Of a stretch of 64,000 nucleotides of DNA, positions 1 through 64,000 are shown piece by piece. Positions within the stretch are counted from its first letter, which is position 1. Every line of letters starts with the position of its first letter. The notes beneath the pieces were generated by a model. That model made no database searches. It saw only the letters and a program-made list of their open reading frames with translations, and was not told the origin of the DNA. Both the position numbers and the translations under genes were made by a program. The DNA comes from Flavobacterium sp. I-STPP5a (GTDB lineage: Bacteria; Bacteroidota; Bacteroidia; Flavobacteriales; Flavobacteriaceae), in assembly GCF_009764685.1 (NCBI RefSeq), contig NZ_VHLM01000010.1, positions 124,001 through 188,000 of the forward strand, written 5' to 3'.

Positions 1-189
1 ATCTACTTTTCCGCGTTCGAGTTTCAGCGCAATTTGGTTGCGCAATCCCAATTCCATTTCGCGGTAAAGCGAAGGCATGCGAACATTTAAATCCAAACCT
101 TTACTGTTCAAGGATTTTACTTCGACTGTTATTTTTTTGGTTGGTAGTTGCAAAGTCGCTTTACCAAAACCGGTCATTGATTGTATCAT
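1..189 (-). CDS. yicC: YicC/YloC-family protein, N-terminal part
   Basis: This is the first 63 codons of a gene that runs off the left edge of the window. The protein begins MIQSMTGFGKA, the hallmark start of the YicC/YloC family, followed by a segment (VEVKSLNSKGLDLNVRMP) that also fits the family's conserved N-terminal region. Family members are about 290 residues long; they are endoribonucleases or adaptors that affect RNA turnover. The ATG at 187-189 is chosen because the M-I-Q-S-M-T-G-F-G start is conserved; a second ATG five codons in (MTGFG) is possible. A TAnnTTTG box lies about 20 bases upstream on the same strand. The remainder of the gene cannot be judged. Confidence 0.9.
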   Translation of the reverse strand, partial: MIQSMTGFGKATLQLPTKKITVEVKSLNSKGLDLNVRMPSLYREMELGLRNQIALKLERGKVD

Positions 190-209
190 ATCGTTTTATA
201 AAAAGAGCT

Positions 210-217
210 CAAAGATA
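210..217 (-). promoter_or_regulatory. Putative -7 box for yicC
   Basis: Read on the minus strand, this is TATCTTTG, a perfect match to the Bacteroidota -7 consensus TAnnTTTG. It ends 20 bases before the yicC ATG. I see no clear TTTG -33 partner at the usual spacing, so the call rests on the -7 box alone. The rest of 190-375 is low-complexity filler with short CAGTTT/CAGTCT-type repeats and no gene. Confidence 0.5.
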
Positions 218-375
218 AGGAAAAACTTTTTCAGTCTCAGTCTCAGTTTTTAGTGTGTAGTTTGCAGTATTTAGTCATCGTTTTCAGTTTCAGTTTTCAG
301 CAATCAAATTCGTAACCAAATCTCATTATTGTAGACTACTTTTCATAACTGCGAACTACCACTGCTCACTGTAAA

Positions 376-1257
376 CTAATTTTTTTTCATCGTCACCAAA
401 TAAACGCCAATAAAAATCAAAACTGCCGAACCAATTTTTACCAAACTCAACTCATCCTTACCTAAACTGATAGCAAAAATGGTTGCAAATAAAGGTTGTA
501 AATAAATAAAAACGGCCACGGTTGTTGGTTTTAATTCTTTCATCGAAAGCAAATTCAACAAATACGTGAAGAAAGTCGAAAAAATCACCACAAATCCTAT
601 TTTCCATCCAATAGCCGCGGGTACTGCTATCCAATCAACAGCTTGAAATTGGCTCCAGCCAAAAGGCAAAACCATTAAAAAACCAAACAAATAAATCCAT
701 TTTACAAACGTGAAGGCATTGTATTTATCCATTAATTTCTTGACTACAATAAGATAGAATCCATACGAAATGGCATTGACCAAAACCAGGAAATTCCCCA
801 ATCCGGCATTGGTAGCAGTACCAATAGATTTGCCGTATAAAATTAAAAACGCAGTTCCTATGAGTCCTAAGATGATTCCAAAAACTTTTCGTTTCTGCAT
901 GCGTTCTTTCATGATAATGGCCGAAAGTGTCAATACAATCATAGGAGTAGACACCATAATTACCGCTGCACTAATGGGCGATGTCAAGCTTAATCCTTTA
1001 AAGAAAGTAAGCATATTAAAGGCCACGCCAAAAAAAGCAGCCGCTATAATTCGAGGAAAATCACCAATCTCAATTTTTTCCTTTGGCATAAAAAGCCAAA
1101 CCAGCCAAAACAAAATCACCGAACCTCCTACACGCAGCAAAATAAACCCATACGCATCAATATATAAAGGCATAACATCCTTAGCAATGGTAAAAGTTAC
1201 ACCATAAATAATGGAGACCAGTGTAGCGCCAATGAGCGCAAGATTTCGTTTAGACAT
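376..1257 (-). CDS. EamA/DMT-superfamily transporter
   Basis: The product of 293 residues is almost entirely hydrophobic, with about ten predicted membrane helices arranged as two repeated halves, the pattern of EamA (DUF6) drug/metabolite transporters in the inner membrane. A conserved-looking segment near residues 85-110 (SAAVIMVSTPMIVLTLSAIIMKERM) and its C-terminal counterpart (FIYLQPLFATIFAISLGKDELS) match the end of each EamA repeat. The substrate cannot be inferred. I choose the ATG at 1255-1257 (MSKRNLAL); an upstream ATG four codons earlier is also in frame. The start overlaps the end of the ArsC-like gene by 8 bases, so the two are probably translated together. Confidence 0.85.
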   Translation of the reverse strand: MSKRNLALIGATLVSIIYGVTFTIAKDVMPLYIDAYGFILLRVGGSVILFWLVWLFMPKEKIEIGDFPRIIAAAFFGVAFNMLTFFKGLSLTSPISAAVIMVSTPMIVLTLSAIIMKERMQKRKVFGIILGLIGTAFLILYGKSIGTATNAGLGNFLVLVNAISYGFYLIVVKKLMDKYNAFTFVKWIYLFGFLMVLPFGWSQFQAVDWIAVPAAIGWKIGFVVIFSTFFTYLLNLLSMKELKPTTVAVFIYLQPLFATIFAISLGKDELSLVKIGSAVLIFIGVYLVTMKKN

Positions 1258-1606
1258 GGGCAAGAGCAAGATTTACTTGATGCATGTTTTGCTGGCTGTT
1301 GCCAATATAGATTTTGTCTTTGATAATAAATACCGGACGACTCAAAAACGTATAATGTTCCAAAATGTATTTCTTGTAATCGTCTTCGGTTAAGGATTTG
1401 TTTTTCAAATCCATTGATTTGTAAAGCTGTGCTTTTTTACTAAAAAGTGCTTCGTAACTGCCTGCAAGTTCGCGCATTTGTTCTAATTCTTCTAGCGTAA
1501 TGGGGTCTTGTTTGATATCGTGAAATTTAAAATCATGTTCTTTAGGTAATGATTTTATAATTTTTCTGCACGTGTCGCAGGAGGCGAGATAGTATATTTT
1601 GTCCAT
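1250..1606 (-). CDS. ArsC/Spx-family thioredoxin-fold protein
   Basis: The 118-residue product has a CxxC motif (C10-D-T-C13) directly after the first beta strand and a late S-R-P-V motif, the arginine-proline pair typical of ArsC/YffB/Spx folds. Members reduce arsenate with glutathione or a thioredoxin-like partner, but many paralogues of this small size have no known substrate. The start is set at the ATG giving MDKIYYLASCDTC, because family proteins begin just before the first strand; the 14 codons upstream overlap the leader of the divergent DinB-like gene. It is the first gene of a two-gene minus-strand unit with the EamA transporter. No arsR or arsenite pump is adjacent, so a role in arsenic resistance is doubtful. 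Confidence 0.75.
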   Translation of the reverse strand: MDKIYYLASCDTCRKIIKSLPKEHDFKFHDIKQDPITLEELEQMRELAGSYEALFSKKAQLYKSMDLKNKSLTEDDYKKYILEHYTFLSRPVFIIKDKIYIGNSQQNMHQVNLALAHV

Positions 1607-1650
1607 GGGTAGCATAATTTCTTTGTGCAAAGAAAATTCATTTGACACGG

Positions 1651-1681
1651 AAAATGATTATTTTTATAGAAAAAATAAAAA
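1651..1681 (+). repeat. Duplicated leader, copy 1
   Basis: These 31 bases occur again without a mismatch at 2144-2174. Each copy ends just before the start codon of one of the two tandem DinB-like genes. The leader is a trace of the gene duplication and may carry shared expression signals. Confidence 0.9.
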
Positions 1682-1682
1682 A

Positions 1683-2138
1683 ATGCATCAAACATTTGAT
1701 ATTGCCAAAGCAAGTAGAAAAGTGTTGTCACAATTTCTGGAAAATTATACTTTGGAACAACTAAATAAAATGGCTCCGGGATTTAATAACAATTTAATTT
1801 GGAATATCGCCCACATTGTGGTTACACAACAAAGGTTAGTTTATAAATTTTCGGGAGTGCCTATGATTATTTCTGATGAGTTATTCGAAAAATACAAAGG
1901 TGGAACCAAGCCACTTCAAGATGTTACACAAGCTGATGTTGAAGAAATTAGGTCATTACTTTTTGAAACTATAAATCAAACCGAAGCTGATTTTAATAAT
2001 AGATTATTTAAAGATTATCAGGAGTATACCACCTCAATAGGTCTGACTATTAAAAACATTGAAGATGCATTATCTTTTAATAACTATCATGAGGCAATTC
2101 ACATGGGCATCATTATGAGTATTAGAAAGTTTGTATAA
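1683..2138 (+). CDS. DinB-family protein, tandem copy 1
   Basis: The 151-residue helical protein carries three histidines at the positions expected for the DinB/YfiT four-helix-bundle metal site: H44 (W-N-I-A-H) and H136/H140 (H-E-A-I-H). The family includes thiol-dependent (often bacillithiol) S-transferases and many proteins of unknown substrate. An in-frame ATG 28 codons upstream exists, but I place the start at MHQTFDIA because the next gene, clearly its paralogue, starts at the equivalent position (MKQLFDVA). The two products are similar along their whole length (shared blocks NNLIWNI, YKFSG/YKLSG, GT+P, DVTQA, EYTTS). Not related to the DNA polymerase also named DinB. Confidence 0.8.
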   Translation: MHQTFDIAKASRKVLSQFLENYTLEQLNKMAPGFNNNLIWNIAHIVVTQQRLVYKFSGVPMIISDELFEKYKGGTKPLQDVTQADVEEIRSLLFETINQTEADFNNRLFKDYQEYTTSIGLTIKNIEDALSFNNYHEAIHMGIIMSIRKFV

Positions 2139-2143
2139 GTCAA

Positions 2144-2174
2144 AAAATGATTATTTTTATAGAAAAAATAAAAA
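2144..2174 (+). repeat. Duplicated leader, copy 2
   Basis: Identical over 31 bases to 1651-1681, placed directly before the second DinB-like gene and starting six bases after the stop codon of the first. The identity of the leader is greater than that of the coding sequences it precedes. Confidence 0.9.
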
Positions 2175-2176
2175 TC

Positions 2177-2635
2177 ATGAAGCAATTATTTGATGTAGCT
2201 ACCACCAGTAGAAAAATGATTTCGAAATTCTTAGACGGCTATTCGCTGGATCAATTGAATGCCATACCACAGGGATGCAGCAATAATTTAATCTGGAACA
2301 TTGGGCACATTATTGTCTCCCAGCAAATGCTAGTGTATAAACTTTCGGGTTTACCTATGTTAGTTTCAGAGGAATTGGTGGAGAAGTATAAAAAAGGAAC
2401 CCGCCCAGAGGGGGATGTTACACAAGCCGAAGTAGACGACATGAAGGCCTTATTGTTTGCAACTATAGCGCAAACTCAACTGGATTATGAGCAGAAAAAG
2501 TTTGTTACTTACATGGAGTACACCACCTCTACCGGTGATCATATCCTGCAAAATGCCGAAGATGCCATGGCTTTCAGTAATTTCCATGAAGGCTTACATA
2601 TAGGCAATATGCTCATCATTCGAAAGTTTATTTAG
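2177..2635 (+). CDS. DinB-family protein, tandem copy 2
   Basis: A 152-residue paralogue of the gene just upstream, with the same metal-site histidines (H44 in W-N-I-G-H and H137/H141 in H-E-G-L-H). The start MKQLFDVATTSRK aligns with MHQTFDIAKASRK of copy 1; the ten-codon in-frame extension upstream is the duplicated leader and is probably untranslated. The stop codon TAG overlaps the first base of an intergenic repeat element. The function is likely a thiol transferase or other metal-dependent enzyme of the DinB/YfiT superfamily; the substrate is unknown. Confidence 0.8.
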   Translation: MKQLFDVATTSRKMISKFLDGYSLDQLNAIPQGCSNNLIWNIGHIIVSQQMLVYKLSGLPMLVSEELVEKYKKGTRPEGDVTQAEVDDMKALLFATIAQTQLDYEQKKFVTYMEYTTSTGDHILQNAEDAMAFSNFHEGLHIGNMLIIRKFI

Positions 2636-2779
2636 GAGCCATATCCCGCCATTCGTTTCATCTCTGGCCCAAAACCCTTTTTTTCTAAGGCATAAAAGGA
2701 GCTTCCTGTGGTCGCTCTTTTCTACCAAGAAAAAATAGGGTTTTGGGCCAGAGGATTTTCACTGCTGTCGGGGCTAGGG
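2635..2779. repeat. Modular intergenic repeat, copy C (GGAGC/GGGCTAGG ends)
   Basis: The left end follows GGAGCCATATCCCGCC and the right end is GTCGGGGCTAGGG, the same ends as the copy at 25238-25328. Inside lies a 17 bp perfect inverted repeat (2662-2678 with 2737-2753, CTCTGGCCCAAAACCCT), separated by a 58-base loop, so this copy can form a strong hairpin. It starts on the last base of a stop codon and ends 50 bases before the stop of the convergent lipoprotein gene, so it may work as a bidirectional terminator. Confidence 0.75.
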
Positions 2780-2828
2780 TATACTGCTTTGTTGATAAAG
2801 AGGTTTTCTAAAGCAGTCTGATCTTTTT

Positions 2829-3572
2829 CTACTTTAATTTCAAATAGGCTTCTATTGTTGCGTACCCCAACAATAATTCTTTTGGCCCATCGGCATAGGA
2901 TGCTGCTTCGTAGGAGTTGTAATAAAGTAGTAATCCTTTATCTGTGTAAAAAATATTTTGAGGAAGATGAAATTTATCCTCTTCAAACATAAGTCCTGTA
3001 GCGTTTATCGATGCTGTACTAGGGATTTTGTATTTGGCTCTAAATTTCTTTTCGGCGAAAGCCATAAAAGCAGCCTTATCCTTAAAAATAGCTTCGTTTG
3101 TAATAGTCTTACCTGTTGATGGGTCAAACAATAAAGAGCGCAAACCTTGATAGCCATGAGCGCCTCCCGTATAGGTGTAATGATTGATTTCTAGATTCAA
3201 AATCCCTTTTGATTGATACCTTATTTTCCCCGTTACAGTAGCCTCCCAGCCAATAGTTTCACTTGGAAAATCTTTGTGTAATTTCTCGTAGGAGTCAATA
3301 AATGCAGTGGTTAAATCTTTATAATTTGTTGCTGCATATGGCTTTTCACCAAAGTAAACAATCTCTTTCAATACCGAAAATACTTTTTTGTTAATACTAT
3401 CGGCTTCCACAGAATTGTCTTGTGCAACTGGAATTTTGATACTGATTTGTGGACAGTTTTCTTGGCAAGCAATCTTCGATTTTTTTTCGAAAGAAACAGA
3501 AGTAAAGTGAAGTTCCTTTGTACAACTAGTTAAAAAAAGGAATAGTACTCCAAAAACGAAATAAGGTTTCAT
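2829..3572 (-). CDS. Lipoprotein with DUF4163/DUF3298 (RsiV-like) domains
   Basis: The 247-residue product begins with a lipoprotein signal (MKPYFVFGVLFLFLTSC, lipobox LTSC), placing it in the periplasm or outer membrane. The central segment N-H-Y-T-Y-T-G-G-A-H-G is the signature of DUF3298, the domain shared by the anti-sigma factor RsiV and the deacetylase PdaC; the region before it fits DUF4163. RsiV binds lysozyme, but Bacteroidota homologues are free lipoproteins of unknown role. I use the internal ATG at 3570-3572, since the 11 codons before it would put residues ahead of the signal peptide. No sigma factor gene is adjacent. Confidence 0.75.
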   Translation of the reverse strand: MKPYFVFGVLFLFLTSCTKELHFTSVSFEKKSKIACQENCPQISIKIPVAQDNSVEADSINKKVFSVLKEIVYFGEKPYAATNYKDLTTAFIDSYEKLHKDFPSETIGWEATVTGKIRYQSKGILNLEINHYTYTGGAHGYQGLRSLLFDPSTGKTITNEAIFKDKAAFMAFAEKKFRAKYKIPSTASINATGLMFEEDKFHLPQNIFYTDKGLLLYYNSYEAASYADGPKELLLGYATIEAYLKLK

Positions 3573-3613
3573 TTGTAATTTGTTAATTATATACAAAGGT
3601 ATCAACTTGTAGC

Positions 3614-3643
3614 TTGGTTAAAATAAATTAAAGGGTAAATTTG
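3614..3643 (+). promoter_or_regulatory. Promoter of the transsulfuration gene
   Basis: A TTG at 3614-3616 and the -7 box TAAATTTG at 3636-3643 are separated by 19 bases, which matches the Bacteroidota -33/-7 architecture. Transcription would begin about 27 bases before the ATG at 3674. No SAM riboswitch fits in this short leader. Confidence 0.65.
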
Positions 3644-3673
3644 TGAAACATTTAGGTAATAAAATCAAACGAT

Positions 3674-4819
3674 ATGAAATTCAATACAAAGGTAATTCAC
3701 GGTGGGCAACACCATGATCCAAGTACAGGAGCAGTTATGCCGCCAGTATATCAAACATCAACATTTGTACAAACCAGCCCAGGGCAGCCATTAAATCCAG
3801 ATTATGAATACAGTAGGGCTGCAAATCCTACCAGAAGCGCTCTTGAAAACGCTTTGGCAAGTATTGAGAACGGAACTCGTGGATTGGCTTTTTCATCAGG
3901 ATTAGCGGCTACTGATTGTGTGTTGCGATCTTTCAAAGCAGGAGACGAAATCATTGCTATGGATGATTTATATGGAGGAACGTACCGAATGTTTACGCGT
4001 ATTTATAAAGATTCAGGAATAAAATTCCATTTTGTTGACATGAATGACTTGGAAAAATTCAAGTCGTTAATCAATGAAAACACAAAGATGGTTTGGGTAG
4101 AAACGCCTACAAACCCTTTAATGAAACTAGCCGATATTCAAGAAATTGCAAAAATCACCAAGGAAAACAACATTCTTTTTGCTGTTGATAACACTTTTGC
4201 AACACCATATTTGCAAAAACCACTAGACCTAGGAGCTGATATTGTAATGCATTCTGCTACCAAATATTTAGGTGGACACTCTGATGTTATTGCGGGAGCT
4301 TTGATTGTAAAAGATGAAGCACTGGGAGCACAATTGCATTTTCAACAATTTGCTACCGGAGCTACACTTGGACCCATGGATAGTTTTTTAGTACTTAGAG
4401 GAATAAAAACGTTACACTTGCGCGTACAAAGACATTGTGAAAATGGAGCTAAGGTGGTGGAGTTTTTAAACAATCATCCAAAAGTAAAAACAGTATATTA
4501 TCCTGGATTACCGAGTCATCCATATCATGAAATTGCCAAAAAACAAATGAGTGGTTTTGGTGGAATGGTGTCTTTTACATTTGTATCAGGTAAAAAAGAA
4601 GATGCCATTGACTTTTTAGAAAAAGTTAAGGTATTTACTTTGGCCGAATCTCTTGGTGGTGTAGAGTCTTTAGCCAATCATCCAGCGTTGATGACACACG
4701 CATCTATCCCTGAAGATAAACGTAAGGAAATTGGAATTACAGATGATTTGGTTCGTTTGAGCGTAGGTATCGAGGATGCAGATGATTTAATCGAAGATTT
4801 AAAACAAGCATTGGCCTAA
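3674..4819 (+). CDS. Cystathionine gamma-synthase/lyase family PLP enzyme
   Basis: A complete 381-residue enzyme of the Cys/Met-metabolism PLP family. The PLP lysine is K197 in S-A-T-K-Y-L-G-G-H, and D172 in A-V-D-N-T-F-A-T-P is the aspartate that pairs with the pyridine ring. The Y-S-R motif near residues 46-48 and the S-S-G-L-A-A motif near 74-79 bind the cofactor phosphate. The family covers cystathionine gamma-synthase, gamma-lyase and methionine gamma-lyase; the sequence alone does not decide among them, though gamma-synthase or gamma-lyase in methionine/cysteine metabolism is most likely. It is a single-gene unit: its own promoter lies upstream and a strong terminator follows. Confidence 0.9.
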
Positions 4820-4825
4820 TAAAAC

Positions 4826-4859
4826 AAACCCCAAAACAGAAAAAAATGTTTTGGGGTTT
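4826..4859. terminator. Bidirectional intrinsic terminator
   Basis: A 13 bp perfect stem (AAACCCCAAAACA at 4826-4838, complement at 4847-4859) with an 8-base loop is followed by a T-run. It lies between converging genes and has A/T tracts on both sides, so it can serve both. Confidence 0.9.
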
Positions 4860-4887
4860 ATTTTTATAAGCATATTGGTTTTGCTAA

Positions 4888-5691
4888 TTAATCTAAATAA
4901 TGAATGTATCCTACATTAAACCAAACTAGCCAATCATTAGCTTTATTTTCTTTATAAATTTTTGGGTTAGGATTAAGTCCATCAACCCAATTGGAGAAAT
5001 AATATTGAACTCGTAAATCGACCATCAAATCACCAGAATCGGTTAGTTTATATCGAGATCCAACGCTTGAAACCACAGACCAAACGGTACCTTGTTCCGA
5101 TGAAAACCCGAAAGGACGCCCTTCAGATGGGGTTAAATATTTCGGAAAAGTAATGGAGGGAGTTCCGAGGGGACCTAGTGACGATTTAGCCTTAGTATTG
5201 TAGAAACTAAATTGAGCACCTAAAGTTATAAATGGAGCAAAACCTCCCGTTACAGCAGTAAAATCTCTGATGTTCCAAGGATAAAATTCAAGTTGCGTAC
5301 CGATATTTGTTACTGCGGTATTGCCTGTCATAGCACGTAGTTGTTGCGCTCCAACTGAATTGTCACTTGGTTCAACATATTCGCCAAAATGTTGTAAATT
5401 GGTTTTATTAAATGATAATTCAGTTCTTAATTTAAAGTGTTGGTTAAAATAAGTTCTAGAAGTGTAATTATAATATTTGTCGTAGGTGAAGTTCAAGTAA
5501 TGAACTAAGCCAATGCCAAATCCGCTGTTTCCTGCATTGGTAGACAAATCGGATCGTTCTCCATAATCAGACTGGAAAGCAACTGGTCCCGCAATTATTC
5601 CAACTTCGTGCGAAAAACCGTCGAATTGAGCATTTGAATAATTAGAAAATCCAAAAATGACTCCCAAAAAAAGTATTATTTGTCTGATCAT
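4888..5691 (-). CDS. Outer-membrane protein of the gdhA-linked THC0290_0291 type
   Basis: The 267-residue product has a signal peptide (cleavage near residue 21, after S-N-A) and then alternating aromatic/polar segments ending in an aromatic-rich strand (WFNVGYIHYLD), which fits a small outer-membrane beta barrel. The segment EVGIIAGPVAFQSDYG and the G-I-G-L-V-H-Y-L-N-F pattern recall the flavobacterial family named THC0290_0291, commonly found beside glutamate dehydrogenase; I recall this and could not check it. The gene is divergent from gdhA across a 277-base region. Function unknown. Confidence 0.7.
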   Translation of the reverse strand: MIRQIILFLGVIFGFSNYSNAQFDGFSHEVGIIAGPVAFQSDYGERSDLSTNAGNSGFGIGLVHYLNFTYDKYYNYTSRTYFNQHFKLRTELSFNKTNLQHFGEYVEPSDNSVGAQQLRAMTGNTAVTNIGTQLEFYPWNIRDFTAVTGGFAPFITLGAQFSFYNTKAKSSLGPLGTPSITFPKYLTPSEGRPFGFSSEQGTVWSVVSSVGSRYKLTDSGDLMVDLRVQYYFSNWVDGLNPNPKIYKENKANDWLVWFNVGYIHYLD

Positions 5692-5916
5692 TAGTGTGTA
5701 GTGTTTGCAAAATTATACAAATATATAAAAACCCCACTCATTTTAGAAAGGAAAAGCAAATTAAAAATAAACACTTAATTTCTTATTTACTTACGAAAGT
5801 GGTAATCAATAGTATTATTTCCATCCATCTTAAACGTAATTGTTTGAAATTGCTTAATAAATAGATAAATCTAAGCATAAAATAAAAAAACTGAGACTGC
5901 ATATTTTTATAAAATG

Positions 5917-5924
5917 TATCTTTG
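5917..5924 (+). promoter_or_regulatory. -7 box for gdhA
   Basis: TATCTTTG is a perfect TAnnTTTG match 44 bases before the gdhA ATG. A -33 TTTG is not obvious. The rest of the divergent region 5692-5916 is very AT-rich and shows no gene. Confidence 0.6.
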
Positions 5925-5968
5925 TATATTATAACGAAATCGTTTTCTTAATTAATTACTTATATATT

Positions 5969-7312
5969 ATGTTACTAAAAATAAATGATTTTATGGCTCA
6001 AGTTGAGGCCAAGAATCCAAATGAACCTGAATTTATTCAAGCTGTTAGGGAATTTGCTGAAACAGTCATTCCATTTATTGCAGAACAAAAAAAATACGAC
6101 GGTAAAAACTTGTTACTTAGAATTACCGAGCCTGAGCGTTCTATCATTTTTAGAGTTCCTTGGGTTGATGATAAAGGCGAAATTCAAGTAAACAGAGGTT
6201 TTAGAATTCAAATGAACTCTGCAATAGGGCCATACAAAGGAGGAATTCGTTTTCACCATACTGTAAATTTATCAGTGCTTAAGTTTTTAGCATTCGAACA
6301 AGTTTTTAAAAACAGTTTGACTACATTACCTATGGGTGGTGGAAAAGGAGGTTCTGATTTTGATCCACAAGGTAAATCAGATGCTGAAGTAATGCGTTTT
6401 TGCCAATCGTTTATGACAGAATTGTGCAGACACATTGGGCCACAATTAGACGTTCCAGCTGGTGATATTGGTGTAGGAGCCAGAGAAATAGGTTATTTAT
6501 TTGGTCAATATAAAAGAATCAGAAATGAGTTTACTGGTGTTTTAACTGGTAAAGGATTAGCATACGGAGGTTCTTTAATTAGACCAGAAGCTACTGGTTA
6601 CGGTGTGGTATATTTTGCGGAGCAAATGTTAAACACTATCGGACAAAACATCAAAGGAAAAAGAGTATCTATTTCTGGTTTTGGAAATGTAGCTTGGGGT
6701 GTTGCCTTAAAAGTAAATGATCTAGGTGGAAAAGTAGTTACTATTTCTGGTCCCGATGGATATATTTATGATGAAGAAGGAATTTCAGGAGATAAAATTG
6801 ACTTCATGCTTGAAATGAGAGCAAGAGGTGATAACAGAGCTGAAGCGTATTTGGAAAAATATCCAAATGCTGAATTCCACAAAGGAAAAAGCGTTTGGGA
6901 AGTGAAAGTAGATGTTGCAATCCCATGTGCTACTCAAAATGAGTTGAACGAAGAAGATGCAAAAAAATTAATTGCAAACGGAGTAATGTGTGTAACAGAA
7001 GCTGCAAACATGCCATGTACTCTTGAAGCAATAAAAGAATTCTTGAAAGCTAAAGTACTTTTTGCACCTGGAAAAGCTGCAAATGCTGGAGGAGTAGCTG
7101 CTTCAGGACTTGAAATGACACAAAACTCTATCCGTTTAAACTGGACTAGTGAAGAAGTTGATTCAAGACTTAAAGAAATCATGGTTGGAATTCATAATCA
7201 ATGTAAGCAGTATGGTACAGATGAAGAAGGATATGTAAACTACGTAAAAGGAGCAAACATAGCTGGATTTGTTAAAGTTGCTGATGCAATGCTAGCACAA
7301 GGAGTGGTATAA
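5969..7312 (+). CDS. gdhA: Glutamate dehydrogenase (hexameric, probably NADP-dependent)
   Basis: The 447-residue length equals that of hexameric small-subunit glutamate dehydrogenases, which interconvert 2-oxoglutarate plus ammonia and glutamate. The substrate-binding segment G-P-Y-K90-G-G-I-R-F-H and the catalytic lysine K126 in M-G-G-G-K-G-G-S-D are intact. The Rossmann domain starts near residue 232 (SISGFGNVAWG). The length and sequence type suggest the NADP-dependent, assimilatory class. The gene stands alone between a -7 box and a terminator. The ATG at 5969 gives the usual N-terminal length; MAQVE eight codons later is an alternative. Confidence 0.95.
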   Translation: MLLKINDFMAQVEAKNPNEPEFIQAVREFAETVIPFIAEQKKYDGKNLLLRITEPERSIIFRVPWVDDKGEIQVNRGFRIQMNSAIGPYKGGIRFHHTVNLSVLKFLAFEQVFKNSLTTLPMGGGKGGSDFDPQGKSDAEVMRFCQSFMTELCRHIGPQLDVPAGDIGVGAREIGYLFGQYKRIRNEFTGVLTGKGLAYGGSLIRPEATGYGVVYFAEQMLNTIGQNIKGKRVSISGFGNVAWGVALKVNDLGGKVVTISGPDGYIYDEEGISGDKIDFMLEMRARGDNRAEAYLEKYPNAEFHKGKSVWEVKVDVAIPCATQNELNEEDAKKLIANGVMCVTEAANMPCTLEAIKEFLKAKVLFAPGKAANAGGVAASGLEMTQNSIRLNWTSEEVDSRLKEIMVGIHNQCKQYGTDEEGYVNYVKGANIAGFVKVADAMLAQGVV

Positions 7313-7332
7313 TACACTGCTTAAATTATAAT

Positions 7333-7367
7333 AAACCTTCTATCGTGTATGCGGTAGAAGGTTTTTT
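7333..7367 (+). terminator. Intrinsic terminator after gdhA
   Basis: The stem AAACCTTCTATC pairs with GGTAGAAGGTTT (one G-U or mismatch position) across an 8-base loop and is followed by seven T residues. Confidence 0.85.
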
Positions 7368-7399
7368 TATGTAACAAATAGCCTTAACTTTCGTTTGTT

Positions 7400-7407
7400 T
7401 ATATTTG
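7400..7407 (+). promoter_or_regulatory. -7 box for porZ
   Basis: TATATTTG matches TAnnTTTG and lies 22 bases before the chosen porZ ATG. No convincing -33 TTTG is seen at the standard distance. Confidence 0.5.
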
Positions 7408-7429
7408 TAAATCAATAGTGCTACAAAGG

Positions 7430-9718
7430 ATGAAAAAGTTTTTTTCGCTTATTTTACTTTTTACAGGGATGTTTTTGGGTTTTGCCCAAAGTGACTTATC
7501 CTGGCAAGGGTATTTTTCGTATTCTGAAATTAAAGATCTTTCACAAGCCCCAAATGCTGTTTTTGCAGCTTCAGAAAATGCTTTGTTCTCTAAAAACACA
7601 GGTACAAATGTTATAAAAACAACCACTACCGTTGATGGACTCTCGGGAGAAACTATTTCTGCAATATATCATAGCACAGCGCTCAAAAAGACTGTCGTGG
7701 GTTATGAAAACGGACTTATTATAGTGATTAATGAGCAGGATGGAAGTATATTGAGAATAGTAGATATTATCAATAAGAAACTGTCTCCTACTATAAAAAA
7801 AATCAATCATTTCTTGGAACACCAAGGAATACTTTACGTCTCTTGTGATTTTGGGATTGTACAGTTTAACTTATCAACCATGCAATTTGGAGATACGTAT
7901 TTCATTGGCGACGGCGGAACGGAAATGAAGGTACATCAAATGGCACTTTTTAATGGATATTTTTATGCTGCTACTGCCAGCGGGATAAGAAGAGCCTTAG
8001 CCACAAACCCTAATCTAATTGATTACAAACAGTGGGAAACGCTAACATCAGCCTCTTGGATAGGAATCACAACGCTTAATCAAGAATTGTATGCTGTCAG
8101 TGCTACAGGAGCAATCCAAAAGTATAATGCAGTTACAAATGCTTTTGTGCTATTTTCACAATTGCCAAAGCCAGCTATAGATATGAGAGTTGGGGCGGGA
8201 ATTATGGTTGTGAGTACCCCAAGCACAGTATATTTTTATAACAGTCAAATGATTTTGCTTCGGGAACTAAACGCCAATCAGATTCCTGAGACCAACATCA
8301 CCTTTACTTGCGCTACCGTAATTGGCGATACGGTTTATATTGGTACACAAGAAAACGGATTATTTACAACCACCCTTAATGCACCGTCCGTATTTGAAAA
8401 TAGTACGCCCTTTGGGCCATTAAGAAATAATATTTTTGCTGTAGACCTCACGCCATCTGTGTTGTGGGCAGTGTACGGGGAATTTGCAGGGGATTACAAT
8501 CCATATCCATTGGATAGCTATGGGATAAGTAAATATGATAAAAAAGGCTGGCTTAATATTCCTTATGAATCGGTATTAGGAGCGCAAACTATAGGTAAAG
8601 TGATTGTGAATCCAATAAACGAAAATCAAGTATATGCGAGTTCTTTTTTTTCAGGGCTGCTCAAAATTGAGAATGATGTTCCTAGTATTTTATTCAATCA
8701 AACCAACAGCGGACTAGAGTCGCTTACATTTGGAGGACCTAATTATATTGACATTAGAATCAATGCAACCGCATTTGACAAGTCGGGGAATTTATGGGTG
8801 ACCAATAGTAGAATTAAAAATGGGCTTAAAGTTTTGCGTACCAATGGGCAATGGCAAAGCTATGCCATGGATAAAATTCTTGATGTGCCCGAAGAGAATA
8901 ATTACGGTGCCATTGTAATAGATAAAAACGGTACAAAGTGGCTGGCTACAAGTGAAGACGGTGTAGTAGGATTTAATGAAAACGGAACCACTTTTAAAAA
9001 AATGACTGTGGGTGCAGATACTGGAAATTTACCCATTTCAAATGTTAGGACAGTTGCTTTAGATACTAGAAACCAACTCTGGATAGGAACATCAAAAGGG
9101 TTGAGGGTTTTGAATAACGTTAATAATTTCCTTACAGACATGCCTTTAAAAGCAAATCCTATTATTATCATTGATGACAATCTACCTCAAGAATTGTTGT
9201 TTGATCAATTTATTACTTCAATTGTTGTAGATGGTGCTAATAATAAGTGGATAGGAACAGCTGATGCCGGATTGTTTCTTGTGTCGGCAAACGGTCAGGA
9301 AACCAAATACCATTTTACAACAAGCAATTCTCCGCTACCCAGCAATATTATAAACGACATTGATATTAATGGAGTTACTGGTGAAGTGTTCATTGCTACA
9401 AGCAAAGGAATGATATCATTCAAAGGAGTTTCTACTAAAGCAAATGAAGATTTAAGTAAGGTTTATGTGTATCCTAATCCTGTTCGGCCAGATTTTCAAG
9501 GAACTGTAAAAATTGCAGGATTATTAGATAAAGCAAATGTAAAAATTACCGATGTGGGCGGAAACGTAGTACATGAAACTACCTCCGAAGGCGGAACTGT
9601 AGAATGGGACACAACTGCTTTTGGGAAATACAAGGTCGCATCTGGAGTTTATATGATTTTTATTTCGGCACAAGATGGTGTTGAAACTACCATTAAAAAA
9701 GTAATGATAATTAGATAA
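7430..9718 (+). CDS. porZ: PorZ-type beta-propeller protein of the type IX secretion system
   Basis: The 762-residue product has a signal peptide (cleaved near A-Q-S), then repeats of the 'two-component regulator propeller' kind (for example LWIGTSKGLRVLNNV and KWIGTADAGLFLVS), and ends with a type-A type IX sorting domain (YPNPVRPDF ... VYMIFISAQDG ... KKVMIIR). In Porphyromonas PorZ is a surface component of the attachment complex that modifies and anchors type IX cargo with A-LPS. The arrangement of propellers plus own sorting domain, the length, and recO next door fit flavobacterial PorZ. An upstream GTG four codons before the ATG is open, but MKKFFSLILLF is the natural signal-peptide start. 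It is transcribed in the same direction as recO, 54 bases upstream. Confidence 0.8.
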   Translation: MKKFFSLILLFTGMFLGFAQSDLSWQGYFSYSEIKDLSQAPNAVFAASENALFSKNTGTNVIKTTTTVDGLSGETISAIYHSTALKKTVVGYENGLIIVINEQDGSILRIVDIINKKLSPTIKKINHFLEHQGILYVSCDFGIVQFNLSTMQFGDTYFIGDGGTEMKVHQMALFNGYFYAATASGIRRALATNPNLIDYKQWETLTSASWIGITTLNQELYAVSATGAIQKYNAVTNAFVLFSQLPKPAIDMRVGAGIMVVSTPSTVYFYNSQMILLRELNANQIPETNITFTCATVIGDTVYIGTQENGLFTTTLNAPSVFENSTPFGPLRNNIFAVDLTPSVLWAVYGEFAGDYNPYPLDSYGISKYDKKGWLNIPYESVLGAQTIGKVIVNPINENQVYASSFFSGLLKIENDVPSILFNQTNSGLESLTFGGPNYIDIRINATAFDKSGNLWVTNSRIKNGLKVLRTNGQWQSYAMDKILDVPEENNYGAIVIDKNGTKWLATSEDGVVGFNENGTTFKKMTVGADTGNLPISNVRTVALDTRNQLWIGTSKGLRVLNNVNNFLTDMPLKANPIIIIDDNLPQELLFDQFITSIVVDGANNKWIGTADAGLFLVSANGQETKYHFTTSNSPLPSNIINDIDINGVTGEVFIATSKGMISFKGVSTKANEDLSKVYVYPNPVRPDFQGTVKIAGLLDKANVKITDVGGNVVHETTSEGGTVEWDTTAFGKYKVASGVYMIFISAQDGVETTIKKVMIIR

Positions 9719-9772
9719 TTTAGAGAGTTGAATTTTTCAATCTTTATATTTTTCAATCTTTAAATTAAAATT

Positions 9773-10486
9773 GTGCAAGTCAAAACCAAAGCTATTGTTC
9801 TTTCATCATTAAAATTTCAGGAGAAAAGCTTGATCGTAAAATGTTTTACCTTATCGCATGGTTTAAAATCATATTTTGTTCGGGATGCTTTTTCGAGTCG
9901 GAAAGCAAGTCAAAAAAAAGCTTATTTTCAGCCTTTGACAATTCTTGAAATTGAGGCCGTTCATAAAAACAAAGGCACTTTAGAAAATTTTAAGGAGATA
10001 AAAATCAGCTCTGCTTTTCATTCCATACACTCCGATATTTATAAGAGCACCATGGTGATGTTCATTTCAGAGATGCTGCACCATTCCATTCACGAAGAGG
10101 AAGAAAACGAGCCCCTTTTTACTTTCCTAGAAACCGCATTACACTGGTTAGACAACCACGATGAAATAGCTAATTTTCATTTAATACTATTATTAGAAAC
10201 CACCAAATATCTCGGTTTTTACCCCTATACTTCGGATATGAACATGGCTTTTTTTGAAATGACCGAAGGTATTTTCACACCCTTTCACGCCATCAGCTCG
10301 CTTACGGAGCATGAAAGTAATTTGTTTAAAAAACTGATTGATTTAAAATTCGATAATAGTCAAAAAATCTTTCATGTCATAGAACGTCAAATCCTTCTAA
10401 AAATACTGATTGATTACTACAGTTTCCATTTAGACGGCTTTAAAAAACCAAAATCACTTGATGTTTTAAAAGAGGTTTTCTCCTAA
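9773..10486 (+). CDS. recO: DNA repair protein RecO
   Basis: The 237-residue product starts with the RecO OB-fold pattern (KTKAIVLSSLKFQEKSLIVK) and continues with the helical region typical of the family. RecO helps load RecA at single-strand gaps with RecR and RecF. The start codon appears to be GTG at 9773 (gtg-caa-gtc-aaa), which aligns with the conserved start; no ATG is suitable. The usual RecO zinc-finger cysteines are absent, as in many Bacteroidota RecO proteins. The spacer before it contains a short tandem repeat (TTTTTCAATCTTTA twice, 9733-9762). Confidence 0.9.
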   Translation: MQVKTKAIVLSSLKFQEKSLIVKCFTLSHGLKSYFVRDAFSSRKASQKKAYFQPLTILEIEAVHKNKGTLENFKEIKISSAFHSIHSDIYKSTMVMFISEMLHHSIHEEEENEPLFTFLETALHWLDNHDEIANFHLILLLETTKYLGFYPYTSDMNMAFFEMTEGIFTPFHAISSLTEHESNLFKKLIDLKFDNSQKIFHVIERQILLKILIDYYSFHLDGFKKPKSLDVLKEVFS

Positions 10487-10490
10487 AATC

Positions 10491-10587
10491 TTGGGCGTGC
10501 CCCTGCGTAAAAACTCTGGGTCAGGCTGTACGCTGTATCTTTTATTCCGTAAACTCCATAAAAGGATGCCGCTTCCATCCTTCACGC
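10491..10587. repeat. Modular intergenic repeat, copy B (GGGCGTG/TCACGC ends)
   Basis: Outer ends are TTGGGCGTG on the left and TTCACGC on the right, matching the reverse complement of the copy at 43632-43725. The inner core GCTGTACGCTGTATC ... GGATGCCGCTTCCATC instead matches the copy at 25238-25328 almost exactly. A central stem (ATCTTTTAT with ATAAAAGGAT) is possible. It starts five bases after the recO stop codon. Confidence 0.75.
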
Positions 10588-10826
10588 AAAACATATGATA
10601 AACGATACAAAAACAAAAACCTTGTAGCTCATTTTGTACTATTTGTTTGTATATTAGCTGAAAGAAATAATGCCGTTTGCAAGTTAAAGCAACTTGTTTT
10701 GGCTGTAGAATATGAAGTAGAGTTGCGTGAATTAAAGAGTTTGGCGCAAGTTTACAATCAAAATATTGCAGAATTATCTAATCCTGAAAATCAGTACCGT
10801 TGAGGTAAAAAATAAGTATCCTTTTT
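10588..10826 (+). other. Non-coding stretch with a possible gene remnant
   Basis: The whole gap from recO to the next gene is 340 bases; its first part is the repeat copy B. From about 10669 to 10803 one frame reads a helical, coding-like segment (including VEYEVELRELKSLAQ and ending NPENQYR then stop) without a usable start codon. It may be the 3' end of a decayed gene. I do not recognise a family. Confidence 0.25.
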
Positions 10827-11960
10827 ATGAAATTATTTCTAAATTTTTTGTTGTTCACAATAGTACTGTTTTTAAATACACGTATTTATGCTCAAAAAGA
10901 ACAAAAATACAGCTGTTTATTTTCGCATAAATGCAGTAGTTATAGTGGACTCAATTTGCAGGACTCTGTAAAATCAGTCAATATGAGATTGACAAATCTA
11001 AAAGAAATCTTGTCTAAGGAAGAAGGTGCCAATATTATTTTATTTAATGGAGTTCGTCATAATTCTTACATAGAATTTGATAAATATGGTCGACTCCAAG
11101 CACAAATACCCAGTATTCCTGGAGAAAATTTCTTCGCACAAATAGATTATAGCAGGGCAGATAAGTACGTATATGATGACAAGGATTGGGATAAAAAGAG
11201 TAAGTATAAAACCGTATTAAAGCAACACCGCCCGGTATACAATCATAATTTACTACTAAAACTAAATCAAATAGAAGTTCCTGATGAAAATGAAGTACTT
11301 GAAGAAGAGGGTAAAATTTGGCAAGATTATGTTGAGTATGTATACAATTATATATATGATAAGTCAGATAGAATCATTGAAGAAAAAGAATATAATGTTG
11401 CTAGGTTAGGCAAAGAAACGCTGCATAAAAAATATAAAAAAGAGGATTTATTTACTCGTAAATTGTTTACTTATAATGACAAAGGACAGGTTGTAAACCA
11501 GAAAATCATTGCAGGTTTACATGGCAAAGATAGGTCATATATTGATATGGGAACTGATTGTGGTTTTTGTGAGGATTTACAATTACAGTATGCTTATGAC
11601 CCATTAGGGCGTATCAACCAAGTCACAATGTTTGGTTGTGGAAAAATAGTTGCTCAGGAAGATTATATTTATCATCCAACCCAAGATTATGTAGCGACAG
11701 TGAAATATTATGTTACAGGTCCTGGAGAAATATCTAATCCTACCAAAAGGTTTATAAAGACCTTCAACGATTACGGAGATCTGATCAAAGAAGAGTTTCT
11801 TCTTGATGACCCAGAACAAGAATTACCAGTAAAAGAATACTATTATAGTTACGAGTATGACAGCCATAACAACTGGATAAAATGCAATATCTACATGGAA
11901 GGTACTCAGGAAGGAATTCCATCGCTGGTTGCAGAGCGCAAAATAGAATACTATAATTAA
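10827..11960 (+). CDS. Exported protein with degenerate YD/RHS-like repeats
   Basis: The 377-residue product has a signal peptide (MKLFLNFLLFTIVLFLNTRIYAQ, cleaved near residue 22), so it is secreted or periplasmic. Several segments resemble YD/RHS repeats: YIYDKSDRIIEEKEY, FTYNDKGQVVNQK, YAYDPLGRINQV, KTFNDYGDLIKEEF and YEYDSHNNWIKC. The number is too few for a toxin-type RHS shell; short exported YD proteins of this kind are common in Bacteroidota and lack a known function. Two cysteines (C-G-F-C) near residue 240 could form a disulfide. It stands alone in an accessory-looking region. Confidence 0.65.
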   Translation: MKLFLNFLLFTIVLFLNTRIYAQKEQKYSCLFSHKCSSYSGLNLQDSVKSVNMRLTNLKEILSKEEGANIILFNGVRHNSYIEFDKYGRLQAQIPSIPGENFFAQIDYSRADKYVYDDKDWDKKSKYKTVLKQHRPVYNHNLLLKLNQIEVPDENEVLEEEGKIWQDYVEYVYNYIYDKSDRIIEEKEYNVARLGKETLHKKYKKEDLFTRKLFTYNDKGQVVNQKIIAGLHGKDRSYIDMGTDCGFCEDLQLQYAYDPLGRINQVTMFGCGKIVAQEDYIYHPTQDYVATVKYYVTGPGEISNPTKRFIKTFNDYGDLIKEEFLLDDPEQELPVKEYYYSYEYDSHNNWIKCNIYMEGTQEGIPSLVAERKIEYYN

Positions 11961-12121
11961 AGCCTGCAAAGAAAAGTAAGTAGGATTACCAACATCCTCT
12001 GCCTCAAACACGCTACAAGCAATTTGGACGATATGCTTAATTAAATCCAAACCTTTTGTTCTGCAGTAACGTAGGCGTTAATACTAAAAAAAAAGACACA
12101 ATAAAGACACAAATTAACTTT

Positions 12122-12658
12122 ATGAATATTGAGCTATTAAAATACCCTACAGGTAAGTTTGACAAACCTACATTAATAACGAAAGACGTTTTAAAAAAAT
12201 GGATTTCTGATATTTCTACCTTTCCTCAGAGATTATCAAGCGAAGTCATAAATTTAACTGACGAGCAACTTGACACTCCTTACAGACCTGATGGTTGGAC
12301 AATTAGGCAAGTAATTCATCACTGTGCTGACAGTCATATGAACAGTTTAATTCGCTTAAAACTTGCATTAACAGAGGATAAACCAACAATAAAACCATAT
12401 TATGAAGATCGTTGGGCAGAACTGTCTGATAGCAAAAAGATGCAAATAGAACCGTCATTAAAAATGATTGAAGGTATTCACGAAAGATGGACCGTTTTAT
12501 TAAACAATTTAGCAGAAAGCGACTATTCAAAAATATTTATTCATCCCGAACACGGAAAAGAGTTTAGGATAGACGAGAATATTGGAGTTTATGCGTGGCA
12601 TTGCAACCACCATCTTGCTCATATAACTGAAACAAAGGCACGAAACAATTGGAAATGA
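12122..12658 (+). CDS. YfiT/BstA-like bacillithiol transferase
   Basis: The 178-residue product matches the YfiT branch of the DinB superfamily: an N-terminal L-K-Y-P-x-G-K-F segment, then W-T-I-R-Q-V-I-H-H-C-A-D-S-H and, near the C-terminus, W-H-C-N-H-H-L-A-H-I. The histidines supply a metal site. Relatives attach bacillithiol to electrophiles, which suits a Flavobacterium that makes this thiol; this function is inferred. The start MNIELLKYPTGKF is chosen over an open extension of 22 codons because family members begin here. A third DinB-superfamily gene in the window, but distant from the tandem pair at 1.7-2.6 kb. Confidence 0.8.
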   Translation: MNIELLKYPTGKFDKPTLITKDVLKKWISDISTFPQRLSSEVINLTDEQLDTPYRPDGWTIRQVIHHCADSHMNSLIRLKLALTEDKPTIKPYYEDRWAELSDSKKMQIEPSLKMIEGIHERWTVLLNNLAESDYSKIFIHPEHGKEFRIDENIGVYAWHCNHHLAHITETKARNNWK

Positions 12659-12774
12659 GTATAAAAAACATTGTACAGGAAGAAACCCAAATTGCTTGTG
12701 GCTCGGGAACTTAATCCTTCATTGCCTTTTAATGAAGAAAAATAAAACTTAAAAGAAAATTAATACTACCAAAA

Positions 12775-13305
12775 TTGACAAATTCCAGTAACATATTTTC
12801 TGAAATACAACTTTTAAATAATTCCATATTTAAAGTTTGCGGAATACAACTTGAAAACGTAGAGACGGAAAAAGAAAGTCAAGAGTATTTTGCTCATAAT
12901 TTTGAATTGAACAAACAAAAAGTAAAATTCAGAATGGCGAAAATTACGCCAACCAAAACCGGGCAATTTGTGTCAATCTGGAAACGAAATGAAAAGGGTA
13001 TAACAGAACCGCATAATGTTGACGATGAATTTGAATTTTACTTCATTGCTACGCGTCAAGCAGAAAGGTTTGGAGTTTTTATTTTCAACAAAACAGTTTT
13101 GAGCGAAAATAAAATTTTGACAAGCCCAAAAGGAAAAGGAAAACGTGGAATTAGAGTTTACCCAAATTGGAGCGTAACAGAAAATAAACAAGCGCAAAAA
13201 ACTCAAAATTGGCAAACAAAATATTTCGTAGAAATTGGAAACAGTAATGAAATTGACTTAAACGAGTTAAAAAATTTACTGAAAATAGAATTAGAAAAAA
13301 ACTAA
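12775..13305 (+). CDS. MepB-family protein
   Basis: The 176-residue product shows the pattern of MepB, the small protein encoded with the MepRA multidrug regulator and pump in Staphylococcus and found alone in many other bacteria: an acidic N-terminal half with Y-F-A-H-N-F-E-L, then K-F-R-M-A-K-I-T-P-T-K-T-G-Q-F-V-S-I-W-K-R and a C-terminal K-G-K-R-G-I-R-V-Y-P-x-W. The molecular function is not known. The start must be the TTG at 12775, because no ATG occurs before the conserved N-terminal part. No MepR or MepA gene is adjacent. Confidence 0.7.
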   Translation: MTNSSNIFSEIQLLNNSIFKVCGIQLENVETEKESQEYFAHNFELNKQKVKFRMAKITPTKTGQFVSIWKRNEKGITEPHNVDDEFEFYFIATRQAERFGVFIFNKTVLSENKILTSPKGKGKRGIRVYPNWSVTENKQAQKTQNWQTKYFVEIGNSNEIDLNELKNLLKIELEKN

Positions 13306-13385
13306 CGCCGCTAGTTTGTATTTGCAATCCGTGACCACAAGTTTTATCAAATTTGTAAAATCAGCGCACTCGTGATTCCGTTTTA

Positions 13386-13454
13386 GCTCTGAAATTATCA
13401 AAATTGTTTGGCAAACCAGTCAATGATTTTTTTGAATTAGAAGGAGATGAATAA
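13386..13454 (+). pseudogene. C-terminal fragment of an HTH (XRE-type) regulator
   Basis: One frame reads ALKLSKLFGKPVNDFF followed by ELEGDE and a stop. This is the typical end of small XRE/HTH_3 regulators (A-L-x-L-A-x-x-F-x-x-x-V-E-x-L-F-x-L). Upstream, this frame lacks the helix-turn-helix itself, so only the tail is left. The rest of 13306-13584 shows no gene. Confidence 0.55.
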
Positions 13455-13584
13455 AAGTGTTTTTATCTTTTTTGTCAAAATGCAAGTAAATCGATTTTGG
13501 CTTAAAGCGTAACTTTCGACCTACGACTTTCAACTTTCAACTTTAATTTACTACTTTCGCATTTCGATTAAAGAAAAGGATAAA

Positions 13585-16500
13585 ATGAGCACAAAATTTA
13601 CTGAATACAAAGGACTTGACTTGCCAACAGTGGCGTCAGAAGTACTTGCTTTTTGGAAGAAAGAAACTATATTTGAAAAGAGTGTAACCACTCGCGAAGG
13701 CAATCAACCGTTCGTATTTTTTGAAGGTCCGCCTTCAGCAAATGGATTACCAGGAATTCACCACGTGATGGCACGTGCTATTAAAGATATTTTTTGCCGT
13801 TATAAAACTCAAAAAGGGTTCCAAGTAAAGCGTAAAGCCGGTTGGGATACGCACGGTTTGCCTGTAGAATTAGGTACCGAGAAAGAACTCGGAATTACCA
13901 AAGAAGATATTGGAAAAACCATTTCTATTGAAGAATACAACGAAGCGTGTAAAAGAACAGTTATGCGCTACACGGATGTATGGAATGATTTGACCGAAAA
14001 AATGGGGTACTGGGTAGATATGGAAGATCCGTATGTGACCTACAAACCAAAATACATGGAAACCGTTTGGTGGATTTTAAAGCAAATCTACAACAAGGAT
14101 TTGATGTACAAAGGATACACCATTCAGCCGTACTCTCCAAAAGCAGGAACAGGATTGTCCTCACACGAGGTTAATCAGCCAGGAAGTTACCGCGATGTAA
14201 CGGATACTACTGTTGTGGCACAATTTAAAGTTCTTGAAGAAAGCCTCTCAGATTTGCAACGCATTTTTGAAATAGGACATCTTTTTGAAGATACTTTTTT
14301 CTTAGCTTGGACCACTACACCTTGGACTTTACCAAGTAACACCGCGCTTACCGTAGGTCCTAAAATTGACTATGTTGTAGTAAGTACCTACAATCAATAT
14401 ACGTTTAAACCTGTCAATGTAATTTTAGCAAAGGCATTGGTAAACAAACAATTTGCTGGAAAATATACAGAAGTACAAGAGGAAAGCGAATTGCTAAATT
14501 ACAAAGAAGACGATAAAAAAATCCCATTCTTTATAACGGCAACGTGTAAAGGAGCTGATTTAGTTAACATTCAATACGAACAATTAATGCCATTGGTATT
14601 GCCGTATCAAAATGCTGAAAACGCTTTTAGAGTGATTTTAGGAGATTTTGTTACTACCGAAGATGGTACTGGAATTGTTCATACTTCGCCAACTTTTGGT
14701 GCCGATGATGCCAAAGTGGCCAAAGAAGCTACACCAGAAGTGCCGCCATTATTAGTGCTTGATGAAAACGGAATTCCGGTTCCATTAGTAGACTTGCAAG
14801 GACGTTTTGTACAAGGACTTGGTGGTTACTCAGGCAAGTATGTGAAAAACGAATATTACAACGAAGGTGAAGCTCCAGAGCGTTCCGTTGATGTAGAAAT
14901 TGCGATTCAATTAAAAGAAGAAAACAAAGCGTTTAAAGTTGAGAAATACGTGCACAGTTACCCACATTGCTGGAGAACAGACAAGCCTATTTTATACTAT
15001 CCTTTGGATTCTTGGTTTATCAAAATATCAGAGGTCAAAGATAGAATGTTCGACCTAAACGAAACCATCAACTGGAAGCCAAAAGCAACTGGAGAAGGTC
15101 GTTTTGGGAACTGGTTGAAAAACGCTAATGACTGGAATCTTTCCCGTTCAAGATATTGGGGAATCCCATTACCAATTTGGAGAACTGAGGATAAACTAGA
15201 GGAGGTTTTAATCGGTTCTGTTGAAGAATTGTACAACGAAATAGAAAAATCAATCGGTGCTGGTTTTCAAAAAGAAAATCCTTTTAAAGGGTTTGAAATC
15301 GGAAACATGAGCGAGGAAAACTATGATTTGATTGATTTACATAAAAATGTAGTCGACGAAATCACGTTGGTTTCGGCATCGGGTAAGCCAATGACACGCG
15401 AAACCGACTTAATTGATGTTTGGTTCGATTCAGGTTCTATGCCGTATGCACAATGGCATTATCCTTTTGAAAACAAAGAAAAAATAGATCAAAACCAAGA
15501 TTTTCCAGCTGATTTTATTGCTGAAGGTGTGGATCAAACCCGTGGATGGTTTTATACCTTGCACGCTATTGGTACTTTGGTTTTTGATAAAGTGGCGTAT
15601 AAAAATGTAGTTTCAAACGGATTGGTTTTAGACAAAAACGGACAAAAAATGTCCAAACGTTTAGGCAATGCTGCGGACCCATTTGAAACTTTAAAAGAGT
15701 ACGGACCAGATGCTACGCGCTGGTACATGATTTCAAATGCTAATCCTTGGGACAACTTGAAGTTTGACTTGGAAGGAATTGCTGAGGTGCGAAGAAAATT
15801 CTTTGGTACTTTATACAATACTTATTCCTTCTTTAGTTTATACGCTAATATTGATGGTTTTACATACTCTGAAGCGGAGATTCCAGTACAAGAAAGACCA
15901 GAAATTGATCAATGGATTATTTCTGAATTGAATACTTTAGTTAAGGAAGTGGATGGCTTTTATGCCGATTATGAGCCTACTAAAGCAGCAAGAGCCATAT
16001 CTGAATTTGTTCAGGAAAACTTGAGTAACTGGTACGTTCGTTTGTGCAGAAGACGTTTCTGGAAAGGCGAGTATGCGCAGGATAAAATTGCTGCTTATCA
16101 AACATTATACACTTGTTTGTTAACTGTAAGTAAACTAGGTGCGGCTATTGCTCCATTTTTCATGGATAAACTTTACAGAGACTTAACGCAAGCAACACAA
16201 TCTGAAACGTTCGAGAGTGTACATTTGGCGGAGTTTCCAAAATACGTTGAAAACTTTGTTAATAAGTCGTTAGAGAGTAAAATGCAGAAGGCACAAACCA
16301 TTTCATCCTTAGTTTTATCACTACGTAAAAAGGAAATGATTAAGGTACGTCAACCTTTGCAAAAGGTAATGATTCCAGTACTTGACGATAATCAAAGAGC
16401 TGAAATTGAGGCCGTATCTGACCTTATAAAAGCAGAGGTAAACGTGAAGGAAATAGTACTTCTTGATGATGCATCAGGAGTTTTGGTAAAGCAAATTAAA

Positions 16501-17004
16501 CCAAATTTTAAGGCACTTGGGCCTCGTTTTGGTAAAGATATGGGATTGATTTCCAAAGAGATACAAGGTTTTTCTAAAGAGCAAATTGCACAGTTAGATA
16601 AAGAAGGAAGCTTGGGTATTGTAATTGCAGGAAATTCCGTAACTTTAACTTTAGAAGATGTGGAGATTACTTCGCAAGATATTGAGGGTTGGTTAGTAGC
16701 AAATTCAAATGGAATTACTGTTGCACTTGACATTACAATATCAGACGAATTAAGACAAGAAGGGATTGCTAGAGAATTAGTAAACAGAATTCAAAACATC
16801 CGTAAAGATTCAGGATTTGAAGTAACGGATACGATTAAAGTGCAATTAAAGCGAAATGGAATTTTAGAAGAGGCTATCTTGAAAAATGAAGCATACATAA
16901 AATCAGAAACATTAACGCACGATTTAGTTTTTGTAGATGATTTACAAGAAGGTACAGAAATAGAATTTGACGAGATAAAAACAATGATATTAATTTCAAA
17001 ATAA
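13585..17004 (+). CDS. ileS: Isoleucyl-tRNA synthetase, type 2 (eukaryote-like)
   Basis: The 1139-residue product charges tRNA-Ile in the cytoplasm. It is the eukaryote-like IleRS2 class: the segment G-W-D-T-H-G-L-P-V-E (where type 1 enzymes have G-W-D-C-H-G-L-P-I-E), the long C-terminal region and the KMSKR loop at residues 688-692 support this. The class I signature that should read HxGH is G57-I-H-H60, the first and third residues being swapped. In studied IleRS2 enzymes this GxHH form remains active and gives extreme mupirocin resistance. The CP1 editing domain lies around residues 220-420. The ATG at 13585 suits the conserved start. It is the first gene of a run with the traR/dksA gene (6 bases later) and lspA. 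Confidence 0.95.
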   Translation: MSTKFTEYKGLDLPTVASEVLAFWKKETIFEKSVTTREGNQPFVFFEGPPSANGLPGIHHVMARAIKDIFCRYKTQKGFQVKRKAGWDTHGLPVELGTEKELGITKEDIGKTISIEEYNEACKRTVMRYTDVWNDLTEKMGYWVDMEDPYVTYKPKYMETVWWILKQIYNKDLMYKGYTIQPYSPKAGTGLSSHEVNQPGSYRDVTDTTVVAQFKVLEESLSDLQRIFEIGHLFEDTFFLAWTTTPWTLPSNTALTVGPKIDYVVVSTYNQYTFKPVNVILAKALVNKQFAGKYTEVQEESELLNYKEDDKKIPFFITATCKGADLVNIQYEQLMPLVLPYQNAENAFRVILGDFVTTEDGTGIVHTSPTFGADDAKVAKEATPEVPPLLVLDENGIPVPLVDLQGRFVQGLGGYSGKYVKNEYYNEGEAPERSVDVEIAIQLKEENKAFKVEKYVHSYPHCWRTDKPILYYPLDSWFIKISEVKDRMFDLNETINWKPKATGEGRFGNWLKNANDWNLSRSRYWGIPLPIWRTEDKLEEVLIGSVEELYNEIEKSIGAGFQKENPFKGFEIGNMSEENYDLIDLHKNVVDEITLVSASGKPMTRETDLIDVWFDSGSMPYAQWHYPFENKEKIDQNQDFPADFIAEGVDQTRGWFYTLHAIGTLVFDKVAYKNVVSNGLVLDKNGQKMSKRLGNAADPFETLKEYGPDATRWYMISNANPWDNLKFDLEGIAEVRRKFFGTLYNTYSFFSLYANIDGFTYSEAEIPVQERPEIDQWIISELNTLVKEVDGFYADYEPTKAARAISEFVQENLSNWYVRLCRRRFWKGEYAQDKIAAYQTLYTCLLTVSKLGAAIAPFFMDKLYRDLTQATQSETFESVHLAEFPKYVENFVNKSLESKMQKAQTISSLVLSLRKKEMIKVRQPLQKVMIPVLDDNQRAEIEAVSDLIKAEVNVKEIVLLDDASGVLVKQIKPNFKALGPRFGKDMGLISKEIQGFSKEQIAQLDKEGSLGIVIAGNSVTLTLEDVEITSQDIEGWLVANSNGITVALDITISDELRQEGIARELVNRIQNIRKDSGFEVTDTIKVQLKRNGILEEAILKNEAYIKSETLTHDLVFVDDLQEGTEIEFDEIKTMILISK

Positions 17005-17010
17005 AATACG

Positions 17011-17391
17011 ATGGTAGATGAAGCTACACGATACTCTGACGCTGATTTAGCAGAGTTCAAAGAGTTAATACTCAATAAAATTCAAAAAGCACAAGCTGAT
17101 TTAGATTTGATCAAAAGTGCTTACATGAATGATTTAAATAACGGAACTGATGATACTTCGCCTACATTCAAAGCTTTTGAAGAAGGAAGCGAAACCATGT
17201 CTAAAGAAGCAAATTCACAATTGGCAATTCGTCAAGAGAAATTTATCCGAGATTTAAAAAACGCACTTTTCCGTGTTGAAAATAAGACTTACGGAGTTTG
17301 TAAAGTAACTGGTAAATTAATCGGGAAAGAAAGATTGAAAATTGTTCCTCATGCAACAATGAGTATTGAAGCAAAGAATTTGCAACGATAA
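17011..17391 (+). CDS. TraR/DksA-family protein
   Basis: The 126-residue product has an N-terminal coiled-coil region with D-D-T-S-P at its tip, then Y-G-V-C-K-V-T-G-K-L-I-G-K-E-R-L, the place of the DksA/TraR zinc finger. Only one of the four metal-binding cysteines is left, so no classical zinc finger can form. DksA-like proteins bind in the RNA polymerase secondary channel and change transcription with ppGpp. In flavobacteria this gene usually lies between ileS and lspA, as here; the 6-base gap to ileS points to one operon. A clear terminator follows. Confidence 0.85.
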   Translation: MVDEATRYSDADLAEFKELILNKIQKAQADLDLIKSAYMNDLNNGTDDTSPTFKAFEEGSETMSKEANSQLAIRQEKFIRDLKNALFRVENKTYGVCKVTGKLIGKERLKIVPHATMSIEAKNLQR

Positions 17392-17412
17392 ATCTCTTGT
17401 TAAACAAGATTT

Positions 17413-17438
17413 AACGCTCCATTGGGAGCGTTTTTTTT
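17413..17438 (+). terminator. Intrinsic terminator after traR/dksA gene
   Basis: AACGCTCC pairs with GGAGCGTT across a very short loop and is followed by eight T residues (to 17438). It would end most ileS transcripts before lspA. Confidence 0.85.
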
Positions 17439-17449
17439 GATTAAATTGT

Positions 17450-17457
17450 TATTTTTG
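17450..17457 (+). promoter_or_regulatory. -7 box for lspA
   Basis: TATTTTTG matches TAnnTTTG, 19 bases before the lspA ATG and just after the terminator. This suggests lspA has its own promoter in addition to read-through. No -33 TTTG at the usual spacing. Confidence 0.5.
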
Positions 17458-17476
17458 CGCCATTAAAATTTATAAA

Positions 17477-18073
17477 ATGTCATTACGAAAAGCGTATCTT
17501 CTTATTTTTATCTTATTGATTGTTGATCAAGCTTCTAAAATCTACATTAAAACTAATTTTGTTTTAGGGGAAGAAGTAAAAGTGTTCAATTGGTTCAAAA
17601 TTCTATTCATTGAAAATGAAGGGATGGCTTGGGGAGTTCAAATTCCAGGAGCGTATGGAAAATTGTTTTTAACTCTTTTTAGAATTGGTGCTGTTGGTGG
17701 TATAGGGTATTGGTTGTGGGATTCTGTAAAAAAGAAGAGTTCAAATTATTTGATTGTTGCTATTTCTTTAATTCTTGTTGGTGCTTTCGGTAATATTATT
17801 GATTCTGTTTTTTATGGAGTAATTTTTAATGACAGTCAACAGCAATTAGCTACAATATTTTCAGATCAACCTTATGGAACTTGGTTTCATGGTAAGGTGG
17901 TAGACATGCTTTATTTCCCTTTCTGGCACGGAACATTGCCAAGTTGGTTACCTATCTGGGGTGGGCAAGAATTTACTTTTTTCAACGCTATTTTTAACAT
18001 TGCCGATATGGCAATTTCTACAGGAGTTGGAATCTTGATTTTCTTCAATAAAAAAGCATTTCAAAATAATTAA
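17477..18073 (+). CDS. lspA: Signal peptidase II (lipoprotein signal peptidase)
   Basis: The 198-residue inner-membrane protein cuts the signal peptide from diacylglyceryl-modified prolipoproteins. Catalytic aspartates are D109 in G-N-I-I-D-S and D177 in F-N-I-A-D-M-A. The V-D-Q-A-S-K motif at 16-21 and E-N-E-G-M-A-W-G near 46-53 are typical. Bacteroidota LspA carries an extra loop between the catalytic motifs (residues about 115-165), seen here. Substrates in this window include the lipobox proteins at 2829, 28600, 35378 and probably 61459. Confidence 0.95.
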   Translation: MSLRKAYLLIFILLIVDQASKIYIKTNFVLGEEVKVFNWFKILFIENEGMAWGVQIPGAYGKLFLTLFRIGAVGGIGYWLWDSVKKKSSNYLIVAISLILVGAFGNIIDSVFYGVIFNDSQQQLATIFSDQPYGTWFHGKVVDMLYFPFWHGTLPSWLPIWGGQEFTFFNAIFNIADMAISTGVGILIFFNKKAFQNN

Positions 18074-18107
18074 TAACGGTATTCGTTTAAAAATATTGAA
18101 TTTTTAC

Positions 18108-18152
18108 AACCGCAAATTCTTGATTTATAATCTTAGAATTTGCGGTTTTTTT
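18108..18152. terminator. Terminator between convergent lspA and folate gene
   Basis: A 13 bp perfect stem (AACCGCAAATTCT at 18108-18120 with its complement at 18135-18147), 14-base loop, then a run of T. It serves lspA. Confidence 0.9.
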
Positions 18153-18156
18153 GGAT

Positions 18157-18720
18157 CTAAAATGAAAAAATCCTGTTGGGATTTACAACATAATTCAAAG
18201 CAATATCATCTTCAAAAACACCTTCTATACTTTCTTCAGGTTCAAAAAAAGATAGTCCAATTTTGATTACACCTGGTTTGCATTCAGAGAGAAATTTATC
18301 ATAAAATCCTTTTCCGTAGCCTACGCGATGCCCGCTTGTATTGAAAGCTAATAGCGGTACAAAAACGACGTCAATTTTAGTTGAGGGAACTTCAATTCCA
18401 TCTATTGGTTCTGGAATGTTGTATTTATTTTTCCTGATTTTAGTGTTGTCTGTCAGCAGAAAATGAGTCATATTTCGAGTTTCAAAATCCGCTTTGGACA
18501 CAATAATTTCCTTGTCTTTTCCAGATAATAAATGAAGAATGAATTCGGTATTGACTTCATTTTGTTCCGTTATGGGTAAAAAAATATGGAAGTAGTTTTT
18601 CTCCCAAATAGGAAGTTCGATTATTTTATTGGCAACAGCCAAACTCATTTCCTCTAGTTCATTTTCAGATAGAGAATTTCGTAAGGCTTTGTATTTTTGT
18701 CGTAATTCTGTTTTGTTCAT
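18157..18720 (-). CDS. 5-formyltetrahydrofolate cyclo-ligase
   Basis: The 187-residue product converts 5-formyl-THF to 5,10-methenyl-THF with ATP. The N-terminal helix L-R-Q-K-Y-K-A-L-R-N-S-L and the C-terminal motif G-H-R-V-G-Y-G-K-G-F-Y-D-K-F-L are diagnostic of the 5-FTHF cyclo-ligase family. I start at MNKTELRQKY; a 30-codon open extension upstream would overlap the preceding gene's coding end. It follows the AstE/AspA-like gene by ten bases on the same strand, so they are likely co-transcribed. Confidence 0.9.
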   Translation of the reverse strand: MNKTELRQKYKALRNSLSENELEEMSLAVANKIIELPIWEKNYFHIFLPITEQNEVNTEFILHLLSGKDKEIIVSKADFETRNMTHFLLTDNTKIRKNKYNIPEPIDGIEVPSTKIDVVFVPLLAFNTSGHRVGYGKGFYDKFLSECKPGVIKIGLSFFEPEESIEGVFEDDIALNYVVNPNRIFSF

Positions 18721-18730
18721 TTCGATAATT

Positions 18731-19714
18731 TTATTCTCCTTCTTCGCCAAGAGCGTTTGATAAATGGTAAATGGCATCGCCTTCATAAACAATAGGGGAA
18801 TGATTGGCATTGATGATGTAACCGTCGTTTGGAGCTTTTACTTTTCGTTCAAACTTTCCGTATGGATCAGTAATGGTGGCTAGGATAGTACCTCTTTTAA
18901 CAAATTTACCTATTGTGTTATTATCGTGCAAGAGTCCTGAGCACTTTGCTCGTATCCATCCCGATTTTTCAATATAGATTGTTTTATGTTTTTGTGAAAC
19001 TACGGTGTGTTTTGGGTCAAGCATATCCAGATGAGATAGTAACCGTATGGCACCATTAACACCTTCATTAGCAATAGTGTTATTGATATCAAGTGATTTG
19101 CCACCTTCAAATAAGAGCATTTTTACATCCATTTTCTCACTAGAACTTCTAAAGGATCCAGTTATGTTTTTAGAATATAATGTGAAGGGAGCATCAAATA
19201 CATCTGCAAGAACTTTTAAATCGGGATTATTTTGAGCAATTCTAATTTGTGGAGCATTAAAGCGGCTTGCTCCACCGGCATGAAAATCGACAGCATAGTT
19301 TACAACTGGTAAAATTTCAGTGAGAATGTGATACGCAAATCGGCTAGCAAGAGATCCAGTTTTACTTCCTGGAAAAACCCGATTTAAATCCCTACCGTCG
19401 GGAAATTCTCTTGATTTATTAACAAAACCGTATACATTTATGATGGGTATACATATAATGGTACCTTTTTTTGGTTTGTTTATTTTTCTATGAATCAGTT
19501 GGCGTACAATTTCTACTCCATTGATTTCGTCACCATGAATTCCTGCAGAGAAGAGTACAACTGGTCCTTCAAACTTGGATCGACGGACAATAATTGGAAT
19601 GTTTAATTTAGTAGTAGTGTGTAATCTTGCAATTTCAACATTGATGGTTTTATTTTCTCCGGGAGCAATGCTTTCGCCAAAAAGTAAGATAGGTGTTGTA
19701 TTTATTTTCATCAT
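18731..19714 (-). CDS. Succinylglutamate desuccinylase/aspartoacylase-family zinc enzyme
   Basis: The 327-residue product belongs to the AstE/AspA branch of M14-type zinc amidohydrolases. Zinc ligands appear as H60 and E63 in A-G-I-H-G-D-E and H145 in V-D-F-H-A-G-G; G-R-D-L-N-R at 107-112 is the substrate-binding motif. The C-terminal ~80 residues form the beta-rich domain of this family. The true substrate of such Bacteroidota enzymes is uncertain; they are often found near RimK-like ligases, but none is seen here. Divergent from uvrC; upstream of the folate cyclo-ligase gene. Confidence 0.85.
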   Translation of the reverse strand: MMKINTTPILLFGESIAPGENKTINVEIARLHTTTKLNIPIIVRRSKFEGPVVLFSAGIHGDEINGVEIVRQLIHRKINKPKKGTIICIPIINVYGFVNKSREFPDGRDLNRVFPGSKTGSLASRFAYHILTEILPVVNYAVDFHAGGASRFNAPQIRIAQNNPDLKVLADVFDAPFTLYSKNITGSFRSSSEKMDVKMLLFEGGKSLDINNTIANEGVNGAIRLLSHLDMLDPKHTVVSQKHKTIYIEKSGWIRAKCSGLLHDNNTIGKFVKRGTILATITDPYGKFERKVKAPNDGYIINANHSPIVYEGDAIYHLSNALGEEGE

Positions 19715-19802
19715 AAACTCTTAAAATGATAAAAATAAGTATAATAACGCATTGAGCTTTAATTATTCAATAAAAATCTCATAAAGAATTTGATACCATT
19801 GA

Positions 19803-19833
19803 TTTGTAATTAGCAATTTTGAGATTAACTTTG
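19803..19833 (+). promoter_or_regulatory. Promoter of uvrC (predicts a leaderless mRNA)
   Basis: TTTG at 19803-19806 and TAACTTTG at 19826-19833 are separated by 19 bases, a full Bacteroidota -33/-7 pair. Only four bases lie between the -7 box and the uvrC ATG, so transcription should begin at or next to the start codon. Confidence 0.75.
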
Positions 19834-19837
19834 TTAC

Positions 19838-21643
19838 ATGACATCAGCAACATTAGCCCTTCAAATACAAACCTTGCCAGACAATCCAGGCGTTTACCAA
19901 TACTATGACAAAGAGGGTAAAATATTGTATGTGGGCAAGGCTAAGAACTTAAAAAAAAGAGTTTCCTCTTACTTTAATAAAATCCACGATACTGCTAAAA
20001 CAAATGTTTTGGTAAAAAAAATCGTGACCATAAAACATATTGTAGTTCCTACTGAAACGGATGCACTTTTGTTAGAAAATAACTTGATAAAAACGTTGCA
20101 ACCGCGTTATAATGTATTGCTTCGTGATGATAAAAGTTATCCGTGGTTGTGTATTAAGAAAGAACCATTTTCACGCATATTTGCTACGCGTAGGATGGTT
20201 AAAGATGGATCGGAATATTTTGGACCTTATACCAGTTTCAAAACGGTGAGTACGATTTTAGAACTTATAAAAGAATTGTACCCGCTGCGTACCTGTAATT
20301 ATGATTTAAGCAAGAACAATATTGAGAGCGGAAAGTTTAAGGTATGTCTCGAGTATCACATTGGCAATTGTATGGGGCCGTGCGAAGGGCATGAAACAAT
20401 TGAAAACTACCAAAAACAAGTAGATGCCATTCGTGAAATACTGAAAGGAAATTTTAAGGAGAGCATGAAAGATTTTAAGCGTGTGATGACAAATTTAGCC
20501 GCTGGTATGCACTTTGAAGAGGCACAAAAAATCAAAGAAAAAATAGAGGTTTTAGAAAATTATCAATCGCGTTCTACTGTGGTAAATCCTAAAATCACCA
20601 ATATTGATGTTTTCTCCATTGTGTCTGATGAGGCGGCTGCCTATGTTAACTTCTTGCAAATATCCCATGGTTCTATCATAAGATCACATACCATGGAAAT
20701 CAAGAAAAAATTGGACGAACCTGACGAAGAGCTACTCGAATTGGCTATAATTGAATTAAGAGAGCGTTTTCAATTGTTATCTCGTGAAATAATTGTGCCT
20801 TTTCCAGTAGATCTGGGTGATAATATAAAAATAACCGTTCCACAACTTGGGGATAAAAAGCAAATTTTGGATTTATCCATCCGCAACGCTAAATTTTATA
20901 GAATAGAACAACTCAAACAATTGCAAATTGTAGATCCAGATAGACACACCAATAGAATTATGACACAAATGCAAAAAGATTTGCGCTTGCCCGTAGAACC
21001 AAGGCATATAGAATGTTTTGACAATTCTAATATTCAAGGTACAAATCCAGTATCAGCATGCGTAGTTTTTAAAGATGGAAAACCAAGTAAAAAAGACTAC
21101 CGTCATTTTAACATCAAAACGGTCGAAGGGCCAGATGATTTTGCCTCTATGACTGAGGTGGTTTACAGACGCTATAAACGCTTGCTAGATGAAAACCAAC
21201 CTTTGCCTAATTTAATCATTATAGATGGTGGTAAAGGGCAGTTGTCATCGGCGTTAAAAAGTATCGATGATTTAGGATTACGAGGGAAAATAGCCATTAT
21301 TGGGATTGCCAAAAGACTAGAAGAGTTATTTTATCCTGGTGATTCTATTCCGTTATACTTAGACAAAAAATCCGAAACGCTCAAAGTGATCCAACAACTG
21401 CGTAATGAGGCCCACCGTTTTGGAATTACCCATCATAGAGACAAACGTAGTAAAGCTGCGCTAAATTCATCTATAGAAAGTATTCCAGGTATTGGTGAAA
21501 AAACCATGCTAACTCTTATTCAGCATTTTAAAAGTGTTAAAAGATTAAAATTAGCCACAGAAAAAGAAATTTCAGGCGTTGTAGGTGTATCAAAAGCCAA
21601 AAAAATTACCGACTTTTACCATACATCAAATGAAAATAAATAA
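19838..21643 (+). CDS. uvrC: UvrABC excinuclease subunit C
   Basis: The 601-residue nuclease makes both incisions around DNA damage recognised by UvrA/UvrB. Visible domains: GIY-YIG nuclease at about 12-95 (N-P-G-V-Y-Q-Y-Y ... I-L-Y-V-G-K-A-K-N-L-K-K-R), a UVR/UvrB-contact motif near 205-240, the RNase H-like C-terminal nuclease (E-C-F-D-N-S-N-I-Q-G-T and I-I-D-G-G-K-G-Q-L) at about 385-540, and tandem helix-hairpin-helix motifs at the end (S-I-P-G-I-G-E-K). All parts are intact. It has its own strong promoter and is followed 33 bases later by the patatin gene. Confidence 0.95.
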   Translation: MTSATLALQIQTLPDNPGVYQYYDKEGKILYVGKAKNLKKRVSSYFNKIHDTAKTNVLVKKIVTIKHIVVPTETDALLLENNLIKTLQPRYNVLLRDDKSYPWLCIKKEPFSRIFATRRMVKDGSEYFGPYTSFKTVSTILELIKELYPLRTCNYDLSKNNIESGKFKVCLEYHIGNCMGPCEGHETIENYQKQVDAIREILKGNFKESMKDFKRVMTNLAAGMHFEEAQKIKEKIEVLENYQSRSTVVNPKITNIDVFSIVSDEAAAYVNFLQISHGSIIRSHTMEIKKKLDEPDEELLELAIIELRERFQLLSREIIVPFPVDLGDNIKITVPQLGDKKQILDLSIRNAKFYRIEQLKQLQIVDPDRHTNRIMTQMQKDLRLPVEPRHIECFDNSNIQGTNPVSACVVFKDGKPSKKDYRHFNIKTVEGPDDFASMTEVVYRRYKRLLDENQPLPNLIIIDGGKGQLSSALKSIDDLGLRGKIAIIGIAKRLEELFYPGDSIPLYLDKKSETLKVIQQLRNEAHRFGITHHRDKRSKAALNSSIESIPGIGEKTMLTLIQHFKSVKRLKLATEKEISGVVGVSKAKKITDFYHTSNENK

Positions 21644-21676
21644 AACCTTTTCTTAAAGGCGATAAATGGGTTACTT

Positions 21677-23875
21677 ATGAATAAATTAACGCTTTTATTA
21701 CTTGTTTTTTCAAGTGTACTTGTTTTTTCACAAGAGCAAAAAAGTCCCAAAATAGGTTTGGTATTAAGCGGTGGCGGTGCAAAAGGATTTGCTCATATAG
21801 GAGTTTTAAAAGTATTAGAGCAAGCAGGAGTTAAGATTGATTACATAGGCGGAACGAGCATGGGAGCTGTAATAGGTGGACTTTATGCATCTGGATATAA
21901 TGCCACTCAAATAGATTCTATTTTTCAGACAACTAATTTTAATGAGTTGTTAAATGATTTTATTCCTAGATCTTCAAAAAACTTTTACGAACGTGGAAAT
22001 GATGAGTCCTATGCGCTAGTACTCCCTTTTAACAAAATGAAGATAGGCATCCCCGAAGCTTTATCAAAAGGGATGTACAACTATAATTTATTGAGTAGAA
22101 TTACTAGAAATGTGAGTACTATTAAAGATTTTACTAAACTGCCCATACCCTTTTTATGTATAGGTACAAATATAGAAACTGGTGAGCAAGTGATTTTGAA
22201 CAAAGGCAATCTTGCACAGGCTATGATAGCAAGCTCTGCCTTTCCGTCCTTATTTGCACCTGTAGAAATTGATGGAAAAATACTTGTAGATGGAGGTGTT
22301 GTCAACAATTATCCTATTGAGGAAGTGCGTAAAATGGGCGCAGATATTATAATTGGTGTTGATGTGCAAGATGGACTTCTGGACCGTACCCAATTAAAAA
22401 ACGCTACAAAAATCTTGGTGCAAATTACAAGTTTACAATCTACTGACCGAATGAAAAAAAACATTTCAAATACGGATATCTATATAAAACCAGATATTTC
22501 TCAATACGGAGTGGTATCATTTGATAAGGGAAAAGAAATCATAAAAAAAGGGGAAGAGGCGGCAACACTTGTTTTAGATAAAATTAATACCATTGTCAAT
22601 CCAGTAAAATTTTACACAAAACCAGGTCTTAAAATAATATCAGATAGCCTCAATATCCGAAATGTAAATACAGGTAAACTAGACAATTATACAAAGGAAT
22701 ACATCATAGGGAAACTCAGATTTAAATCTGGTGCCAAGACCACATTTACTGATTTGCTTAGGGGGATAAACAATATAAATGCCACGCAAAACTTCAGCGC
22801 TATTTCATATTCGCTTGAAAAGAATCAAAACGAACTGGATTTAAACTTAAATCTAACCGAAAATGCTACAAAAACATATCTAAAATTTGGGTTGCATTAC
22901 GATGATTTATTTAAAAGTGGTGTCCTGATTAATTTGACTCGGAAAAATGCAATTTTTAAAAATGATGTTGCCTCTTTTGACATAGTTTTAGGAGATAATG
23001 TTCGTTATAATTTAGATTATTATGTTGAAAATGGTTTTAATTTAAGTCTTGGATTCAAGTCGTTTTACAATCAATTTAGTAGAAATGTGTCTAATGATAT
23101 AAGTCCTATAACAGCAAGTAATCCTGACATCAATTTTATAAATGTTGATTTTACGGACTTAACAAATCAAATTTATTTTCAATCTTTATTTGTTCAAAAA
23201 TTTTTAATAGGTGGTGGTGTAGAGTTGAAATATTTAAAAATAAAATCTGAAACACTTGCCAATGTAGATCCTATTATTGACAATAGTAATTACCTAAGTC
23301 TTTTTGGTTATCTAAAAGCTGATTCTTTTGACAATAAATATTTTCCAAAAAAAGGATGGTATTTCTCCGGTGATCTACAAACGTATGTAGCATCATCAAA
23401 TTATACGGGTGGCTTTCAACCTTATTCTATTGCAAAAGGTGATTTTGGGGTAGCAGCTTCTTTGTTTAAAAATGCCACCATAAAGTTCCAGACAGATGCT
23501 GGTTTCTCTTTTGGTCAACAAAGCGTCACTTTTTTTAATTTTATTCTCGGTGGATATGGTTTCAACATGATAAATAATTTTAAATATCTGTACGGGTATG
23601 ATTATTTGAGTGTTGCCGGAAATAGTTATATCAAATCTACAGCAACTGTTGATTATGAGTTCTTGAAAAAGAACCACCTTAATTTTTCGGCAAATTTCGC
23701 TAATATCGGTGACCGAATTTTTGAATCGGTAGATTGGATTTCTATTCCTAAATACTCTGGATATGCTGTAGGATATGGTATGGAAACAATTATTGGGCCC
23801 ATAGAAATCAAGTATACATGGTCTCCTGAACTCTCCAAAGGTTTTACCTGGTTTAGCATAGGCTTTTTATTTTAA
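21677..23875 (+). CDS. Patatin-like phospholipase with C-terminal outer-membrane barrel
   Basis: The 732-residue product has a signal peptide (to about residue 19) and a patatin domain with the oxyanion-hole motif G-G-G-A-K-G (32-37), the nucleophile S61 in G-G-T-S-M-G and the catalytic aspartate D205 in D-G-G. After about residue 330 it has a POTRA-like segment and a beta-barrel domain of the Omp85/surface-antigen kind, ending in an aromatic residue (F-S-I-G-F-L-F). This matches the PlpD-like type Vd autotransporter layout, in which a lipase domain is displayed or moved across the outer membrane. The function of Bacteroidota homologues is unclear. Downstream of uvrC on the same strand. Confidence 0.85.
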   Translation: MNKLTLLLLVFSSVLVFSQEQKSPKIGLVLSGGGAKGFAHIGVLKVLEQAGVKIDYIGGTSMGAVIGGLYASGYNATQIDSIFQTTNFNELLNDFIPRSSKNFYERGNDESYALVLPFNKMKIGIPEALSKGMYNYNLLSRITRNVSTIKDFTKLPIPFLCIGTNIETGEQVILNKGNLAQAMIASSAFPSLFAPVEIDGKILVDGGVVNNYPIEEVRKMGADIIIGVDVQDGLLDRTQLKNATKILVQITSLQSTDRMKKNISNTDIYIKPDISQYGVVSFDKGKEIIKKGEEAATLVLDKINTIVNPVKFYTKPGLKIISDSLNIRNVNTGKLDNYTKEYIIGKLRFKSGAKTTFTDLLRGINNINATQNFSAISYSLEKNQNELDLNLNLTENATKTYLKFGLHYDDLFKSGVLINLTRKNAIFKNDVASFDIVLGDNVRYNLDYYVENGFNLSLGFKSFYNQFSRNVSNDISPITASNPDINFINVDFTDLTNQIYFQSLFVQKFLIGGGVELKYLKIKSETLANVDPIIDNSNYLSLFGYLKADSFDNKYFPKKGWYFSGDLQTYVASSNYTGGFQPYSIAKGDFGVAASLFKNATIKFQTDAGFSFGQQSVTFFNFILGGYGFNMINNFKYLYGYDYLSVAGNSYIKSTATVDYEFLKKNHLNFSANFANIGDRIFESVDWISIPKYSGYAVGYGMETIIGPIEIKYTWSPELSKGFTWFSIGFLF

Positions 23876-23914
23876 ACTTAAATTAATTCAAAAATAATTA
23901 CGATATTTGTCATA

Positions 23915-23980
23915 ATGAAAGCAAATTGGACAGGTTTATTAGCGCATTTACAATTCCTAATCAAGAGAAATCCGGAGTAG
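23915..23980 (+). other. Possible 21-codon ORF before hmgA
   Basis: ATG at 23915 opens a frame reading MKANWTGLLAHLQFLIKRNP-E then stop. An imperfect -7 box (GATATTTG, one mismatch) lies five bases upstream, so it could be an independent or leaderless small ORF. There is no homology I can recall. The rest of the gap 23876-24056 holds nothing I can name. Confidence 0.15.
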
Positions 23981-24056
23981 CGAATCAATTTTTGATTTAG
24001 AAAAAAAACCAAGCGTTACCGCTGTAATTAATTACAACTTTTTTAAACAAAAAATT

Positions 24057-25214
24057 ATGCCACTATATCATAAACTAGGGACTTTCCCTCAAAAAAGACA
24101 CATACAATTCGAAAAACCGAATGGAGGTTTTTATTACGAACAATTGTTTGGAACCGAAGGTTTTCATGGTCATGCTTCCTTATCATACCATGTGCACCGC
24201 CCTACGCAAGTTAAAGAAATTCTCAAATCGTATTCCGTTGAACCTAAAATAGCCATTGGTAAAAACATAAAATCTTTGTTGCTAAAAGGATTCGAACTAA
24301 AACCTGAAGATGATTTTTTAGACAGCCGCAAAGCTTTGTTAGTCAATAAAGACTGTACCATCGGTTTAGCAGCGCCCAAAAAATCTTTAACAACGTATTT
24401 CTATAAAAATGCCGATGCCGATGAAATGATTTTCATTCACAAAGGAAAAGGAAAATTGCGCACAATGTTAGGTAATATTCCTTTTGAGTACGGGGATTAT
24501 CTTATTATTCCTCGTGGAATAATCTACCAAATCGAATTTGACACGGAGGACAACCGTTTGTTTTACGTAGAATCATTTGCTCCATTTTATACTCCAAAAC
24601 GTTATAAAAACGAATCGGGTCAGCACTTAGAGCATTCTCCTTTCTGCGAGCGTGATTTTATTTTGCCTAACGAGTTAGAAACGCATGACGAAAAAGGAGA
24701 TTTCCTTATCAAAATCAAAAAAGAAGGCATGGTGCATGAAGTGGTTTATGCCACACATCCTTTTGACGTTATCGGTTGGGACGGTTATAATTTCCCATAC
24801 GGTTTTAGCATTCACAATTTCGAGCCTATTACAGGACGAGTACACCAGCCGCCACCAGTACATCAAACTTTTGAAACTGCCACTTTTGTAGTATGTTCAT
24901 TTGTTCCTAGATTATACGATTACCATCCAAAATCAATTCCGGCACCTTACAACCATAGTAATATTGACAGTGATGAGGTCTTGTATTACGTAGATGGTGA
25001 TTTCATGAGCCGCAACAACATAGAGCAAGGACACATAACGCTGCACCCAAAAGGTATTCCGCACGGTCCAGCACCGGGAGCTATGGAGCGCAGTATTGGT
25101 CACACCGGAACCGAAGAGTTGGCCGTAATGGTAGATACTTTCCGACCGTTGATGGTTACTGAGGAGGCCATGGGTCTAGACGACGGTCAATATTATAAAT
25201 CTTGGGTTGAATAA
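24057..25214 (+). CDS. hmgA: Homogentisate 1,2-dioxygenase
   Basis: The 385-residue cupin enzyme opens the ring of homogentisate to give maleylacetoacetate in tyrosine breakdown. The iron-site region is visible: H300 and E307 in Y-N-H-S-N-I-D-S-D-E, and H336 in G-I-P-H-G-P. The N-terminal segment P-N-G-G-F-Y-Y-E-Q-L-F-G-T-E-G-F-H-G and the internal cupin motif (E-M-I-F-I-H-K-G-K-G) agree. The length is shorter than the human enzyme but usual for this bacterial branch. It precedes hpd, which makes its substrate; a repeat element sits between the two. Confidence 0.95.
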   Translation: MPLYHKLGTFPQKRHIQFEKPNGGFYYEQLFGTEGFHGHASLSYHVHRPTQVKEILKSYSVEPKIAIGKNIKSLLLKGFELKPEDDFLDSRKALLVNKDCTIGLAAPKKSLTTYFYKNADADEMIFIHKGKGKLRTMLGNIPFEYGDYLIIPRGIIYQIEFDTEDNRLFYVESFAPFYTPKRYKNESGQHLEHSPFCERDFILPNELETHDEKGDFLIKIKKEGMVHEVVYATHPFDVIGWDGYNFPYGFSIHNFEPITGRVHQPPPVHQTFETATFVVCSFVPRLYDYHPKSIPAPYNHSNIDSDEVLYYVDGDFMSRNNIEQGHITLHPKGIPHGPAPGAMERSIGHTGTEELAVMVDTFRPLMVTEEAMGLDDGQYYKSWVE

Positions 25215-25237
25215 ATAAGTTTTTACCTTGGATTTCA

Positions 25238-25328
25238 GGAGCTATTTCCTGCTGTACGCTATATCTTTTTCTGATCTCGTTAAAAAAACGAGACCAAAAA
25301 AAGGATGCCGCTTCCATCAGGGCTAGGA
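25238..25328. repeat. Modular intergenic repeat, copy A (GGAGC/GGGCTAGG ends)
   Basis: Left end GGAGCTATTTCCTGC, right end CAGGGCTAGGA. The inner blocks GCTGTACGCTATATC and GGATGCCGCTTCCATC are nearly identical to those of copy B. A central hairpin TCTCGTT-5-AACGAGA (25275-25293) is flanked by T and A runs. The element begins 24 bases after the hmgA stop and separates hmgA from hpd. Confidence 0.8.
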
Positions 25329-25420
25329 GTACAGATTTCAAAACCATTTTAATAAAATCACAAATCAATTCTTTTAAAGGAAAGCAATCTAAAAAAAGAA
25401 TTCAAAAACAAATAAATACC

Positions 25421-26581
25421 ATGTCAAAAGAAGTAAAATCAGTAGAGTACGGACTAGAAAAAATATTTGAAGGAGCACAAGATTTCTTGCCGCTTTTAGG
25501 AACAGATTACGTAGAGTTTTATGTAGGGAACGCCAAGCAATCTGCCCATTATTACAAAACAGCTTTTGGATATCAATCATTAGCTTACGCTGGTTTAGAA
25601 ACGGGTGTAAAAGACAGAACATCTTATGTATTAAAACAAGATAAAATCCGCATTGTTTTAACTACGCCATTAACGCAAGATTCACCTTTACATGATCATT
25701 TAAAAAAACATGGTGATGGTGTAAAAGTAGCAGCTTTATGGGTTGAAGATGCTACAAGTGCTTACGAAGAAACCATGAAACGCGGTGCGCGCTCTTTTAT
25801 GGAGCCAACTGTCGAAGAAGACGAGTTTGGTCAAGTAGTTCGATCAGGGATTTATACTTACGGTGAAACGGTTCATATATTTGTAGAAAGAAAAAATTAC
25901 AACGGGATTTTCTTGCCAGGATATAAAGAATGGAAATCAGATTATAACCCGGAGCCAACAGGTCTTAAATACATAGATCACATGGTAGGAAATGTGGGTT
26001 GGAACGAAATGAATACTTGGGTAAAATTCTACGAAGAGGTGATGGGATTTGTGAACTTCCTTTCATTTGATGACAAACAAATCAATACTGAATATTCAGC
26101 TTTGATGAGTAAAGTAATGTCAAACGGAAACGGAAGAATTAAATTCCCTATCAACGAACCTGCCGAAGGAAAAAAGAAATCACAAATTGAGGAGTATTTA
26201 GATTTTTATGGTGGGCCAGGAATACAACATATTGCCATTGCAACAGATGATATTATTAAAACAGTAAGTCAATTAAAAGCAAGAGGTGTAGAGTTTTTAT
26301 CAGCGCCGCCACATACTTATTATGAGGCAATTCCGGAGCGATTAGGTGAGCACATGGGTATGATGAAAGAAGATATCAACGAAATTGAAAAACTAGCCAT
26401 CATGGTCGATGCCGATGAAGATGGGTATTTGTTGCAAATTTTTACTAAACCGGTTCAAGATAGGCCAACCTTGTTTTTTGAGATCATTCAACGTATGGGA
26501 GCCAAAGGTTTTGGTGCAGGAAACTTTAAAGCCTTATTTGAATCAATTGAAAGAGAACAGCAATTACGAGGAACGTTATAA
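25421..26581 (+). CDS. hpd: 4-hydroxyphenylpyruvate dioxygenase
   Basis: The 386-residue Fe(II) enzyme turns 4-hydroxyphenylpyruvate into homogentisate. The iron ligands H187 (Y-I-D-H-M-V-G), H270 (G-I-Q-H-I-A) and E354 (F-F-E-I-I-Q-R) are all present, and the C-terminal gate helix G-F-G-A-G-N-F-K-A-L-F is intact. The length suits the two-vicinal-oxygen-chelate-domain fold. It follows hmgA by 206 bases in the same direction; together they cover two consecutive steps of tyrosine catabolism. No fumarylacetoacetase gene is in the window. Confidence 0.95.
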   Translation: MSKEVKSVEYGLEKIFEGAQDFLPLLGTDYVEFYVGNAKQSAHYYKTAFGYQSLAYAGLETGVKDRTSYVLKQDKIRIVLTTPLTQDSPLHDHLKKHGDGVKVAALWVEDATSAYEETMKRGARSFMEPTVEEDEFGQVVRSGIYTYGETVHIFVERKNYNGIFLPGYKEWKSDYNPEPTGLKYIDHMVGNVGWNEMNTWVKFYEEVMGFVNFLSFDDKQINTEYSALMSKVMSNGNGRIKFPINEPAEGKKKSQIEEYLDFYGGPGIQHIAIATDDIIKTVSQLKARGVEFLSAPPHTYYEAIPERLGEHMGMMKEDINEIEKLAIMVDADEDGYLLQIFTKPVQDRPTLFFEIIQRMGAKGFGAGNFKALFESIEREQQLRGTL

Positions 26582-26689
26582 AAGTTAATTATTTTTACAT
26601 ATTGTGAAAAAATAACCATTCAACGACCTGTTTTTTATTAAATGTTGTGTTAAACTTTATTTTTTATAAATAAAACTGGATTTGTTAGC

Positions 26690-26697
26690 TACCTTTG
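26690..26697 (+). promoter_or_regulatory. -7 box of a candidate small RNA
   Basis: TACCTTTG, a perfect TAnnTTTG match, lies between hpd and the DUF3108 gene and is followed 90 bases later by a perfect terminator, not by a start codon. No clear -33 TTTG at the normal spacing. Confidence 0.5.
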
Positions 26698-26700
26698 CAC

Positions 26701-26814
26701 TCGCAAAAAGGGAAGGGGTGGTTTCCTTCCTGATTTCATATAAATTTCATAGTTTATAGTTTTTTGGTTAGTTAATAGCATAAAAACTCAGTCATTATTT
26801 GACTGAGTTTTTTT
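26701..26814 (+). ncRNA. Candidate small non-coding RNA
   Basis: A transcript from the TACCTTTG box would start near 26701 and end at the strong terminator at 26814, about 114 nt. The 5' part can fold into a hairpin (GGAAGG at 26711-26716 with CCTTCC at 26725-26730). The middle is AT-rich with two TTTCATA repeats, possibly unpaired. There is no ORF of note. It could instead be the tail of the hpd transcript or an attenuator leader of the next gene, but the next gene has its own -7 box directly after the terminator. Confidence 0.45.
26782..26814 (+). terminator. Strong intrinsic terminator
   Basis: A 13 bp perfect stem (AAAAACTCAGTCA at 26782-26794 with its complement at 26800-26812), a 5-base loop and a T-run. 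It ends either the candidate small RNA or the hpd transcript. Confidence 0.9.
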
Positions 26815-26821
26815 GTTTTAA

Positions 26822-26829
26822 TATATTTG
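26822..26829 (+). promoter_or_regulatory. -7 box for the DUF3108-kynA-M23 unit
   Basis: TATATTTG, matching TAnnTTTG, lies 44 bases before the DUF3108 start and directly after the terminator. Confidence 0.5.
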
Positions 26830-26873
26830 GAATAAAAATTGTAATACGAGTATATAAATTTATACACTAAGAA

Positions 26874-27644
26874 ATGAAAAAATTACTTGTACTCTGTATC
26901 ATTGGTATCACCTTTGGTTTTTCCTCACCCCAAGAGGATGCCTACGCAGTAGGAGAGTTTTTTAAATTCAGAATTCACTACGGTATTGTTAATGCGGGTT
27001 ATGCTACTCTTGAAGTAAAAGATGCTAATGTAAACAATAAAAAAACGTTTCATATTGTGGGGAAAGGCTACACTACAGGTATGTCACGATTTTTCTTTAA
27101 AGTAGATGATTTATACGAAAGCTACATTGATAAAGAAACAAGAAATCCATACCAGTTTGTTAGAAAAATTGACGAAGGCGGCTACACAAAAAATCAAGAA
27201 GGTTTTTTTAGTCAATCCTCTAATAAAGTAGTTGTAAAAGATTACAAAAATAAAACAGAAAAGGCACTCTATATCCCTAAAAATACTCAAGATATATTAT
27301 CTACATTTTATTATCTTAGGAATCATCCTAATATTGATAAGTTAAATGTTGGTGAATCTATAGCTGTAGACATGTTTTTTGATGATGAAACCACAAAATT
27401 CAAGCTAAAATTTATTGGTCGTGAAAATATAACTACTAAATTTGGCGTTGTTTCTTCTATGATCTTTCGTCCATTAGTTCAATCAGGGCGGGTGTTTAAG
27501 GAACAAGAAAGTGTTACGGTCTGGATATCAGATGATAATAATAAAGTGCCGTTACGCATAAAAGCTAGTTTAGCTGTCGGGTCTATAAAAGCAGATCTAG
27601 ATGCTTATAAAGGGTTAAAAAGCCCATTTAAATTAAAAAAATAA
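26874..27644 (+). CDS. DUF3108-family exported protein
   Basis: The 256-residue product has a signal peptide (to about residue 19) and then G-E-F-F-K-F-R-I-H-Y-G-I-V-N-A-G-Y-A-T-L-E-V, the N-terminal signature of DUF3108. These periplasmic beta-rich proteins resemble lipid- or polysaccharide-carrier folds; their role is not established. Its stop overlaps the kynA ATG (TAATG), so the two are translationally coupled. The coupling is tight but a shared pathway is not evident. Confidence 0.85.
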   Translation: MKKLLVLCIIGITFGFSSPQEDAYAVGEFFKFRIHYGIVNAGYATLEVKDANVNNKKTFHIVGKGYTTGMSRFFFKVDDLYESYIDKETRNPYQFVRKIDEGGYTKNQEGFFSQSSNKVVVKDYKNKTEKALYIPKNTQDILSTFYYLRNHPNIDKLNVGESIAVDMFFDDETTKFKLKFIGRENITTKFGVVSSMIFRPLVQSGRVFKEQESVTVWISDDNNKVPLRIKASLAVGSIKADLDAYKGLKSPFKLKK

Positions 27645-28579
27645 TGAGTAATACAGAGGTTTCTGAAACTATTTTAAAAGAAATTGAACAAAAATATCAG
27701 GCTATTAATCAAAAAGTAGAAACCCAACTTGAAGGTTTGCTTTGGTCTAAACCTATAACCTATTGGGATTATATTCAAACAGATGCCTTGCTTGGTCTTC
27801 AAACACAACGTACCACCCTTCCAGATGAAATGGTATTCATCATGTACCACCAAGTTAATGAGTTAATCTTTAAAATGATTCTTTGGGAAATTAAGCAAAT
27901 TGCATATCATCCTGCTATTAATAGTGAGTTTTTTACTGAAAGAGTCATGAGAATTAGCAGGTATTTTGACATGCTTACAACTTCTTTCAGTATTATGGGT
28001 GACGGTATGGAGGTGGATCAATACATGAAATTTAGAAATACATTAACTCCTGCCAGTGGTTTTCAAAGTGCGCAATATAGATTAATTGAATTTTCATCTA
28101 CTGATTTAATTAACCTTATTGACAATAGATGTAGAGGATCAATAGATAGAGATACGTCTTATGAGCATGCACTAGAACATTTGTATTGGCAAGCAGCAGG
28201 CAAGGATTATCGCACGGGCAAAAAAACCTATTTGCTCGATGAATTTGAGAAAAAATACAAGAAAGAATTCCTGGCCTACATGGAGGAATACAATACCATT
28301 AATATTTGGCAAAAATTCAAACAGTTACCAGAGCTAGATCAGCAAAATCCAGAGTTAATCAAAGCTATGAGGCATTATGATCATACGGTTAATATTACTT
28401 GGGTGATGCAACATTTAAATACGGCTAAGAAATATATTGATCAAAGCGGTCAAGGAGATGGAGAAGCAACTGGCGGAAGCGACTGGAAAAAGTACATGCA
28501 TCCTAAATACCAAAAGAGAATTTTCTTCCCAGAATTATGGAGCAGTCAAGAATTAGAGAACTGGGGAGTTGAGGTGTAA
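27644..28579 (+). CDS. kynA: Tryptophan 2,3-dioxygenase
   Basis: The 311-residue helical haem enzyme oxidises tryptophan to N-formylkynurenine, the first step of the kynurenine route. The segments Y-W-D-Y-I-Q-T-D-A-L-L-G-L-Q, D-E-M-V-F-I-M-Y-H-Q-V-N-E-L-I-F-K, F-R-N-T-L-T-P-A-S-G-F-Q-S-A-Q-Y-R and the late G-E-A-T-G-G-S motif are diagnostic. The ATG overlaps the stop of the DUF3108 gene. Formamidase and kynureninase genes are not in the window. With hmgA and hpd nearby this makes a small aromatic amino-acid catabolism neighbourhood. Confidence 0.9.
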   Translation: MSNTEVSETILKEIEQKYQAINQKVETQLEGLLWSKPITYWDYIQTDALLGLQTQRTTLPDEMVFIMYHQVNELIFKMILWEIKQIAYHPAINSEFFTERVMRISRYFDMLTTSFSIMGDGMEVDQYMKFRNTLTPASGFQSAQYRLIEFSSTDLINLIDNRCRGSIDRDTSYEHALEHLYWQAAGKDYRTGKKTYLLDEFEKKYKKEFLAYMEEYNTINIWQKFKQLPELDQQNPELIKAMRHYDHTVNITWVMQHLNTAKKYIDQSGQGDGEATGGSDWKKYMHPKYQKRIFFPELWSSQELENWGVEV

Positions 28580-28599
28580 GTTGAACGTAAACACATAGT

Positions 28600-29820
28600 T
28601 TGAAAAAAATATTCACAATAATTGCTGTACTTATACTAATAGTGTCATGCAAACAAGAGGAACTTAAAGTTGATAGCGCAAAGAATAAAACCCAACCTAA
28701 AAAAAGTGAGTTTGGTTTTGTTTATGCTGATTTTAATGTTATACATGATACCATTCATGATGGCGATACCTTTGGGACTTTGCTGGAGAGTCAAAACATT
28801 GGTAGTCGACAAGTTTATGATATTATAGCAAAAGTTAAAGATAGTTTTAATGTTAAAACAATTCGGCTAAACAAGCCTTTTACTATTCTTAGATCTAAAA
28901 ACAAAACTAATGATCTACAGGTTTTTATTTATCAGCCTGATAATTTGAGTTATTATGTTCTAGATTTTAGGGATACTGCAATTTCGGTGTATAAAAAAGT
29001 AAAACCTATAACTATTAAAAGACGAACAATAGGTGGCGTCTTGAAAGAATCATTATCAGAAACTTTAGGGAATGCTAAAATAGAAGGTGCATTGGCTAGT
29101 AAAATCACTAAAATTTATGCTTACTCTATAGATTTTATGAAATTGAAAAAAGGGGATCGTTTTGCATTAACATTTACGGAGAGGTATATCAATGATTCTA
29201 TTTATGATGGAGTGGAGGAACTTGAGGCTTCTTTTTTTGAATACAAAGGAAAGTTTATTTATGCATTCCCTTTTGCGCAAAATCCAGAATCAGGTAAAGT
29301 AGATTATTATGACGAACAGGGTAAGACATTAAAAAATTTCTTTCTCAAATCTCCAATAAAGTTTAGTAGAATTTCTTCTCGTTTTTCATCGAGTAGATTT
29401 CATCCCGTTCAGCATCGCTGGAAAGCACATAAAGGTACCGATTATGCTGCGCCAAGGGGAACACCTATTACAACCACAGCAGGAGGAGTGGTTGAGCAAA
29501 GTGGTTTTTCTGCCGGAAACGGAAACTTTGTAAAAGTCAAACACAATGGAACTTTTTCTACGCAGTACTTGCACATGTCTAAAATTCTTGTGCGACGAGG
29601 GCAAAGAGTTACTCAAGGACAAGTTATTGGCTTAGTGGGTAGCACTGGTCTTGCAACTGGTCCTCACGTATGTTATCGTTTCTGGAAAAATGGAGTTCAG
29701 GTTGATGCATTAAGACTCAAATTACCTACTGGCGAGCCCATGACAGGTGCAAATAGAAATAGGTTCTTACAACAAATAACTCCTTTGAAACAAGAACTGG
29801 ATAGTATTGCAAATTTATAA
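28600..29820 (+). CDS. M23-family metallopeptidase lipoprotein
   Basis: The 406-residue product starts with a lipoprotein signal (M-K-K-I-F-T-I-I-A-V-L-I-L-I-V-S-C) and ends in a LytM/M23 domain. Active-site motifs are H-K-G-T-D-Y-A-A-P-R-G-T-P (HxxxD), L-H-M-S and H-V-C-Y-R-F-W. Such enzymes cut peptidoglycan cross-bridges or activate amidases. The start codon is TTG at 28600; no ATG precedes the signal peptide. It lies 20 bases after kynA and probably belongs to the same transcript. A long imperfect inverted repeat (29827-29841 with 29865-29881) directly after the gene may end the transcript. Confidence 0.88.
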   Translation: MKKIFTIIAVLILIVSCKQEELKVDSAKNKTQPKKSEFGFVYADFNVIHDTIHDGDTFGTLLESQNIGSRQVYDIIAKVKDSFNVKTIRLNKPFTILRSKNKTNDLQVFIYQPDNLSYYVLDFRDTAISVYKKVKPITIKRRTIGGVLKESLSETLGNAKIEGALASKITKIYAYSIDFMKLKKGDRFALTFTERYINDSIYDGVEELEASFFEYKGKFIYAFPFAQNPESGKVDYYDEQGKTLKNFFLKSPIKFSRISSRFSSSRFHPVQHRWKAHKGTDYAAPRGTPITTTAGGVVEQSGFSAGNGNFVKVKHNGTFSTQYLHMSKILVRRGQRVTQGQVIGLVGSTGLATGPHVCYRFWKNGVQVDALRLKLPTGEPMTGANRNRFLQQITPLKQELDSIANL

Positions 29821-29978
29821 GCAAACAGTATTTTATTTTAATAGTAGGTAGAGAGCATCTGCTTTTAAAAATGAAAATACTTTACACTTCTATATGTGAA
29901 ACAATCGGGTTCTTATTCATTAAACTAATTTGAGTATTTTTACCCAAATTTTATTACAACTAAAAAAATACATTTTAA

Positions 29979-31622
29979 ATGGCTTTAGATACAATTAATC
30001 CAACAACTTCTAATGCTTGGAAAAAACTGGAATTGCACTTTCAAACTATGCAAAAGGCAACAATTCAAGATTTGTTCGAGTCAGATCCAGCAAGAACTGA
30101 AAAATTGAATATTCAATGGAATGATTTTTTAATAGATTACTCAAAAAATATTATTGATCAGGAAACAGTTCAATTATTAGTAGAATTAGCAAATGAAGTT
30201 GGACTTAAAGCTGCTATTGCTGATTATTTTGATGGTACAGTGATTAATAAAACCGAGAATAGAGCGGTCCTTCATACTGCTTTGCGTGCTGTTGAATCTG
30301 CAGTGGTCAATGTAGATGGCGTAAATGTAATACCTGAAGTATATGAAGTAAAAAATAAAATAAAAGGATTTACAAACGAAGTTGTTTCTGGTATACGAAC
30401 TGGTTTTACAGGAAAGCCTTTTACAGATATCGTAAATATTGGAATTGGAGGATCAGATTTGGGTCCAGCAATGGTAGTCGAGGCGCTTCAGTTTTATAAA
30501 AACCATCTTAACGTTCATTTTGTTTCAAACGTTGATGGTGATCACGTTCAAGAGATCATAAAAAAATTAAATCCAGAGACAACGCTTTTTGTGATTGTTT
30601 CAAAAACATTTACCACGCAGGAAACTCTAACGAATTCAGAAACGATTAAAGATTGGTTTCTAAAATCAGCAAAACAACAAGATGTTGCCAAGCATTTTGT
30701 TGCAGTTTCAACTAACCTTGAGAAAGTAACTGCTTTTGGAATAGATGCCAGCAACGTTTTTCCAATGTGGGATTGGGTTGGCGGTCGTTTCTCTTTATGG
30801 AGTGCGGTAGGTCTTACTATCAGCGTATCAATAGGGTATGATAATTTTGACAGTTTGTTGAAAGGCGCTAATGAAATGGACGAGCATTTTAAGACAGCTG
30901 ATTTTGATAAAAACATGCCTATTATATTGGCGATGTTGAGCGTTTGGTATAATAACTTCTTTGGTGCTGAAAGTGAAGCTTTGATTCCTTACACCCAGTA
31001 CTTGCAAAAATTTGCACCTTACTTGCAGCAGGGTACCATGGAAAGTAATGGTAAAAGTGTTGGTCGAGATGGAAAGCCAGTTAATTATCAAACAGGTACA
31101 ATCATTTGGGGTGAACCTGGTACCAATGCACAACATGCTTTTTTTCAGTTGATACATCAAGGGACAAAATTAATCCCAGCTGATTTTATCGGATTTGTTA
31201 CTCCTTTATATGGAGATGCCAATCATCATGATAAGTTAATGTCTAATTTCTTTGCACAGACAGAAGCGCTGATGCAAGGAAAATCAGCAGAACAAGTTCA
31301 AAAGGAATTTGATTTACAGGGAACCGTTGCTGAGAAAGCTGCATTTGTATTGCCCTATAAAATTTTCTCAGGTAACAAACCTACTAATACAATTTTGATT
31401 CAAAAATTAACTCCGCACACTTTAGGTTCGTTGATTGCTTTGTATGAACACAAGATTTTTGTTCAAGGTATTGTTTGGAATATATTTAGTTTTGATCAAT
31501 GGGGTGTTGAACTCGGTAAACAATTGGCAAATTCTATTTTAGCGGAGATTGTTGCAAAAGAGGTTCGAAATCATGATAGTTCTACTGCTTTTTTATTAAA
31601 TCATTTTTTAAAAAATAAATAA
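29979..31622 (+). CDS. pgi: Glucose-6-phosphate isomerase
   Basis: The 547-residue enzyme interconverts glucose-6-phosphate and fructose-6-phosphate. Signatures: [11 protein letters not shown] at about 149-159, [18 protein letters not shown] and the catalytic-site segment [14 protein letters not shown]. The full length fits the long (E. coli-type) PGI. It is a single-gene unit: M23 gene upstream with a hairpin between, and a large stem-loop downstream. Confidence 0.95.
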
Positions 31623-31655
31623 TTTAACTGACTTTAAGTAAAAGTTATATTTTTC

Positions 31656-31728
31656 AAAAAACGTTAAATCCTATCTGTTTCAACCGCGTTTCTAACGCTT
31701 TGAATAGTAAGTTTTAACGTTTTTTTTG
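31656..31728 (+). terminator. Nested stem-loop after pgi
   Basis: An outer 13 bp stem (AAAAAACGTTAAA at 31656-31668 with TTTAACGTTTTTT at 31713-31725) encloses a 44-base loop that contains a second small hairpin (GCGTT-TCT-AACGC). A T-run ends it. It can terminate pgi; the size of the loop is unusual. The rest of the gap up to 31975 contains only AT-rich sequence and the receptor promoter. Confidence 0.65.
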
Positions 31729-31934
31729 ATTTAAAAAAGTAAAAAGAATGTGAATAAATATTTCTTTTTATAAAACAGCGACTTATTTAGTGAATAACTA
31801 CAAAATAGGCTTTATTGTTGTGTTTAATTCATAAATAAACACTAATAATACAGATTTATTGATATTTATTAATTTCTTATTTTGGCAATATCTGATTCTT
31901 AACATTCTGTTAACTTACTTAGCTAATTTTGTTA

Positions 31935-31942
31935 TAATTTTG
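31935..31942 (+). promoter_or_regulatory. -7 box for the Oar-like receptor
   Basis: TAATTTTG matches TAnnTTTG and ends 33 bases before the receptor ATG. This also argues against the upstream in-frame start at 31859, since that start would lie before the promoter. Confidence 0.55.
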
Positions 31943-31975
31943 CCAGATATTAATAAACTAAACAAAAAAGCAAAA

Positions 31976-34900
31976 ATGAAAAGAATTATTTTTATTTTGA
32001 TTATTTTTTTATCAGTTTTGGGCCATTCGCAGGTAACTACATCGGCGATGTCTGGTACTGTTAAGTCTAATACTGGAGAGATTCTTCCAGGAGCTACAGT
32101 TGAAGTGAGGCACAAGCCAACTGGTACGAAATATTTCTCAACAACAGATTACAGCGGTTCTTATGCAGTTCAAGGTTTGAGACCAGGTGGTCCTTATTCT
32201 TTGAAAGTAACCTATATTGGATACAAAACAACAGAAATTACAGAAATCAATGCTCCTTTGGGAAGTAATTTGACTGTTAATGTTGTTGTTGGAGAAGATA
32301 CAAATACATTAAAAGAGGTAGTTGTTGTTTCTTCGAAATCAAACGGTGCGTTTAATAAGGGGAAAACTGGCGCTTCACAGCAATTTTCTAATAGAGAGAT
32401 AACGGCTATACCAGTTACTGGTGCAAGGTCAATTAATTCAATTACTAAGTATAATGCTAATGCTGGTGGTGGAGGTTCTTTTGGAGGACAAGATTCAAGA
32501 TTAAATAACTTTACAATAGATGGTTCAGTTTTTAATAATGGTTTTGGATTAGGTTCTGATGCGCAAGCTGGAGGAAGAACGGGTTCTACTGCAATTTCTT
32601 TAGACGCTATTGAGCAATTACAAGTTAGTGTTGCTCCTTTTGATGTACGTCAATCTGGTTTTACAGGAACTGGTATCAATGGTGTAACTAGAAGTGGTAC
32701 AAATGAAATTGAAGGATCTGTTTATACATCTACAAGAAGTAACAAAAAAGAATTTGTAGGAACAAAAGCTGGGCAAACCAGAATTATACCTGCTAAATTT
32801 GAAGAGAACATTTGGGGAGCTAGAATTGGTGCACCAATTATCAAAGATAAATTGTTTTTCTTTGGTAACTTTGAAACAATAAACAATGTTAGCCCCGCAA
32901 CAACATGGACTTCTACAGGTTCTCCAAATCCGAGTGGGCAATTATCTGCTCCTACTTTTCAACAAATGCAGGATCTTTCTACTTTTTTACAACAAAAATT
33001 TAATTACACAACTGGTCCGTGGGAAAATTATGATGCTGAAAAAATATCTAAAAAATTCTTAGCTAAAATTGATTGGAACATTAATGACAATAATAAATTT
33101 TCTATTCGTTATGTTCATCATGATTCTTCTTCTGATGAACTGACTTCTAACTCAAACTCTTTAGGTTTTGGTAATAGAAGAACAAATGTGAATTCAATGG
33201 CATTCCAAAATTCAGGGTATACTATTCTTGATAATACACGATCTATTGTTGTACAGTTAGATAGTAAATTGTCTAATTCATGGAGTAACAATTTTATTGG
33301 AGGTTACGACAAACAAATTGAAGATAGAGGTTTGATAGGTGGAGGTTTGTTCCCTACTATTGATATTAAAAACGGTACATCTCCTGCAGCTGGTGGTGTA
33401 GTAGGTAACTTAAACTTTATCTCTGCTGGTTTAGATCCTTTTACAAAAGGAAATTTACTAAGCTATTCTACTTTACATTTTACTGACAATCTTACTAAGA
33501 CAATAGGGAGGCATTCGCTATTATTTGGAGCAAATTATGAGCATTTCAAATCAAGTAATTTATTTTTCTCTGGTTCTAATGGAGTGTTTATTTTCAACTC
33601 GTTAGATGAATTCTATAGCGCAGCGAATGAATCTATTGCGTTGAACGGAGCTCCTTCGGTAAATAACTTGCCTGTAAGAACTCAATTTAGATATTCTGCT
33701 TTACCTGGTGGAGCAGAACCATTGCAAATTTTAAAATCGGATAAAATAGATCTTTATTTTCAGGATGATTTTAAAGTGAATGATAAATTAAAAGTGACTT
33801 TCGGTTTAAGAGGAACTAGAGTTTCATTTGTTGATACAGCATTAGAAAACCCACTTGTTAGTACGCTTAGTTTTGCCAATGGTGCAAAATTTAACACTGG
33901 TGATATGCCAAAATCTCAATATCTTTTTGAGCCAAGATTAGGTTTCAATTTAGATGTTGCTGGAGATGCTAAAACGATAGTTAGAGGAGGTTCTGGTATA
34001 TTTTCAGGAAGGCCACCACTTGTGTTTTTATCAAATGCAATAGGTAATAACGGAGTTCTTACTGGTCTAGTAGACGCTAGTGATGCTAATGTTGGTCCTG
34101 GAGGATATGGTTTTACGGCTAATCCAAGTCAATATTTTACTCCGAGTACGCCAACTTTGCCAAGTTCTATTGACTTGGCGTTTACTGATAAAAACTACAA
34201 ATTCCCTCAGGTTTGGAAAACTACAATTGCAGTAGACCAAAAATTGCTATTTGGATTTACGGGTACAATAGAAAGTATTTTTAGTAAAAACATAAATGAA
34301 ACAGCATATTCTAATGTGAATTTTGAAAATGCTGTAGGAACAATGAGTGGTCCAGATAATAGACCATTGTTTGCTGGAAATGATAATGGCGTTCGTATTA
34401 ACAACAATGTCATTAATGGTATTCTACTAAGCAATACGGATAAAGGGTATTTTTATTCTACCACAGTTAAGTTAGAGTATCCTTATAAAAAAGGATTGTG
34501 GGGTTCGTTCGCTTATACGCACTCACAAGCTAATGACTTATTATCGCCTGGATCAACTGCATCAGGAAGCTGGACTGGAGTTCGTTCAATCAATGGTAAT
34601 AATGATCAACGTTTAGGATTATCTAACAACAATACTCCTCATAGAATGGTTGGTATTCTTGGTTATAAGATAGAATACGGTAACAAAACTGGAGCTGCAA
34701 CTTCAATCAACCTAGGATATATTGGTGAGCAGTCAAGTTCGTTTTCTTATGTATACGGTGGAGATCTAAACGGTGATCGTATCAACGGAAACGATTTGTT
34801 ATTTGTTCCTAAAAAAGCAAGTGATCTTCGTTTTGTACCAATCACTCAAAATTTAGGAGGATCTTCTTTAGTGTTATACACTGTAGCTGAACAAGAAGAG

Positions 34901-35320
34901 GCTTTTGATAAATTTATTGATCAAGATCCTTATTTATCTAAAAAAAGAGGTCAGTACGTAGATAGAAATGAGAATTTATTACCTATGTTACATAGAGTTG
35001 ATTTATCTGTTACTCAAGATTTTTTCCTTAAAATTGGAGGTAAAAAGAATAGTTTCCAGTTTAGAGCAGATATCTTAAACTTTACCAATTTATTAAATCG
35101 TGAATGGGGAGTTTCTCAAAGAGCTACAAATACAAATATTTTAGTAGTAGGAAATCAAGCTCCTAGTAGTTCAAACAACTTTATTCCAGGATACCAATTA
35201 GGATTTCAAACAGATAATCAAGGAAGAAGGTTTTTAGCAAAAGATACTTTCCAAAAAAATGCATCTGTATCAGATGTTTGGCAAGCTCAATTTACACTAA
35301 GATACACTTTCGGAAACTAA
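31976..35320 (+). CDS. Oar-like TonB-dependent receptor
   Basis: The 1114-residue outer-membrane protein has a signal peptide (MKRIIFILIIFLSVLGHSQ), a CarboxypepD_reg-like Ig domain (about 25-105, S-G-T-V-K-S-N-T-G-E-I-L-P-G-A), a plug domain (about 130-250) and a large beta barrel ending in F-T-L-R-Y-T-F-G-N. The plug segment rich in A-G-G-G-G-S-F-G-G-Q-D-S-R and D-V-R-Q-S-G-F-T-G-T-G-I-N matches the Oar branch, first known from Myxococcus and common in Bacteroidota. Ligand unknown. I start at MKRIIF; 39 open codons upstream have no signal peptide. No SusD gene follows; instead a fasciclin lipoprotein gene lies 57 bases downstream. Confidence 0.9.
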   Translation: MKRIIFILIIFLSVLGHSQVTTSAMSGTVKSNTGEILPGATVEVRHKPTGTKYFSTTDYSGSYAVQGLRPGGPYSLKVTYIGYKTTEITEINAPLGSNLTVNVVVGEDTNTLKEVVVVSSKSNGAFNKGKTGASQQFSNREITAIPVTGARSINSITKYNANAGGGGSFGGQDSRLNNFTIDGSVFNNGFGLGSDAQAGGRTGSTAISLDAIEQLQVSVAPFDVRQSGFTGTGINGVTRSGTNEIEGSVYTSTRSNKKEFVGTKAGQTRIIPAKFEENIWGARIGAPIIKDKLFFFGNFETINNVSPATTWTSTGSPNPSGQLSAPTFQQMQDLSTFLQQKFNYTTGPWENYDAEKISKKFLAKIDWNINDNNKFSIRYVHHDSSSDELTSNSNSLGFGNRRTNVNSMAFQNSGYTILDNTRSIVVQLDSKLSNSWSNNFIGGYDKQIEDRGLIGGGLFPTIDIKNGTSPAAGGVVGNLNFISAGLDPFTKGNLLSYSTLHFTDNLTKTIGRHSLLFGANYEHFKSSNLFFSGSNGVFIFNSLDEFYSAANESIALNGAPSVNNLPVRTQFRYSALPGGAEPLQILKSDKIDLYFQDDFKVNDKLKVTFGLRGTRVSFVDTALENPLVSTLSFANGAKFNTGDMPKSQYLFEPRLGFNLDVAGDAKTIVRGGSGIFSGRPPLVFLSNAIGNNGVLTGLVDASDANVGPGGYGFTANPSQYFTPSTPTLPSSIDLAFTDKNYKFPQVWKTTIAVDQKLLFGFTGTIESIFSKNINETAYSNVNFENAVGTMSGPDNRPLFAGNDNGVRINNNVINGILLSNTDKGYFYSTTVKLEYPYKKGLWGSFAYTHSQANDLLSPGSTASGSWTGVRSINGNNDQRLGLSNNNTPHRMVGILGYKIEYGNKTGAATSINLGYIGEQSSSFSYVYGGDLNGDRINGNDLLFVPKKASDLRFVPITQNLGGSSLVLYTVAEQEEAFDKFIDQDPYLSKKRGQYVDRNENLLPMLHRVDLSVTQDFFLKIGGKKNSFQFRADILNFTNLLNREWGVSQRATNTNILVVGNQAPSSSNNFIPGYQLGFQTDNQGRRFLAKDTFQKNASVSDVWQAQFTLRYTFGN

Positions 35321-35377
35321 TAAATTTTTATAATTACAGTAACACAATACACGAACATAAAATAAAATAAAATTATC

Positions 35378-36424
35378 ATGAAAATAAAAAATCAAATTCT
35401 GTCTTTTGTAGCCATTTTGGTTGTTGCTCTTACGACTTTCTCATGTTCAACTGATGAGCCTAAAGAGGTTGCTCCTTTAAAATCTATTGTTGAAATAGCA
35501 AAAGCAGATCCAGCAAAGTTTAGTATTTTAGTAGATGCTTTGAAGAAGACCGGTTTAGAAACTACTTTAAGTAGTGCAGGTTCTTATACCGTTTTTGCTC
35601 CAACAAATGCTGCTTTTACTGCAGCTGGTTATACTAGTGCAGGAATTAACGCATTGACTGCACCAGCAGATAACGTTGCAATCGCAACCTTAAGATTGAT
35701 CTTGCAGAATCATGTAATTGGTTTAGGAACTAAATCGAATGATTTAGTAGCAGGTGGTTATTTCAAAACTTTTGGATTTATTAAAACTACGTCAACTGCT
35801 ACATCAGGTGCAAACTTAAACTTGTATGTTAGTAAATCTGGAAATGATATTATATTAAACGGAGGAGCAATTAATGGTGGTGCAAAGATTGTTACTGCTG
35901 ATCTGGCTGTAGGGAATAATGGTGTATTACACAGTATTGACAACATATTAAAATTGCCAACTATAATTGATCAAATTAAGTCTAATCCAAATTTATCTTC
36001 TCTATTGGCTGTAGTTACGTCTGCTCAACAGACTTCTGTGTTAGCTACTCTTAATGCAGCTACAGGTTCTTCGGCTGTAACTGTTTACGCTCCTGACAAC
36101 GCTGCATTTACAGCCGCTACTGCAACTGCAGGTTATTTAGTTGGTAAATCAGATGCGCAGGTTACAAATATCTTAAGATATCATTTGGAGAACGGGAATA
36201 AAACTTCAAGTTCAGCAACTTCATTTACTTCATCTACTGCTACAGCTGATGTTTCTGTGTCAACATTGTTCACTCCAAATAGATTTACAATTTTATTAGG
36301 TACCGTTAAAATTAAAGATGGTGTTGTGGGAACTACCAATGCTAATATTAAAGTTACTAATATTCAAGGAACTAATGGAGTAATTCAAGTGCTAGATAGA
36401 GTATTGCAACCAACTACTTTGTAG
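35378..36424 (+). CDS. Lipoprotein with two fasciclin (FAS1) domains
   Basis: The 348-residue product begins with a lipoprotein signal (lipobox T-F-S-C) and holds two FAS1 domains, about 40-190 and 195-345. Each shows the Y-T-V-F-A-P-T-N-A-A-F / V-T-V-Y-A-P-D-N-A-A-F motif and the later N-G-V-L-H-S-I-D / N-G-V-I-Q-V-L-D motif. FAS1 proteins mediate adhesion or bind extracellular ligands. It follows the Oar-like receptor closely with no terminator between, so the two may be co-expressed and act together at the cell surface; this partnership is inferred only from position. Confidence 0.88.
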   Translation: MKIKNQILSFVAILVVALTTFSCSTDEPKEVAPLKSIVEIAKADPAKFSILVDALKKTGLETTLSSAGSYTVFAPTNAAFTAAGYTSAGINALTAPADNVAIATLRLILQNHVIGLGTKSNDLVAGGYFKTFGFIKTTSTATSGANLNLYVSKSGNDIILNGGAINGGAKIVTADLAVGNNGVLHSIDNILKLPTIIDQIKSNPNLSSLLAVVTSAQQTSVLATLNAATGSSAVTVYAPDNAAFTAATATAGYLVGKSDAQVTNILRYHLENGNKTSSSATSFTSSTATADVSVSTLFTPNRFTILLGTVKIKDGVVGTTNANIKVTNIQGTNGVIQVLDRVLQPTTL

Positions 36425-36445
36425 CTTTTATAAAAAATTGAAGCT

Positions 36446-36477
36446 AACTGGTCAAGATTTATTTTGGCCAGTTTTTT
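36446..36477 (+). terminator. Terminator after the fasciclin gene
   Basis: AACTGG pairs with CCAGTT across a 16-base interior, followed by six T residues. A second hairpin (ACCACT ... AGTGGT, 36497-36525) with a T-run follows within 25 bases. Confidence 0.65.
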
Positions 36478-36544
36478 AATAAATCATTTTTTCAAGACCA
36501 CTTTTACTTTCAGTAATTAGTGGTTTTTTTATGTCTTTTTTTAT

Positions 36545-36552
36545 TATATTTG
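36545..36552 (+). promoter_or_regulatory. -7 box for small membrane protein gene
   Basis: TATATTTG, a TAnnTTTG match, ends 20 bases before the ATG at 36573. It sits directly after a double terminator. Confidence 0.55.
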
Positions 36553-36572
36553 TTAAAACAAAAACAAAATTT

Positions 36573-36995
36573 ATGTACAATTTTATTCAAAAATTTCATT
36601 CTGGTTGGGCTTATCTAGCGCTTTTAATTCTAGTTGTTGCAGTTGTAAACGCTGCAATAGGATTGTTTTCTAAAAAAGAATTTACTGCAAAAGATCGTAA
36701 AATAGCACTGTTTGCTTTGATTGCAATTCACATTCAATTACTAGTTGGAATTATTTTGTATTTTGTTTCCCCATTAGGCTTGGACTCTTTGGGGCAGATG
36801 CAGGATAAGGCACTACGCTTAACTTCTCTAGAGCATCCATTAATCAATATTATTGCCATTGTTCTTATTACAATAGGTTGGTCTAAACATAAAAAATTAG
36901 TTTCAAGCGAGTCTAAATTTAAAACGTTTTCTATTTTTTACGGTATTGGTTTGCTTCTTATTTTAAGTAGAATACCATGGAATTTATGGTTGTAA
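36573..36995 (+). CDS. Small membrane protein, unknown function
   Basis: The 140-residue product has four hydrophobic helices (about 8-28, 45-70, 88-108 and 118-138) with H-S-G-W-A-Y-L at the first and I-H-I-Q-L-L-V-G at the second. Four-helix proteins of this type, with conserved histidines in helices, resemble cytochrome b561-like domains in flavobacteria, but haem ligation is not shown. I start at MYNFIQKFHSG because a -7 box ends just before it; the 14-codon extension would begin before the transcript. It has its own terminator. Confidence 0.7.
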   Translation: MYNFIQKFHSGWAYLALLILVVAVVNAAIGLFSKKEFTAKDRKIALFALIAIHIQLLVGIILYFVSPLGLDSLGQMQDKALRLTSLEHPLINIIAIVLITIGWSKHKKLVSSESKFKTFSIFYGIGLLLILSRIPWNLWL

Positions 36996-37003
36996 AAACC
37001 TGT

Positions 37004-37030
37004 AAAAGCTCTAGAAATAGAGCTTTTTTT
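37004..37030 (+). terminator. Intrinsic terminator
   Basis: A 9 bp stem AAAAGCTCT / AGAGCTTTT with a 6-base loop, followed by T residues. It lies between the small membrane protein gene and the RlpA gene. Confidence 0.85.
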
Positions 37031-37076
37031 ATCTAGGTATGGTTTTTGCAATTTTTGTTCAACTAATACATAATAC

Positions 37077-37604
37077 ATGAAAAAATCAATTACTTTAATC
37101 ATTTTTATTACTATGATTGGTATTGCTGTCAGTCAAACAGCCACGCCAAGTAAGCAAAGTATGTTAAATACTAAAGGGGTTTCTCTTAAAGTGTCTAGTA
37201 ATAAGGGTCCTGTAGAAAAAGATTCCATAAAAAAAGATAGAACCATTACCAATATTCAGGAGAAAAAAGCCGATTCAATGATGGCTACCTTAGGTACGTT
37301 CAAGTTGTATAAAAAAGAATCACATGCCTCTTATTATGCTGATAAGTTTAATGGAAAGAAAACTTCTAGCGGTAGAAGATTTGATAACTCTAAGCTAACA
37401 GCAGCTCATAAAAAGTTACCTTTTGGTACTAAAGTTAGAGTGACTAATGAAAAAAATGGTAAGTCAGTAATTGTAGAAGTTATAGACCGGGGTCCCTTTG
37501 TTAGATCAAGAGAAATTGATTTAACCAAACGAGCTTTTATGGAAATTGCCTCTAATAAAGGTAGTGGTGGAATGCTTGTTACACTTGAAGTGTTAAACAA
37601 TTAA
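37077..37604 (+). CDS. RlpA-like septal-ring protein (double-psi beta barrel)
   Basis: The 175-residue exported protein has a signal peptide, a lysine-rich linker and a C-terminal double-psi beta-barrel (about 78-172). Motifs are A-S-Y-Y-A-D-K-F-N-G-K-K-T-S-S-G, L-P-F-G-T-K-V-R-V-T-N and V-I-D-R-G-P-F-V-x-x-R-E-I-D-L-T. RlpA enzymes are lytic transglycosylases acting on denuded glycan at the division site; the conserved D in I-D-R-G-P is the likely catalytic or structural residue. There is no SPOR domain, as in many Bacteroidota. Convergent with the CYTH gene, one base apart. Confidence 0.85.
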   Translation: MKKSITLIIFITMIGIAVSQTATPSKQSMLNTKGVSLKVSSNKGPVEKDSIKKDRTITNIQEKKADSMMATLGTFKLYKKESHASYYADKFNGKKTSSGRRFDNSKLTAAHKKLPFGTKVRVTNEKNGKSVIVEVIDRGPFVRSREIDLTKRAFMEIASNKGSGGMLVTLEVLNN

Positions 37605-37605
37605 A

Positions 37606-38073
37606 TTACCATTCCTTAAAAGGTAAGATACTTAAGTTAGAGTTATAGTAGCGTTGTTCTCCTGTGACTTCATCTCCAAGCCAATTGGGTTTGTCAAATT
37701 TTTCGTTCTCAGAACTCAATTCGATTTCTGCAATGATAAGCCCTTCATTATCTCCATAAAATTCATCTACTTCATACGTATGATTTGCAAACGGGATTTC
37801 ATATCGTGTTTTTGTGATGGCTCCTTTTTCGCATAATTTAAATAGTTCTTTGGCTTCTGGGAGTGGTATTTCTTTTTCCCATTCATATCTTGATGTCCCA
37901 GATTCGTTAGAAATTCCTTTTATGGTAAGGTATCCTTTATCGTTTCTAATTCTTACTCGTACCGTACGTTCAGGATTTGAACTTAAATATCCTTGAGATA
38001 CAATGCTTTTTGTGTGAATTTCTTCTTTAAAGGATTGATTTTTTACAATAAATTTTCTTTCAATTTCAATCAT
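37606..38073 (-). CDS. CYTH-domain protein
   Basis: The 155-residue product starts M-I-E-I-E-R-K-F, the ExExK signature (E3, E5, K7) of CYTH/triphosphate tunnel enzymes. Further strands V-R-V-R-I-R, Y-L-T-I-K-G, R-x-E-W-E-K-E-I and I-I-A-E-I-E-L give the alternating basic and acidic residues lining the tunnel. Members hydrolyse triphosphate or act on other phosphorylated substrates; the exact activity here is not known. The gene ends one base from the rlpA stop, so the two converge with no room for a separate terminator. Confidence 0.88.
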   Translation of the reverse strand: MIEIERKFIVKNQSFKEEIHTKSIVSQGYLSSNPERTVRVRIRNDKGYLTIKGISNESGTSRYEWEKEIPLPEAKELFKLCEKGAITKTRYEIPFANHTYEVDEFYGDNEGLIIAEIELSSENEKFDKPNWLGDEVTGEQRYYNSNLSILPFKEW

Positions 38074-38251
38074 AGCATTTTTGTTATTAGCAATTCAAAT
38101 GTATCGTTTTTTAGTTGAACTTGTTATGTTCGATATAGAATTGTACTTTTTTTTACTGTCAAAGTAGTTTATCGCATTGGGTATTGATTTTTGTTATCAA
38201 AGAAATCGTCATTCTATTTTATGAATTGTAAATTTACATAAATTCCAAGTC

Positions 38252-40354
38252 ATGAAATTTTTTTCAAAACCTAAAGGTAAGCCAACGTTCGAAACCACTT
38301 TCAGAAATTTTTTTGAGAAGGACTCTAGCGGTTTTATTCCTAATCTGTCTTATGAACTCCTGGTACAGTTGGTAAGTATCCTAAGGCCTTCAAAAAAAGA
38401 CGTAAACAAAACAGTTGACTTGCAGGAATTTATTTCTTTTTTAGAACAAAATCCATCTCTTGGTGAACAATTTACCTTGTATTTGAAATTAGTTTTAAAG
38501 GATTTAAAGTTCAATTCGGTACTTTCGGACGCAGCTATATTGCAAGATGTAGATTTTATTTTCGAATTAAAGAAACGAATTATAGCTAAGTTTCTTCCTT
38601 TTCAACCAGAAAAAGATAGTTTAGAGTTTGTCTTGAACCAAATATTTTATTTGCCAACAGATGGAGATTGGATTAGTACTATTCCAATCATTCAGTTAGA
38701 GCATTTATTTAATTTATTAGATTTAGAAACTATTTATGATCCAGGACCCGCTAATTTTGCCTTGTCTGAGGTTATGATGTCCATGCATGTTATAACGCAA
38801 CGTGTTAGTGGACGTGCCATGGAAAGGGAAGTGATCAAAATGGTTCCTGAATATGAACAATTACAAAGTCCTTTTTCTGCTTTTGAAAAAGAATTATTTT
38901 TGATTGAGGATCGAATATTAGAATTAAAGGAACGTTTTTTAACCCCTGATGATTTGTTTTATCAACAACTTTTAGTCCTGCATAAACAATGTTTTGATTT
39001 TGTAAATAAGGCGTTTCATAATAGTAGTAAGTTTGGGATATCGTTGCGGGTGAACCAAAATTTATTAAAAATAAAACAACAGTTAGAACGTTTGGAATTT
39101 CTTATTTCCTTGACAGTTGTTTCGGATGTAAATGGAACTACAACAAACACAATACGACTTGGTATACAATTAATTCAGTTTAATTGTTATAAGAGTAATA
39201 TTCGAAAATTTATTGCCGAGAGTACACAACTTTTATCTTATGAAATCACTCAGCATACGGCTAAAACAGGTGAGCACTACATAACCGAAACCCGAAAAGA
39301 ATATTTTAAGATGTTGCGGACTGCAATAGGAGGTGGTCTTGTAGTAGGAATATTGTGTTTGATTAAGATTGCTCTTTCAAAAGTAGAAACTAGTCTTTTT
39401 GGTCATGCTTTTTTGTATAGTATGAATTATGCATTTGGATTTTTCTTAATTTATGTTTTGGGATTTACATTAGCCACAAAGCAGCCTGCAATGACAGCAT
39501 CAGCATTAATAAAGGCTTTAGAGGATGGTGCTTTCAAAAAAGGGAGAGAAATAGAAAAATATACGGCTTTTTCCATTTTATTTGCACGTGTTTTTCGTTC
39601 TCAATTTATAGCGTTTGTTGGAAACGTTCTTATGGCATTTCCGGTTTCGTTATTTGGTATATGGATCATAGATTATTATTTTAATTATAATATTGCTGGA
39701 TCAAAATGGGAAAACTTAGTTCAAGATTTAAGTCCAATACATTCTTTAGCGATCCTGCATGCCGCTATAGCGGGTGTTTTCTTATTTTTATCGGGTATTA
39801 TTTCAGGTAGTGTTGCAAATAGGGACAAGCACAATCAGGTATATTATAGAATTGCTGAGAATCCTTTTTTAAAACGAAATTTGGGCATCCAGAAGACTTT
39901 GGCATTATCAAAATTATATGAAAAACGCTGGGCTGGTATTATTTCAAATTTTTGGTTTGGTATTTTCATGGGTAGCACAGCTTCATTTGGGTTGTTTGTA
40001 GGGTTGAATTTAGACATTAGACACATTACCTTTGCTAGTGGTAATCTTGCTTTAGCGTTATATGGGTCTAATTATCAAGTAAGTCAAACTATGGTATTTT
40101 GGGGTATTTTTGGTATCGGAATTATAGGTTTAATCAATTTCCTTGTTAGTTTTAGTCTTTCCCTAGGTCTTGCTTTTCGTTCTAGAGGAATGTCTTGGTT
40201 AGAGTTGAGGCCTATAGCGATCTCTATTTGGAGACATTTTAGATCGAAACCTTTAAGTTTCTTTTTCCCAACGGAGAGTAAAAATAAAACCGCCGTTATT
40301 GAAAACTATTTACAAATAGATAATGCTAAGGATGATAGTCATAAAAAAGTTTAA
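38252..40354 (+). CDS. Gcr-type multi-pass membrane protein (PF10136, 'site-specific recombinase')
   Basis: The 700-residue product has a long soluble N-terminal helical half (about 1-350) and a C-terminal half with six or more membrane helices (from about 353, G-G-G-L-V-V-G-I-L-C-L-I). This matches the family catalogued as 'site-specific recombinase, Gcr family', named after a gonococcal protein. I see neither the serine- nor the tyrosine-recombinase catalytic motifs, and the membrane helices make a DNA recombinase unlikely. It is better described as a membrane protein of unknown role. It is followed 25 bases later by dinB in the same direction. Confidence 0.7.
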   Translation: MKFFSKPKGKPTFETTFRNFFEKDSSGFIPNLSYELLVQLVSILRPSKKDVNKTVDLQEFISFLEQNPSLGEQFTLYLKLVLKDLKFNSVLSDAAILQDVDFIFELKKRIIAKFLPFQPEKDSLEFVLNQIFYLPTDGDWISTIPIIQLEHLFNLLDLETIYDPGPANFALSEVMMSMHVITQRVSGRAMEREVIKMVPEYEQLQSPFSAFEKELFLIEDRILELKERFLTPDDLFYQQLLVLHKQCFDFVNKAFHNSSKFGISLRVNQNLLKIKQQLERLEFLISLTVVSDVNGTTTNTIRLGIQLIQFNCYKSNIRKFIAESTQLLSYEITQHTAKTGEHYITETRKEYFKMLRTAIGGGLVVGILCLIKIALSKVETSLFGHAFLYSMNYAFGFFLIYVLGFTLATKQPAMTASALIKALEDGAFKKGREIEKYTAFSILFARVFRSQFIAFVGNVLMAFPVSLFGIWIIDYYFNYNIAGSKWENLVQDLSPIHSLAILHAAIAGVFLFLSGIISGSVANRDKHNQVYYRIAENPFLKRNLGIQKTLALSKLYEKRWAGIISNFWFGIFMGSTASFGLFVGLNLDIRHITFASGNLALALYGSNYQVSQTMVFWGIFGIGIIGLINFLVSFSLSLGLAFRSRGMSWLELRPIAISIWRHFRSKPLSFFFPTESKNKTAVIENYLQIDNAKDDSHKKV

Positions 40355-40378
40355 GTAATTGTATAACGTGCAACTTAG

Positions 40379-41461
40379 ATGCAAGAAGAAGTGTCAAATA
40401 GAAAAATTATCCATGTAGACATGGATGCTTTTTATGCATCGGTAGAACAAATGGATAATCCTGCCTTAAGAGGAAAACCTATTGCAGTTGGTGGTTCGGA
40501 GGTGCGTGGCGTAGTATCTGCAGCAAGCTATGAAGCTAGGAAGTTTGGCGTTAAAAGTGCTATGAGTGGTATTGTAGCTAAGAAAAACTGTCCTGATCTT
40601 ATATTTGTTAAACCACGTTTTGATCGGTACAAAGAGATTTCAAAACAAATCCAAAAAATCTTTTACGATTATACAGATCTTGTTGAGCCATTATCTCTAG
40701 ATGAAGCCTACCTTGATGTAACCCAAAACAAAAAGGGAAATCCGAGTGCAACCTTATTAGCTCAAGAAATTAGAGCTCGAATTTATAATGAAGTAGGACT
40801 TACCGCTTCGGCAGGGATATCAATTAATAAATTTGTTGCAAAAGTTGCTAGTGATTATAACAAACCAAATGGCCAAAAAACAGTTAAACCTGATGAAGTC
40901 ATTTCATTTCTTGAGGCTTTGCCTATTAGAAAATTTTATGGAGTTGGTAAGGTTACTACTGAGAAGATGTATCAACTTGGTATCTTTACCGGACTTGAGC
41001 TAAGAGACAAATCAGTAGCCTTTTTAGAAAAACATTTTGGTAAAATGGGCAGCTATTATCATGATGTGGTTAGAGGAATACATAATAGCCCTGTAAAAAG
41101 TTCCCGAATAGCAAAGTCCGTGGCAGCAGAGCATACCTTTGATATCAATCTATCATCAGAAATTTTTATGATAGAAAAATTAGAAATGATTGCATCCTCA
41201 TTAGAAAAAAGATTAAAAAGACACAACGTTTCTGGTAAAACGGTGACTTTAAAAATTAAGTACAGTGATTTTACACAACAAACAAGAAGCAAGACGTTAC
41301 CTTATTTTATTGCGGATAAATCTCTTATTTTAGAAATTGTTAAAGAATTATTGTATCAAGAACGGCTTAAAAATTCGGTAAGGCTATTAGGGATTTCAAT
41401 GAATAACTTAAACACCGATGAAAAAAAATTTGTAGTAGTTCAATTAAAATTTGAATTCTAA
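40379..41461 (+). CDS. dinB: DNA polymerase IV
   Basis: The 360-residue Y-family polymerase has intact catalytic motifs: H-V-D-M-D-A-F-Y-A-S-V-E (D14, D16) and S-L-D-E-A-Y-L-D-V-T. The palm, thumb (G-V-G-K-V-T-T-E-K) and little-finger regions are complete. It allows bypass of lesions. The C-terminus lacks an obvious beta-clamp motif beyond the little finger, but short tails vary. It follows the Gcr-type gene closely. Confidence 0.92.
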   Translation: MQEEVSNRKIIHVDMDAFYASVEQMDNPALRGKPIAVGGSEVRGVVSAASYEARKFGVKSAMSGIVAKKNCPDLIFVKPRFDRYKEISKQIQKIFYDYTDLVEPLSLDEAYLDVTQNKKGNPSATLLAQEIRARIYNEVGLTASAGISINKFVAKVASDYNKPNGQKTVKPDEVISFLEALPIRKFYGVGKVTTEKMYQLGIFTGLELRDKSVAFLEKHFGKMGSYYHDVVRGIHNSPVKSSRIAKSVAAEHTFDINLSSEIFMIEKLEMIASSLEKRLKRHNVSGKTVTLKIKYSDFTQQTRSKTLPYFIADKSLILEIVKELLYQERLKNSVRLLGISMNNLNTDEKKFVVVQLKFEF

Positions 41462-41527
41462 ACACTCATTTGTAGTTGAACAATGGTTAAAGTTGGTAAA
41501 ATAATATTTTTTCATTATAAATAAATA

Positions 41528-41535
41528 TACTTTTG
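41528..41535 (+). promoter_or_regulatory. -7 box for PAS protein gene
   Basis: TACTTTTG, a TAnnTTTG match, ends 18 bases before the ATG at 41554. It also argues against the TTG start at 41533, which lies inside the box. Confidence 0.55.
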
Positions 41536-41553
41536 ACCAATAATGTAAACACC

Positions 41554-42069
41554 ATGAGTAATTTATCACAATACGACGCTGCAAATGCAAGATTTTATAG
41601 TTGCATGCGCATAAAGACCTTGCCTCTTTATTCCTTTGATTTTCACCATGAATACACTAAGGTTTTACAAAATACTTTTATAGATACAGCTAGAATAAAA
41701 GATTTAGCGACACGTAATAAATGGAAAAATACCGATTGGGATTTGCAATCTATTTTGAGAGATGATGTTGTTATTGTTACCGATGCGAATCTCAAAATTG
41801 TTTTTGCTTCACACAATCTTGTGAAAATGAACGGATATGTTGAGGAGGAAGTCCTTGGTCAAAGCCCAAAAATGTTTCAAGGTAAAGTTACTAATAAAAT
41901 TACATCAAGCGAGATTAAAAAAGCTATAGATGCTCAAGAACCTTTTGAGAATGTAGTAATGAATTATAAGAAAAATGGAGAAGTCTACGCCTGTTTGATA
42001 AAAGGATTTCCTGTATTTAATAACAAAGGAGAGTTAAGCCATTACATAGCCTTTGAAAGAGCAGCATAG
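41554..42069 (+). CDS. Stand-alone PAS-domain protein
   Basis: The 171-residue product has an unrecognised N-terminal segment (1-75) and one PAS domain (about 75-170): D-D-V-V-I-V-T-D-A-N-L-K-I-V-F-A-S, then M-N-G-Y-V-E-E-E-V-L-G-Q-S-P-K-M-F-Q-G and a final P-V-F-N-N-K-G-E-L-S-H-Y-I-A-F. The position where LOV domains hold the flavin cysteine has S-P-K instead, so a blue-light sensor of the LOV type is unlikely. There is no output domain; a partner protein must carry the signal. It stands alone with its own promoter. Confidence 0.8.
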   Translation: MSNLSQYDAANARFYSCMRIKTLPLYSFDFHHEYTKVLQNTFIDTARIKDLATRNKWKNTDWDLQSILRDDVVIVTDANLKIVFASHNLVKMNGYVEEEVLGQSPKMFQGKVTNKITSSEIKKAIDAQEPFENVVMNYKKNGEVYACLIKGFPVFNNKGELSHYIAFERAA

Positions 42070-42412
42070 AAAATAATATTCGAAAAAATTGACTTATTTT
42101 TTTCTTTCTATTATTAAAAAGCTGTAAAGCACTTCGTTTATTTTGTATAATTGTTTCTGATTCTTTTATTCAGGGCGATAATAATTACTGCATTCCAACA
42201 TTAATGGTTATTTTTACAAATTAACAAGTGGTTTTTCCAGTACTTAAATTTGCTATACCAATATTCACGCATTAATTAGAGAATTTTAATTTATAAGGTG
42301 TTGTCTGTAACTGTTGCGAGTACACTGTTGTACAAAAAAACTGTGGCGTAGTATCCACTTTACTATTGGGTTGCGTGAGGAACAGTCTTACAATCAAAGA
42401 TAAGATTTAAAA
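42070..42412. other. Intergenic stretch without gene
   Basis: The 343 bases between the convergent PAS and dusB genes are AT-rich. I see no ORF, RNA structure with a T-run, or full repeat copy. A short GCGTGAGGAACAG (42373-42385) resembles one end of the modular repeat but the rest is missing. Confidence 0.6.
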
Positions 42413-43411
42413 CTAAACCAGCTCATAACCGGCGTAAGCGTCCTGAATTTCATCTAAAGCAGCAAATAACTCTTCGGGGCGATCTAGCGTTACTAATTTT
42501 TGTTTGTGGGTTTTAAAAGAATGGATTCCTTTGAAATAATTCGTGTAGTGCGGGCGGGTTTCCACAATTCCCAATCGTTCTCCTTTCCAGTCCATGGCCC
42601 AAGTAAGGTGATTGCGCACGGCCTCAACTCTATCAATAACGGTAGGTTTTGATAAGTGTTCTCCTGTTTTGAAGTAATGTTTGATTTCGTCAAAAATCCA
42701 AGGATAACCAATAGCGGCACGACCAATCATGATTCCGTCAATCCCGTATTCATTTTTATATTGTAATGCTTTTTCTGGAGAATCAATATCGCCATTCCCG
42801 AAAATTGGCATTGTAATTCTTGGATTGTTTTTAACGCGGGCAATGTGTGACCAATCGGAGTGACCTTTGTACATTTGGGCACGTGTTCTAGCGTGTATGC
42901 TCAATGCAGCAACACCAATGTCTTGCAAACGTTCTGCCACCTCATCGATATTAATAGAGTTATCATCCCAACCCAAACGCGTTTTTACGGTTACTGGTAA
43001 ATGTGTGCTATCAATAACGGCTTTGGTCAACCGAATCATTAAATCGACATCTTTTAAAACACCAGCACCGGCGCCTTTGCACACTACTTTTTTTACGGGG
43101 CATCCAAAATTAATATCAATTATATCCGGATTTACGGTAGAAACAATTTTAGAAGACAAGGCCATTGCCTCTTCATCTCCACCAAAAATTTGGATTCCAA
43201 CAGGTCGTTCGTAATCAAAAATATCCAATTTCATTCGGCTTTTGATGGCGTCACGAATTAAACCTTCGGAAGAAATAAATTCGGAATACATCATATCAGC
43301 ACCATGCATTTTGCACAATCTACGAAACGGCGGATCGCTGACATCTTCCATTGGAGCAAGAAGTAAGGGGAAATCCGGTAATATTATGTTGCCAATCTTG
43401 ATCATCTTCAT
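42413..43411 (-). CDS. dusB: tRNA-dihydrouridine synthase
   Basis: The 332-residue FMN enzyme reduces uridines in tRNA. Motifs: A-P-M-E-D-V-S-D-P-P-F-R near 19-30, I-N-F-G-C-P-V-K-K-V-V-C-K-G-A-G-A-G with the catalytic cysteine C111, K-T-R-L-G-W and G-N-G-D-I near 205-215, and G-R-A-A-I-G-Y-P-W-I. The sequence type matches DusB. Two ATGs stand at the start (MKM-I); the second gives MIKIGNI. The region 43412-43628 upstream contains nothing I can name. Confidence 0.93.
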   Translation of the reverse strand: MKMIKIGNIILPDFPLLLAPMEDVSDPPFRRLCKMHGADMMYSEFISSEGLIRDAIKSRMKLDIFDYERPVGIQIFGGDEEAMALSSKIVSTVNPDIIDINFGCPVKKVVCKGAGAGVLKDVDLMIRLTKAVIDSTHLPVTVKTRLGWDDNSINIDEVAERLQDIGVAALSIHARTRAQMYKGHSDWSHIARVKNNPRITMPIFGNGDIDSPEKALQYKNEYGIDGIMIGRAAIGYPWIFDEIKHYFKTGEHLSKPTVIDRVEAVRNHLTWAMDWKGERLGIVETRPHYTNYFKGIHSFKTHKQKLVTLDRPEELFAALDEIQDAYAGYELV

Positions 43412-43631
43412 TTATTTTAGTGCAAAATTACGTTTTTTAGATGAAAGGATAAAAGAAGAAAGAAGAAAGACTTAGTATTAAAGCGATTAGTTTACGTATT
43501 CTGGTATTTGAAACTGTTGAATTTAGCTTATATTTGCAGATTAATTGTCGTAGATTAGTAATAGCGTGACATTTGAGATTAAGCGGAAGACAGCAAGTAG
43601 TTGTCAAGTATTTTAAAATAAACTGGTATTT

Positions 43632-43725
43632 GCGTGAGGGATAGTAGTGTAAAGCCCACAGTCTCGTTTTTTTTGACGAGACGAGGACTTGAAACGGATA
43701 GCCCGACCCTTGTGGTCACGCCCAA
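43632..43725. repeat. Modular intergenic repeat, copy D (GCGTGA/ACGCCCAA ends)
   Basis: The ends GCGTGAGGGATAG and GGTCACGCCCAA match copy B read in reverse. The inner block GGATAGCCCGACCC corresponds to GTACAGCCTGACCC in reversed copy B. A central stem GTCTCGT / ACGAGAC (43661-43682) encloses a T-run. The right end touches the -7 box of lepA. Confidence 0.75.
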
Positions 43726-43727
43726 AA

Positions 43728-43735
43728 TAAATTTG
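43728..43735 (+). promoter_or_regulatory. -7 box for lepA
   Basis: TAAATTTG matches TAnnTTTG and ends 13 bases before the lepA ATG. The usual -33 position falls inside repeat copy D. Confidence 0.55.
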
Positions 43736-43748
43736 ATATAAACGGAAA

Positions 43749-45545
43749 ATGAAACACATAAGGAATTTTTGCATTATTGCACATATTGATCACGGGAAAA
43801 GTACGCTTGCAGACCGTTTACTAGGTGCTACACAAACTGTAACTGCTCGTGAAGAAAAGGCGCAATTGCTTGACAATATGGACTTGGAGCGTGAACGTGG
43901 TATTACAATTAAAAGTCACGCAATTCAGATGGAGTACACCTACAAGGGTGAGGAATACATCTTGAATTTAATTGACACTCCGGGACACGTTGATTTTTCG
44001 TATGAAGTTTCTCGATCCATTGCGGCTTGCGAAGGTGCGCTTTTGATTGTGGATGCAGCGCAGAGTATTCAGGCACAAACGATCTCAAATTTATACCTAG
44101 CTTTAGAAAACGATTTGGAAATTATTCCGGTTTTAAACAAAGTAGATTTACCAAGTGCCAACCCTGAAGAGGTGAGCGATGATATTATTGATTTGTTGGG
44201 TTGCGACCTAGAGGATATTATTCACGCCTCTGGAAAAACTGGTTTTGGTGTCGAAAATATATTAGCAGCAATTATTGAAAAAATTCCTGCTCCAAAAGGA
44301 AATGTTGACGAGCCTTTGCAAGCTTTGATTTTTGACTCTCATTACAACCCGTTTAGAGGTATTGAGGTTATTTTTAGAGTAGTAAATGGAGAAATTAGAA
44401 AAGGGCAAAAAATTAAATTCATGGCTACTGGCAATGAATATTTTGCTGATGAAATAGGTACTTTGAAACTCAATCAAGTGCCAAAACAAGTGATTTCAGC
44501 AGGTGATGTTGGGTACTTAATTTCTGGAATTAAAGAGGCGAAAGAAGTAAAAGTAGGTGATACACTTACGGATGCAAAAACGCCAACAACAAATATGATT
44601 ACGGGTTTTGAGGATGTAAAACCAATGGTTTTTGCCGGTATTTACCCTGTTGATACAGAGGATTATGAAGATTTGCGTGCCTCGATGGAAAAACTACAAT
44701 TGAACGATGCTTCGCTTGTATTTTTGCCTGAGAGTTCAGCGGCTTTAGGTTTTGGTTTCCGATGTGGATTCTTAGGAATGCTACACATGGAAATTATCCA
44801 AGAACGATTGGAGCGAGAGTTTGACATGACTGTAATCACGACGGTTCCTAACGTTTCGTATTTGGCGTATACCAAAAAAGATCCGGAAACACCGTTTATC
44901 ATTAATAACCCATCTGATTTACCAGAACCTTCACGTTTAGACCGTGTAGAGGAGCCTTTTATCAAGGCAACTATCATCACTAAAGCTGATTTTGTGGGTA
45001 ACGTAATGAGTTTGTGTATTGAAAAACGTGGTGTCATTACCAATCAAACTTACTTGACAACAGAGCGTGTTGAATTGAACTTTGACATGCCACTAGCCGA
45101 GATTGTATTTGACTTTTACGATAGATTGAAAACGGTTTCTAAAGGGTATGCCTCATTTGACTACTCTCCAATAGGAATGCGTACATCGAAATTAGTTAGA
45201 CTTGATGTATTATTGAACTCGCAATCTGTAGATGCTTTGTCTGCGTTGATACACGAGAGTAATGCCTACAACATTGGTAAAAAAATGTGTGAGAAATTGC
45301 GCGAATTGATTCCGAGACAGCAATTTGACATTCCGATTCAAGCGGCCATTGGTGCTAAAATTATTGCGCGTGAAACGATCAAAGCATTGCGTAAAGACGT
45401 TACAGCAAAATGTTACGGAGGAGATATTTCTCGTAAACGTAAATTATTAGAAAAACAGAAAAAAGGTAAAAAGAGAATGCGATTGGTAGGGAATGTTGAA
45501 ATTCCTCAAGAAGCTTTCATGGCGGTGTTAAAGTTGAATGATTAA
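43749..45545 (+). CDS. lepA: Elongation factor 4 (LepA)
   Basis: The 598-residue ribosomal GTPase has the G1 loop [10 protein letters not shown] (about 10-19), G2 R-G-I-T-I-K, G3 D-T-P-G-H-V-D-F and G4 N-K-V-D. The C-terminal LepA-specific domain ends in [16 protein letters not shown]. It back-translocates or remodels stalled ribosomes. The last six codons (V-L-K-L-N-D) and stop recur at 52995-53013 beyond the dab block. No hairpin terminator follows lepA directly, which is unusual and fits the idea that something was inserted here. Confidence 0.96.
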
Positions 45546-45611
45546 AAATATAATTATACGCTTTTATTATTTTTTTTTAATAGTTTTGCTTGACGACTAC
45601 TTATTATTACA

Positions 45612-45980
45612 ATGATTAAAAAAATATTATTCCTACTCACAATTCTCACATACTTTGTATGTGGGAATTTTTCGTATGGAAATAATACACCGCAAGTCAG
45701 TACCAATTCTAAGAATTATAAAGTAGAGCACGCAAAATCTTATGGATTTTCTGCTCTAAATGAAATTGAAAATGATTTTGAATTTATCAATTTTGACATT
45801 GAAGAAGATGTTGAATTTGGTGATGATTTAGAAAAATGTTTCACTGGAGTTAGTTCTAATTTTGGTTTATTTTCATATTCCAAAAATCAAAAAATCTACA
45901 ATAAAACACTTTTTTGTATCCTACAAAAGAGTATTCCTTTATACGATCTTTTCTGCAACTGGAAGCTTAATTTAAGTTAA
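45612..45980 (+). CDS. Small exported protein, unknown
   Basis: The 122-residue product has a signal peptide (cleaved near residue 23, after S-Y-G), an acidic middle (E-I-E-N-D-F-E-F-I-N-F-D-I-E-E-D-V-E-F-G-D-D) and three cysteines. The short end I-P-L-Y-D-L-F-C-N-W-K-L reminds me of other small flavobacterial exported ORFs found before transport genes, without a known role. It lies 66 bases before dabA in the same direction and may be part of that unit. Confidence 0.55.
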   Translation: MIKKILFLLTILTYFVCGNFSYGNNTPQVSTNSKNYKVEHAKSYGFSALNEIENDFEFINFDIEEDVEFGDDLEKCFTGVSSNFGLFSYSKNQKIYNKTLFCILQKSIPLYDLFCNWKLNLS

Positions 45981-46046
45981 TATAACATTTATAACTGTTT
46001 GCTAAACAAGCAAATAAATATTGTTATTAACTTAATTTAGAATACA

Positions 46047-48539
46047 ATGAATTTAACTTCATTGCGATTTGTGGAAGAAGCAACTCTTCACAAACTTTCG
46101 CATTTTCTACCTGCACAAAATCCGTTGAAAGACTTTGTGCATCATAACACATTACATGCTTTTCAGGATAAAGATTTCTTTACTGCCTTACAAGAATCAT
46201 CTGAAATATTTGGTTACAAAACATTTTTACCTCTTTCTGATTTTAGAAATAAGTTAAAAAACAACCAAATAAATGAGGCAATTCTAGATAAAATTATTTA
46301 TCAGAAAAAAGGAGAAGATAACTTTTCATCTTGGAAAGAAAATGTTCTGCATAAAAATTACGACGAAGCCATTTATCCAAAAATTGGAAAACTTAGAAGT
46401 CTATGGAAAGAGAAATATGCCATAAACTTAGACAAATCTACTCACGGTATTCTTTTTAGAATCTTATGTAGTTATTTAGATCAAGGCATTTCTGTTTGGG
46501 CATTTCCTGTTCATCAAGACGGGTTTTTAGCTTCTATAAAAGAATTAGATAAAAATGGTGTTTTTAGTATTTTTTCAACGGCAAGAGTTAAGAAATTACT
46601 AGAAGAAGACACTTCCATTTATAAATTACTTCAAATTTTAGTTGGAGACGGTTTGTATTTTGAAAATTATCTCTTTGATCAACAATTTTCTCATCCTGGA
46701 TGGAGCGGTATGATTGCCACTTTAGAAAGCAATCCGACTTCACTTTTAGATGAAAGAAAAATAACTTTAAAAGAACTTATTACTTTCGAGTTACTTTTAG
46801 AGATTGATGCATTAGATAAAAAATTTGGTGAGAACTGGGAACCTCTAATTACCAAAATCACATTTGAAGCTGAAAATTTATTTTCTCAATCGGCTTACTC
46901 AGAATATTTTGAAGTGCTTTGCATTTGGCAAGAAGCTTTTGAATGGACCTTTTACAACCAAGCCTTAACAGGTTTACAACATAAAACAAGTGTAAAAACC
47001 TCAGGGGAAAGCACAAAATTTCAAGCTTTCTTTTGTATGGACGACAGAGAATGTTCATTGCGTAGACATATTGAAGCTTTAGAACCAAGTGTAAAAACTT
47101 TTGGCGTAGCGGCATTTTTTAATTTCGAATTTTTCTATCAACCTGTAAATGGAAAGTTCTTTACCAAATTATGTCCAGCACCTGTGACTCCAAAATTTTT
47201 AATTAAAGAATTACCGAGAAAAAAGAAAAGCGCTAAAGATTATCATTACCATAAGAAATCGCATTCTTTAGTATTTGGTTGGCTTATTTCTCAAACTTTA
47301 GGGTATACCTCAGCGTTTAAATTGTTTTTAAATATTTTTAAACCGAGCATGTCACCAGCCACTTCTTCTTCATTTAAACATTTGAATAAGAAATCGCAAT
47401 TAATTATTGAAAACACCAATCCAAAGGAAACTATTGGAGGTTTACAAGTTGGTTTTTCAGTGGAAGAAATGGCAAACAGAGTGGAAGGGATTTTAAAAAG
47501 TATTGGTTTAGTGGAAAACTTCGCACCTCTTGTGTATGTGGTTGGCCACGGCGCAACTAGCGTAAACAACACCCATTTTGCCGGTTACGATTGCGGTGCA
47601 TGTAGCGGAAGACCAAGTAGCGTAAACGCGAAAGTATTAAGCTTCGCTGCAAATCATGTAAAAGTTCGTGAAATTTTGGCTGAAAGAGGTATTTTAATTC
47701 CAAACGAAACGCAGTTTTTACCCGCTTTACATGATACCACTAGAGATGAAATTGTTTTTTACGATGAAGCATTACTTTCTGTAGTAAACGCTTTTTCACA
47801 TAAAGAAAACAGCAAAACATTCACAGACGCTTTAGCAAATAATGCCAAAGAACGCTCTAGACGATTTGATACAATTGATTCTAACCTTAGCATTTCAAAA
47901 GTGCATGAGAAAATAAAAAATCGTTCGGTTTCACTATTTGAACCTCGACCTGAATTAAATCACGCGACAAATGCCATGTGTATTGTGGGAAGAAGAAGTG
48001 TTTCGGATCATGTGTTTCTAGACAGACGTTCATTCATGAATTCTTTTGATTATGAAGTAGATCCAAAAGGCGATTATTTAGCTGGAATTTTAAATGCCGT
48101 AGCTCCTGTTGGTGGCGGAATTAATTTAGAATATTATTTTTCTAGAGTCGACAATCACAAACTTGGTGCGGGTTCCAAATTGCCTCATAATGTTATGGGA
48201 TTAATTGGAGTTGCCAATGGAATTGATGGCGATTTACGACCAGGTTTACCTAGTCAAATGATTGAAGTTCACGATCCATTACGATTATTAATTGTAGTAG
48301 AACATTTTCCTGAAATTGTAAAATATGCCATAACAAAATCTCCTGCAACTTACGAATGGTTTATCAATAATTGGGTGAACTTGGTTGCCTTGCATCCAGA
48401 AACTAAGGAACTATATCGTTTTGTGAATGGTGAATTTGAAATTTACCAACCCGTTGCATTTAACATTCAAACTATCGAAAATTCTTTGGAATATGCGATA
48501 ACGAGTTCGGAAAATTTAAACATAACGCTACTAAAATAA
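46047..48539 (+). CDS. dabA: DabA (DUF2309), inorganic-carbon transport subunit
   Basis: The 830-residue soluble subunit belongs to DUF2309. Four predicted zinc ligands are in place: C330 and D332 in F-F-C-M-D-D-R-E, H501 in V-V-G-H-G-A and C516 in Y-D-C-G-A-C. The spacing (C-x-D; H and C 15 apart) equals that of characterised DabA, where this beta-carbonic-anhydrase-like site hydrates CO2 in one direction. Together with DabB it takes up inorganic carbon, driven by a cation gradient. The dabB start follows one base after the stop. In a heterotroph the likely use is to feed carboxylases at low CO2. Confidence 0.92.
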   Translation: MNLTSLRFVEEATLHKLSHFLPAQNPLKDFVHHNTLHAFQDKDFFTALQESSEIFGYKTFLPLSDFRNKLKNNQINEAILDKIIYQKKGEDNFSSWKENVLHKNYDEAIYPKIGKLRSLWKEKYAINLDKSTHGILFRILCSYLDQGISVWAFPVHQDGFLASIKELDKNGVFSIFSTARVKKLLEEDTSIYKLLQILVGDGLYFENYLFDQQFSHPGWSGMIATLESNPTSLLDERKITLKELITFELLLEIDALDKKFGENWEPLITKITFEAENLFSQSAYSEYFEVLCIWQEAFEWTFYNQALTGLQHKTSVKTSGESTKFQAFFCMDDRECSLRRHIEALEPSVKTFGVAAFFNFEFFYQPVNGKFFTKLCPAPVTPKFLIKELPRKKKSAKDYHYHKKSHSLVFGWLISQTLGYTSAFKLFLNIFKPSMSPATSSSFKHLNKKSQLIIENTNPKETIGGLQVGFSVEEMANRVEGILKSIGLVENFAPLVYVVGHGATSVNNTHFAGYDCGACSGRPSSVNAKVLSFAANHVKVREILAERGILIPNETQFLPALHDTTRDEIVFYDEALLSVVNAFSHKENSKTFTDALANNAKERSRRFDTIDSNLSISKVHEKIKNRSVSLFEPRPELNHATNAMCIVGRRSVSDHVFLDRRSFMNSFDYEVDPKGDYLAGILNAVAPVGGGINLEYYFSRVDNHKLGAGSKLPHNVMGLIGVANGIDGDLRPGLPSQMIEVHDPLRLLIVVEHFPEIVKYAITKSPATYEWFINNWVNLVALHPETKELYRFVNGEFEIYQPVAFNIQTIENSLEYAITSSENLNITLLK

Positions 48540-48540
48540 G

Positions 48541-50412
48541 ATGATGACAAATGAATTTTTATTAGTATTTATCATTATTCCTATTGTAGGATTTTTGATT
48601 AGTTTCTTTATTCCAGAAAAGAAAGAATCTTGGTTATCTTGGACGGCATTTACAACGGTTTTTGTGCAGTTGTTAGTGTTGTGTGCTTTTATAATTTACT
48701 GGATAGCAAATGGCGCTAAAGACTTAAACCTATTCGAAGTATCGTTAGTCAAAACAAATGACTACGACTTCTTTATAGATTTTTATTTCGACAAAGTAAC
48801 CGCGGTGTATTTATTCATCGGTGCTTTATTAACCTCAATGATAACTACATATAGTCGCTATTATTTACATCGAGAAAAAGGATACAAACGTTTTTTTATC
48901 ACAGTTTTATTCTTCTTTTTTGGATATAATTTAGCCATTTTATCAGGAAATTTTGAAACCTTATTTATCGGTTGGGAAATTATTGGAATTTCATCATTCT
49001 TACTAATTGGTTTTTACAGAGAACGTTATTTGCCTGTGAAAAATGCTTTCCGAGTATTCTCAATCTATAGAATTGGAGATGTTGGAATTATTTTAGCGAT
49101 GTGGGCTAGTCATCATTTGTTTCATGAAAACATCACTTTTATCCGACTACACAATTACGAATTGGTCAACGAACATTTGCAAAATCACACCTTAATTGGA
49201 TCGTTCATTGCCTTATGTTTGGCATGTGCGGCTGCAGTAAAATCAGCTCAAGTTCCCTTTTCTTCTTGGTTACCAAGAGCAATGGAAGGTCCTACGCCAT
49301 CAAGTGCTATTTTTTACGGTTCACTTTCGGTGCATTTAGGTGCTTTTTTAATGTTACGAACCATGCCTTTTTGGGAACACCAAACTTCAATGCGAATTGC
49401 TATTGGCGTAATGGGATTCACCACAAGTATCATTACCACATTAATAGCAAGAGTACAATCCTCCGTAAAAAGTCAAATTGCCTATAGTTCGATTTCTCAA
49501 ATTGGATTGATATTTATTGAAATTGCTTTAGGATTCGAAACATTAGCTTTATTTCATATCACTGGAAATGCGTTTTTAAGAACTTATCAATTATTGGTTT
49601 CACCATCTGTGGTAAGTTATTTAATCCGAGAACAATTTTACAATTTCGTACCTAAACAAGTAAGCAAAAGCATCCTTCCTAAAAAATTAGAAAATGCTTT
49701 ATATGTTTTAAGTATCAACGAATTTCACTTGGAAAAAATAATTAGAATTTTCCTTTGGAATCCTTTGAATACAATTGGTAACAAATTAAATTTCTTAAAC
49801 CTAAGAAAATTATTCTTCTTGTTTTTAAGCACGTATTTAGCCGGAAGCATCACTTTGTATTACAAGAATTCAATTCCAAGTTACGTGACTAATTATTTAC
49901 CTGAAGTTTTCGCTGCAATTGGATTGGTATTTGTTTTCAAAGCCTTTTCAGAAAGAAAAAGTCCGTTTGTAGCTTGGTTACTAATTGTTTTTAATCATTT
50001 CTGGATTGTGTTAGCCATTTTGTTTAACGAAAAAGTAAGCTATTATGAAATATCCCTTTATATCACAGGAATTGTAATTGCGGGAATTATTGGTTACATC
50101 GCTTTATTGAAATTAAAAACAATGGAAAAGAGAATTTTATTAAGTCAACATTCTGGACACGTTTATGAACATCCAAAATTTGCTTTCTTTTTCTTATTAG
50201 CAGCACTTGGCGTTACAGGTTTTCCAATTACTTCCACTTTTATTGGCGAAGATTTATTGTTTAGCCATATTGAAAGTCACCAAGTAGTTTTAGCATTTTT
50301 AGTGGCAAGTAGTTTTGTGGTTTCTGGAATAGCTGGCGTTAGAATTTACACCAGACTTTTCTTGGGAACACACATTAAAACCTATCACGAATTACCTTAT
50401 AAATCATCATAA
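48541..50412 (+). CDS. dabB: DabB, NuoL-like ion-conducting subunit
   Basis: The 623-residue protein has about 14 or more membrane helices and the proton-antiporter-M domain of the NuoL/MrpA family: S-R-Y-Y-L-H-R-E near 105, F-I-G-W-E-I-I-G-I-S-S-F-L-L-I-G-F, and a lysine helix K-S-A-Q-V-P-F-S-S-W-L-P-R-A-M-E-G-P-T-P. It lies directly after dabA, which fixes its identity as the DAB partner rather than a Complex I subunit; no other nuo or mrp genes are near. The order dabA-dabB is opposite to the order I recall from chemoautotrophs. Confidence 0.9.
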   Translation: MMTNEFLLVFIIIPIVGFLISFFIPEKKESWLSWTAFTTVFVQLLVLCAFIIYWIANGAKDLNLFEVSLVKTNDYDFFIDFYFDKVTAVYLFIGALLTSMITTYSRYYLHREKGYKRFFITVLFFFFGYNLAILSGNFETLFIGWEIIGISSFLLIGFYRERYLPVKNAFRVFSIYRIGDVGIILAMWASHHLFHENITFIRLHNYELVNEHLQNHTLIGSFIALCLACAAAVKSAQVPFSSWLPRAMEGPTPSSAIFYGSLSVHLGAFLMLRTMPFWEHQTSMRIAIGVMGFTTSIITTLIARVQSSVKSQIAYSSISQIGLIFIEIALGFETLALFHITGNAFLRTYQLLVSPSVVSYLIREQFYNFVPKQVSKSILPKKLENALYVLSINEFHLEKIIRIFLWNPLNTIGNKLNFLNLRKLFFLFLSTYLAGSITLYYKNSIPSYVTNYLPEVFAAIGLVFVFKAFSERKSPFVAWLLIVFNHFWIVLAILFNEKVSYYEISLYITGIVIAGIIGYIALLKLKTMEKRILLSQHSGHVYEHPKFAFFFLLAALGVTGFPITSTFIGEDLLFSHIESHQVVLAFLVASSFVVSGIAGVRIYTRLFLGTHIKTYHELPYKSS

Positions 50413-50476
50413 GAAGAAATAAGATTATAGACTTTTCGTAAATATTTAAATTATTAATAAAAACACATTCATTTAT

Positions 50477-52084
50477 ATGAACTCAAAAATAAAAAAATTC
50501 ATCCCTGCAGACGGAATTGCGGGATTAAAAGAAAATTTCTCATCAGATGCCATATCTGGTTTTATCGTATTTTTATTAGCGCTTCCTTTAAGTTTAGGAA
50601 TTGCCAAAGCATCAGAATTTCCACCAATTATGGGATTAATTACTGCCATTATTGGTGGTTTATTAGTCAGTTTAATTTCTGGTTCACGATTAACCATAAA
50701 AGGCCCAGCAGCTGGATTAATTGTAATTGTTGCCGGTGCTGTTGCTGAATTTGGAAAAGGCGATCCAATTTTAGGTTGGAAATTAGCCTTAGGCGCAATG
50801 GTTATTGCAGGTTTAGTTCAAATTTTATTTGGTGTTTTAAAATTGGGAAAACTTGCCGATTTCTTTCCGCTTTCAGCCATTCATGGTATGTTAGCCGCCA
50901 TTGGAATTATTATTATTGCCAAACAAATTCCAGTATTATTAAACGATAATCCTACACTTGCAAAAGGAAAAGGTCCGTTGGAATTACTAGCTAATATTCC
51001 GAATTTCATTATGAATTTAGACTATAAAGCGACTATTATTGGTGTGGTGAGTTTAGCTATTATGTTAGGTTGGCCATACATCAAAAACAAGTATATCAAA
51101 ATGTTTCCAGCACCACTTGTAGTTTTATTATTTGCTATTCCTGCCGAATTATACATGGATTTCGCACACACTGAACCTACTTATTCTTTGGTAAAAATTG
51201 GAAATTTAGTAGATAATATTAATTTCAATGCTAGTTTTGCTGGTATTTCACAAACAGGAACTTTTATCAAATTCGTCATTATGTTTGCTTTGGTTGGAAC
51301 GCTTGAAAGTTTATTAACCGTAAAAGCTATTGACTTAACGGATCCTTTCAAAAGAAAATCGGACGCTAATAAAGATTTAATTGCGGTTGGAATTGGAAAT
51401 GTTTTTGCTGCATTTTTAGGTGGTTTGCCAATGATTGCAGAAGTAGCTCGTAGCTCATCCAATGTGAACAATGGCGGGAAAACACGTTGGGCAAACTTCT
51501 TTCATGGTTTTTTCATTTTAGCATTTTTATTAGTCGCTTCTCCTTTATTAGAAATGATTCCGAATGCCGCATTAGCAGCGATGTTAGTTACGGTTGGAAT
51601 AAAATTAGCACATCCAAAAGAATTCATTCATACCTTTGAAATTGGAAAAGAACAATTAGCCATATTTTTAGTGACTATTTTCTTTACTTTGTTTGAAGAT
51701 TTATTAGTGGGTATTGCTGCAGGTATGGTTTTAAACATGATTATTCACTTATTACACGGAACTCCAATTTCATCATTTTTTAAAGCGCCAACTGAGGTCT
51801 CTTTCGAAGGAAATGAGTATTTAGTTACGATTAGCAAAGCGGCAATTTTCACTAATTTCTTAGGAATTAAAAGAAAATTAGAAGAAATCCCATACGGATT
51901 TAATGTTACCATCGACTTGAAAAATACTAAGCTTGTTGACAATTCTGTTATGGAAAACTTAGAACATTTTGTTCATGATTATGAATCGAATGGAGGAAAA
52001 ATAACCATTGTAGGATTAGAAAACCATACGGCTTTCTCGGCTCATCCAAAATCTTCAAGAAAAAATTTAAATTTTATAAATTAA
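50477..52084 (+). CDS. SulP-family anion (probable bicarbonate) transporter
   Basis: The 535-residue product has the SulP membrane domain with about 12-14 helices, beginning S-G-F-I-V-F-L-L-A-L-P-L-S-L-G-I-A and including I-S-G-S-R-L-T-I-K-G-P-A-A-G-L, and a short C-terminal STAS-like segment (about 455-520). SulP proteins carry sulfate or bicarbonate, and the placement 64 bases after dabB makes a Na+-coupled bicarbonate carrier of the BicA type likely. This assignment is from context only. Confidence 0.85.
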   Translation: MNSKIKKFIPADGIAGLKENFSSDAISGFIVFLLALPLSLGIAKASEFPPIMGLITAIIGGLLVSLISGSRLTIKGPAAGLIVIVAGAVAEFGKGDPILGWKLALGAMVIAGLVQILFGVLKLGKLADFFPLSAIHGMLAAIGIIIIAKQIPVLLNDNPTLAKGKGPLELLANIPNFIMNLDYKATIIGVVSLAIMLGWPYIKNKYIKMFPAPLVVLLFAIPAELYMDFAHTEPTYSLVKIGNLVDNINFNASFAGISQTGTFIKFVIMFALVGTLESLLTVKAIDLTDPFKRKSDANKDLIAVGIGNVFAAFLGGLPMIAEVARSSSNVNNGGKTRWANFFHGFFILAFLLVASPLLEMIPNAALAAMLVTVGIKLAHPKEFIHTFEIGKEQLAIFLVTIFFTLFEDLLVGIAAGMVLNMIIHLLHGTPISSFFKAPTEVSFEGNEYLVTISKAAIFTNFLGIKRKLEEIPYGFNVTIDLKNTKLVDNSVMENLEHFVHDYESNGGKITIVGLENHTAFSAHPKSSRKNLNFIN

Positions 52085-52087
52085 CAA

Positions 52088-52846
52088 ATGAAAAAATATA
52101 GTAATTTCTTAGTAGCTCTCGTTGGGCTAATAGGAATTCTGTTGCCAAATAGTTCAAACGCACAAGTAAAAACAAGTAATAACGATGTTTGGTTTCATTA
52201 TGTTGGAAAAAACATGTTAAGCCAAAAGTTATCGTTTACACTAGAAGCCACTATGCGATATGCCAACGGAGTTTCAGAAAAACAACAATATTTTGTGAGA
52301 CCCTCTTTTGATTATCAGTTTTCTAAAAAATTCAATGGTAGCATTGGTTACTCGCATTACAGCACGTATGTATATGGAAGTCCGGCTTTAAACAAAACAG
52401 ACATTCCTGAAGATCATGTTTGGATTCAAGGAACTTTTGTTCACTCGAATGGGAAATTTAAATTCACGCATCGTTTAAGAGATGAAAATAGGTTTGTTGG
52501 AATTGCAGTAAAAAATGGTACAGAATATTCCATTGATCATTACGATTATAGAAACAGATTGCGATATATGTTCTTGATGAATTATACTTTAACTAAGAAA
52601 GAGGACAAAGTAAAATTATTCGGGATTCTAGGCGATGAAGCTTTTTTCAATATTGGTTCCAATGCTGGAAAAACGTTCTTCAATCAAAATAGAATTATTG
52701 GAGGTTTAGGCTATAATATTGATAAAAACCAACAAATTCAACTGAGCTATATCCATCAGAACATTTGGAATTACACGAATACGTTACAAGAAAGTAATCC
52801 AACCGTTAGAATATCCTACATCACTAACATTAGTTTGTTTAAATAA
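52088..52846 (+). CDS. DUF2490-family outer-membrane protein
   Basis: The 252-residue product has a signal peptide (cleaved near residue 25, after S-N-A) and strands typical of DUF2490: V-W-F-H-Y-V-G-K-N, L-E-A-T-M-R-Y, F-V-R-P-S-F-D-Y-Q-F and F-T-H-R-L-R-D-E-N-R-F. It is probably a small outer-membrane beta barrel. It begins three bases after the sulP stop, so it is co-transcribed with it. It may form a pore for anions or have a structural role; nothing in the sequence decides this. Confidence 0.8.
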   Translation: MKKYSNFLVALVGLIGILLPNSSNAQVKTSNNDVWFHYVGKNMLSQKLSFTLEATMRYANGVSEKQQYFVRPSFDYQFSKKFNGSIGYSHYSTYVYGSPALNKTDIPEDHVWIQGTFVHSNGKFKFTHRLRDENRFVGIAVKNGTEYSIDHYDYRNRLRYMFLMNYTLTKKEDKVKLFGILGDEAFFNIGSNAGKTFFNQNRIIGGLGYNIDKNQQIQLSYIHQNIWNYTNTLQESNPTVRISYITNISLFK

Positions 52847-52991
52847 ATTTATACTTTGAAAGAAGTAGTGTTTTGATCAAATAAGAGATCTATATTTCAC
52901 ATTCCTATTATACAAAAATGATGGAACACCTTTGACCAAAACCTTTTGTAAGTTATAAATTAGCGCTAGTAGATGAAGTTGTATTTATAAG

Positions 52992-53013
52992 GGTGTTGAA
53001 ATTGAATGATTAA
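52992..53013 (+). pseudogene. Displaced copy of the lepA 3' end
   Basis: These 22 bases match 45524-45545, the end of lepA, at 20 of 22 positions. In the lepA frame both encode V-L-K-L-N-D-stop, and both differences are synonymous. Upstream, only weak similarity to lepA is left. It lies 146 bases after the last gene of the dab block. Confidence 0.55.
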
Positions 53014-53058
53014 TCTTGTTTTTAGAAAATAGAATAAAGAACAAAAAATATAGAGAAG

Positions 53059-53089
53059 ACCTGATGATGTAAAAATTGTCAGGTTTTTT
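53059..53089 (+). terminator. Terminator after the lepA remnant
   Basis: ACCTGA pairs with TCAGGT across a 14-base loop, followed by six T. This could be the terminator that once followed lepA. Confidence 0.6.
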
Positions 53090-53405
53090 CTGTTTATTTT
53101 TGGCAGAGTAATTATTTTAAATTATGGAGATCATAGATGATTTTGAGTTACAACAAGCAGTTTTATTGGCAAAGAAATAAAAATAACAACTATAAACTTT
53201 TATTGCATTAATTCAGTTGAAGACATTCCAAGTTTAACATTCATCAGTAGTGTTTTTTAATGGTCTGGTAGAAATATAAGATTTAAAACGAACAAAATTT
53301 TAAGCTGGTTTGTTTTTTATTTTTGGCAAAATAGTTATCGCCTCTAGCATCTATGAAATGATTCAGTCCTTTAGAAAATTTAAAGCATAGATGATTTGAA
53401 TCTTG
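53082..53405. repeat. Two degenerate copies of a promoter-like module
   Basis: The block GG-TTT...TATTTTTGGCA occurs at 53082-53105 and again at 53307-53328, each followed by CATAGATGATTT (53132 and 53386). Each carries a perfect TAnnTTTG box. The first is followed by an 18-codon ORF (53124-53180, MEIIDDFELQQAVLLAKK) of doubtful reality. No gene is otherwise present in 52847-53752. Confidence 0.4.
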
Positions 53406-53434
53406 TTTTCACAAACATTCGATGAGTTCAATTG

Positions 53435-53454
53435 CCTTTGGCTTTAGCCAAAGG
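53435..53454. repeat. Short palindrome CCTTTGGCT-TT-AGCCAAAGG
   Basis: A 9 bp perfect stem with a 2-base loop. A shorter relative, TTGGCT-AA-AGCCAA, lies at 53502-53515. They look like members of one palindromic repeat type and lie just before the tandem array near pfkB. Confidence 0.7.
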
Positions 53455-53528
53455 TAAAATAGAGATTTTTTTCTGGCTTTAAACCAATTAGCACAATCCC
53501 TTTGGCTAAAGCCAATCAATAATTGAAT

Positions 53529-53765
53529 CTAAAACCGTTGACTGAAGTCAACGGCAATTGATACTATTTTCTCTTTAATTTAAAACCTATTTGTTCTGCA
53601 AAAACATTATCTAAAACCGTTGACTGAAGTCAACGGCAATTGATACTATTTTCTCTTTAATTTAAAACCTATTTGTTCTGCAAAAACATTAAACCTAAAA
53701 CCCTTGACTAAAGTCAACGGCAAGTGATACTATTTTCTCTGGACTGTAAAACCTATTTGTTCTGA
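53529..53765. repeat. Tandem 82-84 bp repeat made from the pfkB 3' end and hairpin
   Basis: Three units start at 53529, 53611 and about 53695. Each holds the palindrome CCGTTGACT-GA-AGTCAACGG (53535-53554, 53617-53636, variant 53701-53720) and then the sequence that, in unit 3, contains the pfkB stop codon and last codons. Units 1 and 2 are almost identical; unit 3 has several substitutions. The palindrome can end transcription from pfkB on the minus strand. Confidence 0.85.
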
Positions 53766-54685
53766 AACAGCTCCAATAATCGCATCACATCTTCTACTTT
53801 AAATAATTGAGTTCCTTCGTTCATAGTTGCTGCAGAACCACAAGCAACTCCCCACTGAATAACTTCTTTTAAAGTTTTGTTTTGAGACAATGCCCACACC
53901 ATGCCACCTACCATACTATCACCAGCTCCTACGGTGCTTTTCTTTTCTACTTTTGGCGCCTGAACAAAATGAGTTTCGTCTTGAGTGACTAAAATGGCTC
54001 CATCAGCTCCTAGTGAAACTACTATAATTTCAGCACTTTTATTTACTATTAATTGTTTAGCCGCTTTTTCAACCTCTGGTAATTCTAATCGATCTACACC
54101 AATTAATTTTGCTAATTCGCCAATGTTGGGCTTAATCAAGTAGACTCCTGTTTCTAACACTTTTTCCAGCGGTTCACCAGATGTATCTACAATAACTTTG
54201 ATGTTAGAAGCTTTTGCTATTTGGGCTATTCTTTGGTAAAAATCAGTTGCTAATCCTTCATTTAAGCTTCCGCTAATGACAAGATAATCTGTTTTTAAAT
54301 CTTTTACTTTTTGCAAAATTTCATCTTGTTCAGCTGGAGATAACTCATTTCCGGGAAAACCAAAACGGTATTGCGATTGTGTTTCGGAATCAAAAGCAAT
54401 AAAATTTTCTCGTGTCCAGCTTTTCGTTCTTATCAATTCAAGTTGCAAACCTTCTTTTGTAATTAATTCTTCGAGCAATTCGCCGGAAGAACCACCAGAA
54501 GTAAAAATGCATTTGGACGCACCTCCTAATTTTGCAATGGCTTTAGATACATTTATACCGCCACCACCAGCGTCATAGCGCGGTTTTCCGCATCTAATTT
54601 TTTGCTCAGCGATAAGTCCAGTAAAATGAGTCGATTTATCTAAGGAAGGGTTTATGGTTAGTGTTACAATGGGTTTCATTTTCAT
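53753..54685 (-). CDS. pfkB: 6-phosphofructokinase, PfkB type
   Basis: The 310-residue ribokinase-family enzyme closely resembles E. coli Pfk-2 over its full length: T-L-T-I-N-P-S-L-D at the start, G-G-G-G-I-N-V-S-K-A-I at 40-50, Y-R-F-G-F-P-G, V-D-T-S-G-E and the catalytic G-A-G-D256-S-M-V-G-G. It phosphorylates fructose-6-phosphate (or possibly fructose-1-phosphate or tagatose-6-phosphate). It is transcribed alone on the minus strand; its stop codon lies within the last unit of the 82-84 bp tandem repeat. Confidence 0.9.
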   Translation of the reverse strand: MKMKPIVTLTINPSLDKSTHFTGLIAEQKIRCGKPRYDAGGGGINVSKAIAKLGGASKCIFTSGGSSGELLEELITKEGLQLELIRTKSWTRENFIAFDSETQSQYRFGFPGNELSPAEQDEILQKVKDLKTDYLVISGSLNEGLATDFYQRIAQIAKASNIKVIVDTSGEPLEKVLETGVYLIKPNIGELAKLIGVDRLELPEVEKAAKQLIVNKSAEIIVVSLGADGAILVTQDETHFVQAPKVEKKSTVGAGDSMVGGMVWALSQNKTLKEVIQWGVACGSAATMNEGTQLFKVEDVMRLLELFQNK

Positions 54686-54725
54686 GTAATCAAATTAAAT
54701 TGTTGAAAGAAAAATAAATTTAGTC

Positions 54726-54765
54726 AAAAAGAAAGCGAAATCTAAATAGACTTCGCTTTCTTTTT
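54726..54765 (-). terminator. Terminator of the ABC/M1 operon
   Basis: A 14 bp perfect stem (AAAAAGAAAGCGAA at 54726-54739 with its complement at 54752-54765) overlaps the stop codon of the permease-peptidase gene and gives a U-run on the minus strand. Confidence 0.88.
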
Positions 54766-57700
54766 ACAATTTCCTTCTATTATCATCAGAATTTGCATCG
54801 ATCAACTTATTGTAAGGGTCAACGCCAACTTCTGTTGGTTTTTCGTTCACCATCAACACCACTTTATTATCAATAGTATTAATTTTTAATTTTTTTAGAT
54901 ACAATTCTTTATCTGTTTTTTTTCCTTTAATGGTTTGCTCCGAAAAAATTCCAATTTCTACATAGTCTTGTAAAGGAAACGATTCTGTAGGATACTTGTC
55001 ACCTTTCCTAGTGAACTTTAATGTTTTTCCTTTAGGATCTTTGAAGATTCTTTTTCCTTCCTCGTCAGCTTTATACTTTGAAACTTCAAACTGAATCGTA
55101 ACTTGAAATTTGCCATTAGGCATTTTTTTAGAAGTCACATTACTAATTCTGTTATCGTATAAAGTTATTGTCTCAAACATATCATTAATAACATATTGTA
55201 ACGAATCTGGAGTTGCTTTTTTAAATTCGTTTACCAATTCTATTGAGTTGGTATAGGGAGCATCTTGAAAAGCTACCTTACTTATATAACTCTTTAAGGT
55301 ATTGTTCATTTTCTGTTCTCCAATATAATCACTTAAGGCATACAATACCAATGATCCTTTCTCATAATGAATGTATTGTTGGTTTTCGTTAAACATTAAA
55401 GGCTGTTCTTTTTTGCTTTCAAAAGTTCGTTGTTTCAAATATTTATCTAGTGCATCTTTTAGAAACCGTCGCATTTTAGATTTTCCATACGTATGCTCTA
55501 AAACTTTTAATGAACTGTATTCTGACAAACTCTCAGAGAGTAATGTTACCCCTTGAACATTGCCACCTATAACTTGGTGAGCCCACCACTGATGCGCTAC
55601 CTCGTGTGATGTAACTGCAAAAGGATAATCAACAGCGTCTTGATTGTCGTCATTTACATCAGCTATAAAACCTATGGCTTCAGAGTAAGGGATCGTATTA
55701 GCAAATGATTGTGCAAATTGACCTTGTGTTTTAGGATATTCAATAATTCGAACTTGTTTGTGCTGGTACGGACTGAAATTTTTAGTATAATACTCTAGGG
55801 ATTTCTTTACACCTGCAATCATTCGATTTAAGTTGTATTCGTGTCCTTTGTGGTAATATATTTCAATGTTTACATTTTTCCATTTGTCTCGTTTAACCTC
55901 ATATCGAGCAGAGTTAAAAGCATAGAAATTAAGCATTTTTTTATCCATTTTATAATGGAAATAATTTCGTCCGTTTTTCTGCCATTTCTTTTTTAAATAC
56001 CCAGGTGCTATAGCTGTTTGATCTCCAGAGGTACTTACTGTGGTTTCAAATGTTAACCAATCCGCATCAGAACTGATGTAAGTGTTTTTCCTAGCAATAC
56101 TATCTGTTGGTTTAGCCATTCGATCTTTTGGTTTCAGCCCGTATTTTTTTCGAACATCATCATCTATCAATTCACTTTTAGCTGAATATCCTAAAGAAGG
56201 AAAAATTTCCTCATTAATAAACGTTCCATTATATAAAACGGGAGAGTTATTTTTAAAGAAAGTATTTGGCTTGTTCTTAATAACAAAACTCATTTGGATA
56301 GAATCACCAGGTTGCAACGCTTGCTCTAATTTATAGATGTTAAAATTATAAAGTGTATCCTTAGAAACCAGCTTGTTTTTGACATTGAAACTAACTTGGG
56401 TTCCTTCTTTATAATCTACAAAAATGGAGTCAATTACTTGGGTTGATTTATTTTTTAAAATGTATTTCCCATTAGCAACAAAATTGCGTTCCTCTGGAAA
56501 CAAATCCATATCAATTTTAATATCTGTAATTCTTGGTTGAATTTTGTTCTCGAACTTTTTGTATTTCTTTTCCCAATTTACAATTTCTACCTCCTGTTCG
56601 TTTCCGCTTTTATTTTCGTTTAAAATATTATCTTGATAATACAACGCTCCACCAATTCCTAAAAAAACGAATGTTGCCGCTACCAGTAGCAATGCAATTT
56701 GCTTTGTAAATCTGATTTTAAAATCAGACCAACGACCCTTAAAAGATTGTACCGTACCTCTAGTCCAAAAAAGCAATGCTAAACCAAAGAAAATAATTCC
56801 AAGTGCTAACCAATATATTTTATAGAGAAAATAAGATGACAATCTGTGACCATAACCATTCATATCAGAAAAACTATAACCCGTATCACTATTAAACTGA
56901 TAAATTAGTTGCTCAACCCCTATTGCCGGCAGAAAACTTAATCCGATGTAAAAAAGTAAAAGGATAAAGAATCCTAACAAATAGTTTTTAACTAATGTTT
57001 GAATAAGAACTGCCATTAATGCCCAAATTATATATTCGATCCATTTTAAGGCATACAATTCAAATAGATAATGACCTATTTCAAAATTAAAATAACCTTT
57101 ATACACCTGAAACAAAATCCCCGAAAACATAATTACTAAAAGTAACACCATTTGCATTTTGACAATGGCCATAAACTTTGACAAAAGTAAAACCCAGTTA
57201 GGAGTAGGAGTTACATCTATTAAATGAAACATTCTAGTGGTAGTAGCACGATGAATTAAAATCCCAGAAAAAAGAAAGGTTAAAATATTGATAAACAACC
57301 CAAAAGTACTTCCAGGAATTTCGAGCATTTGCCATGTAACCGGATAGGTTTCTGTTCCAAAAAATGCACCCGAAGATAAAGCTGTAATTAAAATAAAAAG
57401 CATTCCCACAAGCACTATGCTGATAAATATCCAGTTTTTCACAATAAATTTAAAATCTACTTGAGATAAACTCCATGCTGTTTTCAAATTTTGTTTGGTT
57501 GAATAATCATACCCTACTTTAGGCAAGTTGATTTTAGTGATTCCACCAAAATTGTTCTTTGTAATACGCTCATTATCTTTACTTTTTCTTAATGTTAATG
57601 CTGTTTGAGTAAATGAAAAATAACGGTACATAAGACCTAGAATTACCATAGAAACAGTCAACCAAATTGCCCTATTGTAAATAATAGCTCCCTTAAAAGG

Positions 57701-58411
57701 TAGTAAATTTTCATTTTTCTCGTAAACAGTCCAATACTTTGTATAATAACTTAAAGCTTCACTACCAAAAGGATCAAAAAGCGCAACCAAAAATCGATTC
57801 TCATTTTCTTTTGTAAAACTACTTACAATACCTTGCACAAATAAAAGTAGTAAGACAGTAATGAAACCAACCGAAATATTACGGGTAATTGTTACTACTG
57901 AAAAAACAATTACACCAAAAAACGCCAAATTAGGGATTACAAATATCAAATAACTTTGCAAATAGGCCATAAAACTATGCGGACCCAATAACTGTGGATT
58001 TACTCCTGGTAAAAATGAAGCTAAAAAAGCACCTAAACCAACGCAAAGGGTGATTAAAATAACAACTAATAAGGAACTGAAAAACTTACTCATTAAGTAA
58101 TCCCATTTGCTAAATGGATACGAAAACAAGATAGAATGCATGTTATATTTAAAATCACGATAAACGGACGCACCTATAATGGAGGGCAATAAAAAATAAA
58201 TGAAAACTGACAATGCGTTTAACATATTGTTTAATGCTATAGGCGAATTTGCCATAGCGTTAGAGGCCGTAGTAGTTTTAAAACTATCAAAAATTCCAAG
58301 ACTACTAGCCATCATTAACATAGAAAATGCCATGAAAATTCCGGCGTATATATAAAAAGTTGGATTTTTTAGCCACCTTTTTAATTCAAAAGTAAATAAG
58401 GTTCCAAACAT
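54764..58411 (-). CDS. ABC-2 permease fused to an M1-family metallopeptidase
   Basis: The 1215-residue product joins two parts. Residues 1 to about 590 form an ABC-2-type permease with about 12 membrane helices in two sets. Residues about 640-1110 form an M1 aminopeptidase-like domain with H936-E-V-A-H940 followed by a glutamate at 960 (L-S-E), close to the HExxH-x18-E zinc motif. The peptidase part is probably on the outer face of the inner membrane. Such fusions are widespread in Bacteroidota and are paired with an ATPase, as here; substrate unknown. It begins one base after the stop of the ATPase gene. Confidence 0.88.
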   Translation of the reverse strand: MFGTLFTFELKRWLKNPTFYIYAGIFMAFSMLMMASSLGIFDSFKTTTASNAMANSPIALNNMLNALSVFIYFLLPSIIGASVYRDFKYNMHSILFSYPFSKWDYLMSKFFSSLLVVILITLCVGLGAFLASFLPGVNPQLLGPHSFMAYLQSYLIFVIPNLAFFGVIVFSVVTITRNISVGFITVLLLLFVQGIVSSFTKENENRFLVALFDPFGSEALSYYTKYWTVYEKNENLLPFKGAIIYNRAIWLTVSMVILGLMYRYFSFTQTALTLRKSKDNERITKNNFGGITKINLPKVGYDYSTKQNLKTAWSLSQVDFKFIVKNWIFISIVLVGMLFILITALSSGAFFGTETYPVTWQMLEIPGSTFGLFINILTFLFSGILIHRATTTRMFHLIDVTPTPNWVLLLSKFMAIVKMQMVLLLVIMFSGILFQVYKGYFNFEIGHYLFELYALKWIEYIIWALMAVLIQTLVKNYLLGFFILLLFYIGLSFLPAIGVEQLIYQFNSDTGYSFSDMNGYGHRLSSYFLYKIYWLALGIIFFGLALLFWTRGTVQSFKGRWSDFKIRFTKQIALLLVAATFVFLGIGGALYYQDNILNENKSGNEQEVEIVNWEKKYKKFENKIQPRITDIKIDMDLFPEERNFVANGKYILKNKSTQVIDSIFVDYKEGTQVSFNVKNKLVSKDTLYNFNIYKLEQALQPGDSIQMSFVIKNKPNTFFKNNSPVLYNGTFINEEIFPSLGYSAKSELIDDDVRKKYGLKPKDRMAKPTDSIARKNTYISSDADWLTFETTVSTSGDQTAIAPGYLKKKWQKNGRNYFHYKMDKKMLNFYAFNSARYEVKRDKWKNVNIEIYYHKGHEYNLNRMIAGVKKSLEYYTKNFSPYQHKQVRIIEYPKTQGQFAQSFANTIPYSEAIGFIADVNDDNQDAVDYPFAVTSHEVAHQWWAHQVIGGNVQGVTLLSESLSEYSSLKVLEHTYGKSKMRRFLKDALDKYLKQRTFESKKEQPLMFNENQQYIHYEKGSLVLYALSDYIGEQKMNNTLKSYISKVAFQDAPYTNSIELVNEFKKATPDSLQYVINDMFETITLYDNRISNVTSKKMPNGKFQVTIQFEVSKYKADEEGKRIFKDPKGKTLKFTRKGDKYPTESFPLQDYVEIGIFSEQTIKGKKTDKELYLKKLKINTIDNKVVLMVNEKPTEVGVDPYNKLIDANSDDNRRKL

Positions 58412-58412
58412 T

Positions 58413-59288
58413 TTATAAGTCTTTTTTTAGTGCAACAAAATATACATCTTCTAACTGAGGTTCTGCCTGAACAAAACTTTCATTTGGCTTTTCTTGACTG
58501 TACACTCTAATGTTTAGCGTGTTGTCTTGGTTGTAATTAGAAGAAATTACATTAAAGTCTTTTTCGTTTTGCTCTAAAGCTTCTCTTTCAATAATTTTGG
58601 TCCAAATTTGACCTGAAAGCTCAGCTGTTGCAGCTTTTGGAGTACTTTGATTTAATATTTTTCCACCATTTAGAATGGCCATTTCATTACATAATTCTTT
58701 TACATCATCAACAATATGCGTTGAAAAAATAACGGTATGATTTGTACCTATTTCTCTTAGTACGTTTAAAAAACGGTGTCTTTCCGCAGGATCTAAACCA
58801 GCAGTAGGTTCATCAACAATGATTAACTTTGGATTATTTAACAACAATTGCGCAATACCAAAACGCTGTTTCATACCACCTGAATAGCCATTTACATTCT
58901 TCATTCTAACGTCATACAAATTAGTAACTTCTAATACTTGTTTGACAATTACTGTTCGCTCTTTTTGAGATGAAATTCCTTTTAATCGGGCAAAATAATC
59001 TAGTAAATCTTCTGCAGACATATTAGGGTAAACCCCAAATTCTTGAGGTAAGTATCCCAAAATTTTACGCAATTCCATTTGATTTTCAAGAACATTAATT
59101 CCATCAAATTCTATGGAACCTGAATCCGGTTTTTGTAAAGTAGCTATGGTACGCATCAAACTAGATTTACCCGCTCCATTAGGACCCAAAAGTCCGAACA
59201 TTCCTGTTCCTATTTCTAAATTCAAATTATCCAATGCTTTTACACCATTGCTATACGTCTTGCTCAAGTTACTAATCTTTAACTTCAT
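58413..59288 (-). CDS. ABC transporter ATP-binding protein
   Basis: The 291-residue ATPase has Walker A G-P-N-G-A-G-K-S-S (about 35-43), signature Y-S-G-G-M-K-Q-R, Walker B L-I-I-V-D-E-P-T-A-G-L-D-P and the H-loop S-T-H-I-V-D-D. It powers the permease-peptidase encoded directly after it. The C-terminal ~70 residues are an added domain of the kind seen in bacitracin/lantibiotic-type exporters. Divergent from thiL. Confidence 0.92.
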   Translation of the reverse strand: MKLKISNLSKTYSNGVKALDNLNLEIGTGMFGLLGPNGAGKSSLMRTIATLQKPDSGSIEFDGINVLENQMELRKILGYLPQEFGVYPNMSAEDLLDYFARLKGISSQKERTVIVKQVLEVTNLYDVRMKNVNGYSGGMKQRFGIAQLLLNNPKLIIVDEPTAGLDPAERHRFLNVLREIGTNHTVIFSTHIVDDVKELCNEMAILNGGKILNQSTPKAATAELSGQIWTKIIEREALEQNEKDFNVISSNYNQDNTLNIRVYSQEKPNESFVQAEPQLEDVYFVALKKDL

Positions 59289-59510
59289 GATTTATTGGTT
59301 TAGTTAAGTCAGATTAGTATCGCATTTACTAAAATGTTACCAATTATTTCTTATTTTTAGTACTATTTTATCCTTTGTCGCATTGCAAACTACTGTTCCT
59401 TATGACAATACCAAAGTAAAAAAAATGAATTCCTGTTAACTTAAACCTACTTTTAGAACCATAAAACATTTGATCTATTATGATTCAAAAATAGTTCGAC
59501 AGCATGAGTC

Positions 59511-59542
59511 TTTGCGACAAACAAAAATCCTTTGTACCTTTG
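59511..59542 (+). promoter_or_regulatory. Promoter of thiL (predicts a leaderless mRNA)
   Basis: TTTG at 59511-59514 and TACCTTTG at 59535-59542 are 20 bases apart. The ATG follows after only four bases, so the transcript should start at or next to it. Confidence 0.75.
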
Positions 59543-59546
59543 CTAC

Positions 59547-60593
59547 ATGATAGAAGATAAAAACCCACAACGCACCAGCATTGCTCAACTAGGAGAATTT
59601 GGCCTAATAGATCACTTGACAAAAAACTTCGAAATTACACAAGCTTCTACTCTAAAAGGAATTGGTGATGACGCAGCTGTTTTAGACTTCAAGGACAAAA
59701 AAGTAGTAGTATCTACTGACTTGTTAATTGAAGGAGTGCATTTTGATTTGGCATACATGCCTTTAAAACATCTAGGATACAAAGCGGTAGTTGTTAACAT
59801 TTCGGATATTTGTGCCATGAATGCTAAGGCAACTCAAATAACCGTTTCGGTTGCAGTTTCTAACAGATTTCCACTAGAAGCTCTTGAAGAATTATTTGAC
59901 GGTATTACACATGCCGCTGCAGAATATAAAGTAGATGTGATTGGCGGAGATACTACCTCATCTCAAAAAGGATTGATCATAAGTATTACAGCTATTGGCG
60001 AAGCCAATGAAGACGAAATCGTATATAGAAATGGAGCTAAGGAAACTGATTTACTAGTTGTTACTGGAGATATTGGTGCTGCCTACATGGGTTTACAAGT
60101 CCTAGAGAGAGAGAAACAAGTGTTTCAAGTGAATCCAAATAATCAACCTGACTTAGACGCTTATACTTATTTGATAGAACGTCAATTAAAGCCAGAAGCT
60201 CGAAAAGATGTGCGTACATTATTGCATGCTTTAGAAGTAAAACCCACAGCTATGATTGATATATCAGATGGATTATCATCAGAGATCATGCACATTTGCA
60301 AACAATCAAAAGTAGGTTGTAATTTATATGAAGATAAATTACCTATTGACCCGCAGTTTATCAATGTTTGCGAAGAGTTTAATATAGATAGTACTACTGT
60401 TGCCATCAATGGCGGCGAAGATTACGAGTTGCTATTTACCATCTCAATACAAGATTTTGAGAAAATAAAAGCCAATCCAAACTTTACAATTATTGGTCAC
60501 ATGACCCAAGAAAGTGAAGGAATTCATTTAATTACGCGTGCAAATACCAAGATTCCACTCAAAGCACGTGGATGGGATGCTTTAAGTGAATAA
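59547..60593 (+). CDS. thiL: Thiamine-monophosphate kinase
   Basis: The 348-residue enzyme makes thiamine diphosphate from the monophosphate with ATP. Motifs: G-I-G-D-D-A-A-V-L-D near 39-48, S-T-D-L-L-I-E-G-V-H-F-D-L, N-I-S-D-I-C-A-M-N-A, G-G-D-T-T-S-S and M-I-D-I-S-D-G-L-S-S-E-I. I start at MIEDKNPQR because the open frame before it lies inside the promoter. The other thiamine genes are not in the window. A bidirectional terminator follows. Confidence 0.93.
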   Translation: MIEDKNPQRTSIAQLGEFGLIDHLTKNFEITQASTLKGIGDDAAVLDFKDKKVVVSTDLLIEGVHFDLAYMPLKHLGYKAVVVNISDICAMNAKATQITVSVAVSNRFPLEALEELFDGITHAAAEYKVDVIGGDTTSSQKGLIISITAIGEANEDEIVYRNGAKETDLLVVTGDIGAAYMGLQVLEREKQVFQVNPNNQPDLDAYTYLIERQLKPEARKDVRTLLHALEVKPTAMIDISDGLSSEIMHICKQSKVGCNLYEDKLPIDPQFINVCEEFNIDSTTVAINGGEDYELLFTISIQDFEKIKANPNFTIIGHMTQESEGIHLITRANTKIPLKARGWDALSE

Positions 60594-60621
60594 CTACTGA
60601 GGTTAAAAACAATACCTATTT

Positions 60622-60662
60622 AAAAATGCCCCAAGAAGTTCAAGACTTTTTGGGGCATTTTT
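60622..60662. terminator. Bidirectional terminator between thiL and the response regulator
   Basis: A 13 bp perfect stem (AAAAATGCCCCAA at 60622-60634 with its complement at 60650-60662), a 15-base loop, and A/T tracts on both sides. Confidence 0.9.
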
Positions 60663-60742
60663 TATCTGATAAAAAGAATCTCTATATAGTTGTATACTAA
60701 TGCCCTTTGATGTTGATTCAAAATAAAATTGGTACAAAATAA

Positions 60743-61438
60743 TTAATATAACAAACCTTTAGCTTTAGCCTCTTGAACCAGATCTTTATCTAATCCGCTT
60801 TCAATTTTTAAGAGTAACATTAAATCTTTCTTTCTTCTCTCAATTGCACCTGCTGATAAAAGAATATATTGTGGTAATTCACTTTTTTTTGTTCCTTTAG
60901 ATAAGTGAAATAATATTTGTTTGTCAAAAACGTCTATCTCAACTGCATCTGCATCTACTAATTCCAACATACTTACAATAGAATCACTGTAGTATTTTTT
61001 ATTGTTGATAATCGTGTCAATTGCAAAAATCAAAACTTCAAAATTAAGATCATTTTTTACAATCAAACCTACTGGATTGATGGTTTTAACAATCGTTTTG
61101 ATTTTCAATAATTCAGTGTACATGGTCAGTAAAATAATTTTACAATTCGGCATGTATGTTTGGAGTAACTTAGCTAAATCCTCACCTGAGAAAATATTTT
61201 TACTTTCAAAAGGAGGCATACTGATGTCAAGGAAAGCAATATCAAAAGGAGCCGTTTCGGGACTAGTAATAATATCATAAGCTGTTTCGCAGTTTTTGGC
61301 TTGATCAATTTTAAATATGTATTGATCGGTTTTATAACGAGTAATTGCATTCTTGTACCCCTCAATTATAAAAGGGTGATCGTCTACGATTAATATATTA
61401 TTCTTAAATTGTACTTGAGCTGGGGCTTCAATTGTCAT
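60743..61438 (-). CDS. Response regulator, NarL/FixJ type
   Basis: The 231-residue product has a receiver domain with acidic pocket D19/D20 (I-L-I-V-D-D-H-P), phosphoacceptor D71 in F-L-D-I-S-M-P-P and K128 in I-V-K-N. A short C-terminal LuxR-like DNA-binding domain follows (L-S-K-G-T-K-K-S-E-L-P, G-A-I-E-R-R-K-K-D-L). The output domain is divergent from typical LuxR but is usual in Bacteroidota regulators of this class. It lies 20 bases after the histidine kinase gene, on the same strand, and is its probable partner. Confidence 0.88.
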   Translation of the reverse strand: MTIEAPAQVQFKNNILIVDDHPFIIEGYKNAITRYKTDQYIFKIDQAKNCETAYDIITSPETAPFDIAFLDISMPPFESKNIFSGEDLAKLLQTYMPNCKIILLTMYTELLKIKTIVKTINPVGLIVKNDLNFEVLIFAIDTIINNKKYYSDSIVSMLELVDADAVEIDVFDKQILFHLSKGTKKSELPQYILLSAGAIERRKKDLMLLLKIESGLDKDLVQEAKAKGLLY

Positions 61439-61458
61439 TCTTTTCTAGTATTAAGGTT

Positions 61459-63483
61459 TTATACTAAATGTATTGTTATTGTAATGTGGGTTCCTTTACT
61501 AATAATAGAATTAATTATTGCAGTTCCATTACAATCTAAGGCTCTTGACCTGATGTTTTGCAAACCTATTCCTTTTTTTGCTTTGATAGTGTTAAAACCA
61601 ATTCCGTCATCAATAATTTCTAAAATTAATTGATCTCCATTTTTTAAACACTTCACTTGTATGGAATTAGCATGTGCATATTTATTTATGTTTTGTAAAC
61701 TTTCTTGCACAATTCTATAAATGTTGATTTTGATAGAATTACTTATTGTATCCCAATTAATACTATTATCAATACTGCTCTGTACAGGAATACTGAATGT
61801 TTTTCTTTGCTCGTCGAGAAGATTATGCAATATGACAACAAAATTATTGATCAATTCTTTATTTTCTCGACTCAAGTCATGAGATATTTCTCGTAAATCT
61901 TGCTCAATATTACGCAGTTCTACTAAATATCCATTTCGTTTTTCAATAGCATTTGAATCATCAAATTGGTTCAAGGTATCTAAGTTAATCCTAAGACCAA
62001 ATATTCTACCCAAAACTCCATCGTGCAACTCTTGAGCCACTCTTTTCTTTTCTTTAACCCTACCTAAGTCTATCGTGCTTTGTTGCGAAATCATTAGATT
62101 ATAAATATCTTCATTTGCTTTTTGTTGTCTTTGTTTATAAAGCAATACCTTGTTTCTATTTTTTTGATTTTTAATAAGATATAACAATAGTCCAAAAACT
62201 CCAAATGAAATTAAACCGTACAATAAATTCCTATTTTTAGTGGTTAAATAGTCATTCTTTTCAATAACTTCTTCTGTTTCGTATTCAATTCTTGAAAATT
62301 TATTTCCTATCGCTCGATCTGATTTTTGAAGTTTTTCACTAACAATGATATATTCTCTAGTGTATTTTGTTGCGTTTCTAGGCTCTATGATTGAGAGTTG
62401 TTTGAGAGAATTTAAAATTTCACGATAATTATTGGTCTTTTTTGATAAAATTAAAGCGTCATTAGCAAATTGTTTTGCTTTTAAAGTATCTCTTTTCCAG
62501 AGAAGATATTCCGAAATATTTAGTTTACTAGCGATAATACCAGTTGTTATTTGTAAACTATCTCGGATTTGTAACGATTTAAAAAACAATTGTGGAAGAC
62601 CTTTGTTTTCTTCAAGTTTAAACTTAGTATATGCTAAATTATTCAATAACATTGCATAAAGAGAAGGCTTATCTTTAAAAACGTTTTCCTGTGTTAGTCC
62701 CTCTTCAAAGTACTTTTTTGCATATTTATATTTTTTTTGGTTTAAATATACAAAACCTATATTGTTATATGAAGTTGCTTTGGGTTGTGAAAATGATTTT
62801 AAAAGATAATCATCTATACTTGCCAAAGCCATATTGTGATAAGCAACAGCTCGGTCATAATCCTCAAGTCCGTTATAAATTTGGCCTAAAATATTAAAAC
62901 AATCATAACGAATATCATTGTAATTTTTATTTTTAATCAACTTTAAAGCTTTAGAAATTGCCAGTTCTGAACCTAGAAAATCACTCTCTTTATATTGTAA
63001 TGTAGCTTTGTTAAGAATAGTTAACGCAACATTATAAGTATCGTTCAACTCTACATATTTATTCTCAGCAATGTTATAATAATAAAAAGTGCTATCAGCT
63101 TTTACTTGTAGCAAATAATAATCCCCCAAATAAGCATTGCCTTTTGCTATACCATATGCATCTTTTTTTTCTTCCGCTTTTTTTATAATTTGATGAGCTG
63201 TATTTTTAAAATCTTCAAAACGATCTAAATTATAATATCGATTGGCTATTTTAAACAAATTATTCCGATAAATAGAATCATTACTTTGACGATCAACTAT
63301 TGTAGAAGCTTTTTGTATGTAAGTTAGTCTTTGATGAAGTGTTAAATCAAAATTATTAGCTAAAGAAAAAAATATCTCTAAACTATCCTTTGAATATGTC
63401 TTATCCATGGTCTGTGTTTTTTTTTGTGTGCAACCGTTACACAGAAAATAAAATAATAAAACAACAAAAAAATATTTTTTCAA
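61459..63483 (-). CDS. TPR-sensor histidine kinase, HisKA_3 type
   Basis: The 674-residue membrane kinase begins with a signal resembling a lipoprotein signal (F-L-C-N-G-C), then TPR repeats (about 30-400) in the periplasm, one membrane helix (about 419-437), a short coiled coil and a HisKA_3 domain with H487 in E-L-H-D-G-V-L-G. The HATPase domain has N-box E-S-L-Q-N-I-N-K-Y-A-H-A and G-box I-D-D-G-I-G-F. The start is a TTG at 63483, placed behind a -33/-7 pair. No genes for a likely signal are adjacent. Confidence 0.9.
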   Translation of the reverse strand: MKKYFFVVLLFYFLCNGCTQKKTQTMDKTYSKDSLEIFFSLANNFDLTLHQRLTYIQKASTIVDRQSNDSIYRNNLFKIANRYYNLDRFEDFKNTAHQIIKKAEEKKDAYGIAKGNAYLGDYYLLQVKADSTFYYYNIAENKYVELNDTYNVALTILNKATLQYKESDFLGSELAISKALKLIKNKNYNDIRYDCFNILGQIYNGLEDYDRAVAYHNMALASIDDYLLKSFSQPKATSYNNIGFVYLNQKKYKYAKKYFEEGLTQENVFKDKPSLYAMLLNNLAYTKFKLEENKGLPQLFFKSLQIRDSLQITTGIIASKLNISEYLLWKRDTLKAKQFANDALILSKKTNNYREILNSLKQLSIIEPRNATKYTREYIIVSEKLQKSDRAIGNKFSRIEYETEEVIEKNDYLTTKNRNLLYGLISFGVFGLLLYLIKNQKNRNKVLLYKQRQQKANEDIYNLMISQQSTIDLGRVKEKKRVAQELHDGVLGRIFGLRINLDTLNQFDDSNAIEKRNGYLVELRNIEQDLREISHDLSRENKELINNFVVILHNLLDEQRKTFSIPVQSSIDNSINWDTISNSIKINIYRIVQESLQNINKYAHANSIQVKCLKNGDQLILEIIDDGIGFNTIKAKKGIGLQNIRSRALDCNGTAIINSIISKGTHITITIHLV

Positions 63484-63504
63484 TAGAATTAGGTATTAAA
63501 CTAT

Positions 63505-63533
63505 CAAAAATAGGGAATTAAACGGTTGTCAAA
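63505..63533 (-). promoter_or_regulatory. Promoter of the histidine kinase-regulator operon
   Basis: On the minus strand TTTG (63533-63530) and TATTTTTG (63512-63505) are 17 bases apart, within the range reported for flavobacterial promoters. The TTG start codon follows 21 bases after the -7 box. Confidence 0.65.
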
Positions 63534-63562
63534 AAAAAAGCTGTCATGAATTTGACAGCTTT
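63531..63562 (-). terminator. Terminator of the 61-residue protein gene
   Basis: A 10 bp stem (AAAGCTGTCA at 63537-63546 with its complement at 63553-63562) with a 6-base loop and a nine-base U-run on the minus strand. The U-run overlaps the kinase -33 box. Confidence 0.85.
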
Positions 63563-63586
63563 AATTAATTTTAACAGTAAAAGGAA

Positions 63587-63772
63587 TTAATCATTTTTTT
63601 TATTTCCTCCTATTGATGTATTCCCACTAAGATCTCTTTTAAGTTTATCAATTTGGTATACTGTTCTTTTAGACTCTTTTTTAATTGTAGAAATAGATTT
63701 AGTTTTAAACGTAAAGGAAGTTAGCGCCAATATCATGAGCACAAATAAACTTGTAATAATTGTATTTTTCAT
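63587..63772 (-). CDS. Small membrane-anchored or exported protein, unknown
   Basis: The 61-residue product has a hydrophobic N-terminus (M-K-N-T-I-I-T-S-L-F-V-L-M-I-L-A-L-T-S-F-T-F) followed by a basic, polar tail. It may be a signal peptide or a single membrane anchor. There is no family I recognise. It has a clear terminator of its own, which supports it being a real gene. It may be transcribed together with the partial gene to its right. Confidence 0.55.
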   Translation of the reverse strand: MKNTIITSLFVLMILALTSFTFKTKSISTIKKESKRTVYQIDKLKRDLSGNTSIGGNKKND

Positions 63773-63818
63773 AAATAAATATTAAAAATGATTTTTGTCA
63801 ATCGTGCTTTATTTACAA

Positions 63819-64000
63819 TTATAAACTATCCCACCAGTCAGAAATTTTGTCTAATAAAGTAGGTGATTGCCTAGGACGGTCATCATCTTTTTTATCGTTA
63901 TTAACAGAACCATTACCACCATGTTCCAACTTCATCGTATTTAAATTCAAAATCTCGATTTGTCCGTTGTTATTACTTAATGGAGTAATATGTGCGTTTG
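63819..64000 (-). CDS. C-terminal part of a protein of unknown function
   Basis: The last 60 codons of a gene that enters from the right edge. The tail reads N-N-N-G-Q-I-E-I-L-N-L-N-T-M-K-L-E, then a low-complexity acidic linker (V-N-N-D-K-K-D-D-D-R-P-R), and ends L-L-D-K-I-S-D-W-W-D-S-L. I do not recognise the family. The gap to the 61-residue gene is 46 bases, with no terminator, so the two may be one unit. Confidence 0.5.
   Translation of the reverse strand, partial: NAHITPLSNNNGQIEILNLNTMKLEHGGNGSVNNDKKDDDRPRQSPTLLDKISDWWDSL

Follow-up and report, generated by a model that had tools for sequence, protein, structure and literature searches.

A predicted inorganic-carbon uptake block between lepA and the lepA terminator in Flavobacterium, and a probable hybrid of two alleles at its right side

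The region downstream of lepA in Flavobacterium sp. I-STPP5a has a hybrid structure: a five-gene block shared with several other genomes is followed by a displaced copy of the lepA 3' end and by DNA of the kind that follows lepA in relatives without the block. We consider it probable that an occupied allele was joined here to the right-hand part of an empty one by homology-facilitated illegitimate recombination, the block itself having spread between species. The window, that is, the whole stretch of DNA analysed, is 64 kb long, and its features are collected in Table 1; the genome is designated G000, and the genomes compared with it, which belong to the same genus, are cited by their G numbers.

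Table 1. Features of the lepA-pfkB region (positions in the window)
Feature	Position	Strand	Basis or remark
lepA, encoding translation elongation factor 4; borders the block on the left	43749..45545	+	NCBIfam TIGR01393 E 8e-292; Pfam LepA_C
lepA 3' end in place, 22 bp, V-L-K-L-N-D-stop	45524..45545	+	6/22 differences from empty G129, 5/22 from G029
Left end of the block	45546..45611	+	alignable with G233 and G393 and, less closely, with G303
orf122, small protein preceding dabA, exported as judged by eye	45612..45980	+	C-terminal signature PLYxLxCxW[KR]
dabA, zinc-binding subunit of inorganic-carbon uptake complex	46047..48539	+	PF10070 E 2.1e-212
dabB, membrane subunit, NuoL/Mrp-like	48541..50412	+	PF00361, PF00662 (Proton_antipo_M/N); adjoins dabA
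sulP, SulP-family anion (probably bicarbonate) transporter	50477..52084	+	PF00916 E 1.2e-66
DUF2490 protein	52088..52846	+	PF10677 E 1.5e-42
Right end of the block, non-coding	52847..52990	+	shared with G233 and G393
Seam	52991..52992	.	left, occupied G233/G393 type; right, lepA 3' end
lepA 3' end, displaced copy, 22 bp	52992..53013	+	pattern and whole-genome 22-mer search
lepA-type intrinsic terminator, 7.5 kb from lepA	53050..53093	+	fold; genus-wide motif search
Likely 5' remnant of a gene found after lepA in other genomes	53124..53180	+	by eye against G068 and G320
3' gene-end remnant (...YEMIQSFRKFKA-stop)	53299..53390	+	recurs 0.1-1.5 kb past lepA in several other genomes
Three tandem 82-bp copies, palindrome GTTGACTGAAGTCAAC	53527..53774	+	spacing 82 and 84; last copy runs into pfkB end
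pfkB (hexose kinase), right border	53753..54685	-	PF00294; 3' end leans to empty G129

Gene content and predicted function of the block

A first-pass annotation of the window had described the block as dabA, dabB, sulP and a DUF2490 gene preceded by an unknown exported protein, and the Pfam families agree with this content; for the small protein, orf122, no family scored above the cut-off in Pfam and NCBIfam profile scans. The hydrophobic start of orf122, judged by eye, suggests export, and its C-terminal signature deviates in 2 of the 18 loci aligned. In DabA, residues C330, H501 and C516 align with the zinc ligands, and D332 and R334 with the Asp-Arg pair, of DabA2 (9rd0), as both are named in excerpts of PMC13144422. 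The SulP protein scored far below the cut-off of the BicA model (E 6.1e-44). Judged by its protein families, the block is predicted to encode a Dab system for CO2/bicarbonate uptake together with an extra SulP transporter, and such uptake would feed carboxylases in a presumed heterotroph; Dab homologues exist in heterotrophs according to the same excerpts. The block resembles the DAB/DAC complex described there (PMC13144422, excerpts) in possessing a DabA with zinc ligands and a DabB of the NuoL/Mrp type, but here dabA and dabB are additionally clustered with sulP, a DUF2490 gene and orf122, whose small product lacks a named family.

The displaced lepA end and the two terminator alleles

The last 22 bp of lepA in place, GGTGTTAAAGTTGAATGATTAA, recur behind the block as GGTGTTGAAATTGAATGATTAA with two synonymous differences, both copies encoding V-L-K-L-N-D-stop, exactly as the first-pass annotation had claimed. 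As a plain repeat the pair (91% identical) is moderately unusual, as the AT-rich stretch contains several families of 18-30 bp repeats at 73-90% identity (20 of 26 direct-repeat families listed, in 8.5 kb), and on these grounds the repeat might be regarded as accidental and the hairpin downstream of it as unrelated to lepA. Such a coincidence is hardly credible. The degenerate VLKLND-stop pattern was found only at these two places in the 64 kb and in none of 100 shuffled sequences. Recurrence by chance elsewhere in the genome had been named beforehand as the observation that would speak against a displaced gene end; the 22-mer with two variable bases allowed has exactly two exact matches in the 3.67 Mb genome, both of them lepA ends, with two further places at three mismatches and none for the reversed control. 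The gene-end remnant behind the terminator likewise recurs past lepA elsewhere.

The terminator itself is more telling. When one mismatch at most is allowed, its core CCTGATGATGTAAAAATTGTCAGG has a single match in each of 10 of the 121 genomes of the genus, in nine of them 45-114 bp after lepA and only in this genome 7.5 kb away. Because the core is linked to lepA in all nine other genomes, the terminator after the block is lepA's own, and because this lepA-specific terminator stands behind the copy, the displaced lepA end is secure. A second allele of the lepA terminator, ACCCAATAACGAAAGTTGTTGGGT, was found with up to one mismatch in 13 of the 121 genomes, all of which have a match at a distance of 28-51 bp from the end of lepA and one of which (G099) has an additional match 759 bp on. 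A terminator of this second type stands after the block in the other three occupied genomes, G233, G393 and G303. Both alleles being linked to lepA, the block in each of the four occupied genomes found is thus bounded by lepA on one side and by a lepA terminator on the other, and its insertion at this position is well supported.

It had also been claimed that lepA has no terminator directly after it, whereas the displaced copy has one. The fold at 53053-53094, a hairpin with a T run, reaches -20 kcal/mol (z -7.1), whereas the sequence directly after lepA (45546-45611) folds like its shuffles (z -0.2). The claim therefore stands with one reservation, namely a hairpin resembling a terminator that sits within the orf122 frame (45641-45669, some 95 bp past lepA) and whose T run, as read from the sequence, is broken in G233, G393 and G303. 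A crude terminator scan over 159 distinct lepA ends (98 with and 61 without a terminator) was given no weight, since known terminators (G044, L039) escape it and the window is absent from its list of ends without a terminator, probably on account of the orf122 hairpin.

Empty and occupied sites in relatives

When the last 400 bp of lepA were compared with 398 genomes, the closest were G233 (97%), G393 (95%), G129 (95%) and G029 (94%), with the next at 87%; the nearest named lepA loci include Flavobacterium collinsii (97%). Two of these close relatives, G129 and G029, have an empty site with the order lepA-terminator-pfkB; G048 is empty as well. Together with the position of the block ahead of the lepA terminator, the empty sites in G129 and G029 support the earlier proposal that the block was inserted at the lepA 3' end. 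That proposal had further predicted that genomes without dab would have lepA joined to sequence like that from 53014 onward, and such a join was indeed present. The qualification concerns the identity of the genomes. In a comparison of 52985-53776 with 398 genomes, the best matches beyond this genome were lepA 3' flanks, those of G168 (92%), G260 (90%), G005 (89%) and G094 (88%), and 52992-53094 is 88-92% identical to the flanks of the same four; the best matches thus come from species in which lepA has no more than 82-84% identity (83.2% in G168, 81.9% in G260, 83.9% in G094), and the flank of the nearest empty relative, G129, is 72-73% alike to the window. The displaced lepA end itself differs from the end in G129 at 5 of 22 positions and from that in G029 at 4 of 22, and the empty allele involved was therefore another one, not simply theirs.

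In the occupied genomes G233 and G393, the left junction is identical in place to that of the window, and the shared block end at 52990 is followed by about 70 bp with the terminator and then by pfkB. The more distant G303 (lepA 83%) has lepA, the block and the terminator as in these two genomes, followed by thiL, and carries an apparent pfkB remnant, recognized by eye; a single 9 kb alignment with the window spans the left junction. No decayed lepA end was detected before the terminator in G303, G233 and G393 (local alignment p 0.88, 0.84 and 0.996, respectively, against 0 of 2000 shuffles for the window as a positive control), and no second lepA end was found within 9 kb downstream in G233, G393 and G303, where the best 22-mers have 8, 8 and 6 mismatches, respectively, to the genome's own lepA end. 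Since these three genomes are without it, the displaced end is private to this genome and not a general scar; as a general case, the notion that it is the scar of the primary insertion was rejected. It marks an event of its own, probably a later one, on the right-hand side of the block.

In the occupied genomes G000, G233 and G393, the final 22 bp of lepA are unusually far from those of G129, with 6, 7 and 6 differences, respectively; of the 1776 windows along lepA, only 11, 7 and 10 differ to that degree. The contrast with G029 is weaker (5, 6 and 5 differences; 45, 35 and 43 windows). Given this divergence, the block may have brought the lepA end of these genomes with it; a replaced end would be explained equally well by recombination with a donor or by an integrative element. 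Site-specific integration would mean that the block, or a larger carrier, entered the lepA 3' end by means of a recombinase and brought its own gene end along, that the former end survives as the displaced copy, and that this copy was later lost in G233, G393 and G303 and the integrase everywhere. A restored gene end together with a displaced fragment flanking the cargo is the classic signature of islands in the portions of PMC4383910 consulted; such a direct repeat is present in the window and absent from occupied G233, G393 and G303. The divergent lepA ends look as if they had been brought by the block. However, replacement of the lepA end is also expected from ordinary recombination with a donor, the displaced end is unlike that of the nearest empty kin, and it is wholly missing from three of the four occupied genomes. 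The comparison also covered 93 distinct lepA ends, some of them from other genera, each followed by at least 5 kb of sequence; a second lepA end at up to three mismatches is present in the window alone. Other cargo with displaced copies at the lepA site, which the annotation had suggested looking for, was thus found at 0 of the other 92 ends, a count that larger islands would escape. An integrase or recombinase was not found in the five block ORFs (orf122, dabA, dabB, sulP and DUF2490) by a Pfam scan, in agreement with the first-pass annotation, and the next genes are lepA and pfkB. In comparison with integrase islands that restore the end of their target gene (PMC4383910, portions consulted), no integrase was found here, the displaced fragment is confined to one of four occupied genomes, and the target is a protein gene and not a tRNA gene. 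Integration of this kind is therefore unlikely. Of the two origins offered earlier, recombination with foreign DNA fits; an element restoring the end of the gene is the poorer fit. There is also very little chance that the lepA 3' end is a true recombination site used in trans by some recombinase, with the dab block as a passive cassette without an integrase and the 22-bp repeat as an attachment core that has stayed intact here.

Movement of the dab genes between genomes

DabA proteins of this kind (E at most 1e-100) were found in 37 of 398 genomes, and lepA is directly upstream of dab in 4 of the 32 loci checked, which come from 32 of the 37 genomes. For 20 dab loci wider flanks were compared: groEL is in range in nine, groEL and/or a cluster of a TonB receptor and a small metal-binding-like protein in 14, four loci are behind lepA and two elsewhere. 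In this set some stretches end at contig ends, and the families were named from one example, in which the small protein has no Pfam match. Judged by their family matches and by common gene nomenclature, the neighbouring genes are presumably groEL, groES, a TonB receptor gene, thiL (AIR-synthase-like) and dusC (Dus protein). The block of G313 is 92.7% identical over 45880-52827, but it is located beside groEL, and the lepA gene of G313 is on another contig. A partial tyrosine-recombinase-like ORF is located beside this groEL-associated block (E 2.8e-5, below the Pfam cut-off), and local tblastn found no relatives of it in the other loci compared.

Synonymous divergence was estimated as dS by NG86, with some pfkB, DUF2490 and thiL pairs left out and with values above about 1 near saturation. 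Between G000 and G313, dS is 0.24 for dabA, 0.24 for dabB and 0.34 for sulP versus 2.0 for lepA; since the dab values are far below that of lepA, horizontal transfer of the dab genes is indicated, and this comparison of sequences points to their movement between genomes. Between G000 and G303, the values are 0.68 for dabA, 0.78 for sulP and 1.23 for dabB versus 1.65 for lepA, a difference that is indicative only, as values above 1 are near saturation. The same difference speaks against vertical inheritance, by which an ancestor shared by G303 and the G000 group would already have had the block behind lepA, G129, G029 and many others would have lost it, and the displaced end would be a separate local accident. 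The presence of the block at the same place in G303, the alignment across its left junction and the apparent pfkB remnant agree with such an ancestry. The many losses needed do not agree with it, given the limited distribution of DabA and the few loci at lepA, and we consider it improbable. Searches of the literature on dabA/dabB transfer in Bacteroidetes, on lepA as an integration site and on SulP/bicarbonate in Flavobacterium gave no account of this locus among the matches listed. Plasmids and phages were rejected as carriers of dab: all 123 matching plasmid records are below 60% identity (25-28% in the eight rows listed), and the one phage record has 30.5% identity over 56% of the protein.

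Joining of the two alleles

The reading that we favour, a hybrid of an occupied and an empty allele, was seen in one genome and one assembly and can be set out as follows. In a Flavobacterium lineage, the five-gene block would have come to stand behind the lepA stop codon and ahead of the terminator, probably on a single occasion, and would then have spread among species by recombination; a single arrival at lepA and the route of the block to this place are our inferences. Up to about 52990, this genome has the occupied allele common to G233 and G393, and from 52992 into pfkB the right-hand part of an empty allele, comprising the final 22 bp of a lepA, the terminator, remnants of a gene often found after lepA, repeats and the pfkB end. 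The two alleles would have been joined without visible homology at the seam, the other side being anchored in homologous DNA. The non-coding right end of the block matches only G000 and G233 among the 299 genomes searched; G393 has the same end and was presumably outside that draw. At the seam (52990/52992), the stretch shared by both sides is at most about 5 bases by eye (TTTAT before the join, which is also present in many lepA genes). The reading frames of the remnants to the right were likewise compared by eye.

In homology-facilitated illegitimate recombination, one side of the incoming DNA pairs with a homologue and the other is joined illegitimately (PMC3240628, in the sections available). 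The locus resembles this process in that one end was joined without homology and the other probably within homologous genes, with no need for a recombinase gene; it differs in that a historical seam in one genome is considered and the anchor, pfkB or lepA, is a presumed one. Among the matches listed, no paper on Flavobacterium transformation was found. A further parallel is provided by the displacement arrays of the Vibrio cholerae T6SS, where a new module enters and the old downstream part is left as an orphan, and for which a similar mechanism is proposed (PMC5361080, in excerpt); here, in contrast, a transport operon forms the cargo, and 22 bp from a housekeeping gene, together with its terminator, form the orphan. 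On this reading, a mobile metabolic operon was placed between a housekeeping gene and its terminator, and read-through from lepA may be possible. A displaced gene end can arise without an integrase, and therefore such an end alone is no proof of an integrative element; the comparison of several occupied relatives is a better test.

Two directions of joining can be envisaged. Occupied-type DNA may have entered an empty chromosome with lepA as the anchor, or empty-type DNA may have entered an occupied chromosome with pfkB as the anchor, and a weak mosaic in pfkB would favour the latter. For every relative, the pattern of identity along pfkB appears mixed. At the sites where G233 and G393 agree with each other against G129 (two sites with a third base excluded), this genome is G129-like at 4 of 5 left of 53950 and at 5 of 35 right of it, which weakly supports a crossover in pfkB near this position; the cut at 53950 is the best of those tried (Fisher 0.006; p 0.06-0.46 for other cuts), and its value was reached in 14 of 500 permutations over all cuts.

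A small protein encoded before dabA

In the window and in the related dab loci, a small protein of 106-130 aa with a hydrophobic start is encoded upstream of dabA. The C-terminal signature PLYxLxCxW[KR] is common to 16 of the 18 aligned copies, the other two (genomes G116 and G161) carrying a looser variant, and at two further loci of the 20 (G313 and G387) a relative of the protein is found at the same place. Scans with family models assigned the small protein to no family above the cut-off. Within this group it may be an accessory component of Dab. The T run of the terminator-like hairpin in the window gene is broken in G233, G393, and G303, three relatives with the dab block behind lepA. 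Beside the groEL-located block of G313, a partial tyrosine-recombinase-like ORF was observed at a distance of ~0.4 kb.

Features of the window and of record L249 (G313)
Feature	Position	Remark
dusC-lepA interval region	43412-43748	upstream of lepA
orf122	45612-45980 (+)	small protein; same position in related dab loci
Terminator-like hairpin	45641-45669	inside orf122 start region
Three 82-bp tandem repeats	53527-53774	with palindrome
1215-aa gene	54764-58411	ABC-type membrane part and peptidase M1 domain
Partial tyrosine-recombinase-like ORF	L249:10229-10951	

Flanking regions

The 1215-aa gene is located between pfkB and thiL in the window genome, G233, and G393 (DNA identity 97-98%), and was not found in the stretches of G129, G029, and G048, where lepA lacks the block; it may mark a second insertion in the three genomes that carry it. 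The last tandem repeat extends into the pfkB 3' end, and the final codons of the window pfkB differ from those of relatives. On the other side, dusC and lepA are separated by ~340 bp in the window versus ~4-6.5 kb in G233, G393, G129, and G029; thus, a stretch is either missing here or was gained in these relatives. The public record L087, titled as a Bifidobacterium breve MAG, is probably mislabelled, since it contains a Flavobacterium-type lepA (protein identity 95%) followed by pfkB and thiL.
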